Shown here: in pieces, positions 1 through 64,000 of the stretch
Layout: each line of letters begins with the position of its first letter
Numbering within the stretch: position 1 is the stretch's first letter
Source: Ignatzschineria rhizosphaerae
GTDB lineage: Bacteria > Pseudomonadota > Gammaproteobacteria > Cardiobacteriales > Wohlfahrtiimonadaceae
Direction: 5' to 3'
Assembly (NCBI RefSeq): GCF_022655595.1
Contig: NZ_CP093379.1
Coordinates: 802,501 to 866,500, forward strand
DNA: 64,000 bases
Program-made: the position numbers and the translations under genes
Notes under the pieces: generated by a model
The model's input: only the letters and a program-made list of their open reading frames with translations
The model's database searches: none
Told to the model about the DNA's origin: nothing

Positions 1-1321
1 AGCGTTAAAACATCAGGCAGAGTTTTTTATTGAATATTTTGCGCTAGATCTCATGATGGTGGAAGGGGAATGCCGAGGAGTTGTTGCTTGGGATTTAGCT
101 GAGGGCACGATGCATGTATTTCGTTCCCAAATGGTTGTTTTAGCAACAGGTGGTTATGGGAGAGCATATTTTTCTGCAACAAGTGCACATACATGTACCG
201 GTGATGGGAATGGAATGGTAGCTCGTGCAGGATTACCTCTACAAGATATGGAGTTTGTACAATTTCACCCAACAGGAATATATGGTTCAGGATGTCTGAT
301 TACAGAGGGTGTTAGGGGGGAAGGAGGGTTTTTAACGAATGCCAATGGTGAGCGTTTTATGGAGCGTTATGCCCCTAATGCTAAAGATTTAGCCTCTAGA
401 GATGTTGTATCTCGTTCTATGTTGATTGAAATTCGAGAAGGACGAGGTGTTGGGCCTTTAAAAGACCATGTTTATCTTCATCTAGAACATTTGGGATCTG
501 ATATTATTTTTGATCGTCTGCCTACAATCGCTGAAAGTGCACAAACATTTGCTGGTGTTGATGTGACTAAAGCTCCCATTCCTGTGATTCCTACGGTTCA
601 TTATAATATGGGCGGTATTCCAACAAATTATTATGGGGAAGTCGTGACATTAAAAGAGGGAAACCCAGATTATGTTGTTTCAGGATTAATGGCTTTAGGA
701 GAAGCAGGGTGTGTTTCTGTACATGGCGCTAACCGATTAGGCTCAAATTCTCTTTTAGATTTGATAGTTTTTGGGCGTGCCGCTGCTAATCGTTGTGCGG
801 AGATTTTAACGCCTCACGGTCATGTAGCTGAAGTTCCTAAGGCTGTGATAATGACTATTTTGGATCGATTTGATCAAATTCGCCACGCTAATGGTGAGAT
901 ACCAACAGCAAAGCTGCGTGATAAAATGCAACGAGCAATGCAAAAAGATGTTGCTGTTTTTAGAACGAAAGAGACCTTAAAAGAGGGGCTAGAATCAGTG
1001 AAAGATGCTTATCTTGCTTTTAAGAATATTAAAGTTTTTGATAGAAGCTTAATTTGGAATTCTGATTTAGTGGAGACTTTAGAGCTTGCTAATTTACTGG
1101 CTTGTTCTATGACAACAGTAGCTTCTGCTTATAATCGTCAAGAATCTAGAGGTGCTCATGCAAGGGAAGATTTTCCGTTAAGAGATGATGTGACGTGGAT
1201 GAAGCATACTTTAGCGTGGGTTAATAGTGAAGGGGATGTGAAGATTGACTATCGACCTGTTCATACTTATACGCTAACAGATGAGATTGCTTATATACCA
1301 CCAGAAGAACGATCTTATTAA
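1..1321 (+). CDS. sdhA: Succinate dehydrogenase/fumarate reductase flavoprotein subunit (5' part outside window)
   Basis: The reading frame is open from base 2, so the gene is cut by the window edge; about 440 residues of an expected ~590 are present. Seen: the FAD-domain stretch [12 protein letters not shown], the substrate-loop motif [21 protein letters not shown] split by the catalytic Arg in EGVRGEGG, the [11 protein letters not shown] motif, and the C-terminal [11 protein letters not shown] and [12 protein letters not shown] blocks. These match the mitochondrial/alphaproteobacterial type of SdhA, the FAD subunit that oxidises succinate to fumarate at the inner membrane. Oddity: sdhB does not follow. 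A LysR gene starts 17 bp after the stop. It could be the main SdhA with sdhB elsewhere or a second copy dedicated to the catabolic block downstream. Confidence 0.9.
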
Positions 1322-1337
1322 TATGGAGATATCTTAG

Positions 1338-2264
1338 ATGAGTAAAAGTCATTTAGTTGAATTTAAACAGTTACGATATTTTGCACATGTGGCTGAATTT
1401 GCAAGTTTTACAAAGGCGGCAAATTATCTCGATATCTCTCCTTCTGTACTAAGTCGTCAAGTTCGTAAATTGGAGGTAGATTTAGGGAAGACATTACTGA
1501 TTAGAGATGGTCGAGGGGTTATTTTAACCGAGTCTGGATATATATTATTAGAACATTGCCGAAAGATGCTGACAGCGCTAGATGATGCGGTAGAAGCAGT
1601 AATGGATGCTCAGTTATCAGGAAATGTTTCTTTAGGGTTTCCCCCAACATTAGCACGTTATTTTTCGGTACCGATTATTAGAGCTTTTCATGATTTAATG
1701 CCCAAAGCGAAGTTACGGGTTATTGAGGAATCTACGGTTTCTATTGAAGAGAGTATTATTACTGGTCGTCTTGACATGGGGTTAATTTATAACCCTATTC
1801 ATGCACAAGATTTAGATTTGGTCTTTTTGTTGAAAGAATACCTTTATTTAATTGCCCCAAAAGAGACAATTTTAGAGTGTGATGTTAATGGGGTTTCTTT
1901 GCAAAAGGCTGCAAAGCTTCCATTGATCTTACCCGCTTATCCTAATGGTCATCGCCGATTAATAGAGGCTGAAATGATTAAATCGGCTTGTAAGCCTAAT
2001 TTAATTATGGAAGTTAATAGTGTAAGAACAACATTTGAGTTAGTTGCAAAATCAATGGGCTGCACGATATTTTCTAGTAAAGGGATTGATTTATTACCTA
2101 AGGAGGATCGCCATAAGGTACAAATGCATAAAATTCACTCCTCTGAGCTTATTACCAATTTATATATCGCAACATCGAATAAACGTGTAATGACTAATAC
2201 AGAAAAGACATTGAGTAAAATTATTCGTAATCTTTGTGAAGAGCATTTTTCAGTAACACAATAA
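1338..2264 (+). CDS. LysR-family transcriptional regulator
   Basis: A 308-residue protein of normal LysR length. Residues ~9-67 form the winged helix-turn-helix (FKQLRYFAHVAEFASFTKAA... SPSVLSRQVRKLE), followed by a linker helix and a periplasmic-binding-like effector domain (from ~residue 95). It is co-directional with sdhA (17 bp gap) and with the AtuA gene (33 bp gap), which is unusual because LysR genes are often divergent from their targets. Position suggests it controls the dicarboxylate block in response to a pathway acid; that is inference. The effector cannot be named from sequence. Confidence 0.88.
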   Translation: MSKSHLVEFKQLRYFAHVAEFASFTKAANYLDISPSVLSRQVRKLEVDLGKTLLIRDGRGVILTESGYILLEHCRKMLTALDDAVEAVMDAQLSGNVSLGFPPTLARYFSVPIIRAFHDLMPKAKLRVIEESTVSIEESIITGRLDMGLIYNPIHAQDLDLVFLLKEYLYLIAPKETILECDVNGVSLQKAAKLPLILPAYPNGHRRLIEAEMIKSACKPNLIMEVNSVRTTFELVAKSMGCTIFSSKGIDLLPKEDRHKVQMHKIHSSELITNLYIATSNKRVMTNTEKTLSKIIRNLCEEHFSVTQ

Positions 2265-2297
2265 TTACTTTTATAACTATATAAAAAGGAGGAGAAA

Positions 2298-3677
2298 ATG
2301 TTAGAAGAACTACGGATCTTATCACCGACTGCGATTTTAGGGTATGGCTTTCCATTAGCGTCTTTTGAAAAGGGAATGGCAAAAAAGCCTCATGTAATAG
2401 CAATGGATGCAGGATCAACAGATCCAGGACCATATTATCTAGGTAGCGGCATCTCGTTTACAGATAATAGAGCCGTGAAGCGAGATCTTGAAATTATGAT
2501 TCCTGCAGCACAAGAAGCTAAGATTCCTTTAATTATTGGCTCAGCAGGTGGAGCTGGGGGAAAATCTCATGTGGATTTAACACTTGGGCTTATTCGAGAA
2601 ATTATTCAAGAGAAGCAATTGTCAGCATTAAAAATAGCTATTATTAATAGTGAAATATCTCCTGTGTTTTTGTTAAAAGCGTATAGAGAGGGGAAAATTC
2701 ACCCACTTAATGCCGACAATAAAGTGACAGAAACTTTGATAAAAGAGAGTAGCGCTATTGTTGGGCAAATGGGAGAGGGGCCTTTTATTGAAGCGCTAAA
2801 TCACCATGCAGATATTATTTTGGCAGGGAGAGCTTATGACCCATCTGTATTTGCGGCATTAGCGATTAAAGAGGGCTTTGATAAGGGATTGGCACTTCAT
2901 TTAGGGAAAATTTTAGAATGTGCTGCCATCGCTGCGTTACCAGGAAGTGGTAGCGACTCGATGTTAGGTATTTTAAGAAAAGATCATTTTGATGTAGAGC
3001 CTTTAGCTGAGAATCGGGTTTGTACAACACTATCTGTCGCAGCCCATACATTATATGAAAAGTCCGATCCTTATCACTTGCCAGGTCCTGGTGGGGAGTT
3101 AGATTTAACAGCATGTGAATTTAAACAGCTTGATGCTCGCCGAGTAAGAGTGTCTGGCACTAAATTTATTCCTACTAAAAAATACTTTATTAAATTAGAA
3201 GGCGCTAGAAAAATTGGCTATAGAACTATTGCGATTGCAGGTGTGACGGACCCTATTATGATCGCCAACATTGACTCTATTTTAATAGGAGTTAAAGAGC
3301 GTGTTTTTGATAATTTCCAAGATTCAAATTTTCAAGAGTTTTATCTAAATTTTAATGTATATGGCAAAAATGGCATTGCTTTATTACCTGAAATCTCTAG
3401 TGATCAAGTGTTGCCTGATGAGATTGGGATAGTAATCGAAGCTGTTGCGGCAACAGAAGAGGAAGCGAGTGCTATTTGTAGTTTTGCAAGAAGTACCGCT
3501 TTACATTTTGGTTATGAAGGGCGCATTTCTACCGCGGGGAATTTGGCATTTCCTTTTTCACCATCAGATGCAAATATGGGGGAGGTCTATGAGTTCTCCA
3601 TTTATCATCTGTTAGAAGTTGAATCTGAAGTAGCCTTATTTCCTATTCAATATGTCATTATAGGGGAGATGGAATGA
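2298..3677 (+). CDS. AtuA-family (DUF1446) acyclic-terpene-utilisation-like protein
   Basis: A 459-residue protein with a strong ribosome site (AAGGAGGAG, 6 bases before ATG). It has the features of the AtuA/DUF1446 family: an N-terminal ILGYGFP start, DAGSTDPGPYYLGSG, IIGSAGGAGG and the ILAGRAYDPSVFAA block. Founding members were described in acyclic terpene and branched acid catabolism, but the chemical reaction is not established. The next gene overlaps it by 4 bp (ATGA), so translation is coupled, and that gene carries the partner DUF4387 domain, which in some proteins is fused to AtuA. With the downstream hydratase and TRAP genes it probably belongs to an organic-acid pathway; the substrate is unknown. 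Confidence 0.8.
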   Translation: MLEELRILSPTAILGYGFPLASFEKGMAKKPHVIAMDAGSTDPGPYYLGSGISFTDNRAVKRDLEIMIPAAQEAKIPLIIGSAGGAGGKSHVDLTLGLIREIIQEKQLSALKIAIINSEISPVFLLKAYREGKIHPLNADNKVTETLIKESSAIVGQMGEGPFIEALNHHADIILAGRAYDPSVFAALAIKEGFDKGLALHLGKILECAAIAALPGSGSDSMLGILRKDHFDVEPLAENRVCTTLSVAAHTLYEKSDPYHLPGPGGELDLTACEFKQLDARRVRVSGTKFIPTKKYFIKLEGARKIGYRTIAIAGVTDPIMIANIDSILIGVKERVFDNFQDSNFQEFYLNFNVYGKNGIALLPEISSDQVLPDEIGIVIEAVAATEEEASAICSFARSTALHFGYEGRISTAGNLAFPFSPSDANMGEVYEFSIYHLLEVESEVALFPIQYVIIGEME

Positions 3678-3997
3678 AATATCGATTGCAAGATGTAGCA
3701 TCAGTAATACGTAGTAAAAATGCAGGACCTTATGAGTTATGCTTTGATGTTATTTTTATTGATGAGGAGTTTTATCAGCGCGCTAAAAGCGCGGCGATTA
3801 TTACTAAAGAGAATTTCGCTCACTTATATGGTATTGGAATAGATCAAATTTTAAATCTCGTCTATTTTGATCCTGCAAAAGCCATCAAAATTACAATTGA
3901 AAGACCGATTTCATCAGGGGCACTTGGTGAAAAGGATGTCTATGGTGCACAGCAACATCGCCCATTGATTCAATTTGAATTCACACTGCAGGAGTAA
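3674..3997 (+). CDS. DUF4387 small partner of AtuA-family protein
   Basis: A 107-residue protein starting inside the last codons of the AtuA gene (ATGA overlap at 3674) and ending 2 bases before the hydratase alpha gene. It begins KYRLQDVASVIRSKNAGPYELCFDVIF, written here only in part: the block SKNAGPYELCFD (residues ~13-24) is the recognisable DUF4387 signature, followed by FAHLYGI. The family usually sits next to or fused behind AtuA/DUF1446 proteins, so the two likely form one complex. No catalytic residues can be assigned. Function unknown. Confidence 0.75.
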   Translation: MKYRLQDVASVIRSKNAGPYELCFDVIFIDEEFYQRAKSAAIITKENFAHLYGIGIDQILNLVYFDPAKAIKITIERPISSGALGEKDVYGAQQHRPLIQFEFTLQE

Positions 3998-3999
3998 GT

Positions 4000-4842
4000 A
4001 TGAGACAAATTCATATTGATTCTATTCGTCAACTAGTGGCAGATCTCTGCATTGAAGCGAATACCTCTTTAAGTCAAGACGTCTATCAATGTTTAGGAAG
4101 TTGTATGCAATCAGAAACTTCTTCGCTTGGGAAAAATATTTTACAAACGATCATTGCTAATGCAGACCTTGCTAAAAAAGAGTTAAGACCTATGTGTCAA
4201 GATACTGGGCAAACAGTTATTTTTGTGCAAATAGGGCAAGATGTTCAAGTTGTAGGAGGATTATTAGAAGATGCAATTAATGCAGGAATCCGTGAAGGAT
4301 ACCAACGAGGTTATTTGCGTAATTCAGTGGTTAAAAGCCCATTTGAAAGAGTCAATACAAATGATAATACGCCAGGGGTGATTCATTATGACATTATTGC
4401 CGGTGATCGTTTACTAATAACGGTATCTCCTAAGGGATTTGGCAGTGAAAATATGAGCCAGTTAAAGATGTTAAAACCTAGTGATGGTTTAGAGGGCGTT
4501 AAACAGTTTATTTTACAGGTAGTGAAAGATGCAGGGTCTAATCCTTGCCCACCGATAATCGTAGGCGTTGGGATTGGTGGAACAATGGAGAAGGCAGCGA
4601 TATTAAGTAAGCAAGCACTACTAAAACCGCTTGATAAAATTAATGAAGACCCATTTTTAGCAAGTTTAGAAGCTGAATTATTGGAGAAAGTAAATGCTTT
4701 AGAAATAGGGCCTGCGGGTTTTGGTGGGAGAACAACGGCGCTTGGAGTCAATATCAATACTTATCCAACCCATATTGCGGGGTTGCCTGTTGCTGTTAAT
4801 ATCGGTTGCCATGCTAATCGACATGTAGATGGGCAATTATAA
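4000..4842 (+). CDS. Class I fumarase/tartrate dehydratase-type hydratase, alpha subunit
   Basis: A 280-residue protein corresponding to the N-terminal half of [4Fe-4S] class I fumarases and to TtdA of L-tartrate dehydratase. Seen: MCQDTGQT with Cys66, PKGFGSENMS, NPCPPIIVGVGIGG, and a C-terminal IGCHANRH. These three cysteines are the expected cluster ligands. The partner beta subunit follows after 24 bp. The enzyme adds or removes water across a C4 or branched dicarboxylate (fumarate/malate, tartrate/oxaloacetate, mesaconate/citramalate are family precedents). Context with sdhA and a TRAP carrier favours a dicarboxylate, but sequence alone does not choose among them. Confidence 0.85.
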   Translation: MRQIHIDSIRQLVADLCIEANTSLSQDVYQCLGSCMQSETSSLGKNILQTIIANADLAKKELRPMCQDTGQTVIFVQIGQDVQVVGGLLEDAINAGIREGYQRGYLRNSVVKSPFERVNTNDNTPGVIHYDIIAGDRLLITVSPKGFGSENMSQLKMLKPSDGLEGVKQFILQVVKDAGSNPCPPIIVGVGIGGTMEKAAILSKQALLKPLDKINEDPFLASLEAELLEKVNALEIGPAGFGGRTTALGVNINTYPTHIAGLPVAVNIGCHANRHVDGQL

Positions 4843-4866
4843 TATGATGAAAATAGGGGATATAAA

Positions 4867-5397
4867 ATGTCAGAGATAAAGCAGATAAAATTGCCGCTAG
4901 ATTCAACGATGATTAATGGTCTTCAAGCTGGTGATATTGTGCATCTTAGTGGGACCGTTTATACAGGAAGGGATGCCGCGCATAAAAGAATGTGTGAATA
5001 TTTAGCAAACGGGAAGGCGCTCCCAATAAACCTTCAAGGGGAAGTCATTTATTACGCAGGTCCTTGCCCTCCGAAGCCTGGGGAGCCTATTGGTTCAGTT
5101 GGGCCTACTACGGCAAGTAGAATGGATGCTTATTCACCACAGTTAATTGAGGCAGGATTAGTTGCAATGATTGGAAAAGGGGCTAGAAATGAATCTGTTG
5201 TTGAGGCAATAAAAAGGCATCAGGGGATTTATTTTGCTGCTATTGGAGGGGTTGCTGCACTAATGGGGAAGTGTGTGAAGTCTGCAGAAGTTATTGCCTT
5301 TGAAGATTTAGGGACAGAAGCTATTCGAAGATTAATAGTAGAGAATCTCCCCGTGATCGTTGCTATTGATTCTAGCGGAAATAATCTATACCAATAG
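4867..5397 (+). CDS. Class I fumarase/tartrate dehydratase-type hydratase, beta subunit
   Basis: A 176-residue protein matching the C-terminal half of class I fumarases (TtdB/FumA C-terminal domain). Seen: GDIVHLSGTVYTGRDAAHKRM near residues 22-42 (key residues TGRDAAHKR), GPTTASRMDAYSP, the catalytic-region KGARNESV, and IYFAAIGGVAALMGKCV. The gene is preceded by AGGGGATATAA. Together with the alpha gene it makes a complete split hydratase. It is the last gene before a 255-bp gap that separates the enzymes from the TRAP transporter. Confidence 0.85.
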   Translation: MSEIKQIKLPLDSTMINGLQAGDIVHLSGTVYTGRDAAHKRMCEYLANGKALPINLQGEVIYYAGPCPPKPGEPIGSVGPTTASRMDAYSPQLIEAGLVAMIGKGARNESVVEAIKRHQGIYFAAIGGVAALMGKCVKSAEVIAFEDLGTEAIRRLIVENLPVIVAIDSSGNNLYQ

Positions 5398-5562
5398 CTT
5401 AAGAAGCGTAAAGTGATCTAGATTAAATTCTATAAGAAATATTGAAAAAAATGATCGAAAAATGTGCTATGTTTTGAAGGAGTAATAGATCGTTATTACT
5501 TGCTACTATTAGTTTAAAATGTTTTTTTTAAATTCTATTTAAATATTATTAAAATAAAAATA

Positions 5563-5588
5563 GCTCTATCTTATTGTTAGATAAGAGC
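5563..5588 (+). terminator. Weak hairpin between hydratase and TRAP genes
   Basis: GCTCTATCT pairs with AGATAAGAGC (one bulged A) around a short loop. Only a poor T stretch follows (ATTATTCTTTT), so it may be an attenuator or processing site rather than a full terminator. Confidence 0.35.
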
Positions 5589-5613
5589 ATTATTCTTTTG
5601 ATTTCTTTGTTGA

Positions 5614-6651
<1,038 letters not shown>

Positions 6652-6742
6652 TTAAATAGCTTTTTCATTTTATAAGTTAAATCTACCTATCTTGATTTAT
6701 TTAAGATAGGTGGACTCATCGTGTGTAAAAAGAGGAGCTTTA

Positions 6743-7429
6743 ATGGTTATTAATTTATATCAAACACTAGATAAAACATGGCAAAAGATAGAAATATTTG
6801 TCACAGTCTTGATTTTATCTGCGATGACATTTATCACATTCATTTATACGATGTTAAACAATCTCTATACGCCTTTTTATAGTTTAGCAGATTGGGTTGC
6901 AGGTGATGAGCCTTCTAAACTAGAAGATTTCTTTTTAGATAGTGGCGATTTCATGATGGATTTAGCCACCTCAATGAATTGGTCTAATCGTTTTACCGCT
7001 GCATGTTTTGCTTGGTTAATCTTTTTTTGTATGTCTTATGGTGTGAGGATTGGCGGACATATTGGCGTGGATGCTTTAGTCAAAGTATTTCAAAAACGTA
7101 CACAAAGAATATTGGCTTATCTCGGGCTGGGCGCTTGTATTTTATATGGTGGCATTATGCTTTTCGCGAGTTTAGATTGGGTCTTAAATTTTTATAAACT
7201 CGGAACTTTAGCAGAAGATTTAGATCGATTTGGCGTTAAGCGTTGGCATATTACAGTTATTGTCCCGATTGGTTTTATGCTCTTAATTTTACGTTATCTT
7301 GAAGTGGGCTATCGAATTATCACGCATCAACAAGATACGTTAGGACTTGCTGATGAAGCTAAAGATGCGCTTGATGAAATTGCGAAAGCAGAGCACATCA
7401 ATCTTGCAGATTTAGGAGAGAAAAAATGA
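6743..7429 (+). CDS. dctQ: TRAP transporter small permease DctQ
   Basis: A 228-residue protein from the ATG at 6743, chosen because AGAGGAG ends 6 bases upstream; an in-frame ATG at 6710 would add 11 residues but has no ribosome site. Four hydrophobic segments are visible (around residues 20-45, 90-110, 130-150 and 165-190 from this start), as in DctQ. The stretch VRIGGHIGVDAL is family-typical. The C-terminal tail is long and acidic. The stop overlaps the start of dctM by 4 bp, so the two membrane subunits are translationally coupled. Confidence 0.85.
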   Translation: MVINLYQTLDKTWQKIEIFVTVLILSAMTFITFIYTMLNNLYTPFYSLADWVAGDEPSKLEDFFLDSGDFMMDLATSMNWSNRFTAACFAWLIFFCMSYGVRIGGHIGVDALVKVFQKRTQRILAYLGLGACILYGGIMLFASLDWVLNFYKLGTLAEDLDRFGVKRWHITVIVPIGFMLLILRYLEVGYRIITHQQDTLGLADEAKDALDEIAKAEHINLADLGEKK

Positions 7430-8709
7430 CCATTTTATTTTTATTCGTTTTATTATTTGTATTAATGTTAATCGGTGTTCCTGTCGCGATCTCTTTAGGT
7501 TTATCGAGCGCATTAACGATTGCATTTTTTAGTCCTGACTCTCCTAGAAGTTTAGCGATTAAGATGTTTGAAACATCAGAGCATACAACGTTTTTAGCGA
7601 TTCCATTTTTCTTAATTGCCGGCGCTTTTATGACGACAGGTGGCGTGGCTCAGCGTTTAATTGATTTTGCGAATGCTTGTGTCGGGCATATTCGAGGAGG
7701 GCTAGCAATTGGCTCAGTACTTGCATGTATGCTCTTTGCCGCGCTTTCAGGCTCAAGTCCTGCAACCGTTGCTGCGGTTGGCTCTATTGCTATTGCGGGA
7801 ATGGTAAAGTCTGGCTATACCAAAGAGTTTGGTGCCGGCATTATTTGTAATGCAGGGACATTAGGGATTTTGATTCCGCCATCGATTGTAATGGTCGTTT
7901 ATGCAGCGGCTACGGAGCAGTCTGTTGGTAAGATGTTTATGGCAGGGGTAATTCCAGGTGTTTTATTAGGCATTGCTTTGATGGTTGCGATCTATATTGT
8001 TGCACGAGTGAAAAAATTACCAGCGCAACCAAGAGTAAGTGTTAAGGAGTGGATGGGTGCTTTTCGCCGGGCTCTTTGGGGATTATTACTCATGGTGATT
8101 ATCTTGGGGGGAATTTATACCGGGATGTATACACCGACAGAAGCGGCTGCTGTTGCTGCAGTCTACTCTATGTTTGTCGCGCTTTTTATCTATAAAGATA
8201 TGCGTATTAGAGAGTTCTCTAAAGTGATGTTGGAATCAGGTAAGATGACCGTAATGTTAATGTTCATTATTGCCAATGCGATGCTTTTTGCGCATGTGCT
8301 TACGACAGAGCAAATCCCCCAATCGATCGCTAGTTGGGTCTCTTCTATGGGATTCTCTCCTTGGATGTTCTTAGTTATTGTAAATATTGTCCTTCTCATT
8401 GCGGGAAGTTTTATGGAGCCCTCTGCCGTTATTTTAATTTTAGCACCCATATTTTTCCCCATAGCGATGGAGCTTGGTATTGACCCTATTCATCTAGGAA
8501 TTATTATGGTTGTAAATATGGAGATAGGATTAATTACACCGCCAGTGGGATTAAATCTATTTGTCACATCAGCTGTAACAGGTATGCCTATTACTAATAC
8601 GATAAAAGCAGCATTACCATGGTTAATGATCTTACTCGTATTTTTGATATTGATTACTTATATCCCTGTTATTTCACTAGGACTTCCGCAGTTTTTGGGA
8701 ATGATGTAA
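7426..8709 (+). CDS. dctM: TRAP transporter large permease DctM
   Basis: A 427-residue multi-spanning membrane protein of standard DctM length. Seen: VPVAISLGLSSALTI near the start, IPFFLIAGAFMTTGGVAQRL, ALSGSSPATVAAVGSIA (sodium-site type loop), GTLGILIPPSIVMVVYAA, TPTEAAAVAAVYS and MEIGLITPPVGLNLFV. It forms the Na+-coupled elevator with DctQ and takes substrate from DctP. ATGA overlap with dctQ. A strong terminator follows 50 bp later and closes the block. Confidence 0.92.
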   Translation: MTILFLFVLLFVLMLIGVPVAISLGLSSALTIAFFSPDSPRSLAIKMFETSEHTTFLAIPFFLIAGAFMTTGGVAQRLIDFANACVGHIRGGLAIGSVLACMLFAALSGSSPATVAAVGSIAIAGMVKSGYTKEFGAGIICNAGTLGILIPPSIVMVVYAAATEQSVGKMFMAGVIPGVLLGIALMVAIYIVARVKKLPAQPRVSVKEWMGAFRRALWGLLLMVIILGGIYTGMYTPTEAAAVAAVYSMFVALFIYKDMRIREFSKVMLESGKMTVMLMFIIANAMLFAHVLTTEQIPQSIASWVSSMGFSPWMFLVIVNIVLLIAGSFMEPSAVILILAPIFFPIAMELGIDPIHLGIIMVVNMEIGLITPPVGLNLFVTSAVTGMPITNTIKAALPWLMILLVFLILITYIPVISLGLPQFLGMM

Positions 8710-8758
8710 TGAGTAATATTGGAAGCATTTAGTAATGATCTGATGATCAATATGAAAA

Positions 8759-8803
8759 AGCCCCTCTAAAGATAGGATTTATCTATTTTAGAGGGGCTTT
8801 TTT
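8759..8803 (+). terminator. Rho-independent terminator of the TRAP block
   Basis: Perfect stem AGCCCCTCTAAA/TTTAGAGGGGCT with an 18-base loop, followed by six T. Upstream A-run would also allow termination on the other strand. Confidence 0.9.
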
Positions 8804-9003
8804 ATCTCTATTTTTCAAAGATGAGTGGATCATAAAAATAGTAGGCAGTATAAAAATATTTAAATACAAAAATAAATATTTAGTAAATATTTTTATTTAA
8901 ATATTAACTTGAGTATTTTCTAGGTAGTTTAGTTGATGAAGTAAATAATTTAAGGTAGCTTATAACAGTAACTTAATAGTGAAATCAATATAAAGGGGTT
9001 ATG

Positions 9004-9444
9004 ATGATCAACTTAAAAACAATATCAGCAGTTGCGTTTGCAAGTGTTTTTTTAGCAGCTTGTGCGACAGATCTAAATAAATACGAAGAAGTAATGGTTG
9101 GCAAAACATGGGTAACCACAAATGCCATTGACCAAAAAACACGTAGTATCGGACCAGAAGATAAGCGCGTGAGCATGTATTATGGTACTGCTAAATATTA
9201 TCGCAATGGAACTTTTGTGATGTTTACGCCCGAAGGCGAGCAAAAAATGCAAGGTGATTGGAGCATTAGTGAAGATGGCGCAACCCGTACTTTAGTCTCT
9301 AAAGATAAAGATGGTAAGGTGCTCTTTACTCGTACAGTACAAAATACTTCAGTAACACCAACAGATTATGTCTATCGTATTTTCCCATCAGAGCGTCATC
9401 AGGATCAATATATAGATATTCTTCATAAACCTATTAAAAAGTAA
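9004..9444 (+). CDS. DUF4822-like lipoprotein
   Basis: A 146-residue lipoprotein. Signal peptide with lipobox LAAC (Cys about residue 20 from this start). ATG at 9004 is preferred over the adjacent ATG at 9001 because the AAAGGGG ribosome site then has proper spacing. The mature domain (GKTWVTTNAIDQ..., RNGTFVMFTPEGEQKMQGDWSI) resembles the small beta-rich lipocalin-like DUF4822 domain. Monocistronic, with its own terminator. No defined function. Confidence 0.65.
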   Translation: MINLKTISAVAFASVFLAACATDLNKYEEVMVGKTWVTTNAIDQKTRSIGPEDKRVSMYYGTAKYYRNGTFVMFTPEGEQKMQGDWSISEDGATRTLVSKDKDGKVLFTRTVQNTSVTPTDYVYRIFPSERHQDQYIDILHKPIKK

Positions 9445-9491
9445 TAGCGGTTTATGAGGATGTAAAGGCAGGAATGATCTCTGTCTACAAG

Positions 9492-9520
9492 AGCCTTAGG
9501 AGTGATTCTAAGGCTTTTTT
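9492..9520 (+). terminator. Rho-independent terminator
   Basis: AGCCTTAG/CTAAGGCT stem, 8-base loop, then TTTTT. It ends the lipoprotein gene; the last bases overlap the stop codon region of the opposing ArsR gene. Confidence 0.8.
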
Positions 9521-10233
9521 GATGCAATAATTTTAGCGTAATCAATATTAAAAAACTTTAGTAATGCTGATTTTCCTAAATGAGTCCAGATGACTTCGCG
9601 AGTTTGTGGGAAACGCTCGATCCATTTTTTCTGCTCAAAGAAAATAAGTAATTGTGTACCTAAAGCCCCTGCTAGATGAAATTTTCGCTCACTCCAATCT
9701 AAACAATTATGAGATACAATTGAGGGTGTTAAAAGCGCTTTTTTTTGAAATTCTTTTAATGAAAATCCCATACTTTGAAGGTGCTGATAGCCTTTAGCGG
9801 TTAGTTGGTATTGTTCATCTCCCTCTATCCACCTATTTTTTAAAAACTGGTGCATGATTTCAACAGCAATTGTTCCCGCAAGATGATTATAACAACTTCG
9901 AGAGAGTTGTAGGTTTAGAGGAGTTGAGCTTTTGATGGAACCAATAACGGTATCTGTTAGCGTTAAATTCATTAATACTTCTAAGGTATGCGCGATCTCT
10001 TCATTAGCAAGGCGATAGTAGCGAAAACGTCCTTGCTTGATTAACGTGATAAAACCTTGTGATTCAAGCTTTGCAAGATGCGAACTTGTTGTTGAGGCTG
10101 AAACTTCTGCCACACTTGAAAGCTCTGTTGCCGTATAGGCTCTACCATCCATCAAACTGCATAATATTTTGGCACGAGAGGGTTCTGCAATCATTGATGC
10201 CATTGCTGAGAGGTGATGGTGAAGATCAGTCAT
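9508..10233 (-). CDS. ArsR-family winged-helix regulator
   Basis: A 241-residue protein, longer than classical ArsR. Residues ~8-90 are an ArsR winged helix: EPSRAKILCSLMDGRAYTA, ELSSVAEVSASTTSSHLAKLE (recognition helix), then QGRFRYYRL (wing). The remaining ~150 residues hold a second all-alpha region ending in WTHLGKSALLKFF. It has no metal-binding CxC pair, so it probably senses an organic ligand. Divergent from the P450-like/ABM gene pair with 75 bp between starts that contain two dyads, so it most likely represses that pair and itself. Confidence 0.82.
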   Translation of the reverse strand: MTDLHHHLSAMASMIAEPSRAKILCSLMDGRAYTATELSSVAEVSASTTSSHLAKLESQGFITLIKQGRFRYYRLANEEIAHTLEVLMNLTLTDTVIGSIKSSTPLNLQLSRSCYNHLAGTIAVEIMHQFLKNRWIEGDEQYQLTAKGYQHLQSMGFSLKEFQKKALLTPSIVSHNCLDWSERKFHLAGALGTQLLIFFEQKKWIERFPQTREVIWTHLGKSALLKFFNIDYAKIIASKKP

Positions 10234-10235
10234 AT

Positions 10236-10251
10236 TTCGTTTTCAATCGAA
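10236..10251. promoter_or_regulatory. Dyad, candidate ArsR operator 1
   Basis: TTCG-N8-CGAA inverted repeat immediately upstream of the ArsR start codon in the divergent intergenic region. Confidence 0.35.
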
Positions 10252-10265
10252 GTATTCAAAAAGGA

Positions 10266-10278
10266 TATTGTCACAATA
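10266..10278. promoter_or_regulatory. Perfect dyad, candidate ArsR operator 2
   Basis: TATTGT-C-ACAATA, two 6-base arms around one base, 30 bp before the P450-like start codon. Winged-helix repressors commonly bind such sites across the promoter. Confidence 0.45.
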
Positions 10279-10308
10279 GCATAATTACTTTATTCAACGA
10301 GGTTATTT

Positions 10309-11232
10309 ATGAGTGATGAGATGCAAATTGAGAGTATTTATCAAGTGAAGAAAATCTTGCTAGATTCCCATTATCAAGTAAGACCTATTGATCAAAAGGT
10401 ACCAAAATTATTGCAAGGATTATTGATAGGTGAGCTATTTGCTAAACTTGTGAGAATGAATGAGGGGGAATATCATCGTCTCTTAAAACGTCATATGACA
10501 TTAACTTTAATGGCATTTTCTCAAGAATATATGGCAAAGATTACTAAAGAGGTGATTACTACTACCGATGTAAGGCTCGATTCACCAGAAGCATTAACAA
10601 AGGCAATTGCTACTTGGCCAATTTTAGTAGTAGCCAAGCTGATAGGGATAAAAGTTGTTGATCCGGAGCTTTTTTTAACGCAGATTACATTATTTTCAGC
10701 GGCAATTGTTCAGCCTCATGATCAAAAGGTTGTGCTACTAGGTAATGATGCTTTAATAGCATTGTATGAGATGCTTTTACCGGCAAAAGGTCCTTTAAAA
10801 CAGACATTTATGGATGTTTGTGCTGAAAGCTCTTTAATCGATGAAAGTACCGTTAATGATAATTTATTGGGGCTCTTTTTTCAGACTTTAGATGGGACAA
10901 GTGGTTTAATTGCAGCGATGTTAAAGCATTTATTAAGTGAATCTTCGCTTTCTAGTAAAGCCCTTTTAAATTGGAGTTTACAGCACCATGCTCCTATTAA
11001 AAATACTAAAAGGTTTAGAGGCAAAGAGATGCTGATTCTTCCTTTACAATTTAAAGAAAACGCTCTTCCTTTTGGTAGTGGACGACATGAATGTCCGGGG
11101 CAGTTTTGGGCAAAAACAATTGCTATCACCATTGTAGAGTATTTAAGAGCGTTACCTATAGAAAAGTGTTGGCTTTTAAAGAGCCGTTATAAAACATCGC
11201 CTAATGCGCAGGTTTTAGAGTTTTATTCTTAA
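10309..11232 (+). CDS. Short cytochrome P450-like protein
   Basis: A 307-residue protein that carries the P450 haem-loop signature LPFGSGRHECPGQ with the thiolate Cys at residue ~262, and an I-helix-like stretch FFQTLDGTSGLIA. It is about 100 residues shorter than ordinary P450s. The K-helix ExxR motif is not recognisable: the region before P-I-K-N-T-K-R-F reads NWSLQHHA instead of ExxR. The stretch between that segment and the haem loop is also shortened. It may be a minimal haem protein with a changed role (peroxygenase, dehydratase or sensor) rather than a monooxygenase. No ferredoxin gene is adjacent. Co-transcribed with the ABM gene 20 bp downstream. Confidence 0.75.
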   Translation: MSDEMQIESIYQVKKILLDSHYQVRPIDQKVPKLLQGLLIGELFAKLVRMNEGEYHRLLKRHMTLTLMAFSQEYMAKITKEVITTTDVRLDSPEALTKAIATWPILVVAKLIGIKVVDPELFLTQITLFSAAIVQPHDQKVVLLGNDALIALYEMLLPAKGPLKQTFMDVCAESSLIDESTVNDNLLGLFFQTLDGTSGLIAAMLKHLLSESSLSSKALLNWSLQHHAPIKNTKRFRGKEMLILPLQFKENALPFGSGRHECPGQFWAKTIAITIVEYLRALPIEKCWLLKSRYKTSPNAQVLEFYS

Positions 11233-11251
11233 GAGAAGGAGGAGCGTTAAA

Positions 11252-11596
11252 ATGATTGCAGTAATATTTGAATTAAAGACAGATAAGATCCATAAGGCTC
11301 AGTATTTAGCATTAGCGGCTGATTTAAAATCTTACTTAAAAGATATTAGGGGGTTTATCTCTATCGAACGGTTTCAGAGCTTGGTGGCGCCGGATAAGAT
11401 TTTATCGCTCTCTTTTTGGGAGAATGAAGTGGCGATTGAGGCATGGCGAAATTTAGAGGTCCATCGCACTGCTCAGGTAAAAGGGCGAGCCTCTATCTTA
11501 AATTTTTACCGTTTAAGGGTTGCGACTGTTATTCGAGATTATGGTTTAAATGATCGAGAAGAAGCCCCCAAAGATAGTGTGGGATATCATCAATAA
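11252..11596 (+). CDS. Antibiotic biosynthesis monooxygenase (ABM) domain protein
   Basis: A 114-residue ABM-fold protein: N-terminal beta strand MIAVIFELKT, the FISIERFQSL strand and the LSLSFWENEVAIEAWRN stretch with the conserved WxNEVAIxxWR pattern, then HRTAQVKGR. Members are small dimeric cofactor-less monooxygenases or haem-degrading enzymes. Good ribosome site (AGGAGG). It is 20 bp behind the P450-like gene, so the two probably act on one compound under ArsR control. Confidence 0.8.
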   Translation: MIAVIFELKTDKIHKAQYLALAADLKSYLKDIRGFISIERFQSLVAPDKILSLSFWENEVAIEAWRNLEVHRTAQVKGRASILNFYRLRVATVIRDYGLNDREEAPKDSVGYHQ

Positions 11597-11869
11597 TCTC
11601 TTTTTAAGATGAAGATGTGATATTGAAGTTTAGTATCCTTATTTCATAAGTCCGTTAAAACTGACAGAATATTCTAAAGATTGAGGTATTCATCCCGATT
11701 TTAAAGTATAAAGGGGAAGAGACCTATTTTCAGTACATTATTTAGAGGTTCCAATTTTATTAATTTAATGGTTTAATAAGTCTTTAAATAGTTATCGTAT
11801 ATTTTTAGTATGCTATGTGTGATTTGTCATAATTATCAATAATAAACACATCAAAAGAGGATTGAAGAG

Positions 11870-12688
11870 ATGAAAAAAATATTATATCCCGTTGCAACCT
11901 TACTGCTGGGTGGTCTGTTAGCGGCATGTGGGCAACAAGATCAGCAAGATGCTGATAAAAAAGATCTTAAAGTGGGTATGCCACCTAGCGCGCATAATGT
12001 TTTAGTTGAGAAGGTTGTCAAACCACAGTTAGAGGCTGAAGGTTATACCGTCACTTTTTTAACTTTTAGTTCGTTAAGAGATGCAAATACAGCATTAGTT
12101 GAAGGTGGCGTTGATTTTCATACGGCGCAGCATCAAGCTTATTTAGATGTTTATAACCGAGAAACAGGACAAGATCTTGTTTCAGTGGTTCATACGCCTT
12201 CTATTCCGGCATTTATCTATTCAGTGAAGCAAGATTCGGTTGATAATATTCAAGAGGGTGAATCGGTATTAATTCCTAATGATCCATCAAATGCCGCAAG
12301 ATCTTACGCCTTATTGCAAAAGATTGGTTGGATTAAGTTAAAGCCTGAAGTCGATTTAGCCGTTGCAACGAAACAAGATATTATTGAAAATCCTAAGAAT
12401 CTTCAATTTACTGAGGTGGATTCAGCCTTAATTCCTCGTCTTTTAGATGAGATTGATTATGGGGTGATGCCTGGGGGCGTTGCACTATTAGCGGGTATCG
12501 GCTCTGAGTATGCTTTAGCGCATGAAACCTTTTTACCAGATCTTGAGTTGATGGTGACGGTTAAGAAAAAGGATGAGAACAGTCAATGGGCAAAAGATGT
12601 GCGTAAAGCTTTCCAATCAGATGAGATGAGAGATTTTATTGAAAATGATCCTGAAACAAAAGGCTGGTTTATCTGGCCTGAGGGTTAG
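11870..12688 (+). CDS. metQ: MetQ/NlpA-family methionine-binding lipoprotein
   Basis: A 272-residue lipoprotein with lipobox LAAC (Cys ~20) after MKKILYPVATLLLGG. The mature domain is NlpA/MetQ type: LKVGMPPSAHNVLVEKVVKPQLE, VDFHTAQHQAYLD, SVLIPNDPSNAARSYALLQKIG, and the C-terminal KAFQSDEMRDFIE. MetQ feeds the MetNI ABC importer, but no metN or metI is adjacent, so this is an orphan copy. It has its own terminator. Confidence 0.83.
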   Translation: MKKILYPVATLLLGGLLAACGQQDQQDADKKDLKVGMPPSAHNVLVEKVVKPQLEAEGYTVTFLTFSSLRDANTALVEGGVDFHTAQHQAYLDVYNRETGQDLVSVVHTPSIPAFIYSVKQDSVDNIQEGESVLIPNDPSNAARSYALLQKIGWIKLKPEVDLAVATKQDIIENPKNLQFTEVDSALIPRLLDEIDYGVMPGGVALLAGIGSEYALAHETFLPDLELMVTVKKKDENSQWAKDVRKAFQSDEMRDFIENDPETKGWFIWPEG

Positions 12689-12749
12689 CAGATATTGATT
12701 GTTTTACTTATGTCACATTAATCTGTAATGGATTACCGTTTATGATAAG

Positions 12750-12782
12750 ACGCTACTGAAATAAGTCAGTAGCGTTTTTTTA
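12750..12782 (+). terminator. Rho-independent terminator of metQ
   Basis: ACGCTACTGA/TCAGTAGCGT stem with a 6-base loop and seven T. Confidence 0.9.
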
Positions 12783-12850
12783 TAATGGATTTAAGAGGTA
12801 TGTTACGCTGAGGTATCCATAGATATTCATTGAAAGAAAAGGGAGTCAAG

Positions 12851-13273
12851 ATGACAGGAGTAAAGGACGTAGGGCAGGCATTATTATCATGGAATCGCCA
12901 GCATCTTGTTGCCAAGGGAGAGCTAACGACAGCAATGATTGCTGAGCATTTTCATCCCCATTTAACAGTGGTGGCGAATGGGCGTCATTATGAGACGGAT
13001 CTTGCTGGTTATTTGCAATTTTTAAATGGTTTTCGTCAAACAATTGCTTCTATTGATTATGATGTTATGCACAAAGTGAGTGAAGAGAATAAAACAGTGC
13101 TCTGTATGCGTGCAAAAGTATTAAGAGTAGATGGCTCTTTAGATCAATTTGAGGCAATGTTATTGCTTGAATTTAATGATCAAAAGAAAATCACGCTTTG
13201 GCATGAGGTATATGTTGCTATTAAATTAGTGGTTTTGAATAAAAAGTGGTGCTATTTGCTTCACTTTGTATAG
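12851..13273 (+). CDS. SnoaL/NTF2-like protein
   Basis: A 140-residue protein. Start at 12851 because GGGAG lies 6-10 bases before this ATG; the in-frame ATG at 12830 lacks one. The pattern WNRQHLVAKGELTTAMIAEHFHPHLTVVANGRHYE followed by strands ending in ITLWHEVYVAI is that of a small NTF2/SnoaL cone fold (longest run here is split at MIAEHF). No catalytic role can be named. The tail KWCYLLHFV is unusually hydrophobic and may be a readthrough-like extension. Confidence 0.5.
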   Translation: MTGVKDVGQALLSWNRQHLVAKGELTTAMIAEHFHPHLTVVANGRHYETDLAGYLQFLNGFRQTIASIDYDVMHKVSEENKTVLCMRAKVLRVDGSLDQFEAMLLLEFNDQKKITLWHEVYVAIKLVVLNKKWCYLLHFV

Positions 13274-13758
13274 AAGAAGTGTGCCGTAACTTTGTCTTTG
13301 AGGACAAAATGATCGAAATAATTCATTTTTTTGACAAATTTCGGCTCATTTTTTTATGAAATTGCGCAATATTTATCTTTCGTTGCCAATAGTTTGGCTA
13401 AATTTTTGCCCAAAGGTTGTTGTAAATGACATTATCTTGTACATTATGCGCTCTAAATTTTTGATTCTTATTTGCCGCTTTTTTCAATGAAATATTTGAA
13501 TTTGTATACAATGCAGATGAGGTTAACTATATGATATTGCAATAATAAAATTATTGTAAAGAGCTTTTATAGCCTTAGTTGTAAATGATAATTATTATCG
13601 TTAATACTGACTTTTATCAATTTGTCTATTAGTATTTCTTAATAACAACCTCTAGATTGCTAAAAATTGATTATGATCAACTCCAAAATTCCATGTTATG
13701 ATACCGCCTTATAAAATTATTTGGTCTTATTGTAAGCATTTGAAAATGGAGTATTAGT
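13274..13758. other. Long AT-rich regulatory region upstream of L-amino acid deaminase
   Basis: 485 bp without a credible gene. It holds a weak TTTGTC/GACAAA-type hairpin near 13291-13309, many A/T runs, and a Fur-box match at 13581-13599. The length and composition suggest a promoter with several inputs. Confidence 0.6.
13581..13599. promoter_or_regulatory. Fur box candidate upstream of L-amino acid deaminase
   Basis: GTAAATGATAATTATTATC matches the 19-bp Fur consensus GATAATGATAATCATTATC at 16 of 19 positions. It lies about 160 bp upstream of the deaminase start. Confidence 0.65.
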
Positions 13759-15177
13759 ATGGCTATTTCACGTAGAAAATTTCTTTTAGGTGCGGGCGGC
13801 GTTGCGGTTGTTGGTGCGGGCGCTGTTGTTACACCAATGATCCGTAGAGAAGGAACGCTTGTTGCTGCAAAATCAAGAGCACCTTTCGTTGCTGGAACAG
13901 AAGGTCCACTTCCTAAGGAATCTGATGTTGTCATCGTTGGTGGCGGTATTCAAGGGATCATGAGTGCAATTAACATGCGTGAGCGTGGCATGAGTGTGAC
14001 AATCTGTGAAAAAGGCGAAGTGGCAGGTGAGCAATCAGGACGTGCTTATAGCCAAATCATCAGCTATAAAACAGAACCTGAGATTTTCCCACTTCACCAT
14101 TATGGTAAAAAACTTTGGCGTGAAATGAACGCAAAAGTAGGAATGGATACAAGCTACCGTACACAAGGTCGTGTAGAAGCAATTCCAAGTACTAAAGAAC
14201 TTGAAGTTGTGAAAGAGTGGATTGCATTAAACTCTAAAAATCCAGGTTTTGATAGCCCATTAAACGTGCGTATTATTGAAGGTGAAGAGCTCAAAAGACG
14301 TCTTCCAAATGCACAAACTCCATGGGAAATTGCAGGATTTGAAGAAGATGCAGGCTCGGTAGATCCAGAGCGTGGAACAACCGTTTTAGCAGAATATGCT
14401 AAAAAAATTGGTGTAAAGATCTATACAAACTGCGCAGTAAGAGGCATTGAAACTGCAGGTGGTAAGATCTCAGAAGTTGTGACAGAAAAAGGCACTATCA
14501 AGACATCTTTAGTCGTGTTAGCAAACGGTTTCTGGGCACGTTTATTTATGGGTAATATGGGTGTTGATCTTCCAACGCTTAACGTATATCTTTCACAACA
14601 AGTAGTTTCAGGTGTTCCTGGCGCACCAAAAGGTAACGTACATTTACCTAATGGTATCCACTTCCGTGAACAATCAGATGGTACATACGCAGTAGCACCA
14701 CGTATCTTCACAAGCTCAATCACTAAAGATAGCTTCCTTTTAGGTCCTAAATTTATGCACTTATTAGGTGGTGAAGATTTACCACTTGAGTTCAAATTAG
14801 GTGCAGACCTTTGGAATTCATTCCAAATGCCAACTTCATGGACAAATGATGAAGTAACGCCATTTGAGAAATTCCGTGTTGCAACAGCGACAGCTAATAA
14901 CGAGCACTTAGATGGTGTATTCAACAGAATGAAAGCTGAATTCCCACAATTTGAGTCTTCAAAAGTTCTCGAAAGATGGGGCGCATGTATCGCACCAACA
15001 GCTGATGGTTGCCCAATCATCTCTGAAATCGAAGAGTACCCAGGTTTAGTTGTGAATACTGCAACAGGTTGGGGGATGACAGAGAGCCCAGCAGCAGGTG
15101 AAATCACAGCTGACCTTATCATGGGTAGAACGCCTGTGATCGACCCAACACCTTACAGCACAAAACGTTTCAAATAA
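13759..15177 (+). CDS. L-amino acid deaminase (Proteus type), Tat-exported FAD enzyme
   Basis: A 472-residue FAD-dependent oxidoreductase. N-terminus MAISRRKFLLGAGG is a twin-arginine signal/anchor, followed by the dinucleotide motif VVIVGGGIQGIMSAINMRERG (GGGIQG). It shows close resemblance along its length to Proteus/Providencia deaminases: AGEQSGRAYSQIISYK, TSYRTQGRVEAIP, PWEIAGFEEDAGS, VNTATGWGMTESP. These membrane-bound enzymes convert L-amino acids to alpha-keto acids and ammonia, passing electrons to the respiratory chain without H2O2. Codon choice (AAC, CGT, TTC, CCA) is richer in favoured codons than neighbours, suggesting high expression. Own terminator follows. Fur box upstream suggests iron control. 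Confidence 0.92.
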   Translation: MAISRRKFLLGAGGVAVVGAGAVVTPMIRREGTLVAAKSRAPFVAGTEGPLPKESDVVIVGGGIQGIMSAINMRERGMSVTICEKGEVAGEQSGRAYSQIISYKTEPEIFPLHHYGKKLWREMNAKVGMDTSYRTQGRVEAIPSTKELEVVKEWIALNSKNPGFDSPLNVRIIEGEELKRRLPNAQTPWEIAGFEEDAGSVDPERGTTVLAEYAKKIGVKIYTNCAVRGIETAGGKISEVVTEKGTIKTSLVVLANGFWARLFMGNMGVDLPTLNVYLSQQVVSGVPGAPKGNVHLPNGIHFREQSDGTYAVAPRIFTSSITKDSFLLGPKFMHLLGGEDLPLEFKLGADLWNSFQMPTSWTNDEVTPFEKFRVATATANNEHLDGVFNRMKAEFPQFESSKVLERWGACIAPTADGCPIISEIEEYPGLVVNTATGWGMTESPAAGEITADLIMGRTPVIDPTPYSTKRFK

Positions 15178-15231
15178 TTGATATTTAGAAACTTAATTTT
15201 GTGATTCTGTAATAGGGATTGATAGATAGAT

Positions 15232-15260
15232 AAAAGCCTCGATTGATTCGGGGCTTTTTT
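15232..15260 (+). terminator. Rho-independent terminator of the deaminase
   Basis: AAAGCCTCGA/TTCGGGGCTTT stem (one G-T pair), TTGA loop, six T. Confidence 0.85.
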
Positions 15261-15322
15261 GTTGTTTTTGATCCGTCCTAAATAACGTTGACAACTTTAC
15301 TGGTTTAATTTGGAGAAACTAG

Positions 15323-15709
15323 ATGACAACGTACATTAAACGAACTCAAAAAGATTACACTTTGGCTTTTAAACTTGCCGTAGTTGCAGAGGTTGAAGCT
15401 GGTGCAATGACTTATAAACAAGCCCAACACCATTATGGTATTCAAGGTCGTTCAACGGTTTTAGTTTGGTTGAGGAAATATGGCGTGCTAAATTGGAAGT
15501 CAGAAACTCCCAATATATTAAGGCTCGATATCATGAACAAACCTATTGAAAAGACACCTGAACAGAGAATCAAAGAGCTTGAGAAGAAGTTAACTGACAG
15601 CCAAGATAAAAACCAATTTTTTGAAGAACTTTTTAGTTATATGGAAAATGATATGGGAATTGAGTTACCAAAAAAGCTATCACAGAGGCTAAAAGAGAAG
15701 GGAAAGTAA
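15323..15709 (+). CDS. IS3-family transposase OrfA
   Basis: A 128-residue protein with an N-terminal helix-turn-helix (FKLAVVAEVEAGAMTYKQA, then GRSTVLVWLRKYG) and a C-terminal leucine-zipper-like helix (EQRIKELEKKLTDSQDK). It normally acts as DNA-binding regulator and, after -1 frameshifting at 15670-15676, as the N-terminal half of the OrfAB transposase. Confidence 0.88.
   Translation: MTTYIKRTQKDYTLAFKLAVVAEVEAGAMTYKQAQHHYGIQGRSTVLVWLRKYGVLNWKSETPNILRLDIMNKPIEKTPEQRIKELEKKLTDSQDKNQFFEELFSYMENDMGIELPKKLSQRLKEKGK
15670..15676 (+). other. Programmed -1 frameshift site (A AAA AAG)
   Basis: The heptamer A-AAA-AAG lies in the correct phase of orfA. Slipping back one base leads directly into the orfB frame, which is open from here (KKAITEAKREGKV...) to 16515. 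This is the classical IS3-family arrangement. Confidence 0.85.
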
Positions 15710-16515
15710 CAGCCTCAATCAGTAAGATCTGTAACTATTTAGGTTTTTCAAGACAAGCCTATTATCAATGGAAAGCTCGACAAAAACAGAAATCAGAATA
15801 TGAAGCTTTGGTGCTTGATAAAGTCATTGGTATACGTTTGCAACAACCTCGATTAGGGACTCGTAAGCTTCACTATTTATTACCAGAATTAGGGTTTAGT
15901 ATTGGAAGAGATGCATTATTTTCGCTTTTAAAGAGACATCGGATGCTCATCCCAAGAGCCAAAGCGTACCATAAAACTACCAATAGCTTACACCGTTTTT
16001 ATAAACACCCTAATTTACTAGAAAACCTTGAAATAACAGCACCTGAACAAGCTTGGGTAGCAGATATTACCTATTTTCCAACACACAATGGAACGAGTTA
16101 CATCAGTTTAATTACAGATGCTTTTTCTCGAAAAATAGTGGGTTATGATGTATCAGATACTTTAAAAGCAGATTCATCAGCCAGAGCTTATGAAATGGCC
16201 TTAAATAACCGTGTAAGAACAGGTGTTTTACGCCATCATTCAGATAGAGGAATACAATATTGTTCTGATCAATATCAGAAGATCCATGAGAAACATGCAG
16301 TATTATGTTCAATGACAGAAGGTGGTAATTGTTATCAAAATGCTTTAGCGGAGAGAGTTAATGGAATTTTAAAGAATGAGTATTTGTTTATAAAGCCCCA
16401 TAATCTTGAAATGGCAAAGAAAATGGTTCATCAAGCTATAGAAATTTATAATAAGCAAAGACCCCATTTATCACTTAATTACAAAACACCCGATGAAGTT
16501 CATCGGGTATTATAA
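15676..16515 (+). CDS. IS3-family transposase OrfB (DDE integrase), reached by frameshift
   Basis: The orfB frame is open upstream of its first ATG (15808), so the functional product is an OrfAB fusion. Catalytic triad seen: WVADITYFPT (Asp), HHSDRGIQYCS (Asp), NALAERVNGILKNE (Glu), plus the RPHLSLNYKTPDEV tail. An HTH_21-type segment precedes it. No internal stop or truncation, so the element looks active. Confidence 0.87.
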   Translation, partial: AITEAKREGKVTASISKICNYLGFSRQAYYQWKARQKQKSEYEALVLDKVIGIRLQQPRLGTRKLHYLLPELGFSIGRDALFSLLKRHRMLIPRAKAYHKTTNSLHRFYKHPNLLENLEITAPEQAWVADITYFPTHNGTSYISLITDAFSRKIVGYDVSDTLKADSSARAYEMALNNRVRTGVLRHHSDRGIQYCSDQYQKIHEKHAVLCSMTEGGNCYQNALAERVNGILKNEYLFIKPHNLEMAKKMVHQAIEIYNKQRPHLSLNYKTPDEVHRVL

Positions 16516-16537
16516 CCTGTCAACGTATTTTAGGACG

Positions 16538-16980
16538 AGACATTTCTTAAGGGGCTTTTAGAAAATTTAAAATCTGATTGCCTGTAGATTGATAGTAAAG
16601 ACGGTTTAAACTTCACTAATTAAGATTGCCGGCATATCGGTTACGAGTAGCTATCTGGCACTAAGTAAGCTTATTTGGGTTACGCATTGTACATTTTTCT
16701 TATTAAGTCTAGATTATTAGCTTCCTACTTATACTTAGATGATTTATTCGGGCACTTGCTTAAATGCATCATGGAAAATATGAACCTGATTTAATATGAT
16801 TATTAAAAAATCATAGATCTACTTGAGTAATATCTTATTCATTGATTACAAAAGCCTTTATACTCACTATATTGATTTAACCGCATTTTAAAATGAAAGG
16901 TCAGTATTAGGCTTATTGATAGCATGAAACAGATCATCAGATTGATTAAAAAATTATTAAAGTTATGAGCTAAAGCCTAA
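16538..16980. other. Gene-free stretch with repeat copy A
   Basis: 443 bp between the IS3 element and the next gene. The only recognisable item is a copy of the dispersed palindromic repeat at ~16595-16705. The rest is AT-rich without a clear promoter. Confidence 0.5.
16595..16705 (+). repeat. Dispersed MITE-like repeat, copy A
   Basis: Shares GTAAAGACGGTTTAAA, AAGATTGCCGGCATATC, GGTTACGAG and a TTACGCATTGTACATTT end with copies B and G. Right boundary uncertain. Confidence 0.6.
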
Positions 16981-18429
16981 ATGAGAAAGAGATTTCATAA
17001 GTGGTACATTGCGTTATTAGTGATAGGGGTGCTCTTTTTTTTGCCACCTATTTATCATCAATTTTATAAATTCTCGCTCTTTTTACGGGGAAGTCCTGAA
17101 ACAGTTTCGTTGAGCTTTAAGATCCATGATGTTGCAAATAGTGGTGTTAAAGAAGCGGATCAATTAACGGCAATAAAGCTTTTATTAAAATCTCTTGATG
17201 AAGCCATCGTTACATATGAGCCCGTTGAATGGATAGAAGGGGTGACTCATAATACAAGCAGCTGGTGGACAATGGGAGAGGGATTGATTGGTATTGGCGG
17301 TATTGCACTTCCTGAGCGAAGATCTTCCGTTGATCTGAAAACGTATGATCGAAAGGCAAAGATAACCCATATTGATCTTCAGAATTTAGAGGTTGAAGTC
17401 ACATTTGAATTAGAACCAATTTTACATTACAGACCTCGTTATTTAGAACTAAACTTTAGTGTCTCGCCGGCATTAGAAGAGCTGATTGATTATCAAATGA
17501 ATGGGACTACTTCAAAAATGAGGGGATTTTCTTTTGGTATGCCGATTAATTTTATTATTGATGGCAAAAAAGATTTTTTTATTAGTCAAAGTCCTCATGA
17601 TTATTGGCAACAAGGGTATTATTTTTTAACGAATAATCTGCTAGATTCTTTAAATTATAGTTCCCCTACAGTCGCTCGCCCAGAGATGATTTTTTCGCTG
17701 AATATGACGCAAGATACCTTGGACAATATGCTGTTAAAGTACTCTAGTGCAACGATTGAAGTGACGAATACGCAAGGGAGAGATCAGCCACAATTTACAG
17801 AGGCTGAGCGCTATCAATTAGCTTTTCAAGATAGTGAGGATCTAAATAGCTATAATTTGAGAAGAGATTGGTACATCTTGGCAAAGCCTCTTATTAAAAA
17901 TCGTAGTATCAATGCGCTTCCTAATTATTTTGAGAAAGGATTGCTCCTGGAAAGTGGCAATATGATCGATATCAATATTTATCGCACGCAATCACTTACC
18001 GGGAACAGTAACTTTTTAAGCTTTGATGAGTATTGGCAGGTTTATCGCAATCAACTAATGCGATTTGAATTAATTTCTAGTAGCAAAGAAGGTTGGTCAC
18101 GCCAGAAATGTTGGCTAGGGGCTGAAATAAAGCGAGATAATCAGGGGGAGTTAAAGCGCTATCTTCATTTTTGGGGAATGGGTTATCAAAGGTCAACAAC
18201 AGAAGTTAAGTTAAATGATCCTGACTTTTATGAAGAGCGTGATTTATGGCAAGGGGCTGCAAAGATCGTCGAAGAGGGAGATAAAGATCAATCATTTATA
18301 CCACTAGAATCAGGGGATGATGAGGATTGCAGTGCGAAAATGTTCAAAGTTTACAATATGCTATTATTGCCGGAAGCAGAACTAATGACGCATCTTGAAT
18401 CATTGAAGAAATTAATCTTATCAGAGTAA
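16981..18429 (+). CDS. Membrane-anchored protein of unknown function
   Basis: A 482-residue protein with one N-terminal membrane segment (residues ~9-28, IALLVIGVLFFLPPI), then a large soluble part probably outside the cytoplasm. No family is recognised. It contains WIEGVTHNTSSWWTMGEGLIG and paired beta-like stretches; two cysteines occur late (KCWLGAE and EDCSAKM), possibly a disulfide. The tail MLLLPEAELMTHLESLKK is helical. No ribosome site is obvious before the ATG. Flanked by repeats rather than by functional partners. Confidence 0.6.
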   Translation: MRKRFHKWYIALLVIGVLFFLPPIYHQFYKFSLFLRGSPETVSLSFKIHDVANSGVKEADQLTAIKLLLKSLDEAIVTYEPVEWIEGVTHNTSSWWTMGEGLIGIGGIALPERRSSVDLKTYDRKAKITHIDLQNLEVEVTFELEPILHYRPRYLELNFSVSPALEELIDYQMNGTTSKMRGFSFGMPINFIIDGKKDFFISQSPHDYWQQGYYFLTNNLLDSLNYSSPTVARPEMIFSLNMTQDTLDNMLLKYSSATIEVTNTQGRDQPQFTEAERYQLAFQDSEDLNSYNLRRDWYILAKPLIKNRSINALPNYFEKGLLLESGNMIDINIYRTQSLTGNSNFLSFDEYWQVYRNQLMRFELISSSKEGWSRQKCWLGAEIKRDNQGELKRYLHFWGMGYQRSTTEVKLNDPDFYEERDLWQGAAKIVEEGDKDQSFIPLESGDDEDCSAKMFKVYNMLLLPEAELMTHLESLKKLILSE

Positions 18430-18511
18430 TTTAACGATTTTCCGAAGATTCATCGAGGGGTTTGATCGCCGATATTTAAAAATTAGGGCATCTTATATCT
18501 TATTAATACGA

Positions 18512-18909
18512 TTAGACTAAACGCCTTGTAAGATGATTGACTTTATAACGGCAATATTTAGAAATACTATCTAAGAATAGTTGTAGCTCTGTTAAGTCAA
18601 AGTGGCTTTTGATGATGTAGCATCCTTCGCCAGATATTTTATAAAACTCGCTAATATGCTCTAAATCTTGCTCGATAAAGTTCTCAAACTCCGTAAAGTT
18701 ATTGCTATCCATAAAAATGGTGATGAACTGATTGTAAGAGTAATGGATATTGATGGTGTAATTTTTAATGGTTTGTTGGTCTTCTAATTTTTTTTATGCG
18801 AATACCTACCGCTTGTCCTGATTTATGGACAATACTCCCGATCTCTTTGAGAGAGCATTTTGCATTCTCTTTGAGAATTTTTAAGATGCGTTGATCTGTT
18901 TTATCCATA
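18512..18909 (-). pseudogene. Lrp/AsnC-family regulator, frameshifted in an A8 tract
   Basis: Read on the minus strand, the ATG at 18909 opens an AsnC-type helix-turn-helix (MDKTDQRILKILKENAKCSL, then IGSIVHKSGQAVGIRIKK). At a run of eight A (T8 on the given strand, ~18788-18795) the frame is lost and stops soon after. Dropping one A continues into LEDQQTIKNYTINIHYSY and the Lrp ligand-domain remnant ending at 18512. The upstream in-frame ATG nine codons earlier is an alternative start. It is divergent from the isochorismatase-fold gene, as a local Lrp regulator would be. The defect may be real, phase-variable, or bypassed by slippage. Confidence 0.8.
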
Positions 18910-19010
18910 TTTTCAATTTGAAAGTAAAAGGTCATAAAGACGTGATAGAACCACTGTTAGTATGTGAATATTAGCGCTAAAATCATAGCATTGAAACGAG
19001 GAGATTCGAA

Positions 19011-19562
19011 ATGAAAAAATCAGCTTTATTAATTATTGATGTGCAAAAGGACTATTTCCCAAAGGGTGCACATGAGTTAGTGGATGCCAATCTTGTATTA
19101 GATCGCATTTTAGAGGTTGAAGAAATTGCCATCGCGAAAAATATGTCCATCTATTATATTCAGCATATTAATCATCATGAGTCGGCAACATTCTTTCAAG
19201 TAGGGACCAAGGGTGCTGAGATTCACTCATCATTAGCTTATAAAGATGCAATAACCGTGATTAAAAATAGGCCTAATAGTTTCTTTGAAACCTCATTATT
19301 AGAGCATTTAAGAGCAGAAAATATTACAGATTTAATGATTACCGGCATGATGACAAACATGTGTGTCGATGCAACCGTACGGGCAGCTCATGAATTAGGG
19401 TTTAATGTGACATTGTTAGCAGGGGCTTGTACCACTAAAGATCAATCTTGGAATGGGTTAACGATAGAAGCAGAGATTGCTTCAGCTGTGATTTATTCTT
19501 CACTCTCAATGTTGGTAAGCGTTCAAGATTATACAAAATGGCTAGAGATGAATTCGCTTTAA
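19011..19562 (+). CDS. Isochorismatase-family cysteine hydrolase
   Basis: A 183-residue alpha/beta hydrolase of the isochorismatase/nicotinamidase superfamily. Catalytic triad visible: Asp10 (LLIIDVQKDY), Lys85 (IKNRPNSFF) and Cys118 (MTNMCVDATVRAA). The substrate cannot be named; amidases acting on nicotinamide, N-carbamoyl compounds or isochorismate are family precedents. Good ribosome site (GAGGAG). Divergent from the broken Lrp/AsnC gene that may once have regulated it. Confidence 0.85.
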   Translation: MKKSALLIIDVQKDYFPKGAHELVDANLVLDRILEVEEIAIAKNMSIYYIQHINHHESATFFQVGTKGAEIHSSLAYKDAITVIKNRPNSFFETSLLEHLRAENITDLMITGMMTNMCVDATVRAAHELGFNVTLLAGACTTKDQSWNGLTIEAEIASAVIYSSLSMLVSVQDYTKWLEMNSL

Positions 19563-19851
19563 TGAATATGCCTTAAAGCTTAAAGAGGGGGAAAATAGCA
19601 AAGCTACGATCATAAAGAGCGCTTAATCTTATTCTCCATTAGTAAAATATTTTTATAACTTTGCTTTAGGTAGTGATCGATATTGATGATTGTCAGCTAA
19701 TTTATTAATAGTTAGGTCTTTTTTTATAAAACTATTATGATTGATCTTCTTTTTAATAAGTTATTTGAGTGCATGCGATTAGTAAGTTTTAGCTGATTGA
19801 ACTTATTATGAGACAATATTTTGAGTATTATTGATTGAGATGGGGATTGAG

Positions 19852-20196
19852 ATGTTATTGAAAAAGCTATCATTGGTTAGCGTATTATTAATGGGAACAA
19901 CTTTTTTTGCATTGGCAGAAACAGCCGCTATAGAGCAAGAAGTCCCTACTGGATTTGAATTATATGAAGAGCACTTTAATGCTGGCAATTTAAGCGAGCG
20001 TGGCTATCTTTATGAGGGAAAACCAGTCGGAGAATGGCAGCGCTTTCATGAAAATGGGCAGGTCAGTATGGATGCCTTGTTTAAGGCTGATGGCTCGCCC
20101 GCTGGCTCATGGATTTATTATGATGAAACAGGGAAGAAGATTAAAGAAGAACTCTATGAGGATGGTCAATTAGTCAATACAGTTGAATTTGATTAA
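19852..20196 (+). CDS. Exported MORN-repeat protein
   Basis: A 114-residue protein from ATG 19852, chosen because GGGG is 6 bases upstream; TTG 19831 and ATG 19840 are in frame but weaker. Signal peptide MLLKKLSLVSVLLMGTTFF, cleaved near ALA. The mature part has toxin-antitoxin/MORN-variant repeats: RGYLYEGKPVGEWQRFHENG, and DGSPAGSWIYYDETGK. Such repeats are found in surface or envelope proteins. Function unknown. Confidence 0.65.
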   Translation: MLLKKLSLVSVLLMGTTFFALAETAAIEQEVPTGFELYEEHFNAGNLSERGYLYEGKPVGEWQRFHENGQVSMDALFKADGSPAGSWIYYDETGKKIKEELYEDGQLVNTVEFD

Positions 20197-20248
20197 TGCT
20201 CTGAGCTTTTGTAGCGACATCCAAGATCTTGTTATTACGGAAATTAGA

Positions 20249-20383
20249 GTAAAATCGGTTTAAAAATGGCTAAATCAGGTTGCCGGCATCCGTTATGAGA
20301 AGCGCAAGAATCGTTCTATTTGGCATCATGTAAGCTGATTTGATTCACGCTCTGCTATTGTACTTTTATGAAATAGATTTTAC
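20249..20383 (+). repeat. Dispersed MITE-like repeat, copy B
   Basis: 135 bp bounded by GTAAAATCGGTTT and, inverted, GTAAAATCTATTT. The core contains GGTTGCCGGCAT, CGTTATGAGAAGCGCAAGAA and TTGGCATCATGTAAGCTGAT, shared with copy G. Confidence 0.75.
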
Positions 20384-20448
20384 GAATGAATGAATGATGC
20401 AAAAGAAGATTATAATTAAAAGACATTTGAACTTAAAACGCTCAAGAT

Positions 20449-21579
20449 TTAAAAAGTTGCGTTTAAGAGATAGCCTTTGCCATTACCCATTCTGGGGGCA
20501 TTTTTTCGGATGCGCTCCATCTCTGCCGGGATTTGAATAAATAGATTGGTCATCTCAATAATGCAATTATCTAATGCTAAATTGCCAGTGCTACGATAAA
20601 TTCCGGTTCCTTTAGGATCTTCAAGAATCATCACTGTTGCAGAGTATTTGCGGTTACTGCCTTTAATGTATGTGTCATAACATTTTGTCGATGTTAGGGC
20701 GACATTATATTCTTGCCGGCGAATTTGACTGCCGGCAGCGTTAATCATATTAGTAGTACGAATCCAATCTTTCTGAGCTTCTTTACGTTTGGCGATCTCT
20801 TCAAGCTCGGAGGCATCAATAGTATTGATTTGGTTGACAATTAAGGTGACTGGTTTAGGATTGCCAAATTGATCAATATCGCTCTCTTCTGCTTCCTGCG
20901 GTATTGGCGGCTCTTCAATTTCTTCTTCTTTTTTATTGATGGGCTCTTTTGGGTTATATTTTTTCAAAAGATCCATAAATTCAGGAGAGTAGTAAGTCGG
21001 AGTTTCTTCTCCCTCAGGTTCATCTTTCCACTCTTTATCTAAAAAAGGTGTATCGCTGAGTAGTTCGATCGCATCTTCGACAAGCTTGTGATAGGGATTA
21101 TCTTCAGTAGTGACTGTACGGCGATATCCTCCCTCTTCTCGTGGTGGTAGGATGCTCTCTTTAAGAATATCTCCCCCTTTAGAGATATTTTGTTGGTAAC
21201 TTGCTTCTTTATGCGCCGTTTCTTGTTGCTCTTCCTTTTTCTCATCGATCTTTTCAGATGATTCTCCTTGGGCAGCCTCTTCTTCAAGACCCTCTTCCGG
21301 AGAGGCATTGTCACTATTTTCTTCCTCAGTCTCTGTGGAAGGTTCTTTAGGGAGTCTTTCAATCTCTTTGGCCTCTTGAGCTTCTGAATCTTCCAAGTCT
21401 TGTAGGTTTGTTGGAGGCAATAATGCTTCTTCAGGAATTAGTTGAATATGAATAGGCTCAGGAGTTTCTAAATAGCCTTGAATCCGATTTTTTTCATCAT
21501 GCACCATTATAATGCCGGCACCTATATGAAGGAGCAGGGCAAGGAATAATGCCGTGATAAAAATAATTCTATGATTCAT
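20449..21579 (-). CDS. Acidic TolA/TonB-like membrane-anchored protein
   Basis: A 376-residue protein. Residues ~6-25 are a single membrane anchor (FITALFLALLLHIGAGIIMV) as in TonB/TolA, followed by a proline- and glutamate-rich, highly acidic spacer (~residues 45-250) with runs such as EEPPIPQEAEES. The C-terminal ~130 residues form a folded part with two cysteines (TKCYDTYIKG and NCIIEMTNLF). No tolQR or exbBD genes are nearby. It may span the periplasm, but the role is unproven. Convergent with the repeat copy B; 103 bp from the methyltransferase gene on the same strand. Confidence 0.6.
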   Translation of the reverse strand: MNHRIIFITALFLALLLHIGAGIIMVHDEKNRIQGYLETPEPIHIQLIPEEALLPPTNLQDLEDSEAQEAKEIERLPKEPSTETEEENSDNASPEEGLEEEAAQGESSEKIDEKKEEQQETAHKEASYQQNISKGGDILKESILPPREEGGYRRTVTTEDNPYHKLVEDAIELLSDTPFLDKEWKDEPEGEETPTYYSPEFMDLLKKYNPKEPINKKEEEIEEPPIPQEAEESDIDQFGNPKPVTLIVNQINTIDASELEEIAKRKEAQKDWIRTTNMINAAGSQIRRQEYNVALTSTKCYDTYIKGSNRKYSATVMILEDPKGTGIYRSTGNLALDNCIIEMTNLFIQIPAEMERIRKNAPRMGNGKGYLLNATF

Positions 21580-21682
21580 ATTTGGTAAGCCAAGATAGCT
21601 AAAGATCTAAGGAAATTAAGGGGAAAAGTAGTGGTGTTCGTTAACATTGTATAATGCTGACTAAACATTTCAATTAAGAGGG

Positions 21683-22270
21683 TTATTCTACCCGAATTTT
21701 TGCTTTCTCGATGAGATATATAAAAGGGGGAGAATTTTTCTGGTTAATAAATTGTTGTTTAAAAACATGAAATGCTTTTTGATCTAAATTTTGCAGATAT
21801 TCTTCAAGTGCAATTTTTTCAGCTTGACCAGCTATATGCCCATGATAAACCGCAATTAACATTTTGCCATTGTCCGTTAATAGCTCAAGTCCTGCTTGGA
21901 CACTCTCTAGCGTCGATTTTGCTAAGGTTGTAATCTCTTTATCCCCTTTAGGAAGGTAACCTAAATTATAGATAATAAAGTCAACAGGCTCCTTAATATG
22001 TGTTTTAAAATTGCTATGGCTATCTTCTATTAACGTAATTTTAGGGGCATTTTCTGGCAGCGTGTTGAGTAGTTGTTGGCTATTTTCAATCGCCATTTTT
22101 TGAATATCAAACCCATAAAGTTTGCCTGTATGATCCATTTTTTGTGCGATTTTGTAACTATCATGCCCATTTCCTAAGGTTGCATCTATCACGATAGAGT
22201 GCGGCTGGATAAATTGGTCAATATATTGATCAATCAAAGGGTGAATTGAGGTGAGATATTGATAGCGCAT
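21683..22270 (-). CDS. mnmM: MnmM/YtqB-like SAM-dependent methyltransferase
   Basis: A 195-residue class I methyltransferase: SAM-binding VIDATLGNGHDSYKIA (Gly-rich motif I), LYGFDIQKMAI (acidic motif II), DFIIYNLGYLPKGDK (motif IV, characteristic of YtqB/MnmM), then GLELLTDNGKMLIAVYHGH. MnmM of Gram-positive bacteria methylates nm5(s2)U34 of tRNA. Most gammaproteobacteria use MnmC for this step, so its presence here is notable. A 18-bp palindrome AATTCCTT..AAGGAATT lies upstream (22336-22353). Confidence 0.75.
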   Translation of the reverse strand: MRYQYLTSIHPLIDQYIDQFIQPHSIVIDATLGNGHDSYKIAQKMDHTGKLYGFDIQKMAIENSQQLLNTLPENAPKITLIEDSHSNFKTHIKEPVDFIIYNLGYLPKGDKEITTLAKSTLESVQAGLELLTDNGKMLIAVYHGHIAGQAEKIALEEYLQNLDQKAFHVFKQQFINQKNSPPFIYLIEKAKIRVE

Positions 22271-22625
22271 GATAATTTCTACAAAAATGGGTTAATAGTG
22301 AAGAGGTTAAGAGTTTTAATCATTCTCTTAAATATAATTCCTTAAAAGGAATTGTAACAAAAAGCGAAATAGGTTGATAATCTTCTCTTAACAGTCACTT
22401 ATCTGTATGCCATATTCACCTCATCTGCCTCTTATAACTTTAGTGAGATAACGTATAATGATCATTAGCGAGAGATGAAAAAAGAAGTAGTGAGTGATAA
22501 CAATCAATTAAAAGTAAGTATGATATTCGTCAGCTCGTATAAATTGGGGATAAATTGTGAAATATGATCAGTAGAGCATCTGATCATTAACACATATCAA
22601 TACTAAATAGATAGATGGAGTGAAT
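22271..22625. other. Divergent region mnmM/panB
   Basis: 355 bp without a gene. It contains the palindrome AATTCCTT-AA-AAGGAATT (22336-22353) near mnmM and an ATGATCAG-N8-CTGATCAT inverted repeat (22564-22587) just upstream of panB. Promoters for both genes must lie here; no exact -35/-10 pair stands out. Confidence 0.5.
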
Positions 22626-23435
22626 ATGCAAAAGGTTAGGATAACGGATCTTCAAAAAATGAAAGAATCAGGAGAGAAGATTGCGATGATCACCTGTTAT
22701 GATGCAAGTTTTGCTAAAGAGATGGCGATTGCAGGGGTCGATACCATTTTAGTCGGAGATTCTTTAGGAATGGTCGTGCAAGGGCATCAATCGACTTTGC
22801 CGGTAACGCTAGAGGAGATGATCTATCACACAGAAAATGTTGCTCGTGGTAATCGCCGCTCATTTATCATTGCAGATTTACCATTTGGCGCATACGAGGC
22901 TTCAAAAGAGGATGCTTTTTATGCCGCTAGTAGTTTAATGAAAGCAGGCGCTGAGATGATTAAGATTGAAGGTGATCAAGATATTGCCGGCATTACGGAG
23001 TTCTTAACAAAACGAGGGATTCCCGTTTGTGCGCATATTGGGCTTTTACCACAATCTGTGAATATCTTAGGCGGCTATTCGGTGCAAGGTAAAGAGTTAC
23101 AACTTGCAGCGAAGCTTATTGAAGATGGACGAGCTCATCAAACAGCCGGCGCGCAGTTATTAGTGGTTGAATGTGTTCTAGCGGAGCTTGGTGAAGCATT
23201 AGCGACGGCATTATCCATTCCTGTCATAGGTATTGGCGCAGGTGTAGAGACTGATGGGCAAGTATTAGTCATGCACGATATGCTCGGTATTAAAGGCGAT
23301 GTTACCCCTAGATTTGTTAAAGATTTTTTAGCAGAGAGCGCTTCTCTTGGTGATCCTTCTATTCAAGGGGCATTTAAAACTTATGTCAAAGCTGTAAAAG
23401 AAGCATCATTCCCAGCGAAAGAGCATAGTTTTTAA
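22626..23435 (+). CDS. panB: 3-methyl-2-oxobutanoate hydroxymethyltransferase
   Basis: A 269-residue PanB. Start at ATG 22626 (GGAG 6 bases before); a GTG two codons earlier overlaps the ribosome site. Motifs: ITCYDASFAKEMAIAGVD, VGDSLGMVVQGH (metal/substrate Asp), IADLPFGAYE, IKIEGDQD, CAHIGLLPQSV and VIGIGAGVETDGQVLV. It makes ketopantoate from alpha-ketoisovalerate and methylene-THF, the first step of pantothenate synthesis. Followed by its own terminator, so it is not cotranscribed efficiently with panC. Confidence 0.95.
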   Translation: MQKVRITDLQKMKESGEKIAMITCYDASFAKEMAIAGVDTILVGDSLGMVVQGHQSTLPVTLEEMIYHTENVARGNRRSFIIADLPFGAYEASKEDAFYAASSLMKAGAEMIKIEGDQDIAGITEFLTKRGIPVCAHIGLLPQSVNILGGYSVQGKELQLAAKLIEDGRAHQTAGAQLLVVECVLAELGEALATALSIPVIGIGAGVETDGQVLVMHDMLGIKGDVTPRFVKDFLAESASLGDPSIQGAFKTYVKAVKEASFPAKEHSF

Positions 23436-23467
23436 TAAATTCAAAGATAGAGAGCGATTAATGAAAG

Positions 23468-23491
23468 GGGAGATCTTTATTCTCCCTTTTT
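23468..23491 (+). terminator. Terminator between panB and panC
   Basis: GGGAGA/TCTCCC stem, 7-base loop, TTTTT. Confidence 0.75.
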
Positions 23492-23717
23492 AGCAATAAT
23501 TGAGCCGCCGCAATGAGGATCAAAATAGTGTTTTCCTATTTGCACGTTTACTAGCAGTGGAATATGGGCTTAGGTTTTTTTAAGATTCTATTGAAAGGTG
23601 GTATGGCTCAATTTTAAGTCTTAGCTTTGCTCTTTGAGTACAAGTTTTAAGGCTGATTTTAATAGGCATTGTTTGAAGATAGGAAAGTTTCTTAGAAAAC
23701 TATAAAAGGATGTTGTT

Positions 23718-24569
23718 TTGGAAATTTTAAAAAGTATTGAAGATGTTCGTAGCTGGCGAGCATTGCACCAAGAAGTTGCATTTGTGCCGACTATGGGGAA
23801 TCTCCATGCCGGGCATTTATCGTTAGTTAAACGCGCACAAGAAGCCTCTAAAAACGTTATTGTGTCGATCTTTGTCAATCCCCTTCAGTTTGGTGAAGGA
23901 GAAGATCTTGATAGTTATCCAAGAACTTTAGATGCTGATATGGAAAAGCTCATTGATGCCGGCGTTTCAGCACTATTTTTACCCACAGCAGAGATTTTAT
24001 ATGAAGATGATCCCTTTATAATTCAGCCGCCTCAATCACTCATTGCAGATCTTTGCGGAAAAGATCGTCCTGGGCATTTTGAAGGAGTTGCGACAGTTGT
24101 TGCCAAGTTTTTTAATATTGTAGAGCCGACTTATGCCTGCTTTGGTAAAAAGGATTATCAGCAACTACGCGTCATTGAATCTATGGTCAGTGCTTTAAAT
24201 TTTGATATTAAAATTATTCCTGTGGCGATTGAAAGAGCCGATGAAGGTTTAGCACTTTCAAGTCGTAATGGTTATCTCTCTAATAAAGAGAGAGCACAAG
24301 CATTACTGCTATCGCAAACGTTATTAGCGATGAAATCAGAGATTGAAGGGCTCTCAAAAGATCAAAAGATTGTCACAAATAGCTATCAAGCGCTAGAAGT
24401 AAAGATGACAGCTTTGTTACAAGCAGGTGGTTTTATTGTCGATTATTTAACGATTAGAGCACAAAAAACACTCAAAAAAGCATTAGCGCAAGATAAAGAT
24501 TTAGTAATCTTAGTTGCCGCTAAAGTGGGTAAAACACGGCTTTTAGATAATGTTGAACTGAATATCTAA
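23718..24569 (+). CDS. panC: Pantoate--beta-alanine ligase
   Basis: A 283-residue PanC of normal length. Translation starts at TTG 23718: AAAGGAT lies 8 bases upstream and the protein begins exactly where the family does (MEILKSIEDVRSWR). ATP-site motif PTMGNLHAGHLSLV, then SIFVNPLQFGEGEDL..YPRTL, CFGKKDYQQLRVI and LALSSRNGYLS. It joins pantoate and beta-alanine. It is 282 bp from panB with a terminator between, so expression is separate; a rare start codon suggests low yield. Confidence 0.94.
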   Translation: MEILKSIEDVRSWRALHQEVAFVPTMGNLHAGHLSLVKRAQEASKNVIVSIFVNPLQFGEGEDLDSYPRTLDADMEKLIDAGVSALFLPTAEILYEDDPFIIQPPQSLIADLCGKDRPGHFEGVATVVAKFFNIVEPTYACFGKKDYQQLRVIESMVSALNFDIKIIPVAIERADEGLALSSRNGYLSNKERAQALLLSQTLLAMKSEIEGLSKDQKIVTNSYQALEVKMTALLQAGGFIVDYLTIRAQKTLKKALAQDKDLVILVAAKVGKTRLLDNVELNI

Positions 24570-24617
24570 GCATGTGAAGATAGATTTTGCTCGATGATTT
24601 CATAGAATATTTCTCCT

Positions 24618-24651
24618 TTGTTACATCTTTGTCATAATCGATTTATATACT
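24618..24651 (+). promoter_or_regulatory. Pho box and -10 of pstS
   Basis: Two 7-base direct repeats TTGTTAC-ATCT-TTGTCAT (11-bp period, 24618-24635) match the PhoB-binding pattern CTGTCAT-N4-CTGTCAT. A -10 TATACT lies 10 bases further (24646-24651), the spacing of a PhoB-activated promoter. Confidence 0.85.
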
Positions 24652-24753
24652 AGTTTCAGTCGCGGGAATGAAGCAAAACAAATTCAGCCCCGTCTCCTTA
24701 AATCATAAACTTTAAATAGATTTTAACTTTGTACACTTAGGAGAGTTTCTATA

Positions 24754-25794
24754 ATGAAAACATTAACTAGCAGAATCGCAAAATTAACCACAGCAGTTGC
24801 ATTTGGTTTAGCAGTCAGCACAACAGGCGCAGTGGCAAAGGATCCTGTGACAGTTACGGGCGCAGGCGCATCATTCCCAGCTCCAGTTTACGCAAAATGG
24901 GCAGCAGAATACGCTAAAGAGACGGGTAATCGTATCAACTATCAATCGATCGGGTCATCTGCAGGAATTAAGCAAATTGATGCTAAAACAGTAGATTTCG
25001 GGGCATCAGATGCGCCTTTATCAGAAGAGCAGTTAAAAGAGAAAGGTTTAATCCAGTTCCCAACACTTATTGGTGGTGTGGTACTTGCGGTGAATGTTGA
25101 GGGAATTAAAACTAATGAGTTAGTGCTTGATGGTAAAACTTTAGGCGATATCTACTTAGGTAAAATCAAAAAGTGGAACGATCCAGCAATTGCAGCATTA
25201 AACCCAGGTTTAAAACTTCCTGATCAAGCCATTTCAGTAGTTCGCCGTGCAGATGGTTCGGGAACATCATTTATCTTCACAGGTTATCTTGCAAAAGTGA
25301 ATGATGAGTGGAAAAACAATGTAGGTAGCGGTTCAACGGTGAACTGGCCAATTGGAATTGGTGGTAAAGGTAATGATGGGGTGACAGCATTTGTTCAACG
25401 AATTGAAGGTTCAATTGGTTATGTTGAATATGCTTATGCAAAGCAAAATAACTTAAGCTACACCAAATTAGTTTCTAAAGATGGTGAGGTTGTAAGCCCA
25501 AGTATCGATTCATTTAGCGCAGCTGCTAAAGAGGTCAACTGGAAAGAATCATTTGTACAAGATATGACAGATAAGCCAGGTGCAAACGCATGGCCATTAG
25601 CGGCAACAACCTTTATCTTGCTTCACAAAGAGCAATCAAAACCAGTAATTGCAAAAGAGATCGTAAACTTCTTTAACTGGGGTTACGGGGCAAAAGGTCA
25701 AGAGATTGTAACAGGACTTGATTATGCGCCATTACCAGCAAATGTTGTAGAGATCATTCAAGAGACTTTAGATAAAGAGCTTGAGATCAAATAA
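24754..25794 (+). CDS. pstS: Phosphate ABC transporter substrate-binding protein
   Basis: A 346-residue periplasmic protein with a Sec signal peptide (to about ...GAVA). Phosphate-binding motifs: [38 protein letters not shown] and [18 protein letters not shown]. First gene of the pst operon and preceded by a Pho box. Codon choice suggests high expression when induced. A partial terminator follows, which would reduce expression of the permease genes relative to pstS. Confidence 0.95.
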
Positions 25795-25826
25795 GATGCG
25801 ACTCTTTTAAGAGTTTAATCAAATGT

Positions 25827-25866
25827 AAAACCCAATCGTTGAGCCAGATTCTCTCGGTTGGGTTTT
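25827..25866 (+). terminator. Attenuating terminator after pstS
   Basis: AAAACCCAATCG/CGGTTGGGTTTT stem with a 16-base loop and a short T-run. A leaky terminator here is common in pst operons. Confidence 0.65.
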
Positions 25867-25962
25867 CGGCATAAAAATGATAGAGAAAATTGTTTATTCA
25901 ATAGACAAAAATATGTTACTCAGAACATCTCCTTCAATCACTTTACTTTAAGAAGAGATTTA

Positions 25963-26898
25963 ATGAAAAGTATTAAAAATCCACAATCACCGATTCCTGA
26001 TAAGATCTTTGCTTTTAGCGTTAAATCAGCGGCAATCTTTGTCTTGATCCTTCTCTCCGGCATTATGATTTCGCTGATTATCGCTTCGATGCCAAGTATT
26101 AAAGAGTTTGGGCTACGTTTTCTTTGGGAGAAAGAGTGGGATGCGCCGATGGATCAGTTCGGGGCTTTAGTTCCAATCTATGGCACGATTGTTACCTCTT
26201 TTATCGCACTTTTAATTGCTGTACCTGTGAGCTTTGGGATTGCAATCTTTTTAACAGAGCTAGCGCCGCCTTGGCTTCGCCGTCCTATTGGCGTTGCCAT
26301 TGAATTACTCGCTGCAATTCCTAGTATTGTTTATGGGATGTGGGGACTCTTTGTCTTTGCGCCACTTTTTGCAAAATATTTTCAGGCGCCGCTTATTAAA
26401 TGGAGTGAAAACATTCCGATTTTAAATGAGCTGTTTTCAGGCTATGCCTTTGGAATTGGGATCTTAAGTGCCGGAATTATTTTAGCAATTATGATTATCC
26501 CTTATATTGCCTCTGTCATGCGAGATGTGTTTGAAAGAACGCCAAGAATCATGAAGGAATCTGCCTATGGGCTTGGGGCAACCACTTGGGAAGTGATCTG
26601 GAAGGTGATTCTCCCTTACACTAAGAAAGGGGTATTTGGCGGTATTATGCTTGGGCTTGGCCGCGCGCTTGGGGAGACAATGGCTGTGACGTTTGTGATC
26701 GGTAATACTTATCAATTTGATAGCTTCTCCCTTTTTGCACCTGGCAATAGTATTACTTCATCACTTGCGAATGAATTTGCCGAAGCATCTAGTGAACTTC
26801 ATACAGCTGCCTTAATGGAGCTTGGTTTACTGCTCTTTATTATCACCTTTATCGTCCTTGCGATCTCAAAAGTATTTATGAAACAGGAGCGTGCATAA
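25963..26898 (+). CDS. pstC: Phosphate ABC transporter permease PstC
   Basis: A 311-residue permease from ATG 25963; an upstream in-frame TTG (25858) would add 35 untypical residues within the terminator. Multiple membrane segments; the ABC-interaction (EAA) loop is [26 protein letters not shown] split around [23 protein letters not shown] is typical for PstC. Two bases separate its stop from the pstA start. Confidence 0.93.
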
Positions 26899-26899
26899 G

Positions 26900-27814
26900 A
26901 TGAGTGCTTCAAATACAAGTATCACCAATCAAAATAGTGCAGAAAGAAAGGCAATTATTGCCAGCAGAACCAAGAAGCAACAACGCCGGAAAATGGTGAA
27001 TCAATTTGCTATCACGCTCTCTTTAACGGCAATGGCTTTTGGGCTTTTCTGGTTAATTTGGATTTTATGGACAACGGCCACTAAAGGTATGGGTGGAATC
27101 TCCTTGCAGTTTTTTACCGAGATGACACCTCCCCCCAATAGTGAGGGCGGTGGCTTACTTAATGCGATAGTGGGAAGTGGAATTTTAATTCTTTGGGCAA
27201 CGGTTATTGGAACGCCGCTGGGGATTTTAGCAGGCGTTTATTTAGCGGAATATAATGCTGCGGGGAAATTATCGGCTGTTATTCGTTTTATTAACGATAT
27301 CTTGCTCTCAGCGCCTTCGATTGTAATAGGCCTTTTTGTCTATACCGTTGTGGTTGTACGAATGGGGCATTATTCTGCATTAGCAGGGATTATCGCGCTT
27401 GCGCTTATTCAGATTCCTATCGTGATTCGTACCACAGAAAACATGCTCCTTTTAGTTCCTAATACATTAAGGGAAGCAGCTTATGCACTTGGAACGCCTA
27501 AATGGAAGATTATTCTTCGCATTACATTAAAATCTTCTCTTTCCGGCATTATGACAGGGATTTTATTAGCAGTTGCACGTATCTCAGGGGAGACAGCGCC
27601 GCTACTCTTTACAACGCTTTCTAATCAGTTCTGGAGCACGAATGTGATGGAGCCGATGGCAAGCTTACCGGTGACAATCTATAACTTTGCTATGACGCCA
27701 GATAGTAACTTACAAGCCCTTGCTTGGGCGGGGGTATTCTTTATCACCATGGCGATTTTAGCGCTTAATATTATTGTTCGAGTGTTCTTTAAATCTAACA
27801 GTAAAAATGATTAA
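26900..27814 (+). CDS. pstA: Phosphate ABC transporter permease PstA
   Basis: A 304-residue permease. ATG 26900 is preferred to a GTG 3 codons earlier inside pstC. Typical features: [33 protein letters not shown], and the EAA loop [20 protein letters not shown] split at LGTPKW. It pairs with PstC in the membrane. A 185-bp gap with a second Pho box separates it from pstB. Confidence 0.93.
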
Positions 27815-27858
27815 ACATCGCGATAAAAAATAGGAGAGGATGATGACAAATAGGTAAA

Positions 27859-27878
27859 ATCAAGATCAGTATCTTGAT
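27859..27878. repeat. Intergenic hairpin pstA-pstB
   Basis: ATCAAGAT-CAGT-ATCTTGAT, perfect 8-bp stem without a T-run; an RNA-processing or stability element is possible. Confidence 0.4.
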
Positions 27879-27904
27879 GAATAAAAAAGATTTTATACCC
27901 TAGT

Positions 27905-27938
27905 TTGTCATCATCTTGTTACAAAGATTTATTACATT
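27905..27938 (+). promoter_or_regulatory. Internal Pho box upstream of pstB
   Basis: TTGTCAT-CATC-TTGTTAC (27905-27922), the same two half-sites as the pstS box in swapped order. A possible -10 TACATT follows at 27933-27938. It would give pstB-phoU a second PhoB-driven start. Confidence 0.7.
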
Positions 27939-27999
27939 ATCAGTAGAATTTATTCCCTCGGTTTGCGAGAGAATTTCTAAACTCAAGTAGGAATATAGA

Positions 28000-28839
28000 A
28001 TGAATTTAGATAACAGACAGAATATCGAATCACAAGATGCCTTTGCACAAGTGGCTAACCGCCAGCCTGAGGTAAAAAAAGAGCATGCGGCTAAGATTAG
28101 TGTGCGTGATTTAAACTTTTATTATCAGAAGTTTCACGCGCTGCATAATATTTCACTCGATATTCCAGAAAACCAAGTCACAGCATTTATCGGGCCATCA
28201 GGTTGCGGTAAATCAACACTGCTTCGTACCTTTAATAAGATGTTTGAACTCTATCCTGAGCAGCGCGCTGAAGGGGAGATTATTATTAATGATGAAAATA
28301 TCTTAACCTCTAAGCAAGACGTGGCTTTGTTACGGGCTAATGTTGGCATGGTTTTCCAAAAGCCAACACCTTTTCCGATGTCGATTTATGACAATATTGC
28401 CTTTGGAGTGAAATTATTTGAAAACCTCTCACGAGCAGATATGGATGCGCGTATTGAGTGGGCACTTACGAAAGCTGCGCTTTGGAGTGAAACAAAAGAT
28501 AAACTACACGATCATGGGACAAACCTCTCAGGCGGGCAGCAGCAGCGTTTAAGTATCGCTCGAGCAATTGCAATTCGCCCTGAAATCTTACTGATGGATG
28601 AACCGTGTTCAGCGCTTGACCCCATTTCAACCGGGAAAATTGAAGAGCTAATTTTTGAATTAAAAGAAGATTATACCATCGTGATGGTAACCCATAATAT
28701 GCAACAAGCAGCTCGCTGTTCTGATAAAACAGCCTTCATGTATCTTGGAGATTTGATTGAATTTGATGATACCGATACGATCTTCACAAAACCGAATAAT
28801 AAACAGACAGAAGATTATATTACAGGACGTTACGGTTAA
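28000..28839 (+). CDS. pstB: Phosphate ABC transporter ATP-binding protein
   Basis: A 279-residue ABC ATPase. Walker [11 protein letters not shown]-loop [10 protein letters not shown] (the PTPFP is PstB-specific), signature LSGGQQQRL, Walker [15 protein letters not shown]-loop VTHNMQQA. It energises PstCA and takes part with PhoU in signalling to PhoR. Good family length plus an N-terminal extension of about 25 residues. Confidence 0.95.
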
Positions 28840-28903
28840 TTTAACGGATTAATAATCTACTGTCGTTAGACAATTTCTATAAAAGTTTGAGGGATTTTAA
28901 GGT

Positions 28904-29632
28904 ATGAAAAAACTCGATTTCAATAGCCATATCTCAGCACAATTTAACGCAGAGTTAGAGCGCTCTATGAGCAAAGTGCTTGAAATGGGTGGCTTAACAG
29001 AGCGTCAAATTCGTGATTCTATCAAAGCGATGATGACTCAAGATGAAGTCTTAGCACGCGAAATTATTGAGCGTGATGAGATTATTAATGAACTTGAAGT
29101 AGAGATCAATGAGCTTTGTATTATGATTATTGCTAAGCGTCAGCCAACGGCAAGCGACTTACGATTACTCATTGTTATTATTAAAACAATTGCCGAGCTT
29201 GAAAGAATTGCCGATACAGCTAGAAACATTGCTAAAATGGCCTTCACGCCGCTACCTGAAAATCACTCTTCTATCTTAGTCTCTTTAGAATCACTTGCAA
29301 ATCGCAGTCTTATTTTCTTTGAAAAGGTTTTAGATTCCTTTGCCAGAATGGATTTAGAAGCGGTGCTTTCGATCTATCCTGAAGATGATAAAATTGATAG
29401 TGAATATGACAATATTATTCGTCAATTGATGACCTATATGATGGAAGATGGGCGCACGATTCCTTCAATCTTAACGGCGATGCATTGCGCACGTTCTTTA
29501 GAGAGAATTGGCGATCGTTGTCAAAATATTTGTGAGTTTATTATCTACTTCGTTAAAGGAGTTGATATTCGTGTTCAAAAGAATGAGAAACTGCAAGAAT
29601 TACTAGAAAACCGAGATCATAAAGCGTTGTAA
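28904..29632 (+). CDS. phoU: Phosphate signalling protein PhoU
   Basis: A 242-residue all-helical protein with two PhoU repeats, each with the metal-binding E/DxxxD pattern: IKTIAELERIADTARNIA and HCARSLERIGDRCQNICE. It restrains PhoR when phosphate is abundant. Last gene of the pst operon; a terminator follows within 115 bp. Confidence 0.94.
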   Translation: MKKLDFNSHISAQFNAELERSMSKVLEMGGLTERQIRDSIKAMMTQDEVLAREIIERDEIINELEVEINELCIMIIAKRQPTASDLRLLIVIIKTIAELERIADTARNIAKMAFTPLPENHSSILVSLESLANRSLIFFEKVLDSFARMDLEAVLSIYPEDDKIDSEYDNIIRQLMTYMMEDGRTIPSILTAMHCARSLERIGDRCQNICEFIIYFVKGVDIRVQKNEKLQELLENRDHKAL

Positions 29633-29714
29633 GTTGCACTATCAGTTTTTAGCGTAGTTTCTAGGAATCATAAAATCATAGAAAGCTCGGTAACTTCGAT
29701 TCATTAGTTTTATA

Positions 29715-29748
29715 AAAAGACCAAAGTAATCTTATTTTGGTCTTTTTT
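29715..29748 (+). terminator. Terminator of the pst-phoU operon
   Basis: AAAGACCAAA/TTTTGGTCTTT stem, then a T-run. Confidence 0.88.
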
Positions 29749-29766
29749 GATCTTAAAATTATGCAT

Positions 29767-29825
29767 CTCTTAACCGATACGCCGGCAATCTGATTTCGGG
29801 ATTTTTAAACTTTAGTCGATTAGAG
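29767..29825 (-). repeat. Dispersed MITE-like repeat, copy C (partial)
   Basis: On the minus strand it reads TTTAAAAATCCCGAAATCAG followed by ATTGCCGGCGTATCGGTTA, the left half of the family. The other half is missing or diverged. Confidence 0.6.
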
Positions 29826-30228
29826 GTAGGATCTTCGGCTTAAAAAGGTCTATCTTGTAGCGAGTGGGAATAGCGGTATTCTTTTTTTCTATTTTGGGCT
29901 CACCATTTAAATAAACGGCTTTTCTTAAACTTATTTCACGATAAGCTTAAATATCTGTTCATTTTAGGGATGAAAGTTTGTCTTTAAAATAAGTTATAAA
30001 AAAGCTATTTGAAGCAAAAATGAGATAAATTACGCATTTTTTAAGAACTATTTTAATCATTGACTGCCGAAGTTATGAGCTTGAATTAGGCAGAGATTTA
30101 GAGCGGCAATAAATGTTTAAAATCTAAAAAGATAAATAATATCAAATATTAATCCATGCTTTTTGTAACTGTTGTTTGGCGATTATTTTTTGGCAGGATT
30201 GGTTGACTTCATTTAAAAGTTGGTGGTA

Positions 30229-30255
30229 ATGTCAATTGACATACGAAGTGTATGT
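30229..30255. promoter_or_regulatory. Two palindromes upstream of aguB
   Basis: ATGTCAATTGACAT (perfect, 30229-30242) is followed by ACATAC-GAAGT-GTATGT (30239-30255). Both are possible operator sites for an unseen regulator of the polyamine/amidase genes. Confidence 0.4.
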
Positions 30256-30280
30256 GTATTGAGAAATGGGTATAGAAAAT

Positions 30281-30308
30281 TCTAAATAGAAAGCTCTAAA
30301 TAGAAAGC
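30281..30308. repeat. 14-bp tandem duplication
   Basis: TCTAAATAGAAAGC occurs twice in a row, 76 bp upstream of the aguB start. Confidence 0.8.
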
Positions 30309-30383
30309 TCATTACGAATATATAAAAATATAAAATATAAAGATAATAAGAAACAATAATAAATCACCGGAGGTTTGACCGTT

Positions 30384-31253
30384 ATGAAGGTTAGGGTATC
30401 TGCTGTCCAGATGAAAATGAGTTGGGATATCGAGGATAATTTACAAAAGGCGGAAGCATTAGTGCGAGAAGCGGCTAGTCAAGGCGCGAATATTATATTG
30501 CTTCCTGAATTCTTCCAATCACCATATTTTATGCAGATTCAAAATTATGATTATTTTGAATTAGCGCAAGATGTGAATGATAGTAGCTATATTCGCCGTT
30601 TCCAAAAGCTAGCTAAAGAGTTAGATGTTGTGTTGCCATTTAGCTTTTTTGAGCGAGCAGGAAATGTATTCTTTAACTCTCTTGTGATGATTGATGCCGA
30701 TGGCTCGATTGTCGATCTTTACCGGAAAACGCATATTCCTGATGGACATTGCTATCAAGAGAAATTCTACTTTTCTCCAGGGGATACGGGCTTTAAGGTT
30801 TTTCCGACAAAGTTTGGCAAAATTGGTGTTGGTATTTGCTGGGATCAATGGTTCCCTGAAACTGCAAGATCGCTTGCACTGATGGGCGCTGAGATTCTCT
30901 TTTACCCAACCGCAATTGGCAATGAACCTATCTTAAACCATGATTCTATGGCTCACTGGCAAAATACGATGCGAGGACATGCTGCGGCAAATATTATGCC
31001 GGTAATTGCTGCTAATCGTATTGGGCAAGAGGATGAACCTTCGGAAAACTCTTCAATGACTTTTTATGGCTCTTCATTTATCTCAAGTGAAGAGGGGATA
31101 AAAGTAAAAGAGATGGATCGTGTATCAGAAGGGGTGATTACCCATGAGTTTGATCTAACCGCTATTGGTAAAAAGCGAATAAGTTGGGGTGTTTTTAGAG
31201 ATCGCCGTCCGGAATTTTATGAAGCTATTAATCATATGGATTTTAGCGAATAA
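30384..31253 (+). CDS. aguB: N-carbamoylputrescine amidase
   Basis: A 289-residue nitrilase-superfamily amidase. ATG 30384 is chosen since CGGAGG lies 10 bases upstream; a TTG at 30375 abuts it. Catalytic triad Glu42 (LLPEFFQSPYF), Lys115 (LYRKTHIPDG), Cys152 (GICWDQWFPE). GHCYQEKFYFSPGDTGF and RGHAAANIMPVIAANR are typical of AguB. It hydrolyses N-carbamoylputrescine to putrescine, CO2 and NH3 in the agmatine route. The agmatine deiminase gene aguA is not adjacent. Followed by an APC permease. Confidence 0.88.
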   Translation: MKVRVSAVQMKMSWDIEDNLQKAEALVREAASQGANIILLPEFFQSPYFMQIQNYDYFELAQDVNDSSYIRRFQKLAKELDVVLPFSFFERAGNVFFNSLVMIDADGSIVDLYRKTHIPDGHCYQEKFYFSPGDTGFKVFPTKFGKIGVGICWDQWFPETARSLALMGAEILFYPTAIGNEPILNHDSMAHWQNTMRGHAAANIMPVIAANRIGQEDEPSENSSMTFYGSSFISSEEGIKVKEMDRVSEGVITHEFDLTAIGKKRISWGVFRDRRPEFYEAINHMDFSE

Positions 31254-31448
31254 TCATGAACACGATTCTCGCTTGAATGAACATTTTAAAAGATAATGTC
31301 GCATCGATATTATTACTCAAATGATATCGAAAGATGATTTGAAAAAATGAGATGAACTTCATAGCGTAATCATAAAAAATATCATTTAAATAAAAAAATG
31401 ATGGCTTAAAGTCATCATTCATTACTATCAATAGATGGAGAAATGGAT

Positions 31449-32807
31449 ATGGGAAGCGATGCAACACCTTCTAATACCAACAATGATTTAGCAAGATCAC
31501 TCTCTTTGTGGTCTGTCGTTCTTTTTGGCCTTGCGTTTATGGCCTTAACAACCGTTTTTAGTACCTTTGGTATCGCTTCTAGCTTATCAAAAGGGATGGT
31601 CGCGGGGTCTTATATCCTAGCGCTTATTGTGATGCTCTTTACCGCCTATAGTTACGGCGTGATGGCAAAGCGTTTTCCGATGACAGGATCGGCTTATAGT
31701 TATGTGCAAAAGGTGATTAATCCAAGTTCAGGTTTTTTAGTTGGCTGGGCGATTATGATGGATTATCTCTTTATCCCGATGGTCAATTTTATGCTTTTTG
31801 GTATCTTTTTCCATGATGCCTTTCCCATGATTCCACAATGGGGCTTTATCGTTGCGCTCTTAACTTTAGTGACCTTAATTAATCTTCGTGGGGTGAAAGT
31901 TGCGGTGACAGCCAATCTAATTATCGTTGTTGCTTCTATCTTATTTGCTGTGATTTTTTGCGTAATGTCGATCAACTCTCTTAGAACAGGCTTAGGCACT
32001 GGATTATTAGCGAATATGGATCCGATTATTAATTTTTCAGTAGAGAATCCTTTTAAATATATTATTGCCGGCGCTTCACTCTTATGTTTCTCTTTTTTAG
32101 GATTTGATTCTGTGACTGCTTTTTCTGAAGAGGTTAAAGACCCAGAAAAAACGATTCCAAAGGCGATCTTTTTAGTAACTTTAATTGGCGGGGCACTCTT
32201 TATTACCGTTTCGTACTTTGCTTATCAAGTGTGGCCTAATTATCTACTCTTTCCAGATTTAGATTCAGCTTCCGCCGATGTGATCAGAATTGTCGGGGGG
32301 AATGCGCTTTATGCAGTATTTTTAACTATTTTTGCAATGAGTATTATTGGCTCAGCGCTCTCATCACAAGCAAGTGGTTCACGGATCTTATTTGCCATGG
32401 GACGAGATGGGCAATTACCACGTAAATTTTTTGGATCGCTTCATCCTAAATATAAAACCCCGACATTTAATATTTTACTCATTGGTTTGATCTCCTTTTC
32501 TGCAATCTTTTTAAGCCTTGGATTGGTCGCATCTTTTATCAATTTTGGGGCTTTTATCTCTTTTATTATGGTGAATGTCTCGGTGATTGTGCTCTTTTTT
32601 AAAGAGAATAATAAGAGCTTTAAGCGGATTGTCTTACTCTTTATCATCCCTTTAATAGGCGCTTTATTAGATTTTTGGTTATTCATCAATCTTGATAATC
32701 ACTCGCTACTACTGGGATCAATCTGGTTTTCATTAGGAATTGTTTATCTTTTGTTTTTAACAAAAGGCTTTAAAAAACCTGTGCCTACAATGGCCGCATT
32801 AAAATAA
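31449..32807 (+). CDS. APC-family amino acid/polyamine permease
   Basis: A 452-residue carrier with about 12 membrane segments. ATG 31449 gives a proper ribosome spacing (GGAG 8 bases before); ATG 31443 is too close. Helix 1 carries the APC substrate loop FGLAFMALTTVFSTFGIAS split around TTVFSTFG; further FPMTGSAYSYVQKVINPSSG, LGFDSVTAFSEEVKDPEKTIPKA (split at FSEEV) and SQASGSRILFAMGRDGQLP. Similar in layout to putrescine importer PuuP. Position after aguB suggests uptake of a polyamine or its precursor. 25 bp to the next gene. Confidence 0.85.
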   Translation: MGSDATPSNTNNDLARSLSLWSVVLFGLAFMALTTVFSTFGIASSLSKGMVAGSYILALIVMLFTAYSYGVMAKRFPMTGSAYSYVQKVINPSSGFLVGWAIMMDYLFIPMVNFMLFGIFFHDAFPMIPQWGFIVALLTLVTLINLRGVKVAVTANLIIVVASILFAVIFCVMSINSLRTGLGTGLLANMDPIINFSVENPFKYIIAGASLLCFSFLGFDSVTAFSEEVKDPEKTIPKAIFLVTLIGGALFITVSYFAYQVWPNYLLFPDLDSASADVIRIVGGNALYAVFLTIFAMSIIGSALSSQASGSRILFAMGRDGQLPRKFFGSLHPKYKTPTFNILLIGLISFSAIFLSLGLVASFINFGAFISFIMVNVSVIVLFFKENNKSFKRIVLLFIIPLIGALLDFWLFINLDNHSLLLGSIWFSLGIVYLLFLTKGFKKPVPTMAALK

Positions 32808-32832
32808 TCATTCATCACAAAGAAGGGAAAAA

Positions 32833-34434
32833 ATGGTAGTTGCAGATATCGTAATTAAAAATGGCGCTGTATTTACAGGCAAGCAAGATCAACCTGAGAA
32901 TGTTGCTATCGCTATTAAGGACGACAAAGTCATTGCTGTGGGGTTAGCCACTGATATTGACAAGCACCTTGGTGAGGAGACGCTTATCCTTGATGCTAAA
33001 GGTCACACCGTAATGGCAGGATTTCATGATGCCCATATGCATCTAATTCATGGCGTTTTATTTGATGATTACTCCGTGGCATTAAGTGATGCAAAATCAT
33101 TAGGAGAAGTGCAAGAGATTCTTACAAAAAATAAAGATCTCTACTTAACGGGGGATTGGCTCATTGGTATGGGCTGGGATCATTTAGCGTGGGGGCATAC
33201 AGATTATCCAACGGCAAAAGATCTTGATGCTGTGATTTCAGATCGTCCGGCGATCTTAATTCATGCAGAAGGGCATTATGCGTGGGTCAATAGCTTGGCA
33301 TTAGAGATTGCCGGTATTGATCGAGATACAATCGCACCAGATTACGGCATTATCGTGAAAGATGATGCCGGCAACCCAACAGGTATTTTGATTGAATCAG
33401 CAATTTCTCTTGTTGGAAAATATGCTTATCAATTCTCTGATGCAACTAAAAAAGAGATGGTCTTAAAGTTCCAAGATCATGCTTTAAGTTTAGGCGTAAC
33501 ATCTGTGAATGAATTCTTTATGAGCCGAGCGCATGAAACGCTCTATGCCTATGAGACTTATAAAGCCTTAGATGATGCGGATGAGTTAAAGATGCGAATC
33601 CATGTTTGGCCTCCACTAAATGGGGATTTAACGCCGGCAATTGAGATGAGGGAGCGTTTTCAATCACCTTATCTTAAAGTTGGTGGCGTGAAGCAGTTTA
33701 TTGATGGCGTCATTACTGGGCATACAGCGCTCATGGTCGATGAGTATAAAGATGCGCCTGGTAATTTTGGTGAAACAGGCTATAGCTACGAGCAGCTAGA
33801 AGAGTGGGTGATTGATGCTGATGCTGAAGAGTTCCAGATTCGTTTTCACTCTATTGGTGATGGCGCTGTGCGAATGGGCTTAGATCTTTTTGAAGCAGCG
33901 CAAAAGAAAAATGGAGTGCGAGATTCTCGTCACTCATTAGAGCATTTAGAGGTGATTGATCCCTTAGATTTACCACGTCTTAAAAAGCTTGGAGTACAAG
34001 CATCTGTGCAACCTGCGCATATTGCTTTGATGCCAAAAGAATCCCATATTGATCGTGTGATTGATAGCAAGCATGATTATATCTATAACAGTAAAACCTT
34101 CATTGATGAGGGGATTCTTGTACCTTACGCTAGTGATTATCCGATTATTGAGCTCAATCCTTTCCTTGGCGTTTATCATGCCGTCACAAGAGATGATTAT
34201 GAGGGAAATCCATGGAATCCTAAAGAGAGAGTCCCACTTGCAACAGCTTTAAAAGCTTACACTTTGGTTGCTGCCAAAAGTACCTTTAGAGAGCAAGAGC
34301 TCGGCTCTATTGAGATTGGCAAATACGCCGATATCATTATTTTAGATCGAGATATTTTCAGTACACCTATTCAAGATCTTAAAGTTACTAAAGTTGAGAC
34401 AGTTATAACTGCCGGTAAGATTCGCGATATTTAA
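32833..34434 (+). CDS. YtcJ-type amidohydrolase (amidohydrolase family 3)
   Basis: A 533-residue metal-dependent hydrolase. Metal ligands: GFHDAHMHLIHG near residues 60-72, QIRFHSIGDGAVRM with His, HSLEHLEVI, and the late YASDYPIIELNPFLG with Asp. C-terminal ELGSIEIGKYADIIILDRD is the usual strand completing the beta domain. Members cleave N-acyl or N-carbamoyl bonds. In an apparent operon with the APC permease, and likely with aguB. Substrate not predictable. Confidence 0.85.
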   Translation: MVVADIVIKNGAVFTGKQDQPENVAIAIKDDKVIAVGLATDIDKHLGEETLILDAKGHTVMAGFHDAHMHLIHGVLFDDYSVALSDAKSLGEVQEILTKNKDLYLTGDWLIGMGWDHLAWGHTDYPTAKDLDAVISDRPAILIHAEGHYAWVNSLALEIAGIDRDTIAPDYGIIVKDDAGNPTGILIESAISLVGKYAYQFSDATKKEMVLKFQDHALSLGVTSVNEFFMSRAHETLYAYETYKALDDADELKMRIHVWPPLNGDLTPAIEMRERFQSPYLKVGGVKQFIDGVITGHTALMVDEYKDAPGNFGETGYSYEQLEEWVIDADAEEFQIRFHSIGDGAVRMGLDLFEAAQKKNGVRDSRHSLEHLEVIDPLDLPRLKKLGVQASVQPAHIALMPKESHIDRVIDSKHDYIYNSKTFIDEGILVPYASDYPIIELNPFLGVYHAVTRDDYEGNPWNPKERVPLATALKAYTLVAAKSTFREQELGSIEIGKYADIIILDRDIFSTPIQDLKVTKVETVITAGKIRDI

Positions 34435-34466
34435 ATTTTTTTGTATTGTTGTTGAAGTTGTTATTT

Positions 34467-34498
34467 AGAGTTTATCGATAATGATAAACTCTTTTTTT
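34467..34498 (+). terminator. Terminator after ytcJ-type gene
   Basis: AGAGTTTATC/GATAAACTCT perfect stem, 6-base loop, seven T. Confidence 0.92.
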
Positions 34499-34618
34499 AT
34501 CCCTATTAATATCCTTTTATTGATTGATTATTTGATTGGAAACATTAGATATTTTATTAAATCAGTTATGATCTTTGAATCTTATGATTGATTTTATTAA
34601 AAAGGTATTGATATTAAA

Positions 34619-35062
34619 ATGAAGAAAATAGTACAAGCAGTGGCAATTACAGGTGCAATGATGATGGGCACATTTGCGCAAGCAAACGCAATTGAGGATT
34701 TTTCAGGTTGTTTAGTAGAAAAAACAACAGGTGCTGATCATTTAGCATTAATTAAATGGATGTATGTCGGAATGTCTGGGCATCCGTCTTTAAGCGCTAT
34801 GAATAATGTGACAGATAGTGAGAAAAAAGAGGCTAATCAAACAATGGGGATTCTTTTTGATCGACTTCTTGGCAAAGATTGTGCTGCAGAATTTAAAGTG
34901 GTGTTTCAACAACATGGGCAAGTAGGGATTCAAAGTGCATTCTCTGTTTTAGGAGAAGTTGCAATGGCTGAGATGATGCAAAATGCCGATGTTATGAATG
35001 ATTTAATGCTATTTACCAACTATATTGATGTAGATGCATTTGAGAAAATGCTACAAGAGTAA
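34619..35062 (+). CDS. Exported protein of unknown function
   Basis: A 147-residue protein with a Sec signal peptide (MKKIVQAVAITGAMMMGTFA, cleavage after QANA). The mature part is mostly helical, methionine-rich, with two cysteines (FSGCLVEK and GKDCAAEF) that could form a disulfide. No family recognised. Monocistronic with its own terminator. Confidence 0.65.
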   Translation: MKKIVQAVAITGAMMMGTFAQANAIEDFSGCLVEKTTGADHLALIKWMYVGMSGHPSLSAMNNVTDSEKKEANQTMGILFDRLLGKDCAAEFKVVFQQHGQVGIQSAFSVLGEVAMAEMMQNADVMNDLMLFTNYIDVDAFEKMLQE

Positions 35063-35107
35063 TTATGGTGATTTCATCATCATAGGGCTTTTAAAGGGCT
35101 ACAAGAG

Positions 35108-35137
35108 ATCCTCAGATAAATTTCTGAGGATTTTTTT
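35108..35137 (+). terminator. Rho-independent terminator
   Basis: ATCCTCAGA/TCTGAGGAT stem with a short AT loop and seven T. Confidence 0.9.
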
Positions 35138-35261
35138 ATATTAATGCTAATGCAATCGCCTCTTTGGGTATTTTGATCAATTTATTCAAATTGACTTGGG
35201 GGTAGCCACAGTGCAAAATCAGGCATTACGATAACAAAATAGCACAAAGCAGGAGCGGAAA

Positions 35262-36998
35262 ATGCTAGAGCGAAAAGAATTGGATCAATTGATTGATATG
35301 GCAGCAGGGCGACTCGCTGTGGACCTCTTAATCACTAATTGTAAAGTGGTCGATGTCTATAATCAGCGCTTATTAGATGGACCTGTTGCAGTCGGTAATG
35401 GTCGAGTGGTTGGCGTTGGTCACGCTTATGACGCAAAAGAGATATTAGATGCTAAAGGCGGCATCGTGATGCCAGGATTAATTGATGGACATGTCCATAT
35501 TGAATCTTCATCTTTAACGCCAGCACAATTTGCGCGAACGATTCTACCTTTTGGAACCACAACTATTATTGCCGATCCTCATGAGATTGGGAATGTTTGC
35601 GGCGTGAAAGGCATTCAATATATGCTCGATGCGAGCCGAGATCTCCCGCTTCATGTTAAAATTCAATTACCCTCTTGTGTGCCGGCAACGCCGTTTGAAT
35701 CTGCTGGCGCTGTCTTAGAAGCATCGGACCTTGAGCCTCTTTTTCAAGATGAAGGCGTTTTAGGACTTGGCGAAGTGATGGATTACCCAAGTGTGATTCA
35801 TCATTCAGATAGCATGATGGATAAGCTTATGATGGCAAAGCGTCATCATCGAGTGATTGATGGGCATAGTCCCGGCGTTAAAGGTTTAGATCTCACGGCG
35901 TATGTAGCATCAGGGGTGATGACTGATCATGAATGTAGTAATACAGAAGGGATGTTAGATCGCTTAACGATGGGGCAATATATATTACTCCGTGAAGGTT
36001 CTACTTGTAAGGATCTTTTAAACTTATTGCCGGCAATCACGCCGCAAAATGCGCGTCGTTGCGTCTTCTGTACGGATGACCGTGAACCTGATGATATCTT
36101 AACAACAGGGCATATTAATAAGAGTTTACGATTAGCTGTGGAATATGGTTTAGATCCACTTCTTGCTGTCACAATGGGAACCTTAAATAGCGCAGAATGC
36201 TTCCGTCTTTATGACAAAGGTGCTATTGCACCTGGGAAAGATGCGGATCTTTTAATCGTGAAAGATCTCCAAGACTTCGAACCTATGCATGTTTTCTCAA
36301 TGGGCGTTGAAGTGGCTCGTGATGGCAAAATGCTCATGGAGTTGCCGGAGTACCATTGTGAAGATGTTCTAAATACCATTAATATTGCGCCGATTACGGT
36401 TGAGAACTTTGCATTAAAACTCAGTAGTGAAAAAGCGCGCGCAATTGGGGTGATTCCTAAAAGTGTTGTAACAAAAAATCTAGAAGTTGCCGTTAAACTT
36501 GATGAGAATAATCTCTTTCATGCCGGCAATAATGGTTCACTCAATAAACTCGCAGTGATTGAACGTCACCATGCTTCTGGCAAGATCGGTTTGGGTATTT
36601 TAGAAGGCTACGGCATTCAAAATGGGGCAATTGCCGTTTCGGTGGCACATGATTCCCATAATATCGTGGTTGTCGGTGATAATGATGCCGATATGTTAGC
36701 GGCGGTAAAAAATATTGAAAGCATCGGTGGTGGTTTTTCACTCGTTCAAAATGGGGAAGTCCTCGCACATTTATCTCTACCGATTGGCGGCTTAATGACG
36801 AATCAAACGGCAGAGGAAGTTGCCGAGATTATCGAGCATCTCATTATTACGGCACGAGAAAAATTCAATCTTTCTCATGAATTCCATCCGCTAATGACAT
36901 TAGTCTTTATGACATTGCCGGTAATTCCAGAGTTAAAACTTACCTCAAACGGGCTATTTGATGTGAAGCAGTTTAAGCTTGTGGATGTATCGATTTAA
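35262..36998 (+). CDS. ade: Adenine deaminase
   Basis: A 578-residue amidohydrolase of the Ade/YerA family: metal-binding GLIDGHVHIESS, PFGTTTIIADPHEIGNV, LGLGEVMDYPSVI, IDGHSPGV, VMTDHECS and FCTDDREPDDI. C-terminal domain with VVGDNDADMLAAV and GGFSLVQNGEVLAHL (key GGFSL). It converts adenine to hypoxanthine in purine salvage. Ribosome site AGGAG lies 9 bases before the ATG. Monocistronic in context; a short AATACCTT/AAGGTATT hairpin without T-run follows the stop (36998-37019). Confidence 0.93.
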   Translation: MLERKELDQLIDMAAGRLAVDLLITNCKVVDVYNQRLLDGPVAVGNGRVVGVGHAYDAKEILDAKGGIVMPGLIDGHVHIESSSLTPAQFARTILPFGTTTIIADPHEIGNVCGVKGIQYMLDASRDLPLHVKIQLPSCVPATPFESAGAVLEASDLEPLFQDEGVLGLGEVMDYPSVIHHSDSMMDKLMMAKRHHRVIDGHSPGVKGLDLTAYVASGVMTDHECSNTEGMLDRLTMGQYILLREGSTCKDLLNLLPAITPQNARRCVFCTDDREPDDILTTGHINKSLRLAVEYGLDPLLAVTMGTLNSAECFRLYDKGAIAPGKDADLLIVKDLQDFEPMHVFSMGVEVARDGKMLMELPEYHCEDVLNTINIAPITVENFALKLSSEKARAIGVIPKSVVTKNLEVAVKLDENNLFHAGNNGSLNKLAVIERHHASGKIGLGILEGYGIQNGAIAVSVAHDSHNIVVVGDNDADMLAAVKNIESIGGGFSLVQNGEVLAHLSLPIGGLMTNQTAEEVAEIIEHLIITAREKFNLSHEFHPLMTLVFMTLPVIPELKLTSNGLFDVKQFKLVDVSI

Positions 36999-37097
36999 AT
37001 ACCTTGTCAATAAGGTATTGCTGTGTAATTACTTGATAAATTGAGTAGATTAGAATCTTGCTGGCAGATTAATTTGGACAAATAAGGATGTGATAAC

Positions 37098-37643
37098 ATG
37101 ATTCATCATCAAACGATTCCTGTATTGGAAACAGATCGATTAATTTTATCAGGGCATCAATGTAACGATTTTTCTGCTTTAGCAGATTTATGGGCGAAAG
37201 AGTCTGTGGTGCAATATATCGGTGGAACGATTTCGACAGAGCGTGAATCATGGATGAGAATGCTCTCTTATGCAGGGTTATGGCGAATTTTAGGTTTTGG
37301 CTATTGGGCAATTCGAGAAAAAGAATCAGGAAAATACATTGGAGATCTTGGCTTTGCTGATTTTCATCGTACAATTGATATCCCAATAAAAGGCGTTCCA
37401 GAAGCAGGTTGGGTGATTGCCCCTGAATATCAAGGAAAAGGGTATGTCACTGAAGCAATGCAATCCGCTTTAACATGGTTAACTTTACAAAATAGGTTTG
37501 AGAAAAGCATTTGTTTTATAGACTCTGATAATATTGCATCACTACGCGTTGCAGATAAATTAGGCTATCTTTTTGAACAAAAAGTATTATTGAATGGTGA
37601 AGAAAACTTACTATATTGTAAGAAATTAATCCCGAATGATTAA
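37098..37643 (+). CDS. GNAT acetyltransferase (RimJ/RimL type)
   Basis: A 181-residue N-acetyltransferase: VLETDRLILSGH start, GYWAIREKESGKYIGDLGF, and the acetyl-CoA-binding PEYQGKGYVTEAM loop, then SDNIASLRVADKLGYLFEQ. Typical for the RimJ/L-like branch that modifies protein N-termini or small amines. Target unknown. Confidence 0.88.
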   Translation: MIHHQTIPVLETDRLILSGHQCNDFSALADLWAKESVVQYIGGTISTERESWMRMLSYAGLWRILGFGYWAIREKESGKYIGDLGFADFHRTIDIPIKGVPEAGWVIAPEYQGKGYVTEAMQSALTWLTLQNRFEKSICFIDSDNIASLRVADKLGYLFEQKVLLNGEENLLYCKKLIPND

Positions 37644-37651
37644 ATCTTTTG

Positions 37652-37684
37652 AAAGAGAACTGTAAAAGCTCTCTTTAGTGTTTT
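37652..37684 (+). terminator. Weak terminator after GNAT gene
   Basis: AAAGAGA/TCTCTTT stem with an 11-base loop followed by AGTGTTTT; imperfect T-run. Confidence 0.4.
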
Positions 37685-37805
37685 GTGATAACTATTTTAT
37701 TTGAAATTAATAATATGATAGGAGTTTTGAATTATAATTAGCTATTTTTCATTTCTTCATTACTAGAAATTATTTTAAATAATAAATTGTAGGATTTTAT
37801 CGCGT

Positions 37806-38640
37806 TGTTTACAGTATTAGGAGAAAATACTGTTATGAATATCCATCGAAAAACAAAATTAACGCCGTTTCATCGAGAAGAGATTTGGCGATTACATCAT
37901 CAAGAAAAATTTACCGTAACCTATCTAGCTGAGCGTTTTATGGTAAGCAGACCTACGATCTATAAAGTACTAAAACAAGGTAGATTGAACTTGTTTGTGC
38001 CATTAGCTAGTAAAAATGAACGTTATAGAACAATTAAGTATGGCATTAAACGTCTTGCAAAGATTGAAAAATCTATTGAAGAGAAACTTAAAAAAAGGGC
38101 TAAACGTTATAACAAAAACTATCCTGCGAGATGGTCCATGTGGATACTAAACGGCTCCCTCTTTTAAAAGGGGATCTTAAAAATCGCACTAGAGAGTATT
38201 TATTTGTAGGAATTGATGATTTTTCAAGAGAACTTTATGCCGGTATTTATCCTGATAAATCACAGTTTAGTGCTGCTGAATTTCTTCGATGGGATCTGTT
38301 AGAACAGTGTCCCTATACTGTAGAATGCACCTATTCGGATAATGGTCGTGAGTATAAGGGTACATCAGAACATGCCTTTGTCGAAATGTGTCTAACACAT
38401 AAGATTAATCAAAAGTTTACAAAGCCAGCTTGCCCTCAAACGAATGGAAAAGCAGAAAGAGTCATTCGAACACTCATGGAAATGTGGCATAATCAGGAGG
38501 AGTTTATCAGTTCAGATGATCGGAAAAAGAAGCTAAAACGATTTTTGAACTATTACAACACAGTAAAACCTCATAAGGGTATTAATGGTTTAACGCCTTA
38601 TGAAGTTTTAGAAAATTATTTTAACACTGAAGTGTAAACA
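37806..38640 (+). mobile_element. IS481-like insertion sequence, inactivated
   Basis: 835 bp flanked by short inverted ends TGTTTACA/TGTAAACA. It contains one transposase frame interrupted by a frameshift. No clear target duplication. Just inside the left end, ACAGTATT-N7-AATACTGT forms a hairpin (37811-37833) with the AGGAG ribosome site in its loop, immediately before the transposase ATG. Confidence 0.8.
37835..38637 (+). pseudogene. IS481-family transposase, frameshifted
   Basis: First frame 37835-38167: helix-turn-helix (TPFHREEIWRLHHQEK, YLAERFMVSRPTIYKVLKQG) up to KRYNKNYPA. At about 38126-38130 one base is missing; the catalytic part goes on in another frame as EMVHVDTKRLPLLKGD (first Asp), CTYSDNGREYKGT (second Asp) and NGKAERVIRTLMEMW (Glu), ending at 38637. 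No slippery heptamer is visible at the join, so this looks like an inactivating mutation. Confidence 0.82.
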
Positions 38641-38705
38641 ACCCGCCGATTTCTAACAAATAAATTAACCAAGATTTCAGATGCCTCGTATGCGATTAAA
38701 AGAGC

Positions 38706-39203
38706 TTACTTTTTAGCTTCATCAATCATCGTAGTGACATCAAATGTGGTGATTTCCTCGATTAACTCATAGAACATCTCTTCGCCAACATCTTCGTAAG
38801 CTTCGTCGATGAAAGGGTAGCCGATGGTTTGCTCTTCTTTGAGGTATTCGCCCATGTTGCCTTGGACTTCGTATTCAACGGAGATCCATTGGCGAAGTAG
38901 TTTTCCTTCGTGATGATACTCAAACCATAACGCTTCAGCCGTATCATTGATCGCAAACATATAGATAGGTTTTTCTTTAGAGAGGCTTTTAAGTTTCTTT
39001 TGGAAATTGGCTTTAAAGCAGTGCTCAATATTGAGAAAGACAAAATCCCAGTTGTTGTAATCCGTGACAACAGCTTTGTTATCGTAAATCAGCGGTGAGA
39101 TATCATAATCCGTCTCAATGATCTCAGGGACATTGCGCTCACCTGCAAAAAACTCATCGACTAATTCTGGGAAATTGTGAGAGAAGAGAATAACAACATT
39201 CAT
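38706..39203 (-). CDS. Cytosolic protein of unknown function
   Basis: A 165-residue protein from the ATG at 39203 (AGGA 6 bases upstream); a TTG seven codons earlier is possible but weaker. Starts MNVVILFSHNFPELVDEFFAGE; acidic throughout, no signal peptide or membrane segment. The pattern of a beta strand, then NWDFVFLNIEHCF and FAINDTAEALWFEYH suggests an alpha/beta fold. No family recognised, no partner nearby. Confidence 0.6.
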   Translation of the reverse strand: MNVVILFSHNFPELVDEFFAGERNVPEIIETDYDISPLIYDNKAVVTDYNNWDFVFLNIEHCFKANFQKKLKSLSKEKPIYMFAINDTAEALWFEYHHEGKLLRQWISVEYEVQGNMGEYLKEEQTIGYPFIDEAYEDVGEEMFYELIEEITTFDVTTMIDEAKK

Positions 39204-39287
39204 AACGATCCTACTATTGAACAATAACGCTGATAATAGGTCTATTGTAATGGAATTAAAAAATTAATATCATTTCAAATTGCTTTC

Positions 39288-39875
39288 TTAATGCTCACCC
39301 GCTGTTTTTGTCTTTTTTGCTAAAGTTAGTTGCCCTTCATAATCCACTAATACGCCAAGAATTGGCAAGCGAACATAAGCTTTAAATTGATAGATACCAT
39401 TAGTAGAGACAGATTCTCGGCCGATAAATACAGGTGATAAAAAGCGAGGAATTTTACAGCCCAAAAACGTTACGTATTGAAAATCCCAATGAATTGCCAT
39501 GGTTGAATCACTTTCTGGATAAGCACGAACGGTTGGTTGAAAGTAGAAACGAATAGGGCCAACTTTTTCATAAAGCAGGTTTTGAGCCTTCGAGAAACCC
39601 ATAATAGAGGTGAATTTAGAAGCACCAAATTGCCGCTGCCAAATCTCTTGCCCATTGTGATGATCAACCGAAATAGTGGTTGGGACATGATTAGAGATTT
39701 TAGGCAGTCCTGAGAGCTTTCTTAAAAGCTTAAGAAGGATGTTTTGACCTCCTTTAACCACTGCATATCCTTGCCATTTTTGGTCAGAATTTTCATGAAA
39801 GAATTGAATTGCTTTTGGTAACAAGGCATAGGATTCTTCCCCTAAAAAGTGGCGAAATAGTTGTGGTTTTGCCAT
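39288..39875 (-). CDS. DUF4166 domain protein
   Basis: A 195-residue protein: LFRHFLGEESYALLPKAIQFFHE, GLPKISNHVPTTISVD, WQRQFGASKFTS and FLGCKIPRFLSPVF agree with the DUF4166 family. Such proteins are commonly encoded next to, or fused with, a saccharopine-dehydrogenase-like reductase, exactly as here. Likely a lipid- or envelope-related small beta protein; function unproven. Confidence 0.75.
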   Translation of the reverse strand: MAKPQLFRHFLGEESYALLPKAIQFFHENSDQKWQGYAVVKGGQNILLKLLRKLSGLPKISNHVPTTISVDHHNGQEIWQRQFGASKFTSIMGFSKAQNLLYEKVGPIRFYFQPTVRAYPESDSTMAIHWDFQYVTFLGCKIPRFLSPVFIGRESVSTNGIYQFKAYVRLPILGVLVDYEGQLTLAKKTKTAGEH

Positions 39876-39928
39876 ATTCTCTCCTTGAGTGAGGATGAGG
39901 ATGCCTTTAAGTATCTAGCCTCGTGCCT

Positions 39929-39963
39929 AGCATCGTCTAAGTTAATTTGATTTAGACGATGCT
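39929..39963. terminator. Hairpin between reductase and DUF4166 genes
   Basis: AGCATCGTCTAA/TTAGACGATGCT perfect 12-bp stem with an 11-base loop and no strong T-run on either strand. It may limit readthrough or stabilise mRNA ends. Confidence 0.45.
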
Positions 39964-39974
39964 CTGTTTAATTT

Positions 39975-40008
39975 TAAAATAGTATTTCTTTCAATTGAAT
40001 CGACTATA
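39975..40008 (+). repeat. Dispersed MITE-like repeat, right end only (copy H)
   Basis: AAATAGTATTTCTT followed by CAATTGAATCGACTATA matches the right terminus of copy G (AAATAGTATTTCTT, AAACCGAATCTACTATA). Confidence 0.5.
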
Positions 40009-40013
40009 AGAAA

Positions 40014-41153
40014 TCAGGAGATAATATCGGTGAAGGTCTTGATATTAAGCCTTTTTAATTCTGCTAAATACTCTTCAAGCGTAATAAGGTTAGTACTAGA
40101 AAAAGCGCCCCGATCTTGTAGCTGATTGTTTGCTAATTTTCTTGCAAGGATAATGGATGCAAAGCAGGGGATATTGGGGCCTTCATTGTCATAACCGATG
40201 ATTTCCCAGTTGATTTTTAGTGGTTTTTCAAGATGATCCTTGCCAATGAGCCGAACTTGCATTACGCTTAAACCATCTCCGAATCTTTCAAATTTTTGCG
40301 CTAATTTGTAAAAGGCGCCGGCATATTTTACAGGATGAGGAAAGAGCTTGAAGCGCCGGAGGAATGCCACAAAACTTGCGCTAAATTGCACGAGGCTAAT
40401 TCCCACACCCGCTTTAAAGGAGAGGTTTTTAAGAGAAGGGTAGTTGTGAGGAAAAATCTCTAAATCTGGCACATTACAATTGCTCACCCATCTTTTTTTA
40501 GGAAGATGATAAAACTTGCGATGTTCTAGATCCTGTAAGCCATAAACAGGTGTTTGCTGCTTATTTTTGAGCATTGTAAAAGTTTCACCAGCGTAACTTA
40601 GTACCGCAGAAAGGGTTGAAATGCCGGGGACTTTTTCCGAGGCAGATAGGCAAATTTCAATCGATTCAAGAGCTGAAAATCGGGAAAGGTGGTGATTGAT
40701 TACCGCGCTACTTAATCCCGGAACAGTACTAGCACCAGCGCAGATAAAGCATTGCTGGGCTTTTGCTTCATTATCTAAGCTTGAAATGCCGGCAACAAAT
40801 TCTCTAGAATCAGCAAGGTCAATATAGTGAGTATTTGCTTGAAGTGCTGATTGCGCAATATGGTAGGATTGCCCTTGAAAAGGGCCAACGGTTGAGATCA
40901 CAAGATTAACACCGTGTTGAAGGAAAATTGCCGCAAGATCATCTTTTGCAACATCCACTTCACAATAATTACAGTCTAATGTCTCTGCGAGAATCTTTGC
41001 TTTTTGGCCATTTCTGCCGGCAATAATCAGTTTAATATTTTGATTGAGGGGATCTGTTTTCGGGCTTAGCGCACTTGAGATGAGTTCGCCAAAATTCCCA
41101 TAACCACCGAGCACCATGATTGTAAATGGGGAGGAAGCCTTGAGATTTGCCAT
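40014..41153 (-). CDS. Saccharopine dehydrogenase-like NAD(P)-binding protein
   Basis: A 379-residue protein from the ATG at 41153 (AAGGGATG ribosome site); an upstream in-frame ATG at 41228 would add a 25-residue tail with no family support. Rossmann motif VLGGYGNFGELI, then LIIAGRNGQKAKILAE, VISTVGPFQGQSYHIA, DLADSREFV and CAGASTVPGLSSAVI. These are typical of trans-acting enoyl reductase/saccharopine-dehydrogenase-like proteins, not of lysine metabolism proper. Same strand as the DUF4166 gene 138 bp downstream, with which it recurs in other genomes. Confidence 0.78.
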   Translation of the reverse strand: MANLKASSPFTIMVLGGYGNFGELISSALSPKTDPLNQNIKLIIAGRNGQKAKILAETLDCNYCEVDVAKDDLAAIFLQHGVNLVISTVGPFQGQSYHIAQSALQANTHYIDLADSREFVAGISSLDNEAKAQQCFICAGASTVPGLSSAVINHHLSRFSALESIEICLSASEKVPGISTLSAVLSYAGETFTMLKNKQQTPVYGLQDLEHRKFYHLPKKRWVSNCNVPDLEIFPHNYPSLKNLSFKAGVGISLVQFSASFVAFLRRFKLFPHPVKYAGAFYKLAQKFERFGDGLSVMQVRLIGKDHLEKPLKINWEIIGYDNEGPNIPCFASIILARKLANNQLQDRGAFSSTNLITLEEYLAELKRLNIKTFTDIIS

Positions 41154-41349
41154 TTTGCATCCCTTAGAAATATGAAAGATAGCATGAGTTTTCTTATTTA
41201 GCGTAACAAACTTTATGTGAGAAAGCATCTCTTCTAAAGGCTATCTATCTTATTTTGCGTGTAAATTTATTAGATTAGAAAATTCCCCCTTACAAAAAGT
41301 AAGAAGCGTAGTCATATTGATAAGAATGCTTGAAGGCTTTAATATTTTT

Positions 41350-42642
41350 TTAAAGTAATTTTTTCAAAGTAAAGGAGAAAGTTGTCCCTTCACCGACTTT
41401 ACTATTAATCATCAATTTACTGTCATGATTATTGAGTGCATGTTTGACAATGGCAAGCCCCAGCCCACTTCCTCCTGATTGATCTCGGTTACGGGAGGAA
41501 TCGACACGATAAAAGCGTTCGGTGAGTTTATTTAAATGAATTGCCGGAATTCCTTTGCCTTTATCGCTGACGGAGAAAAGAATCTCATTGCCCCTATTTT
41601 TTAATGAAAGATGCACCGGCGTATCATCAGGATTATGCTCAATGGCATTATAAAAGAGATTGTTAAAAACCTGTTTTAGTTGCTCGCTATTCCCATTAAT
41701 ATGGATATTTGGATCAATTTCTGCGGTGATTATGGTCTCTTTACCCGGATGATGATTGTGGTAATCATCAATAAGCGTTATAGCAATCTCTGAGAGATTA
41801 ATGAGCGTAAATTTATCAGCTTTAGGCGCCGTTTCTAAGCGGGTTAATGCCATCAGTTGAATGACTAGAGAATGGAGCCTTTCGATCTGTTCATCCATGC
41901 GCGATAGTGCTTTGCCGGTAAAGCTTGATTTTTCTTCATCTGAGAGATTGCCATCAAGCATCTCAACGTAGCCTTTTAAAACAGTAAGCGGCACTCGTAA
42001 CTCATGATTGACGTTAGCAAAGAACATTTGTCGTGTGCGCTCTGCGATCTCTCTATCTGTGACATCTCGTGCAATAATAAGAAGATTGTTTTCGATATAA
42101 GGATAATAGAAGCGGCATTCTAGTTCTCGATGATCATGTTTTAATAAAAAAGGTTGCGAAAAATCCCCTTTTTTAAAATACTCAACAATCTCAGGAGTAC
42201 GAATAAGGTTAAAGATTGATTGTTTCTCATCTTGTGGCCAGCGTAATTTAAGCATCTGTTCTGCTTGTGGATTACACCAATTGAGACGGCCTTCCTTATC
42301 GCAGAGAATTGTGGCATCAGGCATTGCCTCCGCACCTTTACGAAAATAACGGATAAAATCAAGAAGACGATTTCGCTCTTTACGATTTTCAAGACGCATG
42401 CGATGTAGTCCATGAAAGATTGGTAGCCATGTAGCTTTTCCTTCTGGAGGAAAGAGATTATGATCTACCCAAATCCAGTGAGAGAGACGATAAATTTGCC
42501 AATAGTGCCAGAGTAGTAAGAGTAATACTGCAATAAAGAGCCAGAGAAAAATATGCCCAAAGAAAAAGGAGAGAAAAATTGCCGGGACAAATGCTAAGAG
42601 TAACTCTATCAAAAAGTGCTTAATAGACAAATGACCCAACAT
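41350..42642 (-). CDS. phoR: Phosphate regulon sensor histidine kinase
   Basis: A 430-residue PhoR. Two N-terminal membrane helices (about residues 8-45), a PAS domain (MPDATILCDKEGRLNWCNPQAEQML split at CDKEG), phospho-acceptor His in FANVNHELRVPLTVLKGY, and an ATPase domain with N box NNLFYNAIEHN, G1 FSVSDKGKGIP and G2 GGSGLGLAIV. It senses Pst/PhoU state and phosphorylates PhoB. It lies 198 bp downstream of phoB, a larger gap than usual. Confidence 0.94.
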   Translation of the reverse strand: MLGHLSIKHFLIELLLAFVPAIFLSFFFGHIFLWLFIAVLLLLLWHYWQIYRLSHWIWVDHNLFPPEGKATWLPIFHGLHRMRLENRKERNRLLDFIRYFRKGAEAMPDATILCDKEGRLNWCNPQAEQMLKLRWPQDEKQSIFNLIRTPEIVEYFKKGDFSQPFLLKHDHRELECRFYYPYIENNLLIIARDVTDREIAERTRQMFFANVNHELRVPLTVLKGYVEMLDGNLSDEEKSSFTGKALSRMDEQIERLHSLVIQLMALTRLETAPKADKFTLINLSEIAITLIDDYHNHHPGKETIITAEIDPNIHINGNSEQLKQVFNNLFYNAIEHNPDDTPVHLSLKNRGNEILFSVSDKGKGIPAIHLNKLTERFYRVDSSRNRDQSGGSGLGLAIVKHALNNHDSKLMINSKVGEGTTFSFTLKKLL

Positions 42643-42840
42643 AATTGAATACTCCTCATTTTATACTAAGCCAGTAGTAGGCAAGCTTTCTGCTTATGAT
42701 AAACGTTTTGTGTTCTTTCGTCATTGCTTAAAGAGGGCAATGAAATGGTTATATATAGTTAAAGATGTAATAGTGAAGCGCATCGCACTCTATTACGCAG
42801 TGGTTAAAAATGTGTGACTATCTTGTGTTTTATGAATATC

Positions 42841-43533
42841 TTATTGTGGTGAAAAACGGTAACCTTCACCTCGCACAGTTTGTAAAAGACGTTGATGACC
42901 GGTGGGTTCTAAGATTTTACGTAATCTTCCGATAGTGACATCTACCGTTCTCTCATCCACGTAGCTATCCATCCCCCAAACATGATCAAGGAGCTTTCCT
43001 CGGCTATAAACTCGATCTACATGCGTCATAAAAAAGGCGAGCAAGCGAAACTCAATAGCGCTGACATTGATGAGCTCCCCATTAATGGTGATGCGCTGAG
43101 CGTCTAAATCTAATTCAATGCCAGCAATTTCGATAATCTCTTTATCTTCTTCCACATACTCTTCAATTCGGCGAAGTAGGGAATTAATACGAGAGAGAAG
43201 CTCTTTCATAGCAAAAGGCTTGGGTAAATAATCATCAGCACCAGAGTCTAATCCTTCAAGACGATCATCTAATTCGGCTCGAGCACTTAACATGATAATC
43301 GGAATATGGCGGTTTTTCCGGCTAGATTTAAGTTCTTTTAATAGATCAAGCCCCGACTTTTTAGGGAGCATCCAATCGAGTAAAATCAGATCGATTTTTG
43401 CTTGTGATGCTAAAACTTCTTTTGCCTCTAAACCATCGAAAGCTTGAACAACGTCAAATCCTTCGCTTGATAAAAAATGTTCGATCATTTCAGAGATAGG
43501 TGTTTCGTCTTCAACGATGAGGATTTTTTTCAT
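42841..43533 (-). CDS. phoB: Phosphate regulon response regulator
   Basis: A 230-residue OmpR-type regulator: acidic pocket VEDETPI, phospho-acceptor Asp53 (LILLDWMLPKKSG), conserved Thr/Ser and Lys (IIMLSARAE, DYLPKPFAMKEL), then winged helix with DERTVDVTIGRLRKIL. It binds Pho boxes such as those at 24618, 27905 and in its own promoter (43599-43616), indicating autoregulation. Confidence 0.95.
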   Translation of the reverse strand: MKKILIVEDETPISEMIEHFLSSEGFDVVQAFDGLEAKEVLASQAKIDLILLDWMLPKKSGLDLLKELKSSRKNRHIPIIMLSARAELDDRLEGLDSGADDYLPKPFAMKELLSRINSLLRRIEEYVEEDKEIIEIAGIELDLDAQRITINGELINVSAIEFRLLAFFMTHVDRVYSRGKLLDHVWGMDSYVDERTVDVTIGRLRKILEPTGHQRLLQTVRGEGYRFSPQ

Positions 43534-43598
43534 AGTAATAACTCTACTTATAATAGTGAGAAATGTGGTTAATATAGACGTTAGTTTAGGAGGTAATT

Positions 43599-43616
43599 AT
43601 GACAAGGGTGTAACAA
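43599..43616 (-). promoter_or_regulatory. Pho box of phoB (autoregulation)
   Basis: On the minus strand TTGTTAC-ACCC-TTGTCAT, the same half-sites and order as the pstS box, pointing towards phoB and 66 bp from its start codon. Confidence 0.8.
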
Positions 43617-43637
43617 AGCATAAAGCTGTCTATTTTT

Positions 43638-43700
43638 TTGTCATCTTATTGTCATAAGGCAGATTATCGTGAGAACGAAATATTGTCACGATTTTGTCAT
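43638..43700 (+). promoter_or_regulatory. Two Pho boxes facing away from phoB
   Basis: TTGTCAT-CTTA-TTGTCAT (43638-43655) and TTGTCAC-GATT-TTGTCAT (43683-43700), both on the + strand. The second has a -10-like TAAATA at 43713-43718. No protein gene lies to the right on this strand before the terminator at 43880. Confidence 0.65.
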
Positions 43701-43770
43701 ATTATAATTTTTTAAATATTTCTTATGATATTGATTTCTTGTGGGATTTTATTTAATTTTTAGATACAGT

Positions 43771-43832
43771 TTATAACTCATGTACCGGTAATTTGATTCT
43801 GTGACTTTTAAACCGATTTTATTATAAAATCA
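43771..43832 (-). repeat. Dispersed MITE-like repeat, copy D (partial)
   Basis: On the minus strand it reads ATAAAATCGGTTTAAAAGTC, then CAAATTACCGGTACATGAG and TTATAAACT, i.e. the left half of the family with changes. Confidence 0.55.
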
Positions 43833-43879
43833 TCTAAGAGGAATTATTAGGCTGATGGGGCGACTAAAATCCTCAATAA

Positions 43880-43907
43880 AAAAGGGATTCACTTTCGAAT
43901 CCCTTTT
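43880..43907. terminator. Bidirectional terminator downstream of glmM
   Basis: AAAAGGGATTC/GAATCCCTTTT stem, 6-base loop. The minus strand has a longer U-run (for glmM), the plus strand a shorter one. Confidence 0.8.
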
Positions 43908-43965
43908 AGCATGTCATTTGATTGTTTTTTTAAGTGCCTTAAATTAGCTTAAAGGCTTTAATGTT

Positions 43966-45288
43966 TTAAGCTTGATCTGCAGATGCACGAATAATATCCG
44001 CAAGGGCAATAGTATGTTTTTCAGATAGTGCATGATCATGGCTCTCAACCATGACTCTGACAACAGGCTCCGTTCCTGAAGGGCGAATAAGAATACGGCC
44101 TTCACCATCAAGTGCTGTTTCAATCTCTTCCATTGCTGCTTTTAATTCTGGTGTATCCCATGTTGTCTCTTTAGTGATTCTAACGTTGTGCATGACTTGC
44201 ACTGTTTTAGGAATTTCATCTAAGATCTGCCCAAATGAGCGTTTGAGCGCTGTCACTGTAAGTAAGCATTGAAGCGCTGCAATAATGCCATCTCCTGTAG
44301 AGTGCGCATCTAAACAGAGGATATGTCCTGAGTTCTCCCCCCCAATAGTGAGCGATTTTTCATTGAGAAGCTCTAATACGTAGCGGTCACCCACTTTAGA
44401 ACGTAAAAGTTCAATCCCACGTTTTTTTAGCGCTAGCTCAAAACCAAGGTTACTCATAATAGTGCCGACAACGGCCTTTTCATTACGAGCGGTAGCAAGC
44501 AGATAGAGAATATCATCCCCATCAAAAGGCCGGCCATGTTCATCAATAATTAATAAACGATCCCCATCCCCATCAAATGCAATTCCACAATGGGCTTTTT
44601 CTTGCTTAACACGCTCAATAATTGCCTCTGGAGAAGTCGAGCCAACTTTGTCATTGATATTAAGACCTGTCGGCGCTGTGCCCACTTCAATGACTGTAGC
44701 ACCGAGTTTCTTAAAGAGCTTAGGGGCAACTTCATAAGTCGCACCATGTGCGCAGTCGATAACAATTTTTTGACCGGTAAGTGAGAGACCTTCAGCACTT
44801 TGATAGCAAAAATCAACATACTCATCGCTCGCAGTGAGAAGGTGGCTAATAGTACCAAGCTCGCCGTTTTTAGGTAGCACTAATGGTTCATCAATCGCTT
44901 TTTCAATAGAGAGTTCCACCGCGTCATCCAATTTTTCCCCAAGATGATTAAAGAACTTAATACCATTATCGTAAAACGGATTGTGAGAGGCAGAGACAAC
45001 AATGCCAGCAACCATCTGGTGCTTCATGGTTAAATGTGCAATGGCTGGTGTTGGTAAAACGCCTGCAAGGACGACATTTACCCCAGCATAAGTTAAACCA
45101 GCAGATAGTGCTGATTCAAGCATATCGCCAGATTGACGGGTATCTTTTCCAATAAGAACGGTTGCATTAGGGGTTGTCGCTAATACTTTACCGGCAGCAA
45201 ACCCCAATTTTAATGCGAACTCAGGGGTTAAGGGAAAATCTCCTACTTTGCCGCGAATTCCATCTGTTCCAAAATACTTTCTCATCAT
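43966..45288 (-). CDS. glmM: Phosphoglucosamine mutase
   Basis: A 440-residue GlmM. Motifs: YFGTDGIRGKVG, active-site phosphoserine Ser101 in VSASHNPFYDNGIKFF, metal-binding AFDGDGDRLLIID, substrate-loop GGENSGHI and phosphate-loop RPSGTEPVVRVMVE. It interconverts glucosamine-6- and -1-phosphate for UDP-GlcNAc. Two adjacent ATGs are possible; the first has AAAGGAC at good distance. Stands alone rather than behind folP/ftsH. Confidence 0.95.
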   Translation of the reverse strand: MMRKYFGTDGIRGKVGDFPLTPEFALKLGFAAGKVLATTPNATVLIGKDTRQSGDMLESALSAGLTYAGVNVVLAGVLPTPAIAHLTMKHQMVAGIVVSASHNPFYDNGIKFFNHLGEKLDDAVELSIEKAIDEPLVLPKNGELGTISHLLTASDEYVDFCYQSAEGLSLTGQKIVIDCAHGATYEVAPKLFKKLGATVIEVGTAPTGLNINDKVGSTSPEAIIERVKQEKAHCGIAFDGDGDRLLIIDEHGRPFDGDDILYLLATARNEKAVVGTIMSNLGFELALKKRGIELLRSKVGDRYVLELLNEKSLTIGGENSGHILCLDAHSTGDGIIAALQCLLTVTALKRSFGQILDEIPKTVQVMHNVRITKETTWDTPELKAAMEEIETALDGEGRILIRPSGTEPVVRVMVESHDHALSEKHTIALADIIRASADQA

Positions 45289-45493
45289 TATGTCCTTTTA
45301 ATTTTACCCGTATATCCTTAATAAGCATTCATCATTAATCGCAATGGATTACATCTATTGCGTGGTTTTATAACCCTAGTAAAGAGAGGGATATGATCTG
45401 TATAGGTTATCGATGCTATATGTTATACAGATTTTTAATAATAATAATTATTTATTTCTTGATTTTAGGGTCTGTTGAACATTTGGAATAAAA

Positions 45494-45545
45494 AATAGAG
45501 AGTTGTAAAATGTAATCGTCAAAAAAACATTACAAACTCTCTATT
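45494..45545. repeat. Hairpin in front of the IS5 transposase
   Basis: AATAGAGAGTTGTAA pairs with TTACAAACTCTCTATT (one bulge) around a 21-base loop and ends 2 bases before the transposase ATG. In transcripts entering from outside it would hide the start region. Confidence 0.7.
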
Positions 45546-45547
45546 CT

Positions 45548-46303
45548 ATGCCCCAAACGTTACTGAATGACCAGCTTTGGTTGAAGCTAAAGCCTATTCT
45601 CCTAGATTTAAATATTTATGACAAACCAAATTTAAGAAATATTTTTACAGGCATTTTATTTCGCCTTAAAACAGGCTGCCAATGGCGCTATCTTCCCGAA
45701 TGCTTTGGAAAGCCTAATACGGTTTTTAAAGCTTTTAGGCGATGGTCCAAGCTTGATAAGTTTTCTAAAATATTCAAAATGTTAATTCAAGATCCTGATA
45801 TGGAATGGCTATCCATCGATGCGACTCACATCAGAGCACACCAAAGTAGTGCTAGGTCTTCTAGCCTAGAATCTCAAGCTATTGCCAAAAGCGCTGGCGG
45901 TAATAGTACTAAAATCCATCTTATAGTGGATGCTCATGGTAACCCTCTCGACTTTATAATCAGCGATGGGGTAACTCATGATGTCAAAGTTGCCCCAGAG
46001 CTGATTGAAAAAGTTTATTTAAATGAAACAAAATTACTAAATGCCGATCGAGGATATATATCTGAAAAAGTAAGTGAATCCTTATCTCATCAAGGAGTTC
46101 ACCCTAATATTCCTAATAAAAGAAACAGCTTATCTGGCAATACCCACATGGACTGGCATATTTATAAAGCTCGGCATGTTGTCGAGAATATGTTTGCAAC
46201 TTTAAAGCATTTCAGAGGCATAGCAACACGATATGATAAGTTGAAAAATAGCTATATCAGTAATGTTGCTTTAGCCTGTGCTTATATTTGGTTGAAATTA
46301 TGA
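45548..46303 (+). CDS. IS5-family transposase
   Basis: A 251-residue DDE transposase: N-terminal DUF4096-type domain (FRLKTGCQWRYLPECFGKP), catalytic SIDATHIRAHQ (Asp), LLNADRGYIS (Asp) and HVVENMFATLKHFRGIATRYD (Glu, split here at LKHF). Complete and uninterrupted, so the element may be mobile. Confidence 0.92.
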   Translation: MPQTLLNDQLWLKLKPILLDLNIYDKPNLRNIFTGILFRLKTGCQWRYLPECFGKPNTVFKAFRRWSKLDKFSKIFKMLIQDPDMEWLSIDATHIRAHQSSARSSSLESQAIAKSAGGNSTKIHLIVDAHGNPLDFIISDGVTHDVKVAPELIEKVYLNETKLLNADRGYISEKVSESLSHQGVHPNIPNKRNSLSGNTHMDWHIYKARHVVENMFATLKHFRGIATRYDKLKNSYISNVALACAYIWLKL

Positions 46304-46318
46304 ATGTTCAACAGACTC

Positions 46319-46653
46319 TATTGTCAATGTGAAAAAAACAGACAATTCCCCTTCAATATAGAGGTGCGATGCATTATAACGAATGGTGCGTTAGGATATG
46401 TCATAAGCTTTTAATATTTATTAAATATTTCTATTTTTTAAAAGTGGGATTAATTTAGTCCTTAATGATAGGTAATGGGAAATCTGATTTTAAAATAAAT
46501 AAAAGGATCTTAAATAGAATTTAGTCATGTTTATGGTTAGTAATTGTTTTAACTTTGATCCTACATCAACAGATTTGCGAAATTAGTCCTAACCCTGATT
46601 TTTATTTGTTATACTGACAAGATTAAAGTTAATTCAAATATTCAGGAGCAGAA
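46319..46653. other. Gene-free region upstream of NDUFA9-type gene
   Basis: 335 bp. AT-rich; a plausible -10 TATACT occurs near 46611, about 40 bp before the start codon. Nothing else recognised. Confidence 0.45.
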
Positions 46654-47616
46654 ATGAATAGGAAAAAAGTGAGTATCTTTGGCGGAACCGGCTTTATCGG
46701 CTCCCTTTTAACTGCTGCATTATCGCATCATGGCTATCGTATAACTGTATTTTCTCGTGATCGTAATGTGCAAAATAGTGCATCATGCTTACCAGGCGTT
46801 GAGTATGTGAATGAGTGTAAGCTAGAAGATGAAGCATTGATACGTGAACACTTACAAGGCTCTGAATTTGTCATTAACATGATTGGGACTTTAGATAACA
46901 AGCGTCGCCGTGCAACTAAAGCGCACGTTGCTTTCCCAAAACGTATTTTTGAAATTGCTGATGAACTTGGCGTTAAAAAGATGATTCACTTTAGTGCGCT
47001 TGGTGCAAAAGCAGGCTCTTCAAGTACTTTCCTTTCAACAAAAGGGGAGGGTGATAAAGAGCTTTTAGATTTAGCACAAAATCGTCAAATGAAATTAGCG
47101 ATTGTAGCGCCATCATTAGTCGTAGGCTATGAAGATGCCTTTACTTATCACGTTGCTCGCTGGGTGAGAACAATGCCAATTTTATTGTTACCCATGGCAA
47201 AAGCAGAGATCCAACCTGTATTTGTAAATGATGTGGTGGATGCAACGGTTAAATTGCTTGAAACAGATCATGAGCAAACCGTATTTGAATTAGCGGGCAC
47301 TGAGCGTTATACCCTAAAAGAGATTGCAAAGAAAATCGCCAGTGAAATTACCCCAAGAAAACGTACGATTATCGGCTTCCCAAATGGGCTTGCAAGTTTT
47401 ATCGCTCTTTTCTGGGGATTCATGCCACGTTTCCCCTACAGCCGCAATCTGATTAAAGCTTCAAAAACCCCTTCAGTAACAGATCGTCAAGATTTTGAAG
47501 TGCTCGGTATTACCCCTGCAAGCTATGAATCAGTGCGTCAATATGAGATGCCGACAACCGTATTAGATAAATATTACTACGATCGTTTAAACGCACGTCG
47601 CCCAGTAAAATCATAA
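46654..47616 (+). CDS. NDUFA9-type NAD(P)-binding epimerase/reductase
   Basis: A 320-residue atypical short-chain reductase. Rossmann motif VSIFGGTGFIGSLL, then GSEFVINMIGT, HVAFPKRIFEIADELGVKKMIHFSALGA (split at ELGV), and VAPSLVVGYEDAFT. This is the branch related to the mitochondrial complex I subunit NDUFA9, in bacteria a quinone- or redox-linked NAD-binding protein of uncertain function. Ribosome site AGGAG. Monocistronic. Confidence 0.82.
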   Translation: MNRKKVSIFGGTGFIGSLLTAALSHHGYRITVFSRDRNVQNSASCLPGVEYVNECKLEDEALIREHLQGSEFVINMIGTLDNKRRRATKAHVAFPKRIFEIADELGVKKMIHFSALGAKAGSSSTFLSTKGEGDKELLDLAQNRQMKLAIVAPSLVVGYEDAFTYHVARWVRTMPILLLPMAKAEIQPVFVNDVVDATVKLLETDHEQTVFELAGTERYTLKEIAKKIASEITPRKRTIIGFPNGLASFIALFWGFMPRFPYSRNLIKASKTPSVTDRQDFEVLGITPASYESVRQYEMPTTVLDKYYYDRLNARRPVKS

Positions 47617-47679
47617 GTAAGATAGATTAGATGAAAGGGCAAGAGAATCAGTTCTTGCACTCATCATCAAATAAGACAA

Positions 47680-47731
47680 AAGCTCATTGATTAATTGCTT
47701 TAAGAGTAAGCAAATTATCATCAATGAGCTT
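47680..47731 (+). terminator. Long hairpin between NDUFA9-type gene and dut
   Basis: AAGCTCATTGAT/ATCAATGAGCTT outer stem with an inner AATTGCTT/AAGCAAATT pairing; only TATTTATT follows, so terminator strength is doubtful. Confidence 0.5.
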
Positions 47732-47785
47732 ATTTATTGGTATAAAATACAGATATTCCAAGCCATCACAATTGAATAAAGGTTT

Positions 47786-48250
47786 ATGATTGATATGTTA
47801 AATGTTGATTTTAAAGTACTAGATGCTCGTTTAGGAAATGAGTTTCCTCTTCCAAGTTACGCAACTGAAGGCTCAGCGGGTCTTGATCTTCGTGCAATGC
47901 TCTCTGAAGATATCGTGATTAAAGCAGGCGAAACTGCTTTTGTAAAAACAGGTATTGCCATCTATTTGAAAGATCCTCGTTATGCTGCAATGATTCTTCC
48001 ACGTTCAGGCTTAGGCGTAAAGCACGGTATTGTTCTCGGTAATCTTGTGGGATTAATCGATGCCGACTATCAAGGTGAATTAATGGTCTCTCTTTGGAAT
48101 CGTAGTCAAGAAGATTTCACCTTAAAAGTAGGTGAAAGAATGGCGCAGATGGTGATTGTTCCTGTAATGCAAGCAACTTTTAATCAAGTGGATGAGTTTG
48201 AAGCAAGTGAGCGCGGTGAAGGTGGCTTTGGTCACACCGGACGTGGTTAG
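47786..48250 (+). CDS. dut: dUTP diphosphatase
   Basis: A 154-residue trimeric dUTPase with all five motifs: [43 protein letters not shown] and [11 protein letters not shown]. It hydrolyses dUTP to dUMP. AAAGG precedes ATG 47786; an ATG three codons later is also possible. Usually beside coaBC (dfp), which is not present here. Confidence 0.95.
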
Positions 48251-48297
48251 TAAAAACAACTGTTCTTAGATTATTTTCTTGAGTTTGAATTTTAGAG

Positions 48298-48327
48298 CGC
48301 CTTTTGAAGAGTTTCAAAAGGCGTTTT
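48298..48327 (+). terminator. Terminator of dut
   Basis: CGCCTTTTGAA/TTCAAAAGGCG stem, very short loop, TTTT. Confidence 0.85.
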
Positions 48328-48345
48328 ATTTATCCGGCATTATTA

Positions 48346-48462
48346 TAGTGAAATAGGTTCAAAATAGGCTGATTTAAATGCCGGCACATCGATTGTAAGA
48401 AGTACAAAAGCCATATTATTAGGCTTTTACAAGTTGGTTTGATGTTTGTGGCGTACTTTTGA
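48346..48462 (+). repeat. Dispersed MITE-like repeat, copy E
   Basis: TTCAAAATAGGCTGATTTAA followed by ATGCCGGCACATCG; nearly the same block is in copy F. An inner AAAAGCC/GGCTTTT pairing is visible. Ends near GTGGCGTAC. Confidence 0.6.
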
Positions 48463-48657
48463 CTTTTAAATGAGGATCCTTTAAACCAAATTGTCTGTAA
48501 CGATAATATTCTTAATGATGATCAGGAAAGTAAATAGAGTCAGTTTTGGCAAGATATGCCTTGATGGATTTAAAAGTCCCTTGAGTTGTTATAGAATTGA
48601 GCGATACGAGTAAGATTTGCCAAATAAAATAAAGATAATAAAAGTAAGGGAGGGGTG

Positions 48658-49860
48658 ATGAGTCAAGAGGAAGAGCAGAACTCATATGCAGTGCCAATAG
48701 CCTGTTTTTGGTTGGTTTTTTTAGCCGCTTCATCACTGCGCGTAACCCTAACCTCGCTTGGACCTGTTATGAACGATATTGCCATTGGGCTTGAGTTATC
48801 AAGTGCTGTGGTGAGTTTTTTAGTGACGATTCCTATTATATGCATGGGGATTTTTGCATTAGCCGCAGCGCCTTTAAGTAATCGCTTTGGAATGGAGCGT
48901 ATTATTACGATGAGCCTTTTGTTAATTGCTATCTCAACCATGACTCGAAGTTATTTTGAGAGCAGTTTTTTGCTCTTTTTCTCCTCTTTTTTAATGGGAA
49001 TTGGCATTGCCATTGCAGGGCCATTGTTGTCAGGATACGTTAAACATTACTTTAAAAAACGAAGTAATGTTGGCATGATATTTTATACCTTTGGAATTAG
49101 TATCAGTGGAGTTTTAGGCTCTTTAAGTAGTTCAATCTTAAATCAATATTTAGGCTGGGATTGGACGGTGACATTAGAGTTTTGGGCGCTCCCGATTTTG
49201 GTGATTTCAGGGATCTGGGCGGCATTTTATCTCTTTAAAAAAGGAGAAAGCGCTGCGCTTAGTGCGCCAAAAGCCAAAATGCCATGGAATCAGCCAAGAG
49301 CGTGGATGTTAGTAGCGTGTTTTGGCTTGCAATCGGGGCTTTTTTATACCAATGTTGCCTGGCTTTTACCATTTTTAATTGAGAAGGGCGTTAGTTCATT
49401 TCATGCTAATGCGCTCTTAAATCTCTCTATTTTTAATGGGTTAATAGGCGGCTTTTTAGTGCCGGTTATTGTGATTAGAATGGGGCTTAAATTTACTAGT
49501 ATCAGTGCGATCTCTATTGTTATTGTTGCAGCAACAGGACTTCTTTTTAGCGGTAATAATGTGGTCTTCCTTTATATTGTTGTGGCAATTTTAGGGTGCT
49601 TAGTAAGTTCTGGGCTTTTTGCGATCGCGATGTTATTGCCCTTTAGTGAGGTTGATGATGGGAATGCCGTTGCGAGTTGGACGGCGATGATGCTCTTTGG
49701 GGGCTATTGTTTTGCCGCATTTATTCCAACACTTTTAGGGCTTCTTTACGATTTAACGGGAACTTACGACACTATATTTGTCGGTTACCTTTTAAATGCT
49801 TGTGTGCTTTTAGCGGTTTTTCTCTTCTTTTTCCGTAAAAAGAAGTCTGAAAATTGCTAA
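48658..49860 (+). CDS. MFS transporter (CynX/NimT-like)
   Basis: A 400-residue carrier with 12 predicted membrane segments. ATG 48658 follows a strong AAGGGAGGGG site. The N-terminal ASSLRVTLTSLGPVMNDI motif and AAAPLSNRFGMERII between helices 2 and 3 are typical of the CynX branch (cyanate, 2-nitroimidazole and related small anions or amides). Substrate not deducible. Monocistronic. Confidence 0.82.
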   Translation: MSQEEEQNSYAVPIACFWLVFLAASSLRVTLTSLGPVMNDIAIGLELSSAVVSFLVTIPIICMGIFALAAAPLSNRFGMERIITMSLLLIAISTMTRSYFESSFLLFFSSFLMGIGIAIAGPLLSGYVKHYFKKRSNVGMIFYTFGISISGVLGSLSSSILNQYLGWDWTVTLEFWALPILVISGIWAAFYLFKKGESAALSAPKAKMPWNQPRAWMLVACFGLQSGLFYTNVAWLLPFLIEKGVSSFHANALLNLSIFNGLIGGFLVPVIVIRMGLKFTSISAISIVIVAATGLLFSGNNVVFLYIVVAILGCLVSSGLFAIAMLLPFSEVDDGNAVASWTAMMLFGGYCFAAFIPTLLGLLYDLTGTYDTIFVGYLLNACVLLAVFLFFFRKKKSENC

Positions 49861-50069
49861 ATATTGCGCCCATAGTTGATTTTGTCCTAAAAAAAATGAT
49901 GATTGGTAATAAATTAACCAATTGCAACTAGGATTTTACTATGCGATCTCGTATATTGATAGATGGGCTTATACTAATTGAAGTATGAGAAGAATAATCG
50001 AGTAGTGTTAAAAGCAGTTAAACCTTTAAACATTACTCATGAACTTGAGATCTGGAGAGTTCTTGTAAA

Positions 50070-51140
50070 ATGAAAGTATTAATCTTAGCGGGTGATGGTA
50101 TTGGTCCTGAAATTGTTGGACAAGCGGAGAAGGTTTTAGATTTTGTTGCTAAAAAACATGCGCTGAATATCTCAGTGGATCGTGCCTTAATTGGGGGTAT
50201 TGCGGTTGATGAAACAGGTCATCCTTTTCCTGCTGAAACGCTAGAAAAAGCAAAAGCGGCAGATGCGATTCTTTTAGGTTCTGTGGGAGGGCCTAAATAT
50301 GACCTATTGCCAAGAAATATTCGTCCAGAGCAAGGGTTACTCGCAATCCGTAAAGAGTTAAATCTTTTTGCAAACCTTCGCCCAGCACAGGTATTTAAAG
50401 AGCTTTCACATGCATCAAGCCTGAAAGATGAGCTCGTTGCCGGCCTTGATATTATGATTGTCCGGGAGTTAACAGGGGATATCTATTTTGGTCAGCCTCG
50501 TGGGATTGAAGAGCGTAATGGTGAGCGTGTTGGCTTTAATACCATGATCTATTCAGAATCAGAAATTCGCCGTATTGCTCATGTGGCTTTCCAAGCAGCG
50601 CAAAAGCGTAACAAGCGTCTTTGCTCTATTGATAAAATGAATGTTTTAGAAGCCACGCAATTATGGCGTGATGTGGTGACGGAAGTTGCAGCAGAATACC
50701 CAGACGTAGAATTAACACATCTTTTAGTCGATAACGCGGCAATGCAGTTAGTGCGTGCGCCAAAACAGTTTGACGTAATGTTAACGGGGAATATCTTTGG
50801 AGATATTCTCTCAGATGAAGCATCAATGTTAACAGGCTCAATCGGAATGTTACCATCAGCTTCACTGGATGAGAACAATAAAGGGCTTTATGAGCCAATT
50901 CATGGTTCAGCACCTGATATTGCCGGCAAAGATATTGCCAATCCTCTTGCCACTATTTTATCTGTGGGCATGATGTTCCGCTATAGCTTTAATCGTAATG
51001 ATATTGCTGATGAAATTGAAAATGCGGTAAAGACTGTTTTAAGCCAAGGATTCCGCACCAAAGATATTGCAACAAAAGATGAGAAAGTTATTGGTTGTAA
51101 AGCGATGGGCGAAGCGGTATTAGCAGCGCTTAATGCATAA
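50070..51140 (+). CDS. leuB: 3-isopropylmalate dehydrogenase
   Basis: A 356-residue Leu[31 protein letters not shown], substrate loop [67 protein letters not shown] (split at DEASM) and [14 protein letters not shown]. It oxidises 3-isopropylmalate in leucine synthesis. leuC and leuD are not next to it, although asd follows on the same strand after 394 bp. Confidence 0.95.
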
Positions 51141-51534
51141 GTTAAAAAGATAGATTTGAATATTTGTATGTTAATAGATATTAATGTTTTGATTTAAAAG
51201 AATTATACCTAAGGATACTGCCTGTTTTACAGATCTCAAACAGGCAGTAAATGTTGTGTTAAGCCGTGATTGGGCTTAACCGTAACTTCGAGTAGTTACC
51301 CATTATTTTAAGTTACAAACATTCAAAACCGATATGATCACCCATGATATTGGTGTTGTTTTATAGCATAAGCTTTGATCAATAACATATTCAAAACTAT
51401 TTAAATAGATAACTTAAAAATTCATGTATGTTTATGCATGAAAGCAGTGAAAGACCTATGAATATATAGGCAAGTGGTAGTAACGATAAATCATATATTA
51501 CGAAATATTGTAAGAATATTTTAAAGGGTAGAGC
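51141..51534. other. Structured intergenic region leuB-asd
   Basis: 394 bp with three clean hairpins in a row (51217-51299) enclosed in part by a longer pairing; no protein gene. The rest (51330-51530) is AT-rich leader sequence of asd. Confidence 0.5.
51217..51325 (+). ncRNA. Candidate structured RNA element upstream of asd
   Basis: ACTGCCTGTTT/AAACAGGCAGT (51217-51248), GTTAAGCC/GGGCTTAAC (51258-51280) and GTAACT/AGTTAC (51282-51299). AATGTTGT (51250-51257) can pair with ACAAACATT (51316-51324), enclosing the last two as a three-way junction. No known riboswitch is recognised; the first hairpin could simply end leuB transcripts. Confidence 0.35.
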
Positions 51535-52659
51535 ATGAAAAAGTTGGGTTTAATCGGTTGGCGTGGAATGGTTGGTTCTGTTTTGATGGATCGAATGATT
51601 ACGGAAAATGATTTTGCGGGAATTCACACCACCTTTTTCTCAACCTCAAATGCTGGCGGTGAAGCGCCAGTGGTTGCCGGCACTTATGAGCCAAAATTAA
51701 AAGATGCTTTTGATATTGATGCACTTCACGCACAAGATATTATTATCAGCTGCCAAGGAGGGGATTATACTTCTGCGGTTTTTGAAAAGCTTCGAGCAAC
51801 AGGCTGGGACGGTTACTGGATTGATGCAGCATCTTCGCTTCGTATGAATGATGATGCGATGATTATTTTAGATCCTGTAAATCGCGATATTATTGATAAG
51901 AGCATTGATAAAGGCGTTAAAAACTTTATTGGTGGAAACTGTACAGTAAGCTTAATGCTTATGGCGCTAGGGTCTCTTTTTAAAGAGGGCTTGGTGGATT
52001 GGGCAACATCAATGACTTATCAGTCAGCATCAGGTGCAGGCGCACAAAATATGAAAGAGCTCTTAGAGCAGATGGGCGCGATTCATGGTTTAGTAAGTAA
52101 AGATCTCTATAATCCTGCGAAAAGTATTTTAGAGATTGATCAGATGATCACAGATTCATTTGCAACAGATCAATATCCAAAGGCTCGTTTTGGGGCACCA
52201 CTTGCCGGAAGCTTAATTCCTTGGATTGACTCTGAGCTTGAAAATGGGCAAAGCCGTGAAGAGTGGAAAGCAATGGCGGAAAGTAATAAGCTGCTTCAGT
52301 TAGAAAAACAGGTGCCAATTGATGGTACCTGTGTTCGTGTTGGTGCTATGCGTTGTCACTCGCAAGGTTTAACCTTAAAACTTAATCGGGATGTGCCACT
52401 TGCAGATATTGAAGCGATGATTAAAGAGAGTAATCGCTGGGTTAAAGTGGTCCCAAATCATCGAGATATTACGATGCAAGAGCTCACGCCAGCAGCGACT
52501 TCAGGCACAATGACGGTTCCTGTCGGGCGTCTTCGTAAAATGAATATGGGTCCTGAATTCTTAAATGCCTTTACGGTTGGAGATCAGCTTTTATGGGGCG
52601 CAGCAGAGCCACTTCGCAGAATGCTTAATATTCTTTTAGAGCGTGAAGACTCATTGTAG
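51535..52659 (+). CDS. asd: Aspartate-semialdehyde dehydrogenase
   Basis: A 374-residue gamma-proteobacterial type Asd: NADP motif [23 protein letters not shown], catalytic Cys136 in [25 protein letters not shown], and the [10 protein letters not shown] His. It makes aspartate semialdehyde for Lys, Met, Thr and diaminopimelate. AAAGGG lies 8 bases before ATG. Own terminator. Confidence 0.95.
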
Positions 52660-53027
52660 GAAATCGCATTTAACAAGCATTAGATTTTATTATCAAAGAG
52701 TTGATGATTACATGATAAGAAAAACGCTTTATTCTCATGCAGAATAAGGCGTTTTTTTATGATTAATGAATGGGTATAGACCCTAAAAGGATGAATATAT
52801 AAAGGTATCGACTGATGACTCTTTATACAAAAAGGCCCTTTTATTAAAGCGGTAAAAGAATATTTTATATAGAGCTTTTCATTTATATAAATATTATGAC
52901 TTAATTTGAATTATTAGAGGCTTCATTTTATAATCAAAATTAAGCGAATGAGTGAAATATGGGCAAAGCATATTTACTGATTTTGAGCTAAAACCATGGA
53001 TGCAATTGGAAACCCTGGAGGTTTTTT
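52660..53027. other. Gene-free region asd to yegP-like gene
   Basis: 368 bp: asd terminator, then AT-rich sequence with no recognised element; the yegP-like promoter must be within it. Confidence 0.45.
52721..52757 (+). terminator. Terminator of asd
   Basis: AAAACGCTTTATTCT/AGAATAAGGCGTTTT stem (one mismatch), CATGC loop, long T-run. Confidence 0.92.
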
Positions 53028-53369
53028 ATGAGTGGTAAATTTGAAATATTTTTAGCAAAAAATAATGAGTTCTATTTTCGTCTTAAAGCAGGAAATGGGG
53101 AGATTATCCTCGGTAGTGAAGGTTATACCACCAAAGCTAATTGTCACAAAGGGATTGCTTCGGTGCAAAAAAATGCCCCAGAGATAAATCGTTATGAGAA
53201 AAAAACCTCAGATAGCGGTAAATATTCATTTAACCTTAAAGCAACGAATGGGCAAGTGATAGGAACAAGTCAAAGTTATAAAACAGAATCAGGACGAGAT
53301 AATGGGATCGCCTCTGTTGCCAAAAATGCTCCTGATGCCAAAGTGGTCGATTTAACAGAAGCATCCTAA
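53028..53369 (+). CDS. yegP: YegP-like protein, two DUF1508 repeats
   Basis: A 113-residue protein with two copies of the ~48-residue YegP unit: FEIFLAKNNEFYFRLKAGNG..ILGSEGYTTKANCHKGIASVQKNAP (split) and SGKYSFNLKATNGQVIGTSQSY..SGRDNGIASVAKNAP. Strong GGAGG site. Small stress-associated family of unknown biochemical role. Confidence 0.88.
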   Translation: MSGKFEIFLAKNNEFYFRLKAGNGEIILGSEGYTTKANCHKGIASVQKNAPEINRYEKKTSDSGKYSFNLKATNGQVIGTSQSYKTESGRDNGIASVAKNAPDAKVVDLTEAS

Positions 53370-53399
53370 ATACTTTTATACCTTGATAGTTTGAATAGT

Positions 53400-53432
53400 A
53401 AAAGCCCTTAAAGAGAGCGTTTAAGGGCTTTT
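53400..53432. terminator. Bidirectional terminator yegP-like/ygiQ
   Basis: AAAAGCCCTTAAA/TTTAAGGGCTTTT perfect 13-bp stem. It serves the convergent genes on both sides. Confidence 0.9.
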
Positions 53433-53463
53433 GTTTTAGTTATGAAAGTTTGAGATTAAAAAC

Positions 53464-55671
53464 CTAAGAAGGTTTATGACGCTCATTAGATTGACGATTT
53501 CTGGCAATTCCTTGGTGATTGGTTGTAAAGCGCTTACCTCGGGAGCTTTGCTGATCGTTACGGCTATTTCGCGGGTTAGTCCATTGTGAGGAACGCCCAC
53601 TATGACCACGCTCTCGCTCCCGTCGGCTCTCTTGAGGGATAAGGCACTCTTTGCCCGCGCCAATGAGTTCAGCTCTTCCCATATAGCGTAACGTTTGCCT
53701 TAATAGTGGCCAGTTATTAGGATCATGATAGCGTAAGAACGCTTTATGAATTTGCCGGCGTTTTAGGCTTTTAGCAGTTCCTACTTGCTCTGAGTCTTTA
53801 CGAATAGGTTTTAGCGGATTTCGCTCAGAATAATACATGGCAGTTGCAACAGACATTGGGGTTGGCATAAAGGCTTGAACCTGATCTGCTCGAAGATCAT
53901 TCGCTTTTAGCCAAAGTGCAAGATTAAGCATATCTTCATCTGTAGTTCCAGGATGTGCTGCGATGAAGTAGGGGATGAGATATTGCTCTTTTCCTGCTTC
54001 TTTTGAGTATTTCTCAAAAAGGACCTTAAATTCATCATAAGCCTTCATTGATGGCTTCATCATTTTAGAAAGCGGTCCCTCTTCTGTATGTTCTGGCGCA
54101 ATTTTGAGATAGCCGCCTACATGATGGGTTACCAGCTCTTTGATATATTCAGGCGCTTGCGCAGCTAAATCATAACGAACACCTGAAGCGATATGAACCC
54201 GCTTAATCCCCTGAAGTTCACGAGCTTTTCGATAAAGATCAATCAGAGGTTTATGATTAGTATTGAGGTTTTGGCAAATGCCAGGATAAACACAAGAGAG
54301 TTTACGGCAATGCTTTTCAATATTGGGGTCTTTACAAGCTAAGCGATACATATTGGCTGTTGGACCACCAAGGTCTGAGATATAGCCTTTAAAGTCTGGA
54401 TCGCGGTCGCGGATTTCTTCAATTTCGTTAAGTACTGATTTCTCAGATCGGCTCTGAATGATACGCCCTTCATGTTCGGTAATTGAGCAGAAAGAGCAGC
54501 CACCAAAACAGCCGCGCATAATACTAACGGAGTGTTTAATCATCTCCCATGCCGCAATATGTGCATCTCCATAACTAGGATGCGGCGCACGCTCAAAGGG
54601 GAGAGCGTAAACAGCATCCATCTCTTCTGTTGAAAGTGGTATGGGGGGCGGGTTAATCCAAACATCAATATCCCCATGTTGCTGCACCATTGGGCGTGCA
54701 TTAAAAGGATTGGTTTCTAGATGTAAAATACGACTAGCATGAGCATAGAGTGCCGGCGTTGATGAAACATCATCAAAGCTTGGCAGACGAATGGTCAGAT
54801 CCGTCCGGCTAATATTTTCGTTTTTAAGCGTTGATTGAGCTTGTGCTTTTGTCGGTGCTTCTAGTGCCACATTGGTTTCACACTCTTTAGCATCAGAAAT
54901 CCCATAAGGATTAATATAAGGATCGATTTTACCCACATGATCAAAGTGCGTAGAATCTAATTCATGACGATCAAAATGATGTTTTTGATGCGCTTTAATA
55001 ATGGATGATCCTCGAATATCGGTGATTTGATCAATTGTTTCACCTGATGCTAAACGATGGCTCAATTCAGTGATAGATCGCTCGCCATTACCAAAGAGAA
55101 GCATATCGGCAGCACTATCTATTAAGACCGAGCGGCGAATCGTTTCAGACCAGTAGTCATAATGTGCAACTCGGCGTAAGGAGGCTTCTATCCCCCCAAT
55201 AATAATCGGCGTTTTTTTAAAAGCTTCAATTTCACGTAGTTTCTGGGTATAAACAATCACAGCTCTGTCTGGGCGTTTACCGTTGATATCTCCGGCAGTA
55301 TAAGCATCATTACGGCGAACTTTACGATCAGCGGTATAGTGATTGACCATAGAGTCCATATTGCCAGAATTGACGGCAAAATAGAGATTCGGTGTACCTA
55401 GTTTTTCAAAATCTTTTGAAGATCGCCAGTTTGGTTGAGAGATCACTCCCACACGAAAACCTTGTGCTTCTAGTAATCGGCCTAATATCGCCGTGCCAAA
55501 ACTTGGGTGATCAATGTAGCTATCACCTGTGATGAAGATAATATCGCAACTATCCCAACCTAAAAGATCCATCTCTTCTCGGGTTGTGGGGAGAAAAGGT
55601 GCAGTTCCAAAACGGTGAGCCCAATATTTGCGATAAGAAAATAGTGGCTTAACACCTTCAAATTGACGCAT
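53464..55671 (-). CDS. ygiQ: YgiQ-family radical SAM protein (UPF0313)
   Basis: A 735-residue protein with the YgiQ N-terminal domain ([25 protein letters not shown] split at GWDSC), the radical SAM cluster CFGGCSFC (CxxxCxxC) and the downstream [14 protein letters not shown]. The C-terminal ~60 residues are very basic and low-complexity (Arg/Ser/Asn-rich), suggesting nucleic-acid contact. Reaction unknown. Single gene, convergent with the yegP-like gene. Confidence 0.92.
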
Positions 55672-56085
55672 ATTTAAAATCCATTATTAACAGTCGGTTA
55701 TATTTTAAAATAAAATGATACCTCTTTTTAGGAAAAACATCATTTAAAAGAGGATTTAAGAGAGGCGATTGATCGTTCTTGGAGAGGGTAAAGATAATAT
55801 ATATTAAATAAAGTGCGTAAATATTGCGCATTTTTATGAGAAATTAGTACTTCTGATTTGTTAGTTATTATTATCTATCAACAGGTGTGATTTATAAGAC
55901 CTTGTTTATTCAGGCTTATTAGATATTTTATGCTTGATCATCACTCATCGGTGTTTGTGAATCATTTTTGTTTGTAACCTGTTGATTAGAGAGATTAATC
56001 TCGATTCGTAATGCCTAGGATAATTGTTATAATGTATTGGTCAATTTTATTAAAACTTCATTAATCAAAATAAAGGAATTTCATT
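55672..56085. other. Divergent region ygiQ/bfr
   Basis: 414 bp. Contains a 10-bp inverted repeat 90 bp apart (ATCAACAGGT 55877-55886, ACCTGTTGAT 55977-55986) and a GAGATTAATCTC palindrome (55991-56002). A TATAAT at ~56028 may be the bfr -10. A GATAAT overlaps it, hinting at Fur but too short to call. Confidence 0.45.
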
Positions 56086-56553
56086 ATGATAGGGAATAAA
56101 GAAGTTATCGATTACTTAAACGTACTTTTAGCAGGTGAGTTAGCGGCAAGAGATCAGTATTTTATTCACTCATCGATGTATGAAGAATGGGGTTATATGA
56201 AACTCTATGAGCGTATTTTTCATGAAATGGATGATGAGACGGATCACGCAAAGCAAATTATTGCCCGTATCTTATTGCTTGAAGGTACGCCAAAAATGGT
56301 GCCAGATCAGATTCATATCGGTGCAAACGTTGAAGAGATGTTACAAAGTGATTTAAACCTTGAGCTTTCAGTGCGTGAAGCGCTTAAAAAAGGCATTGCG
56401 CTTTGTGAAGAGAAACAAGATTATGTTACTCGTGATATGTTAGTTGTTCAGTTGAAAGATACTGAAGAAGACCACGCACACTGGTTAGAGAAACAGCTTC
56501 GTTTAATCAAAACAATCTCACTTCCACTCTATCTTCAAAATCAATTAGCTTAA
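56086..56553 (+). CDS. bfr: Bacterioferritin subunit with ferroxidase centre
   Basis: A 155-residue ferritin-like four-helix protein. All di-iron ligands are present: Glu18, Glu51, His54, Glu93, Glu127 and His130. The haem-ligand position 52 is Thr instead of Met (DETDHAKQ), so it should not bind haem on its own. It oxidises and stores iron, probably co-assembled with the subunit encoded 57 bp downstream. AAAGGAA ribosome site. Confidence 0.93.
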
Positions 56554-56610
56554 ATTTTCTCTGTTATTGATAAGTATCATTAGAAAAATCAGATAGGGAA
56601 GGAGAAAGTT

Positions 56611-57081
56611 ATGAAAATAGAGCGTACGGTATTAGTGCATTTAAACAAGGTATTAGGTCAATATTTGATCTCCATTAACCAATATTTTCTTCATGCACGT
56701 ATTTTGAAGAATTGGGGCATTGAGAAATTAGGTCATCCGATTTATAAAAAATCGATTCAAGATATGAAAGAATCGGATGATGTGATTGAACGTATTTTAC
56801 TATTAGAAGGTTTACCAAACTTACAAGAGTTAGGGAAACTTCTCATCGGAGAAGATGTTCCGGAAATATTAAAATGTGATTTAGATCGAGAATATCAAAA
56901 GCGTACAACGCTAGTAGACGCTATTACTCATTTTGAAGAAGTTCAAGATTATGTATCTCGTGATCTTTTAGAGAAAATGCTCGATGAAAGTGAAGAATAT
57001 ATCGATTGGATCGAAACACAACAAGAGAATATTGAACTTATGGGGCTTGAAGTTTATCTTCAAAAGCATCTAGAAAAATAG
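56611..57081 (+). CDS. Bacterioferritin subunit, haem-ligand type lacking ferroxidase ligands
   Basis: A 156-residue bacterioferritin. Opposite to its neighbour it keeps the haem Met52 (QDMKESDD) but has lost the di-iron centre: Tyr18, Asp51, Glu54, Ser127, Tyr130 in place of Glu, Glu, His, Glu, His. Such pairs are known from heteropolymeric bacterioferritins (for example Neisseria BfrA/BfrB). It probably supplies haem sites for reductive iron release with Bfd. Confidence 0.92.
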   Translation: MKIERTVLVHLNKVLGQYLISINQYFLHARILKNWGIEKLGHPIYKKSIQDMKESDDVIERILLLEGLPNLQELGKLLIGEDVPEILKCDLDREYQKRTTLVDAITHFEEVQDYVSRDLLEKMLDESEEYIDWIETQQENIELMGLEVYLQKHLEK

Positions 57082-57153
57082 CATTGTCTTGATGTAGGGG
57101 TATTATTAAAAATGGATATCGATAGTTAGAGTTTAGATTATTCATTGCCATAA

Positions 57154-57186
57154 AAAAGCTCAGAAATTAAATTTTCTGAGCTTTTT
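57154..57186. terminator. Terminator of the bfr pair
   Basis: AAAAAGCTCAGAAA/TTTTCTGAGCTTTTT stem; T-run on both strands, so it may also stop bfd transcripts. Confidence 0.9.
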
Positions 57187-57301
57187 CATATTAAAACATC
57201 GATGTTAGCTATATATTCTTTGAGTAAGCAAACTTGTTTGCTTGTCATCGCTTATGTGATTAAGGTGGAGTTTAGGAGATTTAATCTGATGATGACAGAT
57301 A

Positions 57302-57511
57302 TTATCTTAATTCATAAGCTTGAGGAATAGGCATGTTTTGACTAAGCGGTGAAGCCTCACCAGGAAGTAGACTTTTAGCAATATCAGCACAAGAACCACA
57401 ACCGGTTGCGACACCAAGTTCTGCTTGTAGTGCTTCAAATGTTGTAACGCCGTTTTCAACAGCTTCAACGATTGCCTTATCGGTAATCCCATTGCAAAGA
57501 CAAATGTACAT
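57302..57511 (-). CDS. bfd: Bacterioferritin-associated ferredoxin
   Basis: A 69-residue [2Fe-2S] protein with the four BFD cysteines: Cys4, Cys6 (YICLCNGITD), Cys38 and Cys41 (GVATGCGSCAD). It binds at the haem of bacterioferritin and passes electrons to release iron. Convergent with the bfr pair, with a Fur box candidate directly upstream, as expected for induction under iron starvation. Confidence 0.93.
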   Translation of the reverse strand: MYICLCNGITDKAIVEAVENGVTTFEALQAELGVATGCGSCADIAKSLLPGEASPLSQNMPIPQAYELR

Positions 57512-57549
57512 GATAAATTCCTCTTATTAACGATGCTTTTACATATACT

Positions 57550-57568
57550 AATAACAATTATTCTTATT
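57550..57568 (-). promoter_or_regulatory. Fur box candidate upstream of bfd
   Basis: On the minus strand AATAAGAATAATTGTTATT agrees with the 19-bp Fur consensus at 13 positions; it lies 39 bp before the start codon. Confidence 0.55.
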
Positions 57569-57831
57569 TGCAAGTAGTAAGTGCTTCCATTCTTATATGG
57601 GATCTTATTGCCTTTAGAAAATGACGATTATAAAGGGGGATATCAGAGCGCTATAATAGGGTTAAAACCAGCCTTGATTGAGGATCTGCGTTATACTAAA
57701 CTCTCACAACTATTTGCATATATTGCCGGGAGTAATTTACAAAAAAATAAGAATAATTGTTCTATACGGCAATATGACGATGGATGAATTTGAGAAAAAA
57801 TCGTTTTTTTACACTTTAAATGAGAATAAAA

Positions 57832-58815
57832 ATGGCAGTGAAGGCAGAGCAAGTAACACAGAATCAAACTTTACAAGAGAAGTTATGGTTTCGTGGGCAG
57901 ATATTAAGAACGATCCGGGACTATTTTTTTGAGGAAAAAGTTGTTGAAGTGGATACGCCGATTATGAGTCAATTTGGTAATCCTGATCCTGCGCTTTTAA
58001 ACTTTATCACGCCTTATAATGGCCCAGGCAAACTCTACCAGCATTCAATGTTCTTGATCACATCACCTGAATATCACATGAAGCGTTTACTCGCCTATGG
58101 TGCTGGCTCTTGTTACTATTTAGGCAAAGTTTTTCGTGATGGTGAGATCAGTAAGCGCCATAATCCTGAATTTACGATGCTAGAATGGTATCGCTTAGAT
58201 TATGATTTAGAGCGCTTAATGCAAGAAGTTATTTCATTGATTAAATTGGTGAGTGGCAAGGCCCTTGAAGTAGAGTTTTATAGCTACTTAGAGGCTTTTA
58301 AAAAGATTTTAGGCGTGAATCCATTTGAGATGGATCTTGAGGCGCTTGTAGCGTTAATTCAAGCGCAGAACATTGCCTTAACTTTTGAACTTCGAGATCG
58401 AGATGAAGCATTAGATCTTATTGTTTCACATCTTATTGAGCCGGCATTTGATCCTGAAAAAATTACCATGCTTTATCATTATCCTGCAAGTCAGGCATCA
58501 TTATCTAAAATCGTCACGATTGATGGTTATCCTGTGGGGAAGCGTTTTGAGGCTTATTGGCAAGGTCTTGAACTCGCTAATGGTTATGAAGAGCTGACAA
58601 ATAGTCAAGAGCAGCGGGCACGTTTTATGGCAGAGAACATTCAGCGTACAAACATTGGTTATGATGCTGTGCCGATTGATGAGCTATTATTAGAAGTATT
58701 AGATCAAGTCCCATTTTGTAGCGGTGTTGCGCTTGGCGTTGATCGATTATTGATGGCAATGAAAGGAAGCAGTGAGATTAAAGATGTGATCCCTTTTGGC
58801 TTTGAAGAATCCTAA
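57832..58815 (+). CDS. epmA: Elongation factor P (R)-beta-lysine ligase
   Basis: A 327-residue truncated class II lysyl-tRNA-synthetase-like enzyme without an anticodon domain. Motif 2 YYLGKVFRDGEISKRHNPEFTMLEWYRLD is split here at RHNPE; motif 3 GVALGVDRLLMAM. TSPEYHMKRLLAYG and YQHSMF are typical of EpmA/GenX. It attaches beta-lysine to EF-P. Start uncertain: ATG 57832 has GAG 8 bases before, ATG 57820 is also in frame. epmB and efp are not in this window. Confidence 0.92.
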   Translation: MAVKAEQVTQNQTLQEKLWFRGQILRTIRDYFFEEKVVEVDTPIMSQFGNPDPALLNFITPYNGPGKLYQHSMFLITSPEYHMKRLLAYGAGSCYYLGKVFRDGEISKRHNPEFTMLEWYRLDYDLERLMQEVISLIKLVSGKALEVEFYSYLEAFKKILGVNPFEMDLEALVALIQAQNIALTFELRDRDEALDLIVSHLIEPAFDPEKITMLYHYPASQASLSKIVTIDGYPVGKRFEAYWQGLELANGYEELTNSQEQRARFMAENIQRTNIGYDAVPIDELLLEVLDQVPFCSGVALGVDRLLMAMKGSSEIKDVIPFGFEES

Positions 58816-59008
58816 AAAAATTCAAAATAGGCTAATTAAAATGCCGGCGCATCGCTATTAACAATAAGAAACATGTTCTATTTGGCATCTTGCAAGCATT
58901 GTTTAATACATATATTTATAGATTTATGCAAGGCGGGAATATTTCGTTCTTTCTAAAATCCTGTATCAGTGGTTTAAGACTTACTTTTCTTAAACCGATT
59001 TTATAGCT
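58813..59008 (+). repeat. Dispersed MITE-like repeat, copy F
   Basis: Left half TTCAAAATAGGCTAATTAAA and ATGCCGGCGCATCG as in copy E, TTCTATTTGGCATCTTGCAA as in B/G, right end CTTAAACCGATTTTATAGC inverted relative to the family left end. The middle is longer than in G. Confidence 0.6.
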
Positions 59009-59357
59009 ATTACGCATTAAATTCAGATGCGAACCGAAAAGGTTTAAAACTGCAGGCACGTAATGCCAAAAAACAAGCAAGCATTCGACCCAACTGTTCG
59101 TCAATCTATTTTAGGAGGATGGCTAACTAATAAATTTTGATCCCCTATTTTATTTAGAAATCACTATGCCACATAAAATAGAATTGGCTTTATAGTAGAA
59201 TCGGTTTAAAAGCGACTGAGTCAGATTGCCGGCGCATCAGTTATGAGAAGCGCAAGAATAGTTCTATCCGGCATCGTGCAGGCTAATTTAACACACTCCG
59301 TACCCTTAATATCTTAAATAGTATTTCTTAAACCGAATCTACTATACTATCAATATT
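58816..59357. other. Repeat-rich gene-free region epmA to gbsR-type gene
   Basis: 542 bp carrying two copies (F and G) of the dispersed repeat in tandem orientation, together filling most of it. No coding frame with credible features. Confidence 0.65.
59191..59346 (+). repeat. Dispersed MITE-like repeat, copy G (best-preserved)
   Basis: 156 bp with 19-bp terminal inverted repeats TATAGTAGAATCGGTTTAA and TATAGTAGATTCGGTTTAA (one mismatch). The outer TA may be a target duplication. The core has CAGATTGCCGGCGCATCAG, TTATGAGAAGCGCAAGAATA and GGCATCGTGCAGGCTAATTT. Too short to code for a transposase, so it would be non-autonomous. Confidence 0.8.
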
Positions 59358-59912
59358 CTAAGCTTTATCCTCTTTACGAGCACCTAAGATGAATTTCATC
59401 AAGCCTGAGCTTGTTTTAAAGAGGCGTTTTAAACCTGTTGTTGAAAACCCTAGTAAGTGATCACCAATGCCAATAAGAGAATGAAGGAGATCTACACTAT
59501 CTTTCGCACGTTTTTGAAAGACTTCTCTCTCATTTTTAAAATCAGGATCTTGCAACAGGTTTGTGAGCATTACTTCTGTGGGCTTGAGTTCTTGTTCGAT
59601 TCTTTCTCGAGCAATGATTTTAAGTAATTCCCAAACATCTCCCGTTGTTTCAAAGTAATCCTTACGATCATTTAAGATATGAGAGCGCTTGGCTAATCCT
59701 AAACGTTCAAGCTCTTTAATACTATTGCTACTATTAGAACGGGCAATCCCTAAAAATTCACAAATTGCATCTGCAGAGATTGGTTGTTCTTGAATAAAAA
59801 GTAGCGCATGAATTTGGGCCACCGTTCGGTTGATGCCCCAACGGCTTCCCATTTCGCCCCAATGAAGAACAAACTCTAATTCTTTTGGGGATAATTTATT
59901 ATCAGCGCTCAT
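59358..59912 (-). CDS. GbsR-type MarR-family regulator
   Basis: A 184-residue winged-helix protein. The start KELEFVLHWGEMGSRWGINRTVAQIHALL (split at GSRWG) and the recognition helix ARSNSSNSIKELERLGLA are characteristic of GbsR/MarR-like regulators that control glycine betaine/choline genes. It is the last gene behind the glycine betaine ABC genes on the same strand, 235 bp from proX1, so it probably responds to choline or betaine and controls them. Confidence 0.83.
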   Translation of the reverse strand: MSADNKLSPKELEFVLHWGEMGSRWGINRTVAQIHALLFIQEQPISADAICEFLGIARSNSSNSIKELERLGLAKRSHILNDRKDYFETTGDVWELLKIIARERIEQELKPTEVMLTNLLQDPDFKNEREVFQKRAKDSVDLLHSLIGIGDHLLGFSTTGLKRLFKTSSGLMKFILGARKEDKA

Positions 59913-60073
59913 GACTTCTCCAATATTCTTATAATGTTAATTTCTTTGCTATGATACCAAATTTCTATCATTTCAAAAATTAATGAAACATAAGGGCGTT
60001 TTAAGTAACTTAAATTGGGCGATAAATGTTCAAAACAGCGCCAAGTTAGCGATTATCGATTGTGGTAAAACCA

Positions 60074-60104
60074 TAAAAAAGAGCCCTTATTTTAAGAGCT
60101 CTTT
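60074..60104 (-). terminator. Terminator of the betaine transporter genes
   Basis: On the minus strand AAAGAGCTCTTA/TAAGGGCTCTTT stem with AAA loop and six T. It separates proX1 from the GbsR-type gene. Confidence 0.8.
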
Positions 60105-60147
60105 GAGATTATTGAAAGAGGTTGATGTTAATAATGAAGATTAATTA

Positions 60148-60993
60148 TTATTGAAACCAGCTATCAATCTCTTCTTTATATTTTTGATAAAACTCTTTTA
60201 CGCCGACCTCAGGATTTCGCTCATCTTTTCTTGCCATACCAATTAACTCATGGAGTTTATCTGAATCGAGCTTAAAGTTTTGCAGAAAATGGGTGACCTC
60301 TGGTTGATCATCGCTAAATCCTTTACGGGATAAAATCGTAATTTCATCAATAGGATAGATCTCTTTAGGATCTTCTAGCATTTTTATATCATAAAGGTCC
60401 CACATATAATGAGGCTTCCAACTAGTAATAATTACAGGTTCTTTTGCGGTAATAGCGCGTCTAAGTTCTGCTAGCATTGAGGCTTCAGAGGAACCGATTT
60501 GCTCAAAATTAAGTTCATAATCATCAATGGCTTGAAGTGTTAAACCGTGAATTCCAGCGCCAGCACCATCGCCATAAATTTTACCATCAAACATCGCTAC
60601 ATGATCATTAAGTTCTTCTATAGAGTTAATATCAACATATTGCGGCACGGCTAAGCCAGATACTCCTCCATCAAAAATAATACCAATAACATCTAGCTGC
60701 TTGCCAAAGCGCTCCCAATAATCTTTATGAGTATGTGGTAGCCATGATGTGAGGTAAAGGTCGGCACTACCTTGCGCGACTGCTGCAAAAAGAGGGCCTG
60801 GTTCAACAAGTGCTTTTTCAACTTCAAAGCCATTTTGAGTAAGGGCTTCATCTGCTAAATGCATTAATGCCACACTTTCAGACCAGCTAGGGTAGAGTAT
60901 TTTAATCGGTTTTTGATGATCATCTTTGCCACAAGCTGCTACAAAAAAGAGTGCTGCAATGGTGATTGTGAGTGTTTTTAATAAATGTTTCAT
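60148..60993 (-). CDS. proX: Glycine betaine-type ABC binding lipoprotein, copy 1
   Basis: A 281-residue OpuAC-type substrate-binding lipoprotein: signal peptide with lipobox VAAC (Cys ~21), then KILYPSWSESVALMHLADE, VEPGPLFAAVAQGSADLYL, TSWLPHTHKDYWERFG, GAGAGIHGLTLQAI, and ITSWKPHYMWDLYDIKML. Trp and Tyr residues for a betaine cage are present. It closely resembles copy 2 upstream (most blocks conserved), so the pair arose by tandem duplication. It is 432 bp away from copy 2 with a hairpin between. Confidence 0.87.
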   Translation of the reverse strand: MKHLLKTLTITIAALFFVAACGKDDHQKPIKILYPSWSESVALMHLADEALTQNGFEVEKALVEPGPLFAAVAQGSADLYLTSWLPHTHKDYWERFGKQLDVIGIIFDGGVSGLAVPQYVDINSIEELNDHVAMFDGKIYGDGAGAGIHGLTLQAIDDYELNFEQIGSSEASMLAELRRAITAKEPVIITSWKPHYMWDLYDIKMLEDPKEIYPIDEITILSRKGFSDDQPEVTHFLQNFKLDSDKLHELIGMARKDERNPEVGVKEFYQKYKEEIDSWFQ

Positions 60994-61425
60994 ACGTTAT
61001 TATTATAAAAATAATCCTTTTGATTTCGTATGTTAAAGGTCTTTTAAGAGTTTTTTAAGAAAGAGATATCTCTATAAAAAGACAAGGGGATTCCTTACTA
61101 GCTGCTTATTAGCTAATCAAAAAATGGTATAGAACCAAAATGTCACGTTAAGGAGTCCAGATATTTGCAGTATTGAGCCTCATCAATAATTTTGAGACTT
61201 AATATGTGATGAGTGTAGTTTACTATTGCCGAGAATTACTTAGTGAATAATAGTTCAGGGCGTTTTATCCACTTTAGCCAATCATGTTATCTAATATGAC
61301 TATCGGATATCTATTGTTATTGTGTTGAAAGACCATCGATAATTAATAGAAGCTATGATTTTCTTAGAGTTCCCTTGGTTATTTACTAGGGGATAACCAA
61401 GGGCTCAAATGCATTGATTTAATAC
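60994..61425. other. Gap between the two proX-type genes
   Basis: 432 bp without a gene. A strong stem CCCTTGGTTAT (61372-61382)/ATAACCAAGGG (61393-61403) lies just behind copy 2 without a U-run on the minus strand; it may attenuate transcription or protect the upstream mRNA. The rest probably carries a separate copy 1 promoter. Confidence 0.5.
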
Positions 61426-62271
61426 TTATTGAAACCAGCTATCAATCTCAGCTTGATATTTTTCATAGAATTTTTGAGCACCTGCTTTGGGGTTGCGCTC
61501 ATCTTCTCCGACCATTCCCATAAGCTCATGGAGCTTGTCTGAATCGAATTGGAAATGGCTAAAGAAGTTGGCAACTTCAGGATGATCCTCTTTAAAGCCT
61601 TGACGTGAAAGGATCTCAATTTGGTCTACTAAATAGACTTCTTTAGGGTCTTTTAACATTTTAAGGTCATAAAGATCCCACATATAATGAGGCTTCCAGC
61701 CTGTGATAAGAACAGGTTCTTTAGCGGCAATTGAACGGCGAAGCTCTGCCATCATTGAGCTCTCTGACGAGGTTAGTTGCTCATAATTTAAAGGATATTC
61801 TTCAATTGCTTTAATGGTATTGCCATGAATACCAGCGCCAGCGCCAATCCCGTAAATTTTGCCATCAAATATCTCGATATTATCGTTTAATTCATCAATA
61901 GAATCGATCTCTACATAATCAGGCACTACAAGTCCCGTACTAGCATCATCAAAGACAACGCCAATCACTTCTAATTTATTGCCAAAGCGTTCCCAATAAT
62001 CTTGATGAGTGTGGGGGAGCCATGCATCTAAGTAAAGATCAGCATCCCCTTTTGATAGTGCTGCGTAAAGAGGTCCTGGCTCAATTAAGGTTGTTTCAAC
62101 AGCATAGCCTTTATTATCTAAGACATATTCTGCTAAATGAGTCATAGCCACACCCTCAGCCCAGCTAGGGTAGAGAATTTTAACCGGTTTTGTTTGATCA
62201 TCATCGCCACACGCTGCAAGCGTAAAAAGGGACATTGCGGCAATTGCAATGGTTTTAAATAATTTATTCAT
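61426..62271 (-). CDS. proX: Glycine betaine-type ABC binding lipoprotein, copy 2
   Basis: A 281-residue lipoprotein with lipobox LAAC (Cys ~21): KILYPSWAEGVAMTHLAEYV, IEPGPLYAALSKGDADLYL, DAWLPHTHQDYWERFG, GIGAGAGIHGNTIKAIEEYP and ITGWKPHYMWDLYDLKML. It directly follows proW (113 bp), so this is the transporter's own binding protein. Differences from copy 1 (for example DAWLPH against TSWLPH) could change ligand preference. Confidence 0.88.
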   Translation of the reverse strand: MNKLFKTIAIAAMSLFTLAACGDDDQTKPVKILYPSWAEGVAMTHLAEYVLDNKGYAVETTLIEPGPLYAALSKGDADLYLDAWLPHTHQDYWERFGNKLEVIGVVFDDASTGLVVPDYVEIDSIDELNDNIEIFDGKIYGIGAGAGIHGNTIKAIEEYPLNYEQLTSSESSMMAELRRSIAAKEPVLITGWKPHYMWDLYDLKMLKDPKEVYLVDQIEILSRQGFKEDHPEVANFFSHFQFDSDKLHELMGMVGEDERNPKAGAQKFYEKYQAEIDSWFQ

Positions 62272-62384
62272 GACTTTTTCCTCTATATTTTATTGTTATT
62301 CACTATTTATAATAAGCGCATGTAATGGAGCGCTGATAAAGAGCGTATCTTCATTACAATTGCTCTTAAATTATTGCTAATTGG

Positions 62385-63245
62385 TTATTGGCGACCAATC
62401 GCTTGAGTGATCCGGTCTAAAATAATCGCTAAAATAACGATAGAAAGACCTGCTTCAAATCCTAAAGCCATATCAGCTTGTTGGATACTTGCATAAACGC
62501 TCTCTCCTAAACCGCCAGCGCCTACCATAGAACAGATCACAACCATAGAAAGTGCGAGCATAATCGTTTGGTTAATACCTGCTAGGATTGTCGGCATTGC
62601 TAAGGGAATTTGGACCTTATAGAGCATTTGCGAGCTTGTACAACCAAATGCTAAAGATGCTTCGATAATATCTTCAGGCACCTCTTTAATACCAAGAGTT
62701 GTCATTCTTACAGCCGGTGGCAGTGAGAAGATGACCGTTGCAAGGACGCCAGGAACATCCCCAACAGAGAAGAATAAAATCGCAGGAATGAGGTAAACAA
62801 ATGCCGGCATTGTCTGCATAAAGTCGAGAATAGGGCGAACAACAGCATCAGTCTTACGGCTTTTAGCACATAAGATTCCAAGCGGAATACCAATGATTAA
62901 GATAATAATGGTTGAAACAAGTACTAAGACTAAGGTATCAATCAATTGTGACCAAAAACCCATGCTATAAACAAGGAGTAAGCCAATAATGACAAAGATC
63001 GGTAAGCCAAAGCTTTTCTTGTAGTTTTTAAGCGAGGTTTTAAATTGACGAATGCCCGTCATTGCTAAAAAAGCGAGTAATGTAATGATAATAATCATGA
63101 CAAAGGGCGGCACCGCATTTAAACCTGATTGTAAGCCTTTGACAGAACTTCCAATGATATTGGCAACTTGATCAAAGAAAGGACGCCCAACAGTCGATAA
63201 CCAATCGACAAATTGTTCAACATATTTTCCTATTTCAATATTCAT
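62385..63245 (-). CDS. proW: Glycine betaine ABC transporter permease ProW
   Basis: A 286-residue permease with about six membrane segments: VPPFVMIIIITLLAFLAM, GFWSQLIDTLVLVLVST, PILDFMQTMPAFVYLIPAILFF (split at MPAFVY), and the ABC-contact loop EASLAFGCTSSQMLYKVQIPLAMP (split). Typical ProW/OpuAB family. It begins 1 base after the proV stop region, so the genes are translationally linked. Confidence 0.93.
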   Translation of the reverse strand: MNIEIGKYVEQFVDWLSTVGRPFFDQVANIIGSSVKGLQSGLNAVPPFVMIIIITLLAFLAMTGIRQFKTSLKNYKKSFGLPIFVIIGLLLVYSMGFWSQLIDTLVLVLVSTIIILIIGIPLGILCAKSRKTDAVVRPILDFMQTMPAFVYLIPAILFFSVGDVPGVLATVIFSLPPAVRMTTLGIKEVPEDIIEASLAFGCTSSQMLYKVQIPLAMPTILAGINQTIMLALSMVVICSMVGAGGLGESVYASIQQADMALGFEAGLSIVILAIILDRITQAIGRQ

Positions 63246-63246
63246 A

Positions 63247-64000
63247 TTAAGCTCCTACTTCTTGATTTTCAGTATCCACATTGAAGTTGTGATTTGTTTT
63301 TCCACCTTCAAGGGGATTCTCATCATCTGACATCATCTCCACCACTTTGGTGTAGCGTAGATAGCCAATCGGGCGAAAGCGATCATCAAGAACAGCAAGC
63401 GGATAAGTATGGCCTGCAAAATCACTTAAAGATTCTAATACGGGGCTATTTTGATCAATCGTTGGGATCTTAATAAGATCATCTTGAGTGATTCTCTCGG
63501 CATTATCACGAAGGAGTTTTCTTGCAGTATTAATTCTTAAATATCCTAAGAAGAGATTACCGCGTGAAACAACCGGTAAGAAATGATGGCTTTCCCGCTC
63601 CATTCTGCGAACGGCTGTTGCAGGACCATCTTTTTCGATATGAATTCTTTCGGTAAAAGGTTTCATTAATCTAGAAGCCGTAATGACTTTTGTTGAATCG
63701 ACATCATTCACAAACGAGCGGACATAATCATCAGCAGGGTTAAGGAGAATGTTCTCAGCACTATCTTGCTGGACAATGACGCCATCTTTCATAATAGCAA
63801 TCGTATCTCCAAGCTTAAGCGCTTCATCTAGGTCATGGGTGATAAAGACGATGGTTTTCTTGAGTTTTTCTTGAATCTCAATCAGCTCATCTTGCATTTG
63901 TGAGCGTATTAATGGGTCTAGCGCACTAAAAGATTCATCCATCAAGAGGATTTCAGAATCATTTGCTAAAGCTCTTGCAATCCCAACACGTTGCTGCATT
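63247..64000 (-). CDS. proV: Glycine betaine ABC transporter ATP-binding protein ProV (5' part outside window)
   Basis: 250 residues of the C-terminal part: end of the ABC signature (MQQRVGIARALAND), Walker B ILLMDESFSALDP, H-loop FITHDLDEALKLGD, then two CBS domains (from ~residue 110; SRGNLFLGYLRINTARKLL and LDDRFRPIGYLRYTKVVEM) that sense ionic strength in this family. Walker A lies beyond the window edge. Energises ProW uptake of betaine-like solutes. Confidence 0.93.
   Translation of the reverse strand, partial: MQQRVGIARALANDSEILLMDESFSALDPLIRSQMQDELIEIQEKLKKTIVFITHDLDEALKLGDTIAIMKDGVIVQQDSAENILLNPADDYVRSFVNDVDSTKVITASRLMKPFTERIHIEKDGPATAVRRMERESHHFLPVVSRGNLFLGYLRINTARKLLRDNAERITQDDLIKIPTIDQNSPVLESLSDFAGHTYPLAVLDDRFRPIGYLRYTKVVEMMSDDENPLEGGKTNHNFNVDTENQEVGA

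Follow-up and report, generated by a model that had tools for sequence, protein, structure and literature searches.

The locus lies in a stretch of 64,000 nucleotides from Ignatzschineria rhizosphaerae (contig NZ_CP093379.1, positions 802,501 to 866,500), referred to here as the window. Three open reading frames were found at the positions given in an earlier note, which had described them as encoding an extended ArsR regulator, a divergently oriented P450-like protein of 307 residues and an ABM protein. The features are as follows.

9508–10233, minus strand: extended ArsR-type repressor, 241 aa (HTH_5, E = 4e-10)
10236–10251, no strand: predicted operator TTCG-N8-CGAA, adjoining the arsR start codon; exact motif present in relatives
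10266–10278, no strand: second dyad, TATTGT-C-ACAATA, not conserved
10309–11232, plus strand: P450-fold protein of 307 aa in reduced form, with the Cys loop but without ~55 N-terminal residues, ExxR and meander
10972–10983, plus strand: codons for W222-S-L-Q225, which stand in the K helix where ExxR has been lost
11071–11100, plus strand: haem-thiolate loop FGSGRHECPG with Cys262; the Cys, the His two residues before it and the Pro-Gly are invariant in 86 homologues
11252–11596, plus strand: ABM-family protein, 114 aa (PF03992, E = 5e-14, above the cut-off)

The divergent gap between the arsR and P450 genes measures 75 bp and contains both dyads that had been reported there, and the stop codon of the P450 gene is separated by 19 bp from the ABM gene, which is preceded by an AGGAGG-type ribosome-binding site. 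A gene for a DUF4822 protein with a lipoprotein-like start (9001–9444) adjoins the cassette, and a weak SnoaL-like open reading frame (12830–13273; E = 0.016, below the cut-off) lies downstream of it. A second ABM-family gene is located elsewhere in the same genome (contig C1, 2242898–2243122). Promoter and terminator scans gave results at chance level, and a search for a link to defence systems returned generic HTH matches only.

The regulator carries an ArsR-type winged helix, as judged from the HTH_5 match and from a match to NF033788 above its cut-off. AlphaFold2 modelled the repressor with a pLDDT of 88, the N-terminal half being SmtB/HlyU-like, and among the matches listed in a fold search only the N-terminal domain was covered, with no counterpart of the C-terminal domain. 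Residues R112, C114, Y115, H117, A119 and G120 are invariant in 72 relatives of the regulator, and C177, D179, R183 and H186 are 99% conserved in them. In the C-terminal half, a C-x2-H ... C-x8-H set is nearly invariant; this pattern in the alignment suggests that C114, H117, C177 and H186 form a possible metal or thiol site.

By its sequence, the 114-aa protein is a member of the ABM family (PF03992, 52.7 bits against a cut-off of 23.1), a homology that is no proof of monooxygenase activity. W65, H71, Y18 and R40 are invariant in 56 ABM relatives. Its nearest solved sequence relative is Bacillus YqjZ (PDB 2go8, E = 5e-6), which, unlike the ABM protein of the window, has no known link to a P450.

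The 307-aa protein scored 13.5 bits with Pfam PF00067, against a cut-off of 22.8, and only the Cys loop was matched. A search of the whole genome (one 3.07-Mb contig) with PF00067 gave zero matches, so that annotation by this model would overlook the gene. Since Pfam alone is sub-threshold, the case for P450 homology was built on a family profile and on the fold. A profile of 49 sequences, including those of the window and of Wohlfahrtiimonas populi, matched solved P450s with an E value of 4e-44. Structure prediction, which the earlier note had proposed as a check, returned a confident P450 fold (AlphaFold2, pLDDT 93.0, pTM 0.91); all 50 Foldseek matches listed were P450s, and VIA-align against StaP gave a Z score of 27.8 across 295 of the 307 residues. 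On the strength of the profile and the predicted model, which has the fold of the P450 superfamily, the protein is a P450 by descent.

The ExxR motif of the K helix is near-invariant among P450s, if not absolute. The window protein retains the Cys-ligand loop, FGSGRHECPG, in agreement with the pattern FxxGxxxCxG, and W222 and Q225 occupy the positions of the Glu and Arg in the K helix, as anticipated by the earlier note, which had recognised no ExxR. E-x-x-R strings occur at two places only, EYHR at residue 54 and, past the Cys loop, EYLR at residue 277. The meander is missing too: 18 residues separate NTKRF from the Cys loop, compared with 49 in intact homologues, so that about 30 residues between NT[RK]RF and the loop are gone, and the first ~55 residues of the homologues are absent as well. 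With neither ExxR nor meander, the description of the product as a non-standard haem protein was well chosen. Because ExxR stabilises the meander loop (PMC3990721), joint loss of both is structurally coherent.

To place this protein in its family, homologues were collected with one conserved peptide pattern. A contig scan with an alignment yielded 206 relatives, of which 80 were kept, while the same kind of scan with a single protein as query gave no matches; a class-wide profile search mostly reached ordinary P450s and was kept out of the statistics. Homologues from Cupriavidus and Burkholderia and those of the 80 loci, which belong to Burkholderiales, myxobacteria, actinomycetes and others, are mostly proteins of 350–430 aa; at several high-GC loci, noise prevented the gene context from being read. 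The same trio occurs in W. populi, where identities to the window proteins are 44–47% for the P450, 55% for ArsR and 65% for ABM. The search for the trio in other genomes recovered it in several phyla, with order and orientation kept in Wohlfahrtiimonas, Duganella, Pseudoduganella, Aquabacterium, Billgrantia, Corallococcus and a Rhodospirillaceae MAG, in keeping with the proposal of a three-gene unit. Another genome of the genus has the regulator gene together with the beginning of the P450 gene, at the end of a contig. A deletion confined to one strain, which would have made the gene simply truncated, was not what we found: the W. populi P450 shares the reduction and is shorter still than 307 aa, and the family shows graded lengths, and strain-specific truncation was rejected. 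The P450 is present in just 3 of 18 genomes of the taxonomic family and the flanks of the cassette differ between W. populi and the window, and for these reasons the cassette looks mobile or frequently lost. The W. populi DUF4822 homologue lies on a different contig from its cassette. No paper in the literature searched mentions ABM along with both P450 and ExxR, both ArsR and NIPSNAP, or both P450 and Cupriavidus.

Loss of ExxR was then compared with the gene neighbourhood, ABM genes being sought by tblastn within ~4 kb. Among 86 homologues, ExxR was intact in 45 of the 46 without a detectable ABM neighbour and in 9 of the 40 with one (Fisher p = 3e-14, with kinship ignored). The spacing from NTRRF to the Cys loop was 49 in all 45 proteins with intact ExxR and no ABM gene, 37–49 in those with intact ExxR and an ABM gene, and 18–47 in the ExxR-less proteins; loss of ExxR is accompanied by a shortened meander. 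On the tree, ExxR was lost in about five clades, the placement of long branches being unsure: the window with W. populi, a Chloroflexia MAG, Ramlibacter, Cupriavidus/Ralstonia and Oxalobacteraceae. Among the proteins that lack ExxR, only one, from Ramlibacter (L126), had no ABM gene detected nearby. Duganella members appear late-starting too, the N-terminal segment being missing. Several Variovorax loci (L050, L076, L112 and others) have a divergent repressor gene, the dyad and an intact P450 gene, with no ABM gene nearby. The full-length Variovorax and Burkholderia homologues belong to the same P450 family as the window protein, and the Variovorax loci resemble the window in the divergent ArsR gene and the TTCG-N8-CGAA dyad; unlike the window, these homologues have an intact ExxR, a meander segment of the full 49 residues and no ABM neighbour.

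These comparisons bear on whether the protein might be a conventional P450 monooxygenase, able to work without ExxR and meander and served by the ferredoxins of the cell, with the ABM protein acting separately. The retained fold and Cys loop would fit such an enzyme, and there is a precedent in CYP157, whose members lack the canonical ExxR (PMC3599690) and are called functional in PMC3990721. However, CYP157 loses only the R and keeps the E (PMC3599690), whereas the window protein is without E, R, the whole meander and the N-terminus, the two being compared here from published descriptions of CYP157. The window P450 is also linked to ABM and ArsR, unlike CYP157, and the association of ExxR loss with ABM argues against independence of the two proteins. 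We therefore regard an ordinary monooxygenase as unlikely.

We next considered whether the reduced P450 is maintained by selection. Among relatives, dN/dS was 0.11–0.31 for ExxR-less pairs and 0.15–0.23 for intact pairs, indicating purifying selection in pairs of relatives, the nearest relative of the window gene being too distant for an estimate of its own. In 32 ExxR-less proteins, Cys262, the Pro-Gly, H260, R235, R49, M50, H56 and N299 are 100% conserved; R235, H260 and H56 are presumably haem-propionate contacts, as in P450s generally. Thus, the reduced P450 is apparently still under selection, and from its sequence and apo model we infer that it has retained haem binding. A decaying P450 gene, beside which only the repressor and the ABM protein matter, might explain the progressive shortening along the family and the long branches of the window and W. 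populi proteins. It accords poorly with open frames and the same invariant residues in both, with a confident compact model and with an operon position that is the same over large distances, and the low dN/dS of ExxR-less pairs likewise argues against decay, which we consider very improbable. The confident model, the low dN/dS in relatives and the invariant residues also make a pseudogene unlikely.

The earlier note had pointed to two dyads in the divergent gap as candidate sites for the repressor. One of them, TTCG-N8-CGAA, proved to be conserved in relatives, while TATTGT-C-ACAATA is not conserved in the two nearest relatives. Of 46 intergenic regions between ArsR and P450 genes, 41 contain TTCG-N8-CGAA, against 0.05 expected by shuffling, and it also lies upstream of all 14 modules with ACT or NIPSNAP genes that were checked, Tn10 included. 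The bare motif is not distinctive alone, being found at 27 places in the genome, below a reversed-pattern control, with one match expected by chance in the window; the extended form ATTTCG-N8-CGAAGT has a single occurrence in the genome. Since the motif alone is common, the case for an operator is founded on its fixed position across loci.

The same repressor family, ABM family and dyad recur in Tn10, which carries three genes, jemA, jemB and jemC, unrelated to tetracycline resistance (PMC9412624); we infer which letter belongs to which open reading frame from the gene order. The window repressor is 42% identical over 223 residues to the Tn10 winged-HTH protein, with the motifs CYxHLAG and CLDWSER common to both, and the ABM proteins are 48% identical over 99 residues. 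The jem cluster shares TTCG-N8-CGAA with the window; in Tn10 this predicted operator precedes the ABM start codon by about 54 bp (3183–3198 of locus L127, Tn10 on R100). The cluster differs from the window in that an ACT-like protein of 128 aa replaces the P450 and all three genes have the same orientation, in contrast to the divergent layout described here. The window thus has the repressor, the ABM protein and the dyad at the operon promoter of a jem-like module but no ACT-like middle protein; since a P450-like gene fills that slot, we describe it as a sibling or variant and not as a jem operon proper. In the plasmid collection, 878 records contained a relative of the regulator, many of them being Tn10 adjoining tetR(B). 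A genome of the same genus (G001, locus L151) contains 3,654 bp with 100% identity to the Tn10 of R100, the ABM and ACT-like genes among them, so that the Tn10 module and the P450 version coexist in one genome of this genus.

In other modules, the slot of the P450 is filled by an ACT-like gene or by a NIPSNAP gene. The NIPSNAP-ABM modules of Rhodovulum and Burkholderia glumae share the repressor family, the ABM protein and the dyad with the window and differ from it in that NIPSNAP, sometimes with a LysE exporter, replaces the P450; sibling modules or regulator relatives adjoin exporters such as LysE or MFS. The occupation of this slot by small non-P450 proteins, together with the loss of ExxR and meander mainly where an ABM gene is next door, would be expected under the chief rival explanation, in which the P450-like protein is non-enzymatic and binds a small molecule, with or without haem, serving the ABM protein as a carrier, scaffold or activator. 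Such a helper role may, by analogy, parallel a possible role of the ACT-like and NIPSNAP proteins in the siblings. Nevertheless, Cys262 and the expected haem contacts were kept without exception while other conserved parts were lost, and retention of the thiolate is not what one would expect of a pure binder; we consider a helper role possible but not probable.

The interpretation that we prefer, with confidence that is about evenly poised, is that of a self-contained inducible and autoregulated oxidative-detoxification cassette with a reduced haem-thiolate protein. In this cassette, the ArsR-type repressor would occupy TTCG-N8-CGAA in the divergent promoter, shutting off both its own gene and the P450-ABM operon, until a small molecule sensed by its C-terminal domain frees the promoter. 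The ABM enzyme and the P450-derived haem-thiolate protein would then modify the sensed molecule, by oxidative detoxification or scavenging; inducible detoxification or signal degradation had been put forward in the earlier note, and a role of this kind may be envisaged. The P450 would have given up the ExxR/meander network and some of its N-terminus while keeping the haem-thiolate site, probably because the network is no longer required by its partner or by the way in which it acts. The cassette reading is supported by the trio order conserved in several phyla, the operator-like dyad in both the P450 and the sibling modules, the modelled P450 fold, the invariance of Cys262, His260, Arg235 and His56 in the ExxR-less members, the similar dN/dS of ExxR-less and intact pairs, the ABM family common to the window and Tn10, and the exporters near sibling modules or regulator relatives. 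It is weakened by mutagenesis cited in PMC3990721, according to which loss of ExxR and the meander usually ruins P450s. A more speculative proposal, which we also think unlikely to be correct, is that the ABM protein substitutes for a redox partner, docking on the meander-less proximal face or feeding in an oxidised intermediate, to give a ferredoxin-free haem-thiolate/ABM oxygenase; Tn10 and hundreds of resistance plasmids would then carry a P450-free sibling acting on the same chemical class.

Beyond what the earlier note described, these data place the unit within a wider repressor and ABM system that includes the jem genes of Tn10, and reveal that ExxR was lost several times in ABM-linked P450s. 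The family offers a natural series of P450s in which the ExxR/meander core was lost several times under continued selection, making the purpose of that core directly testable, and the jem genes of Tn10, present on several hundred sequenced plasmids, are connected with a defined family of repressors, with a predicted operator and with a candidate oxidative chemistry.
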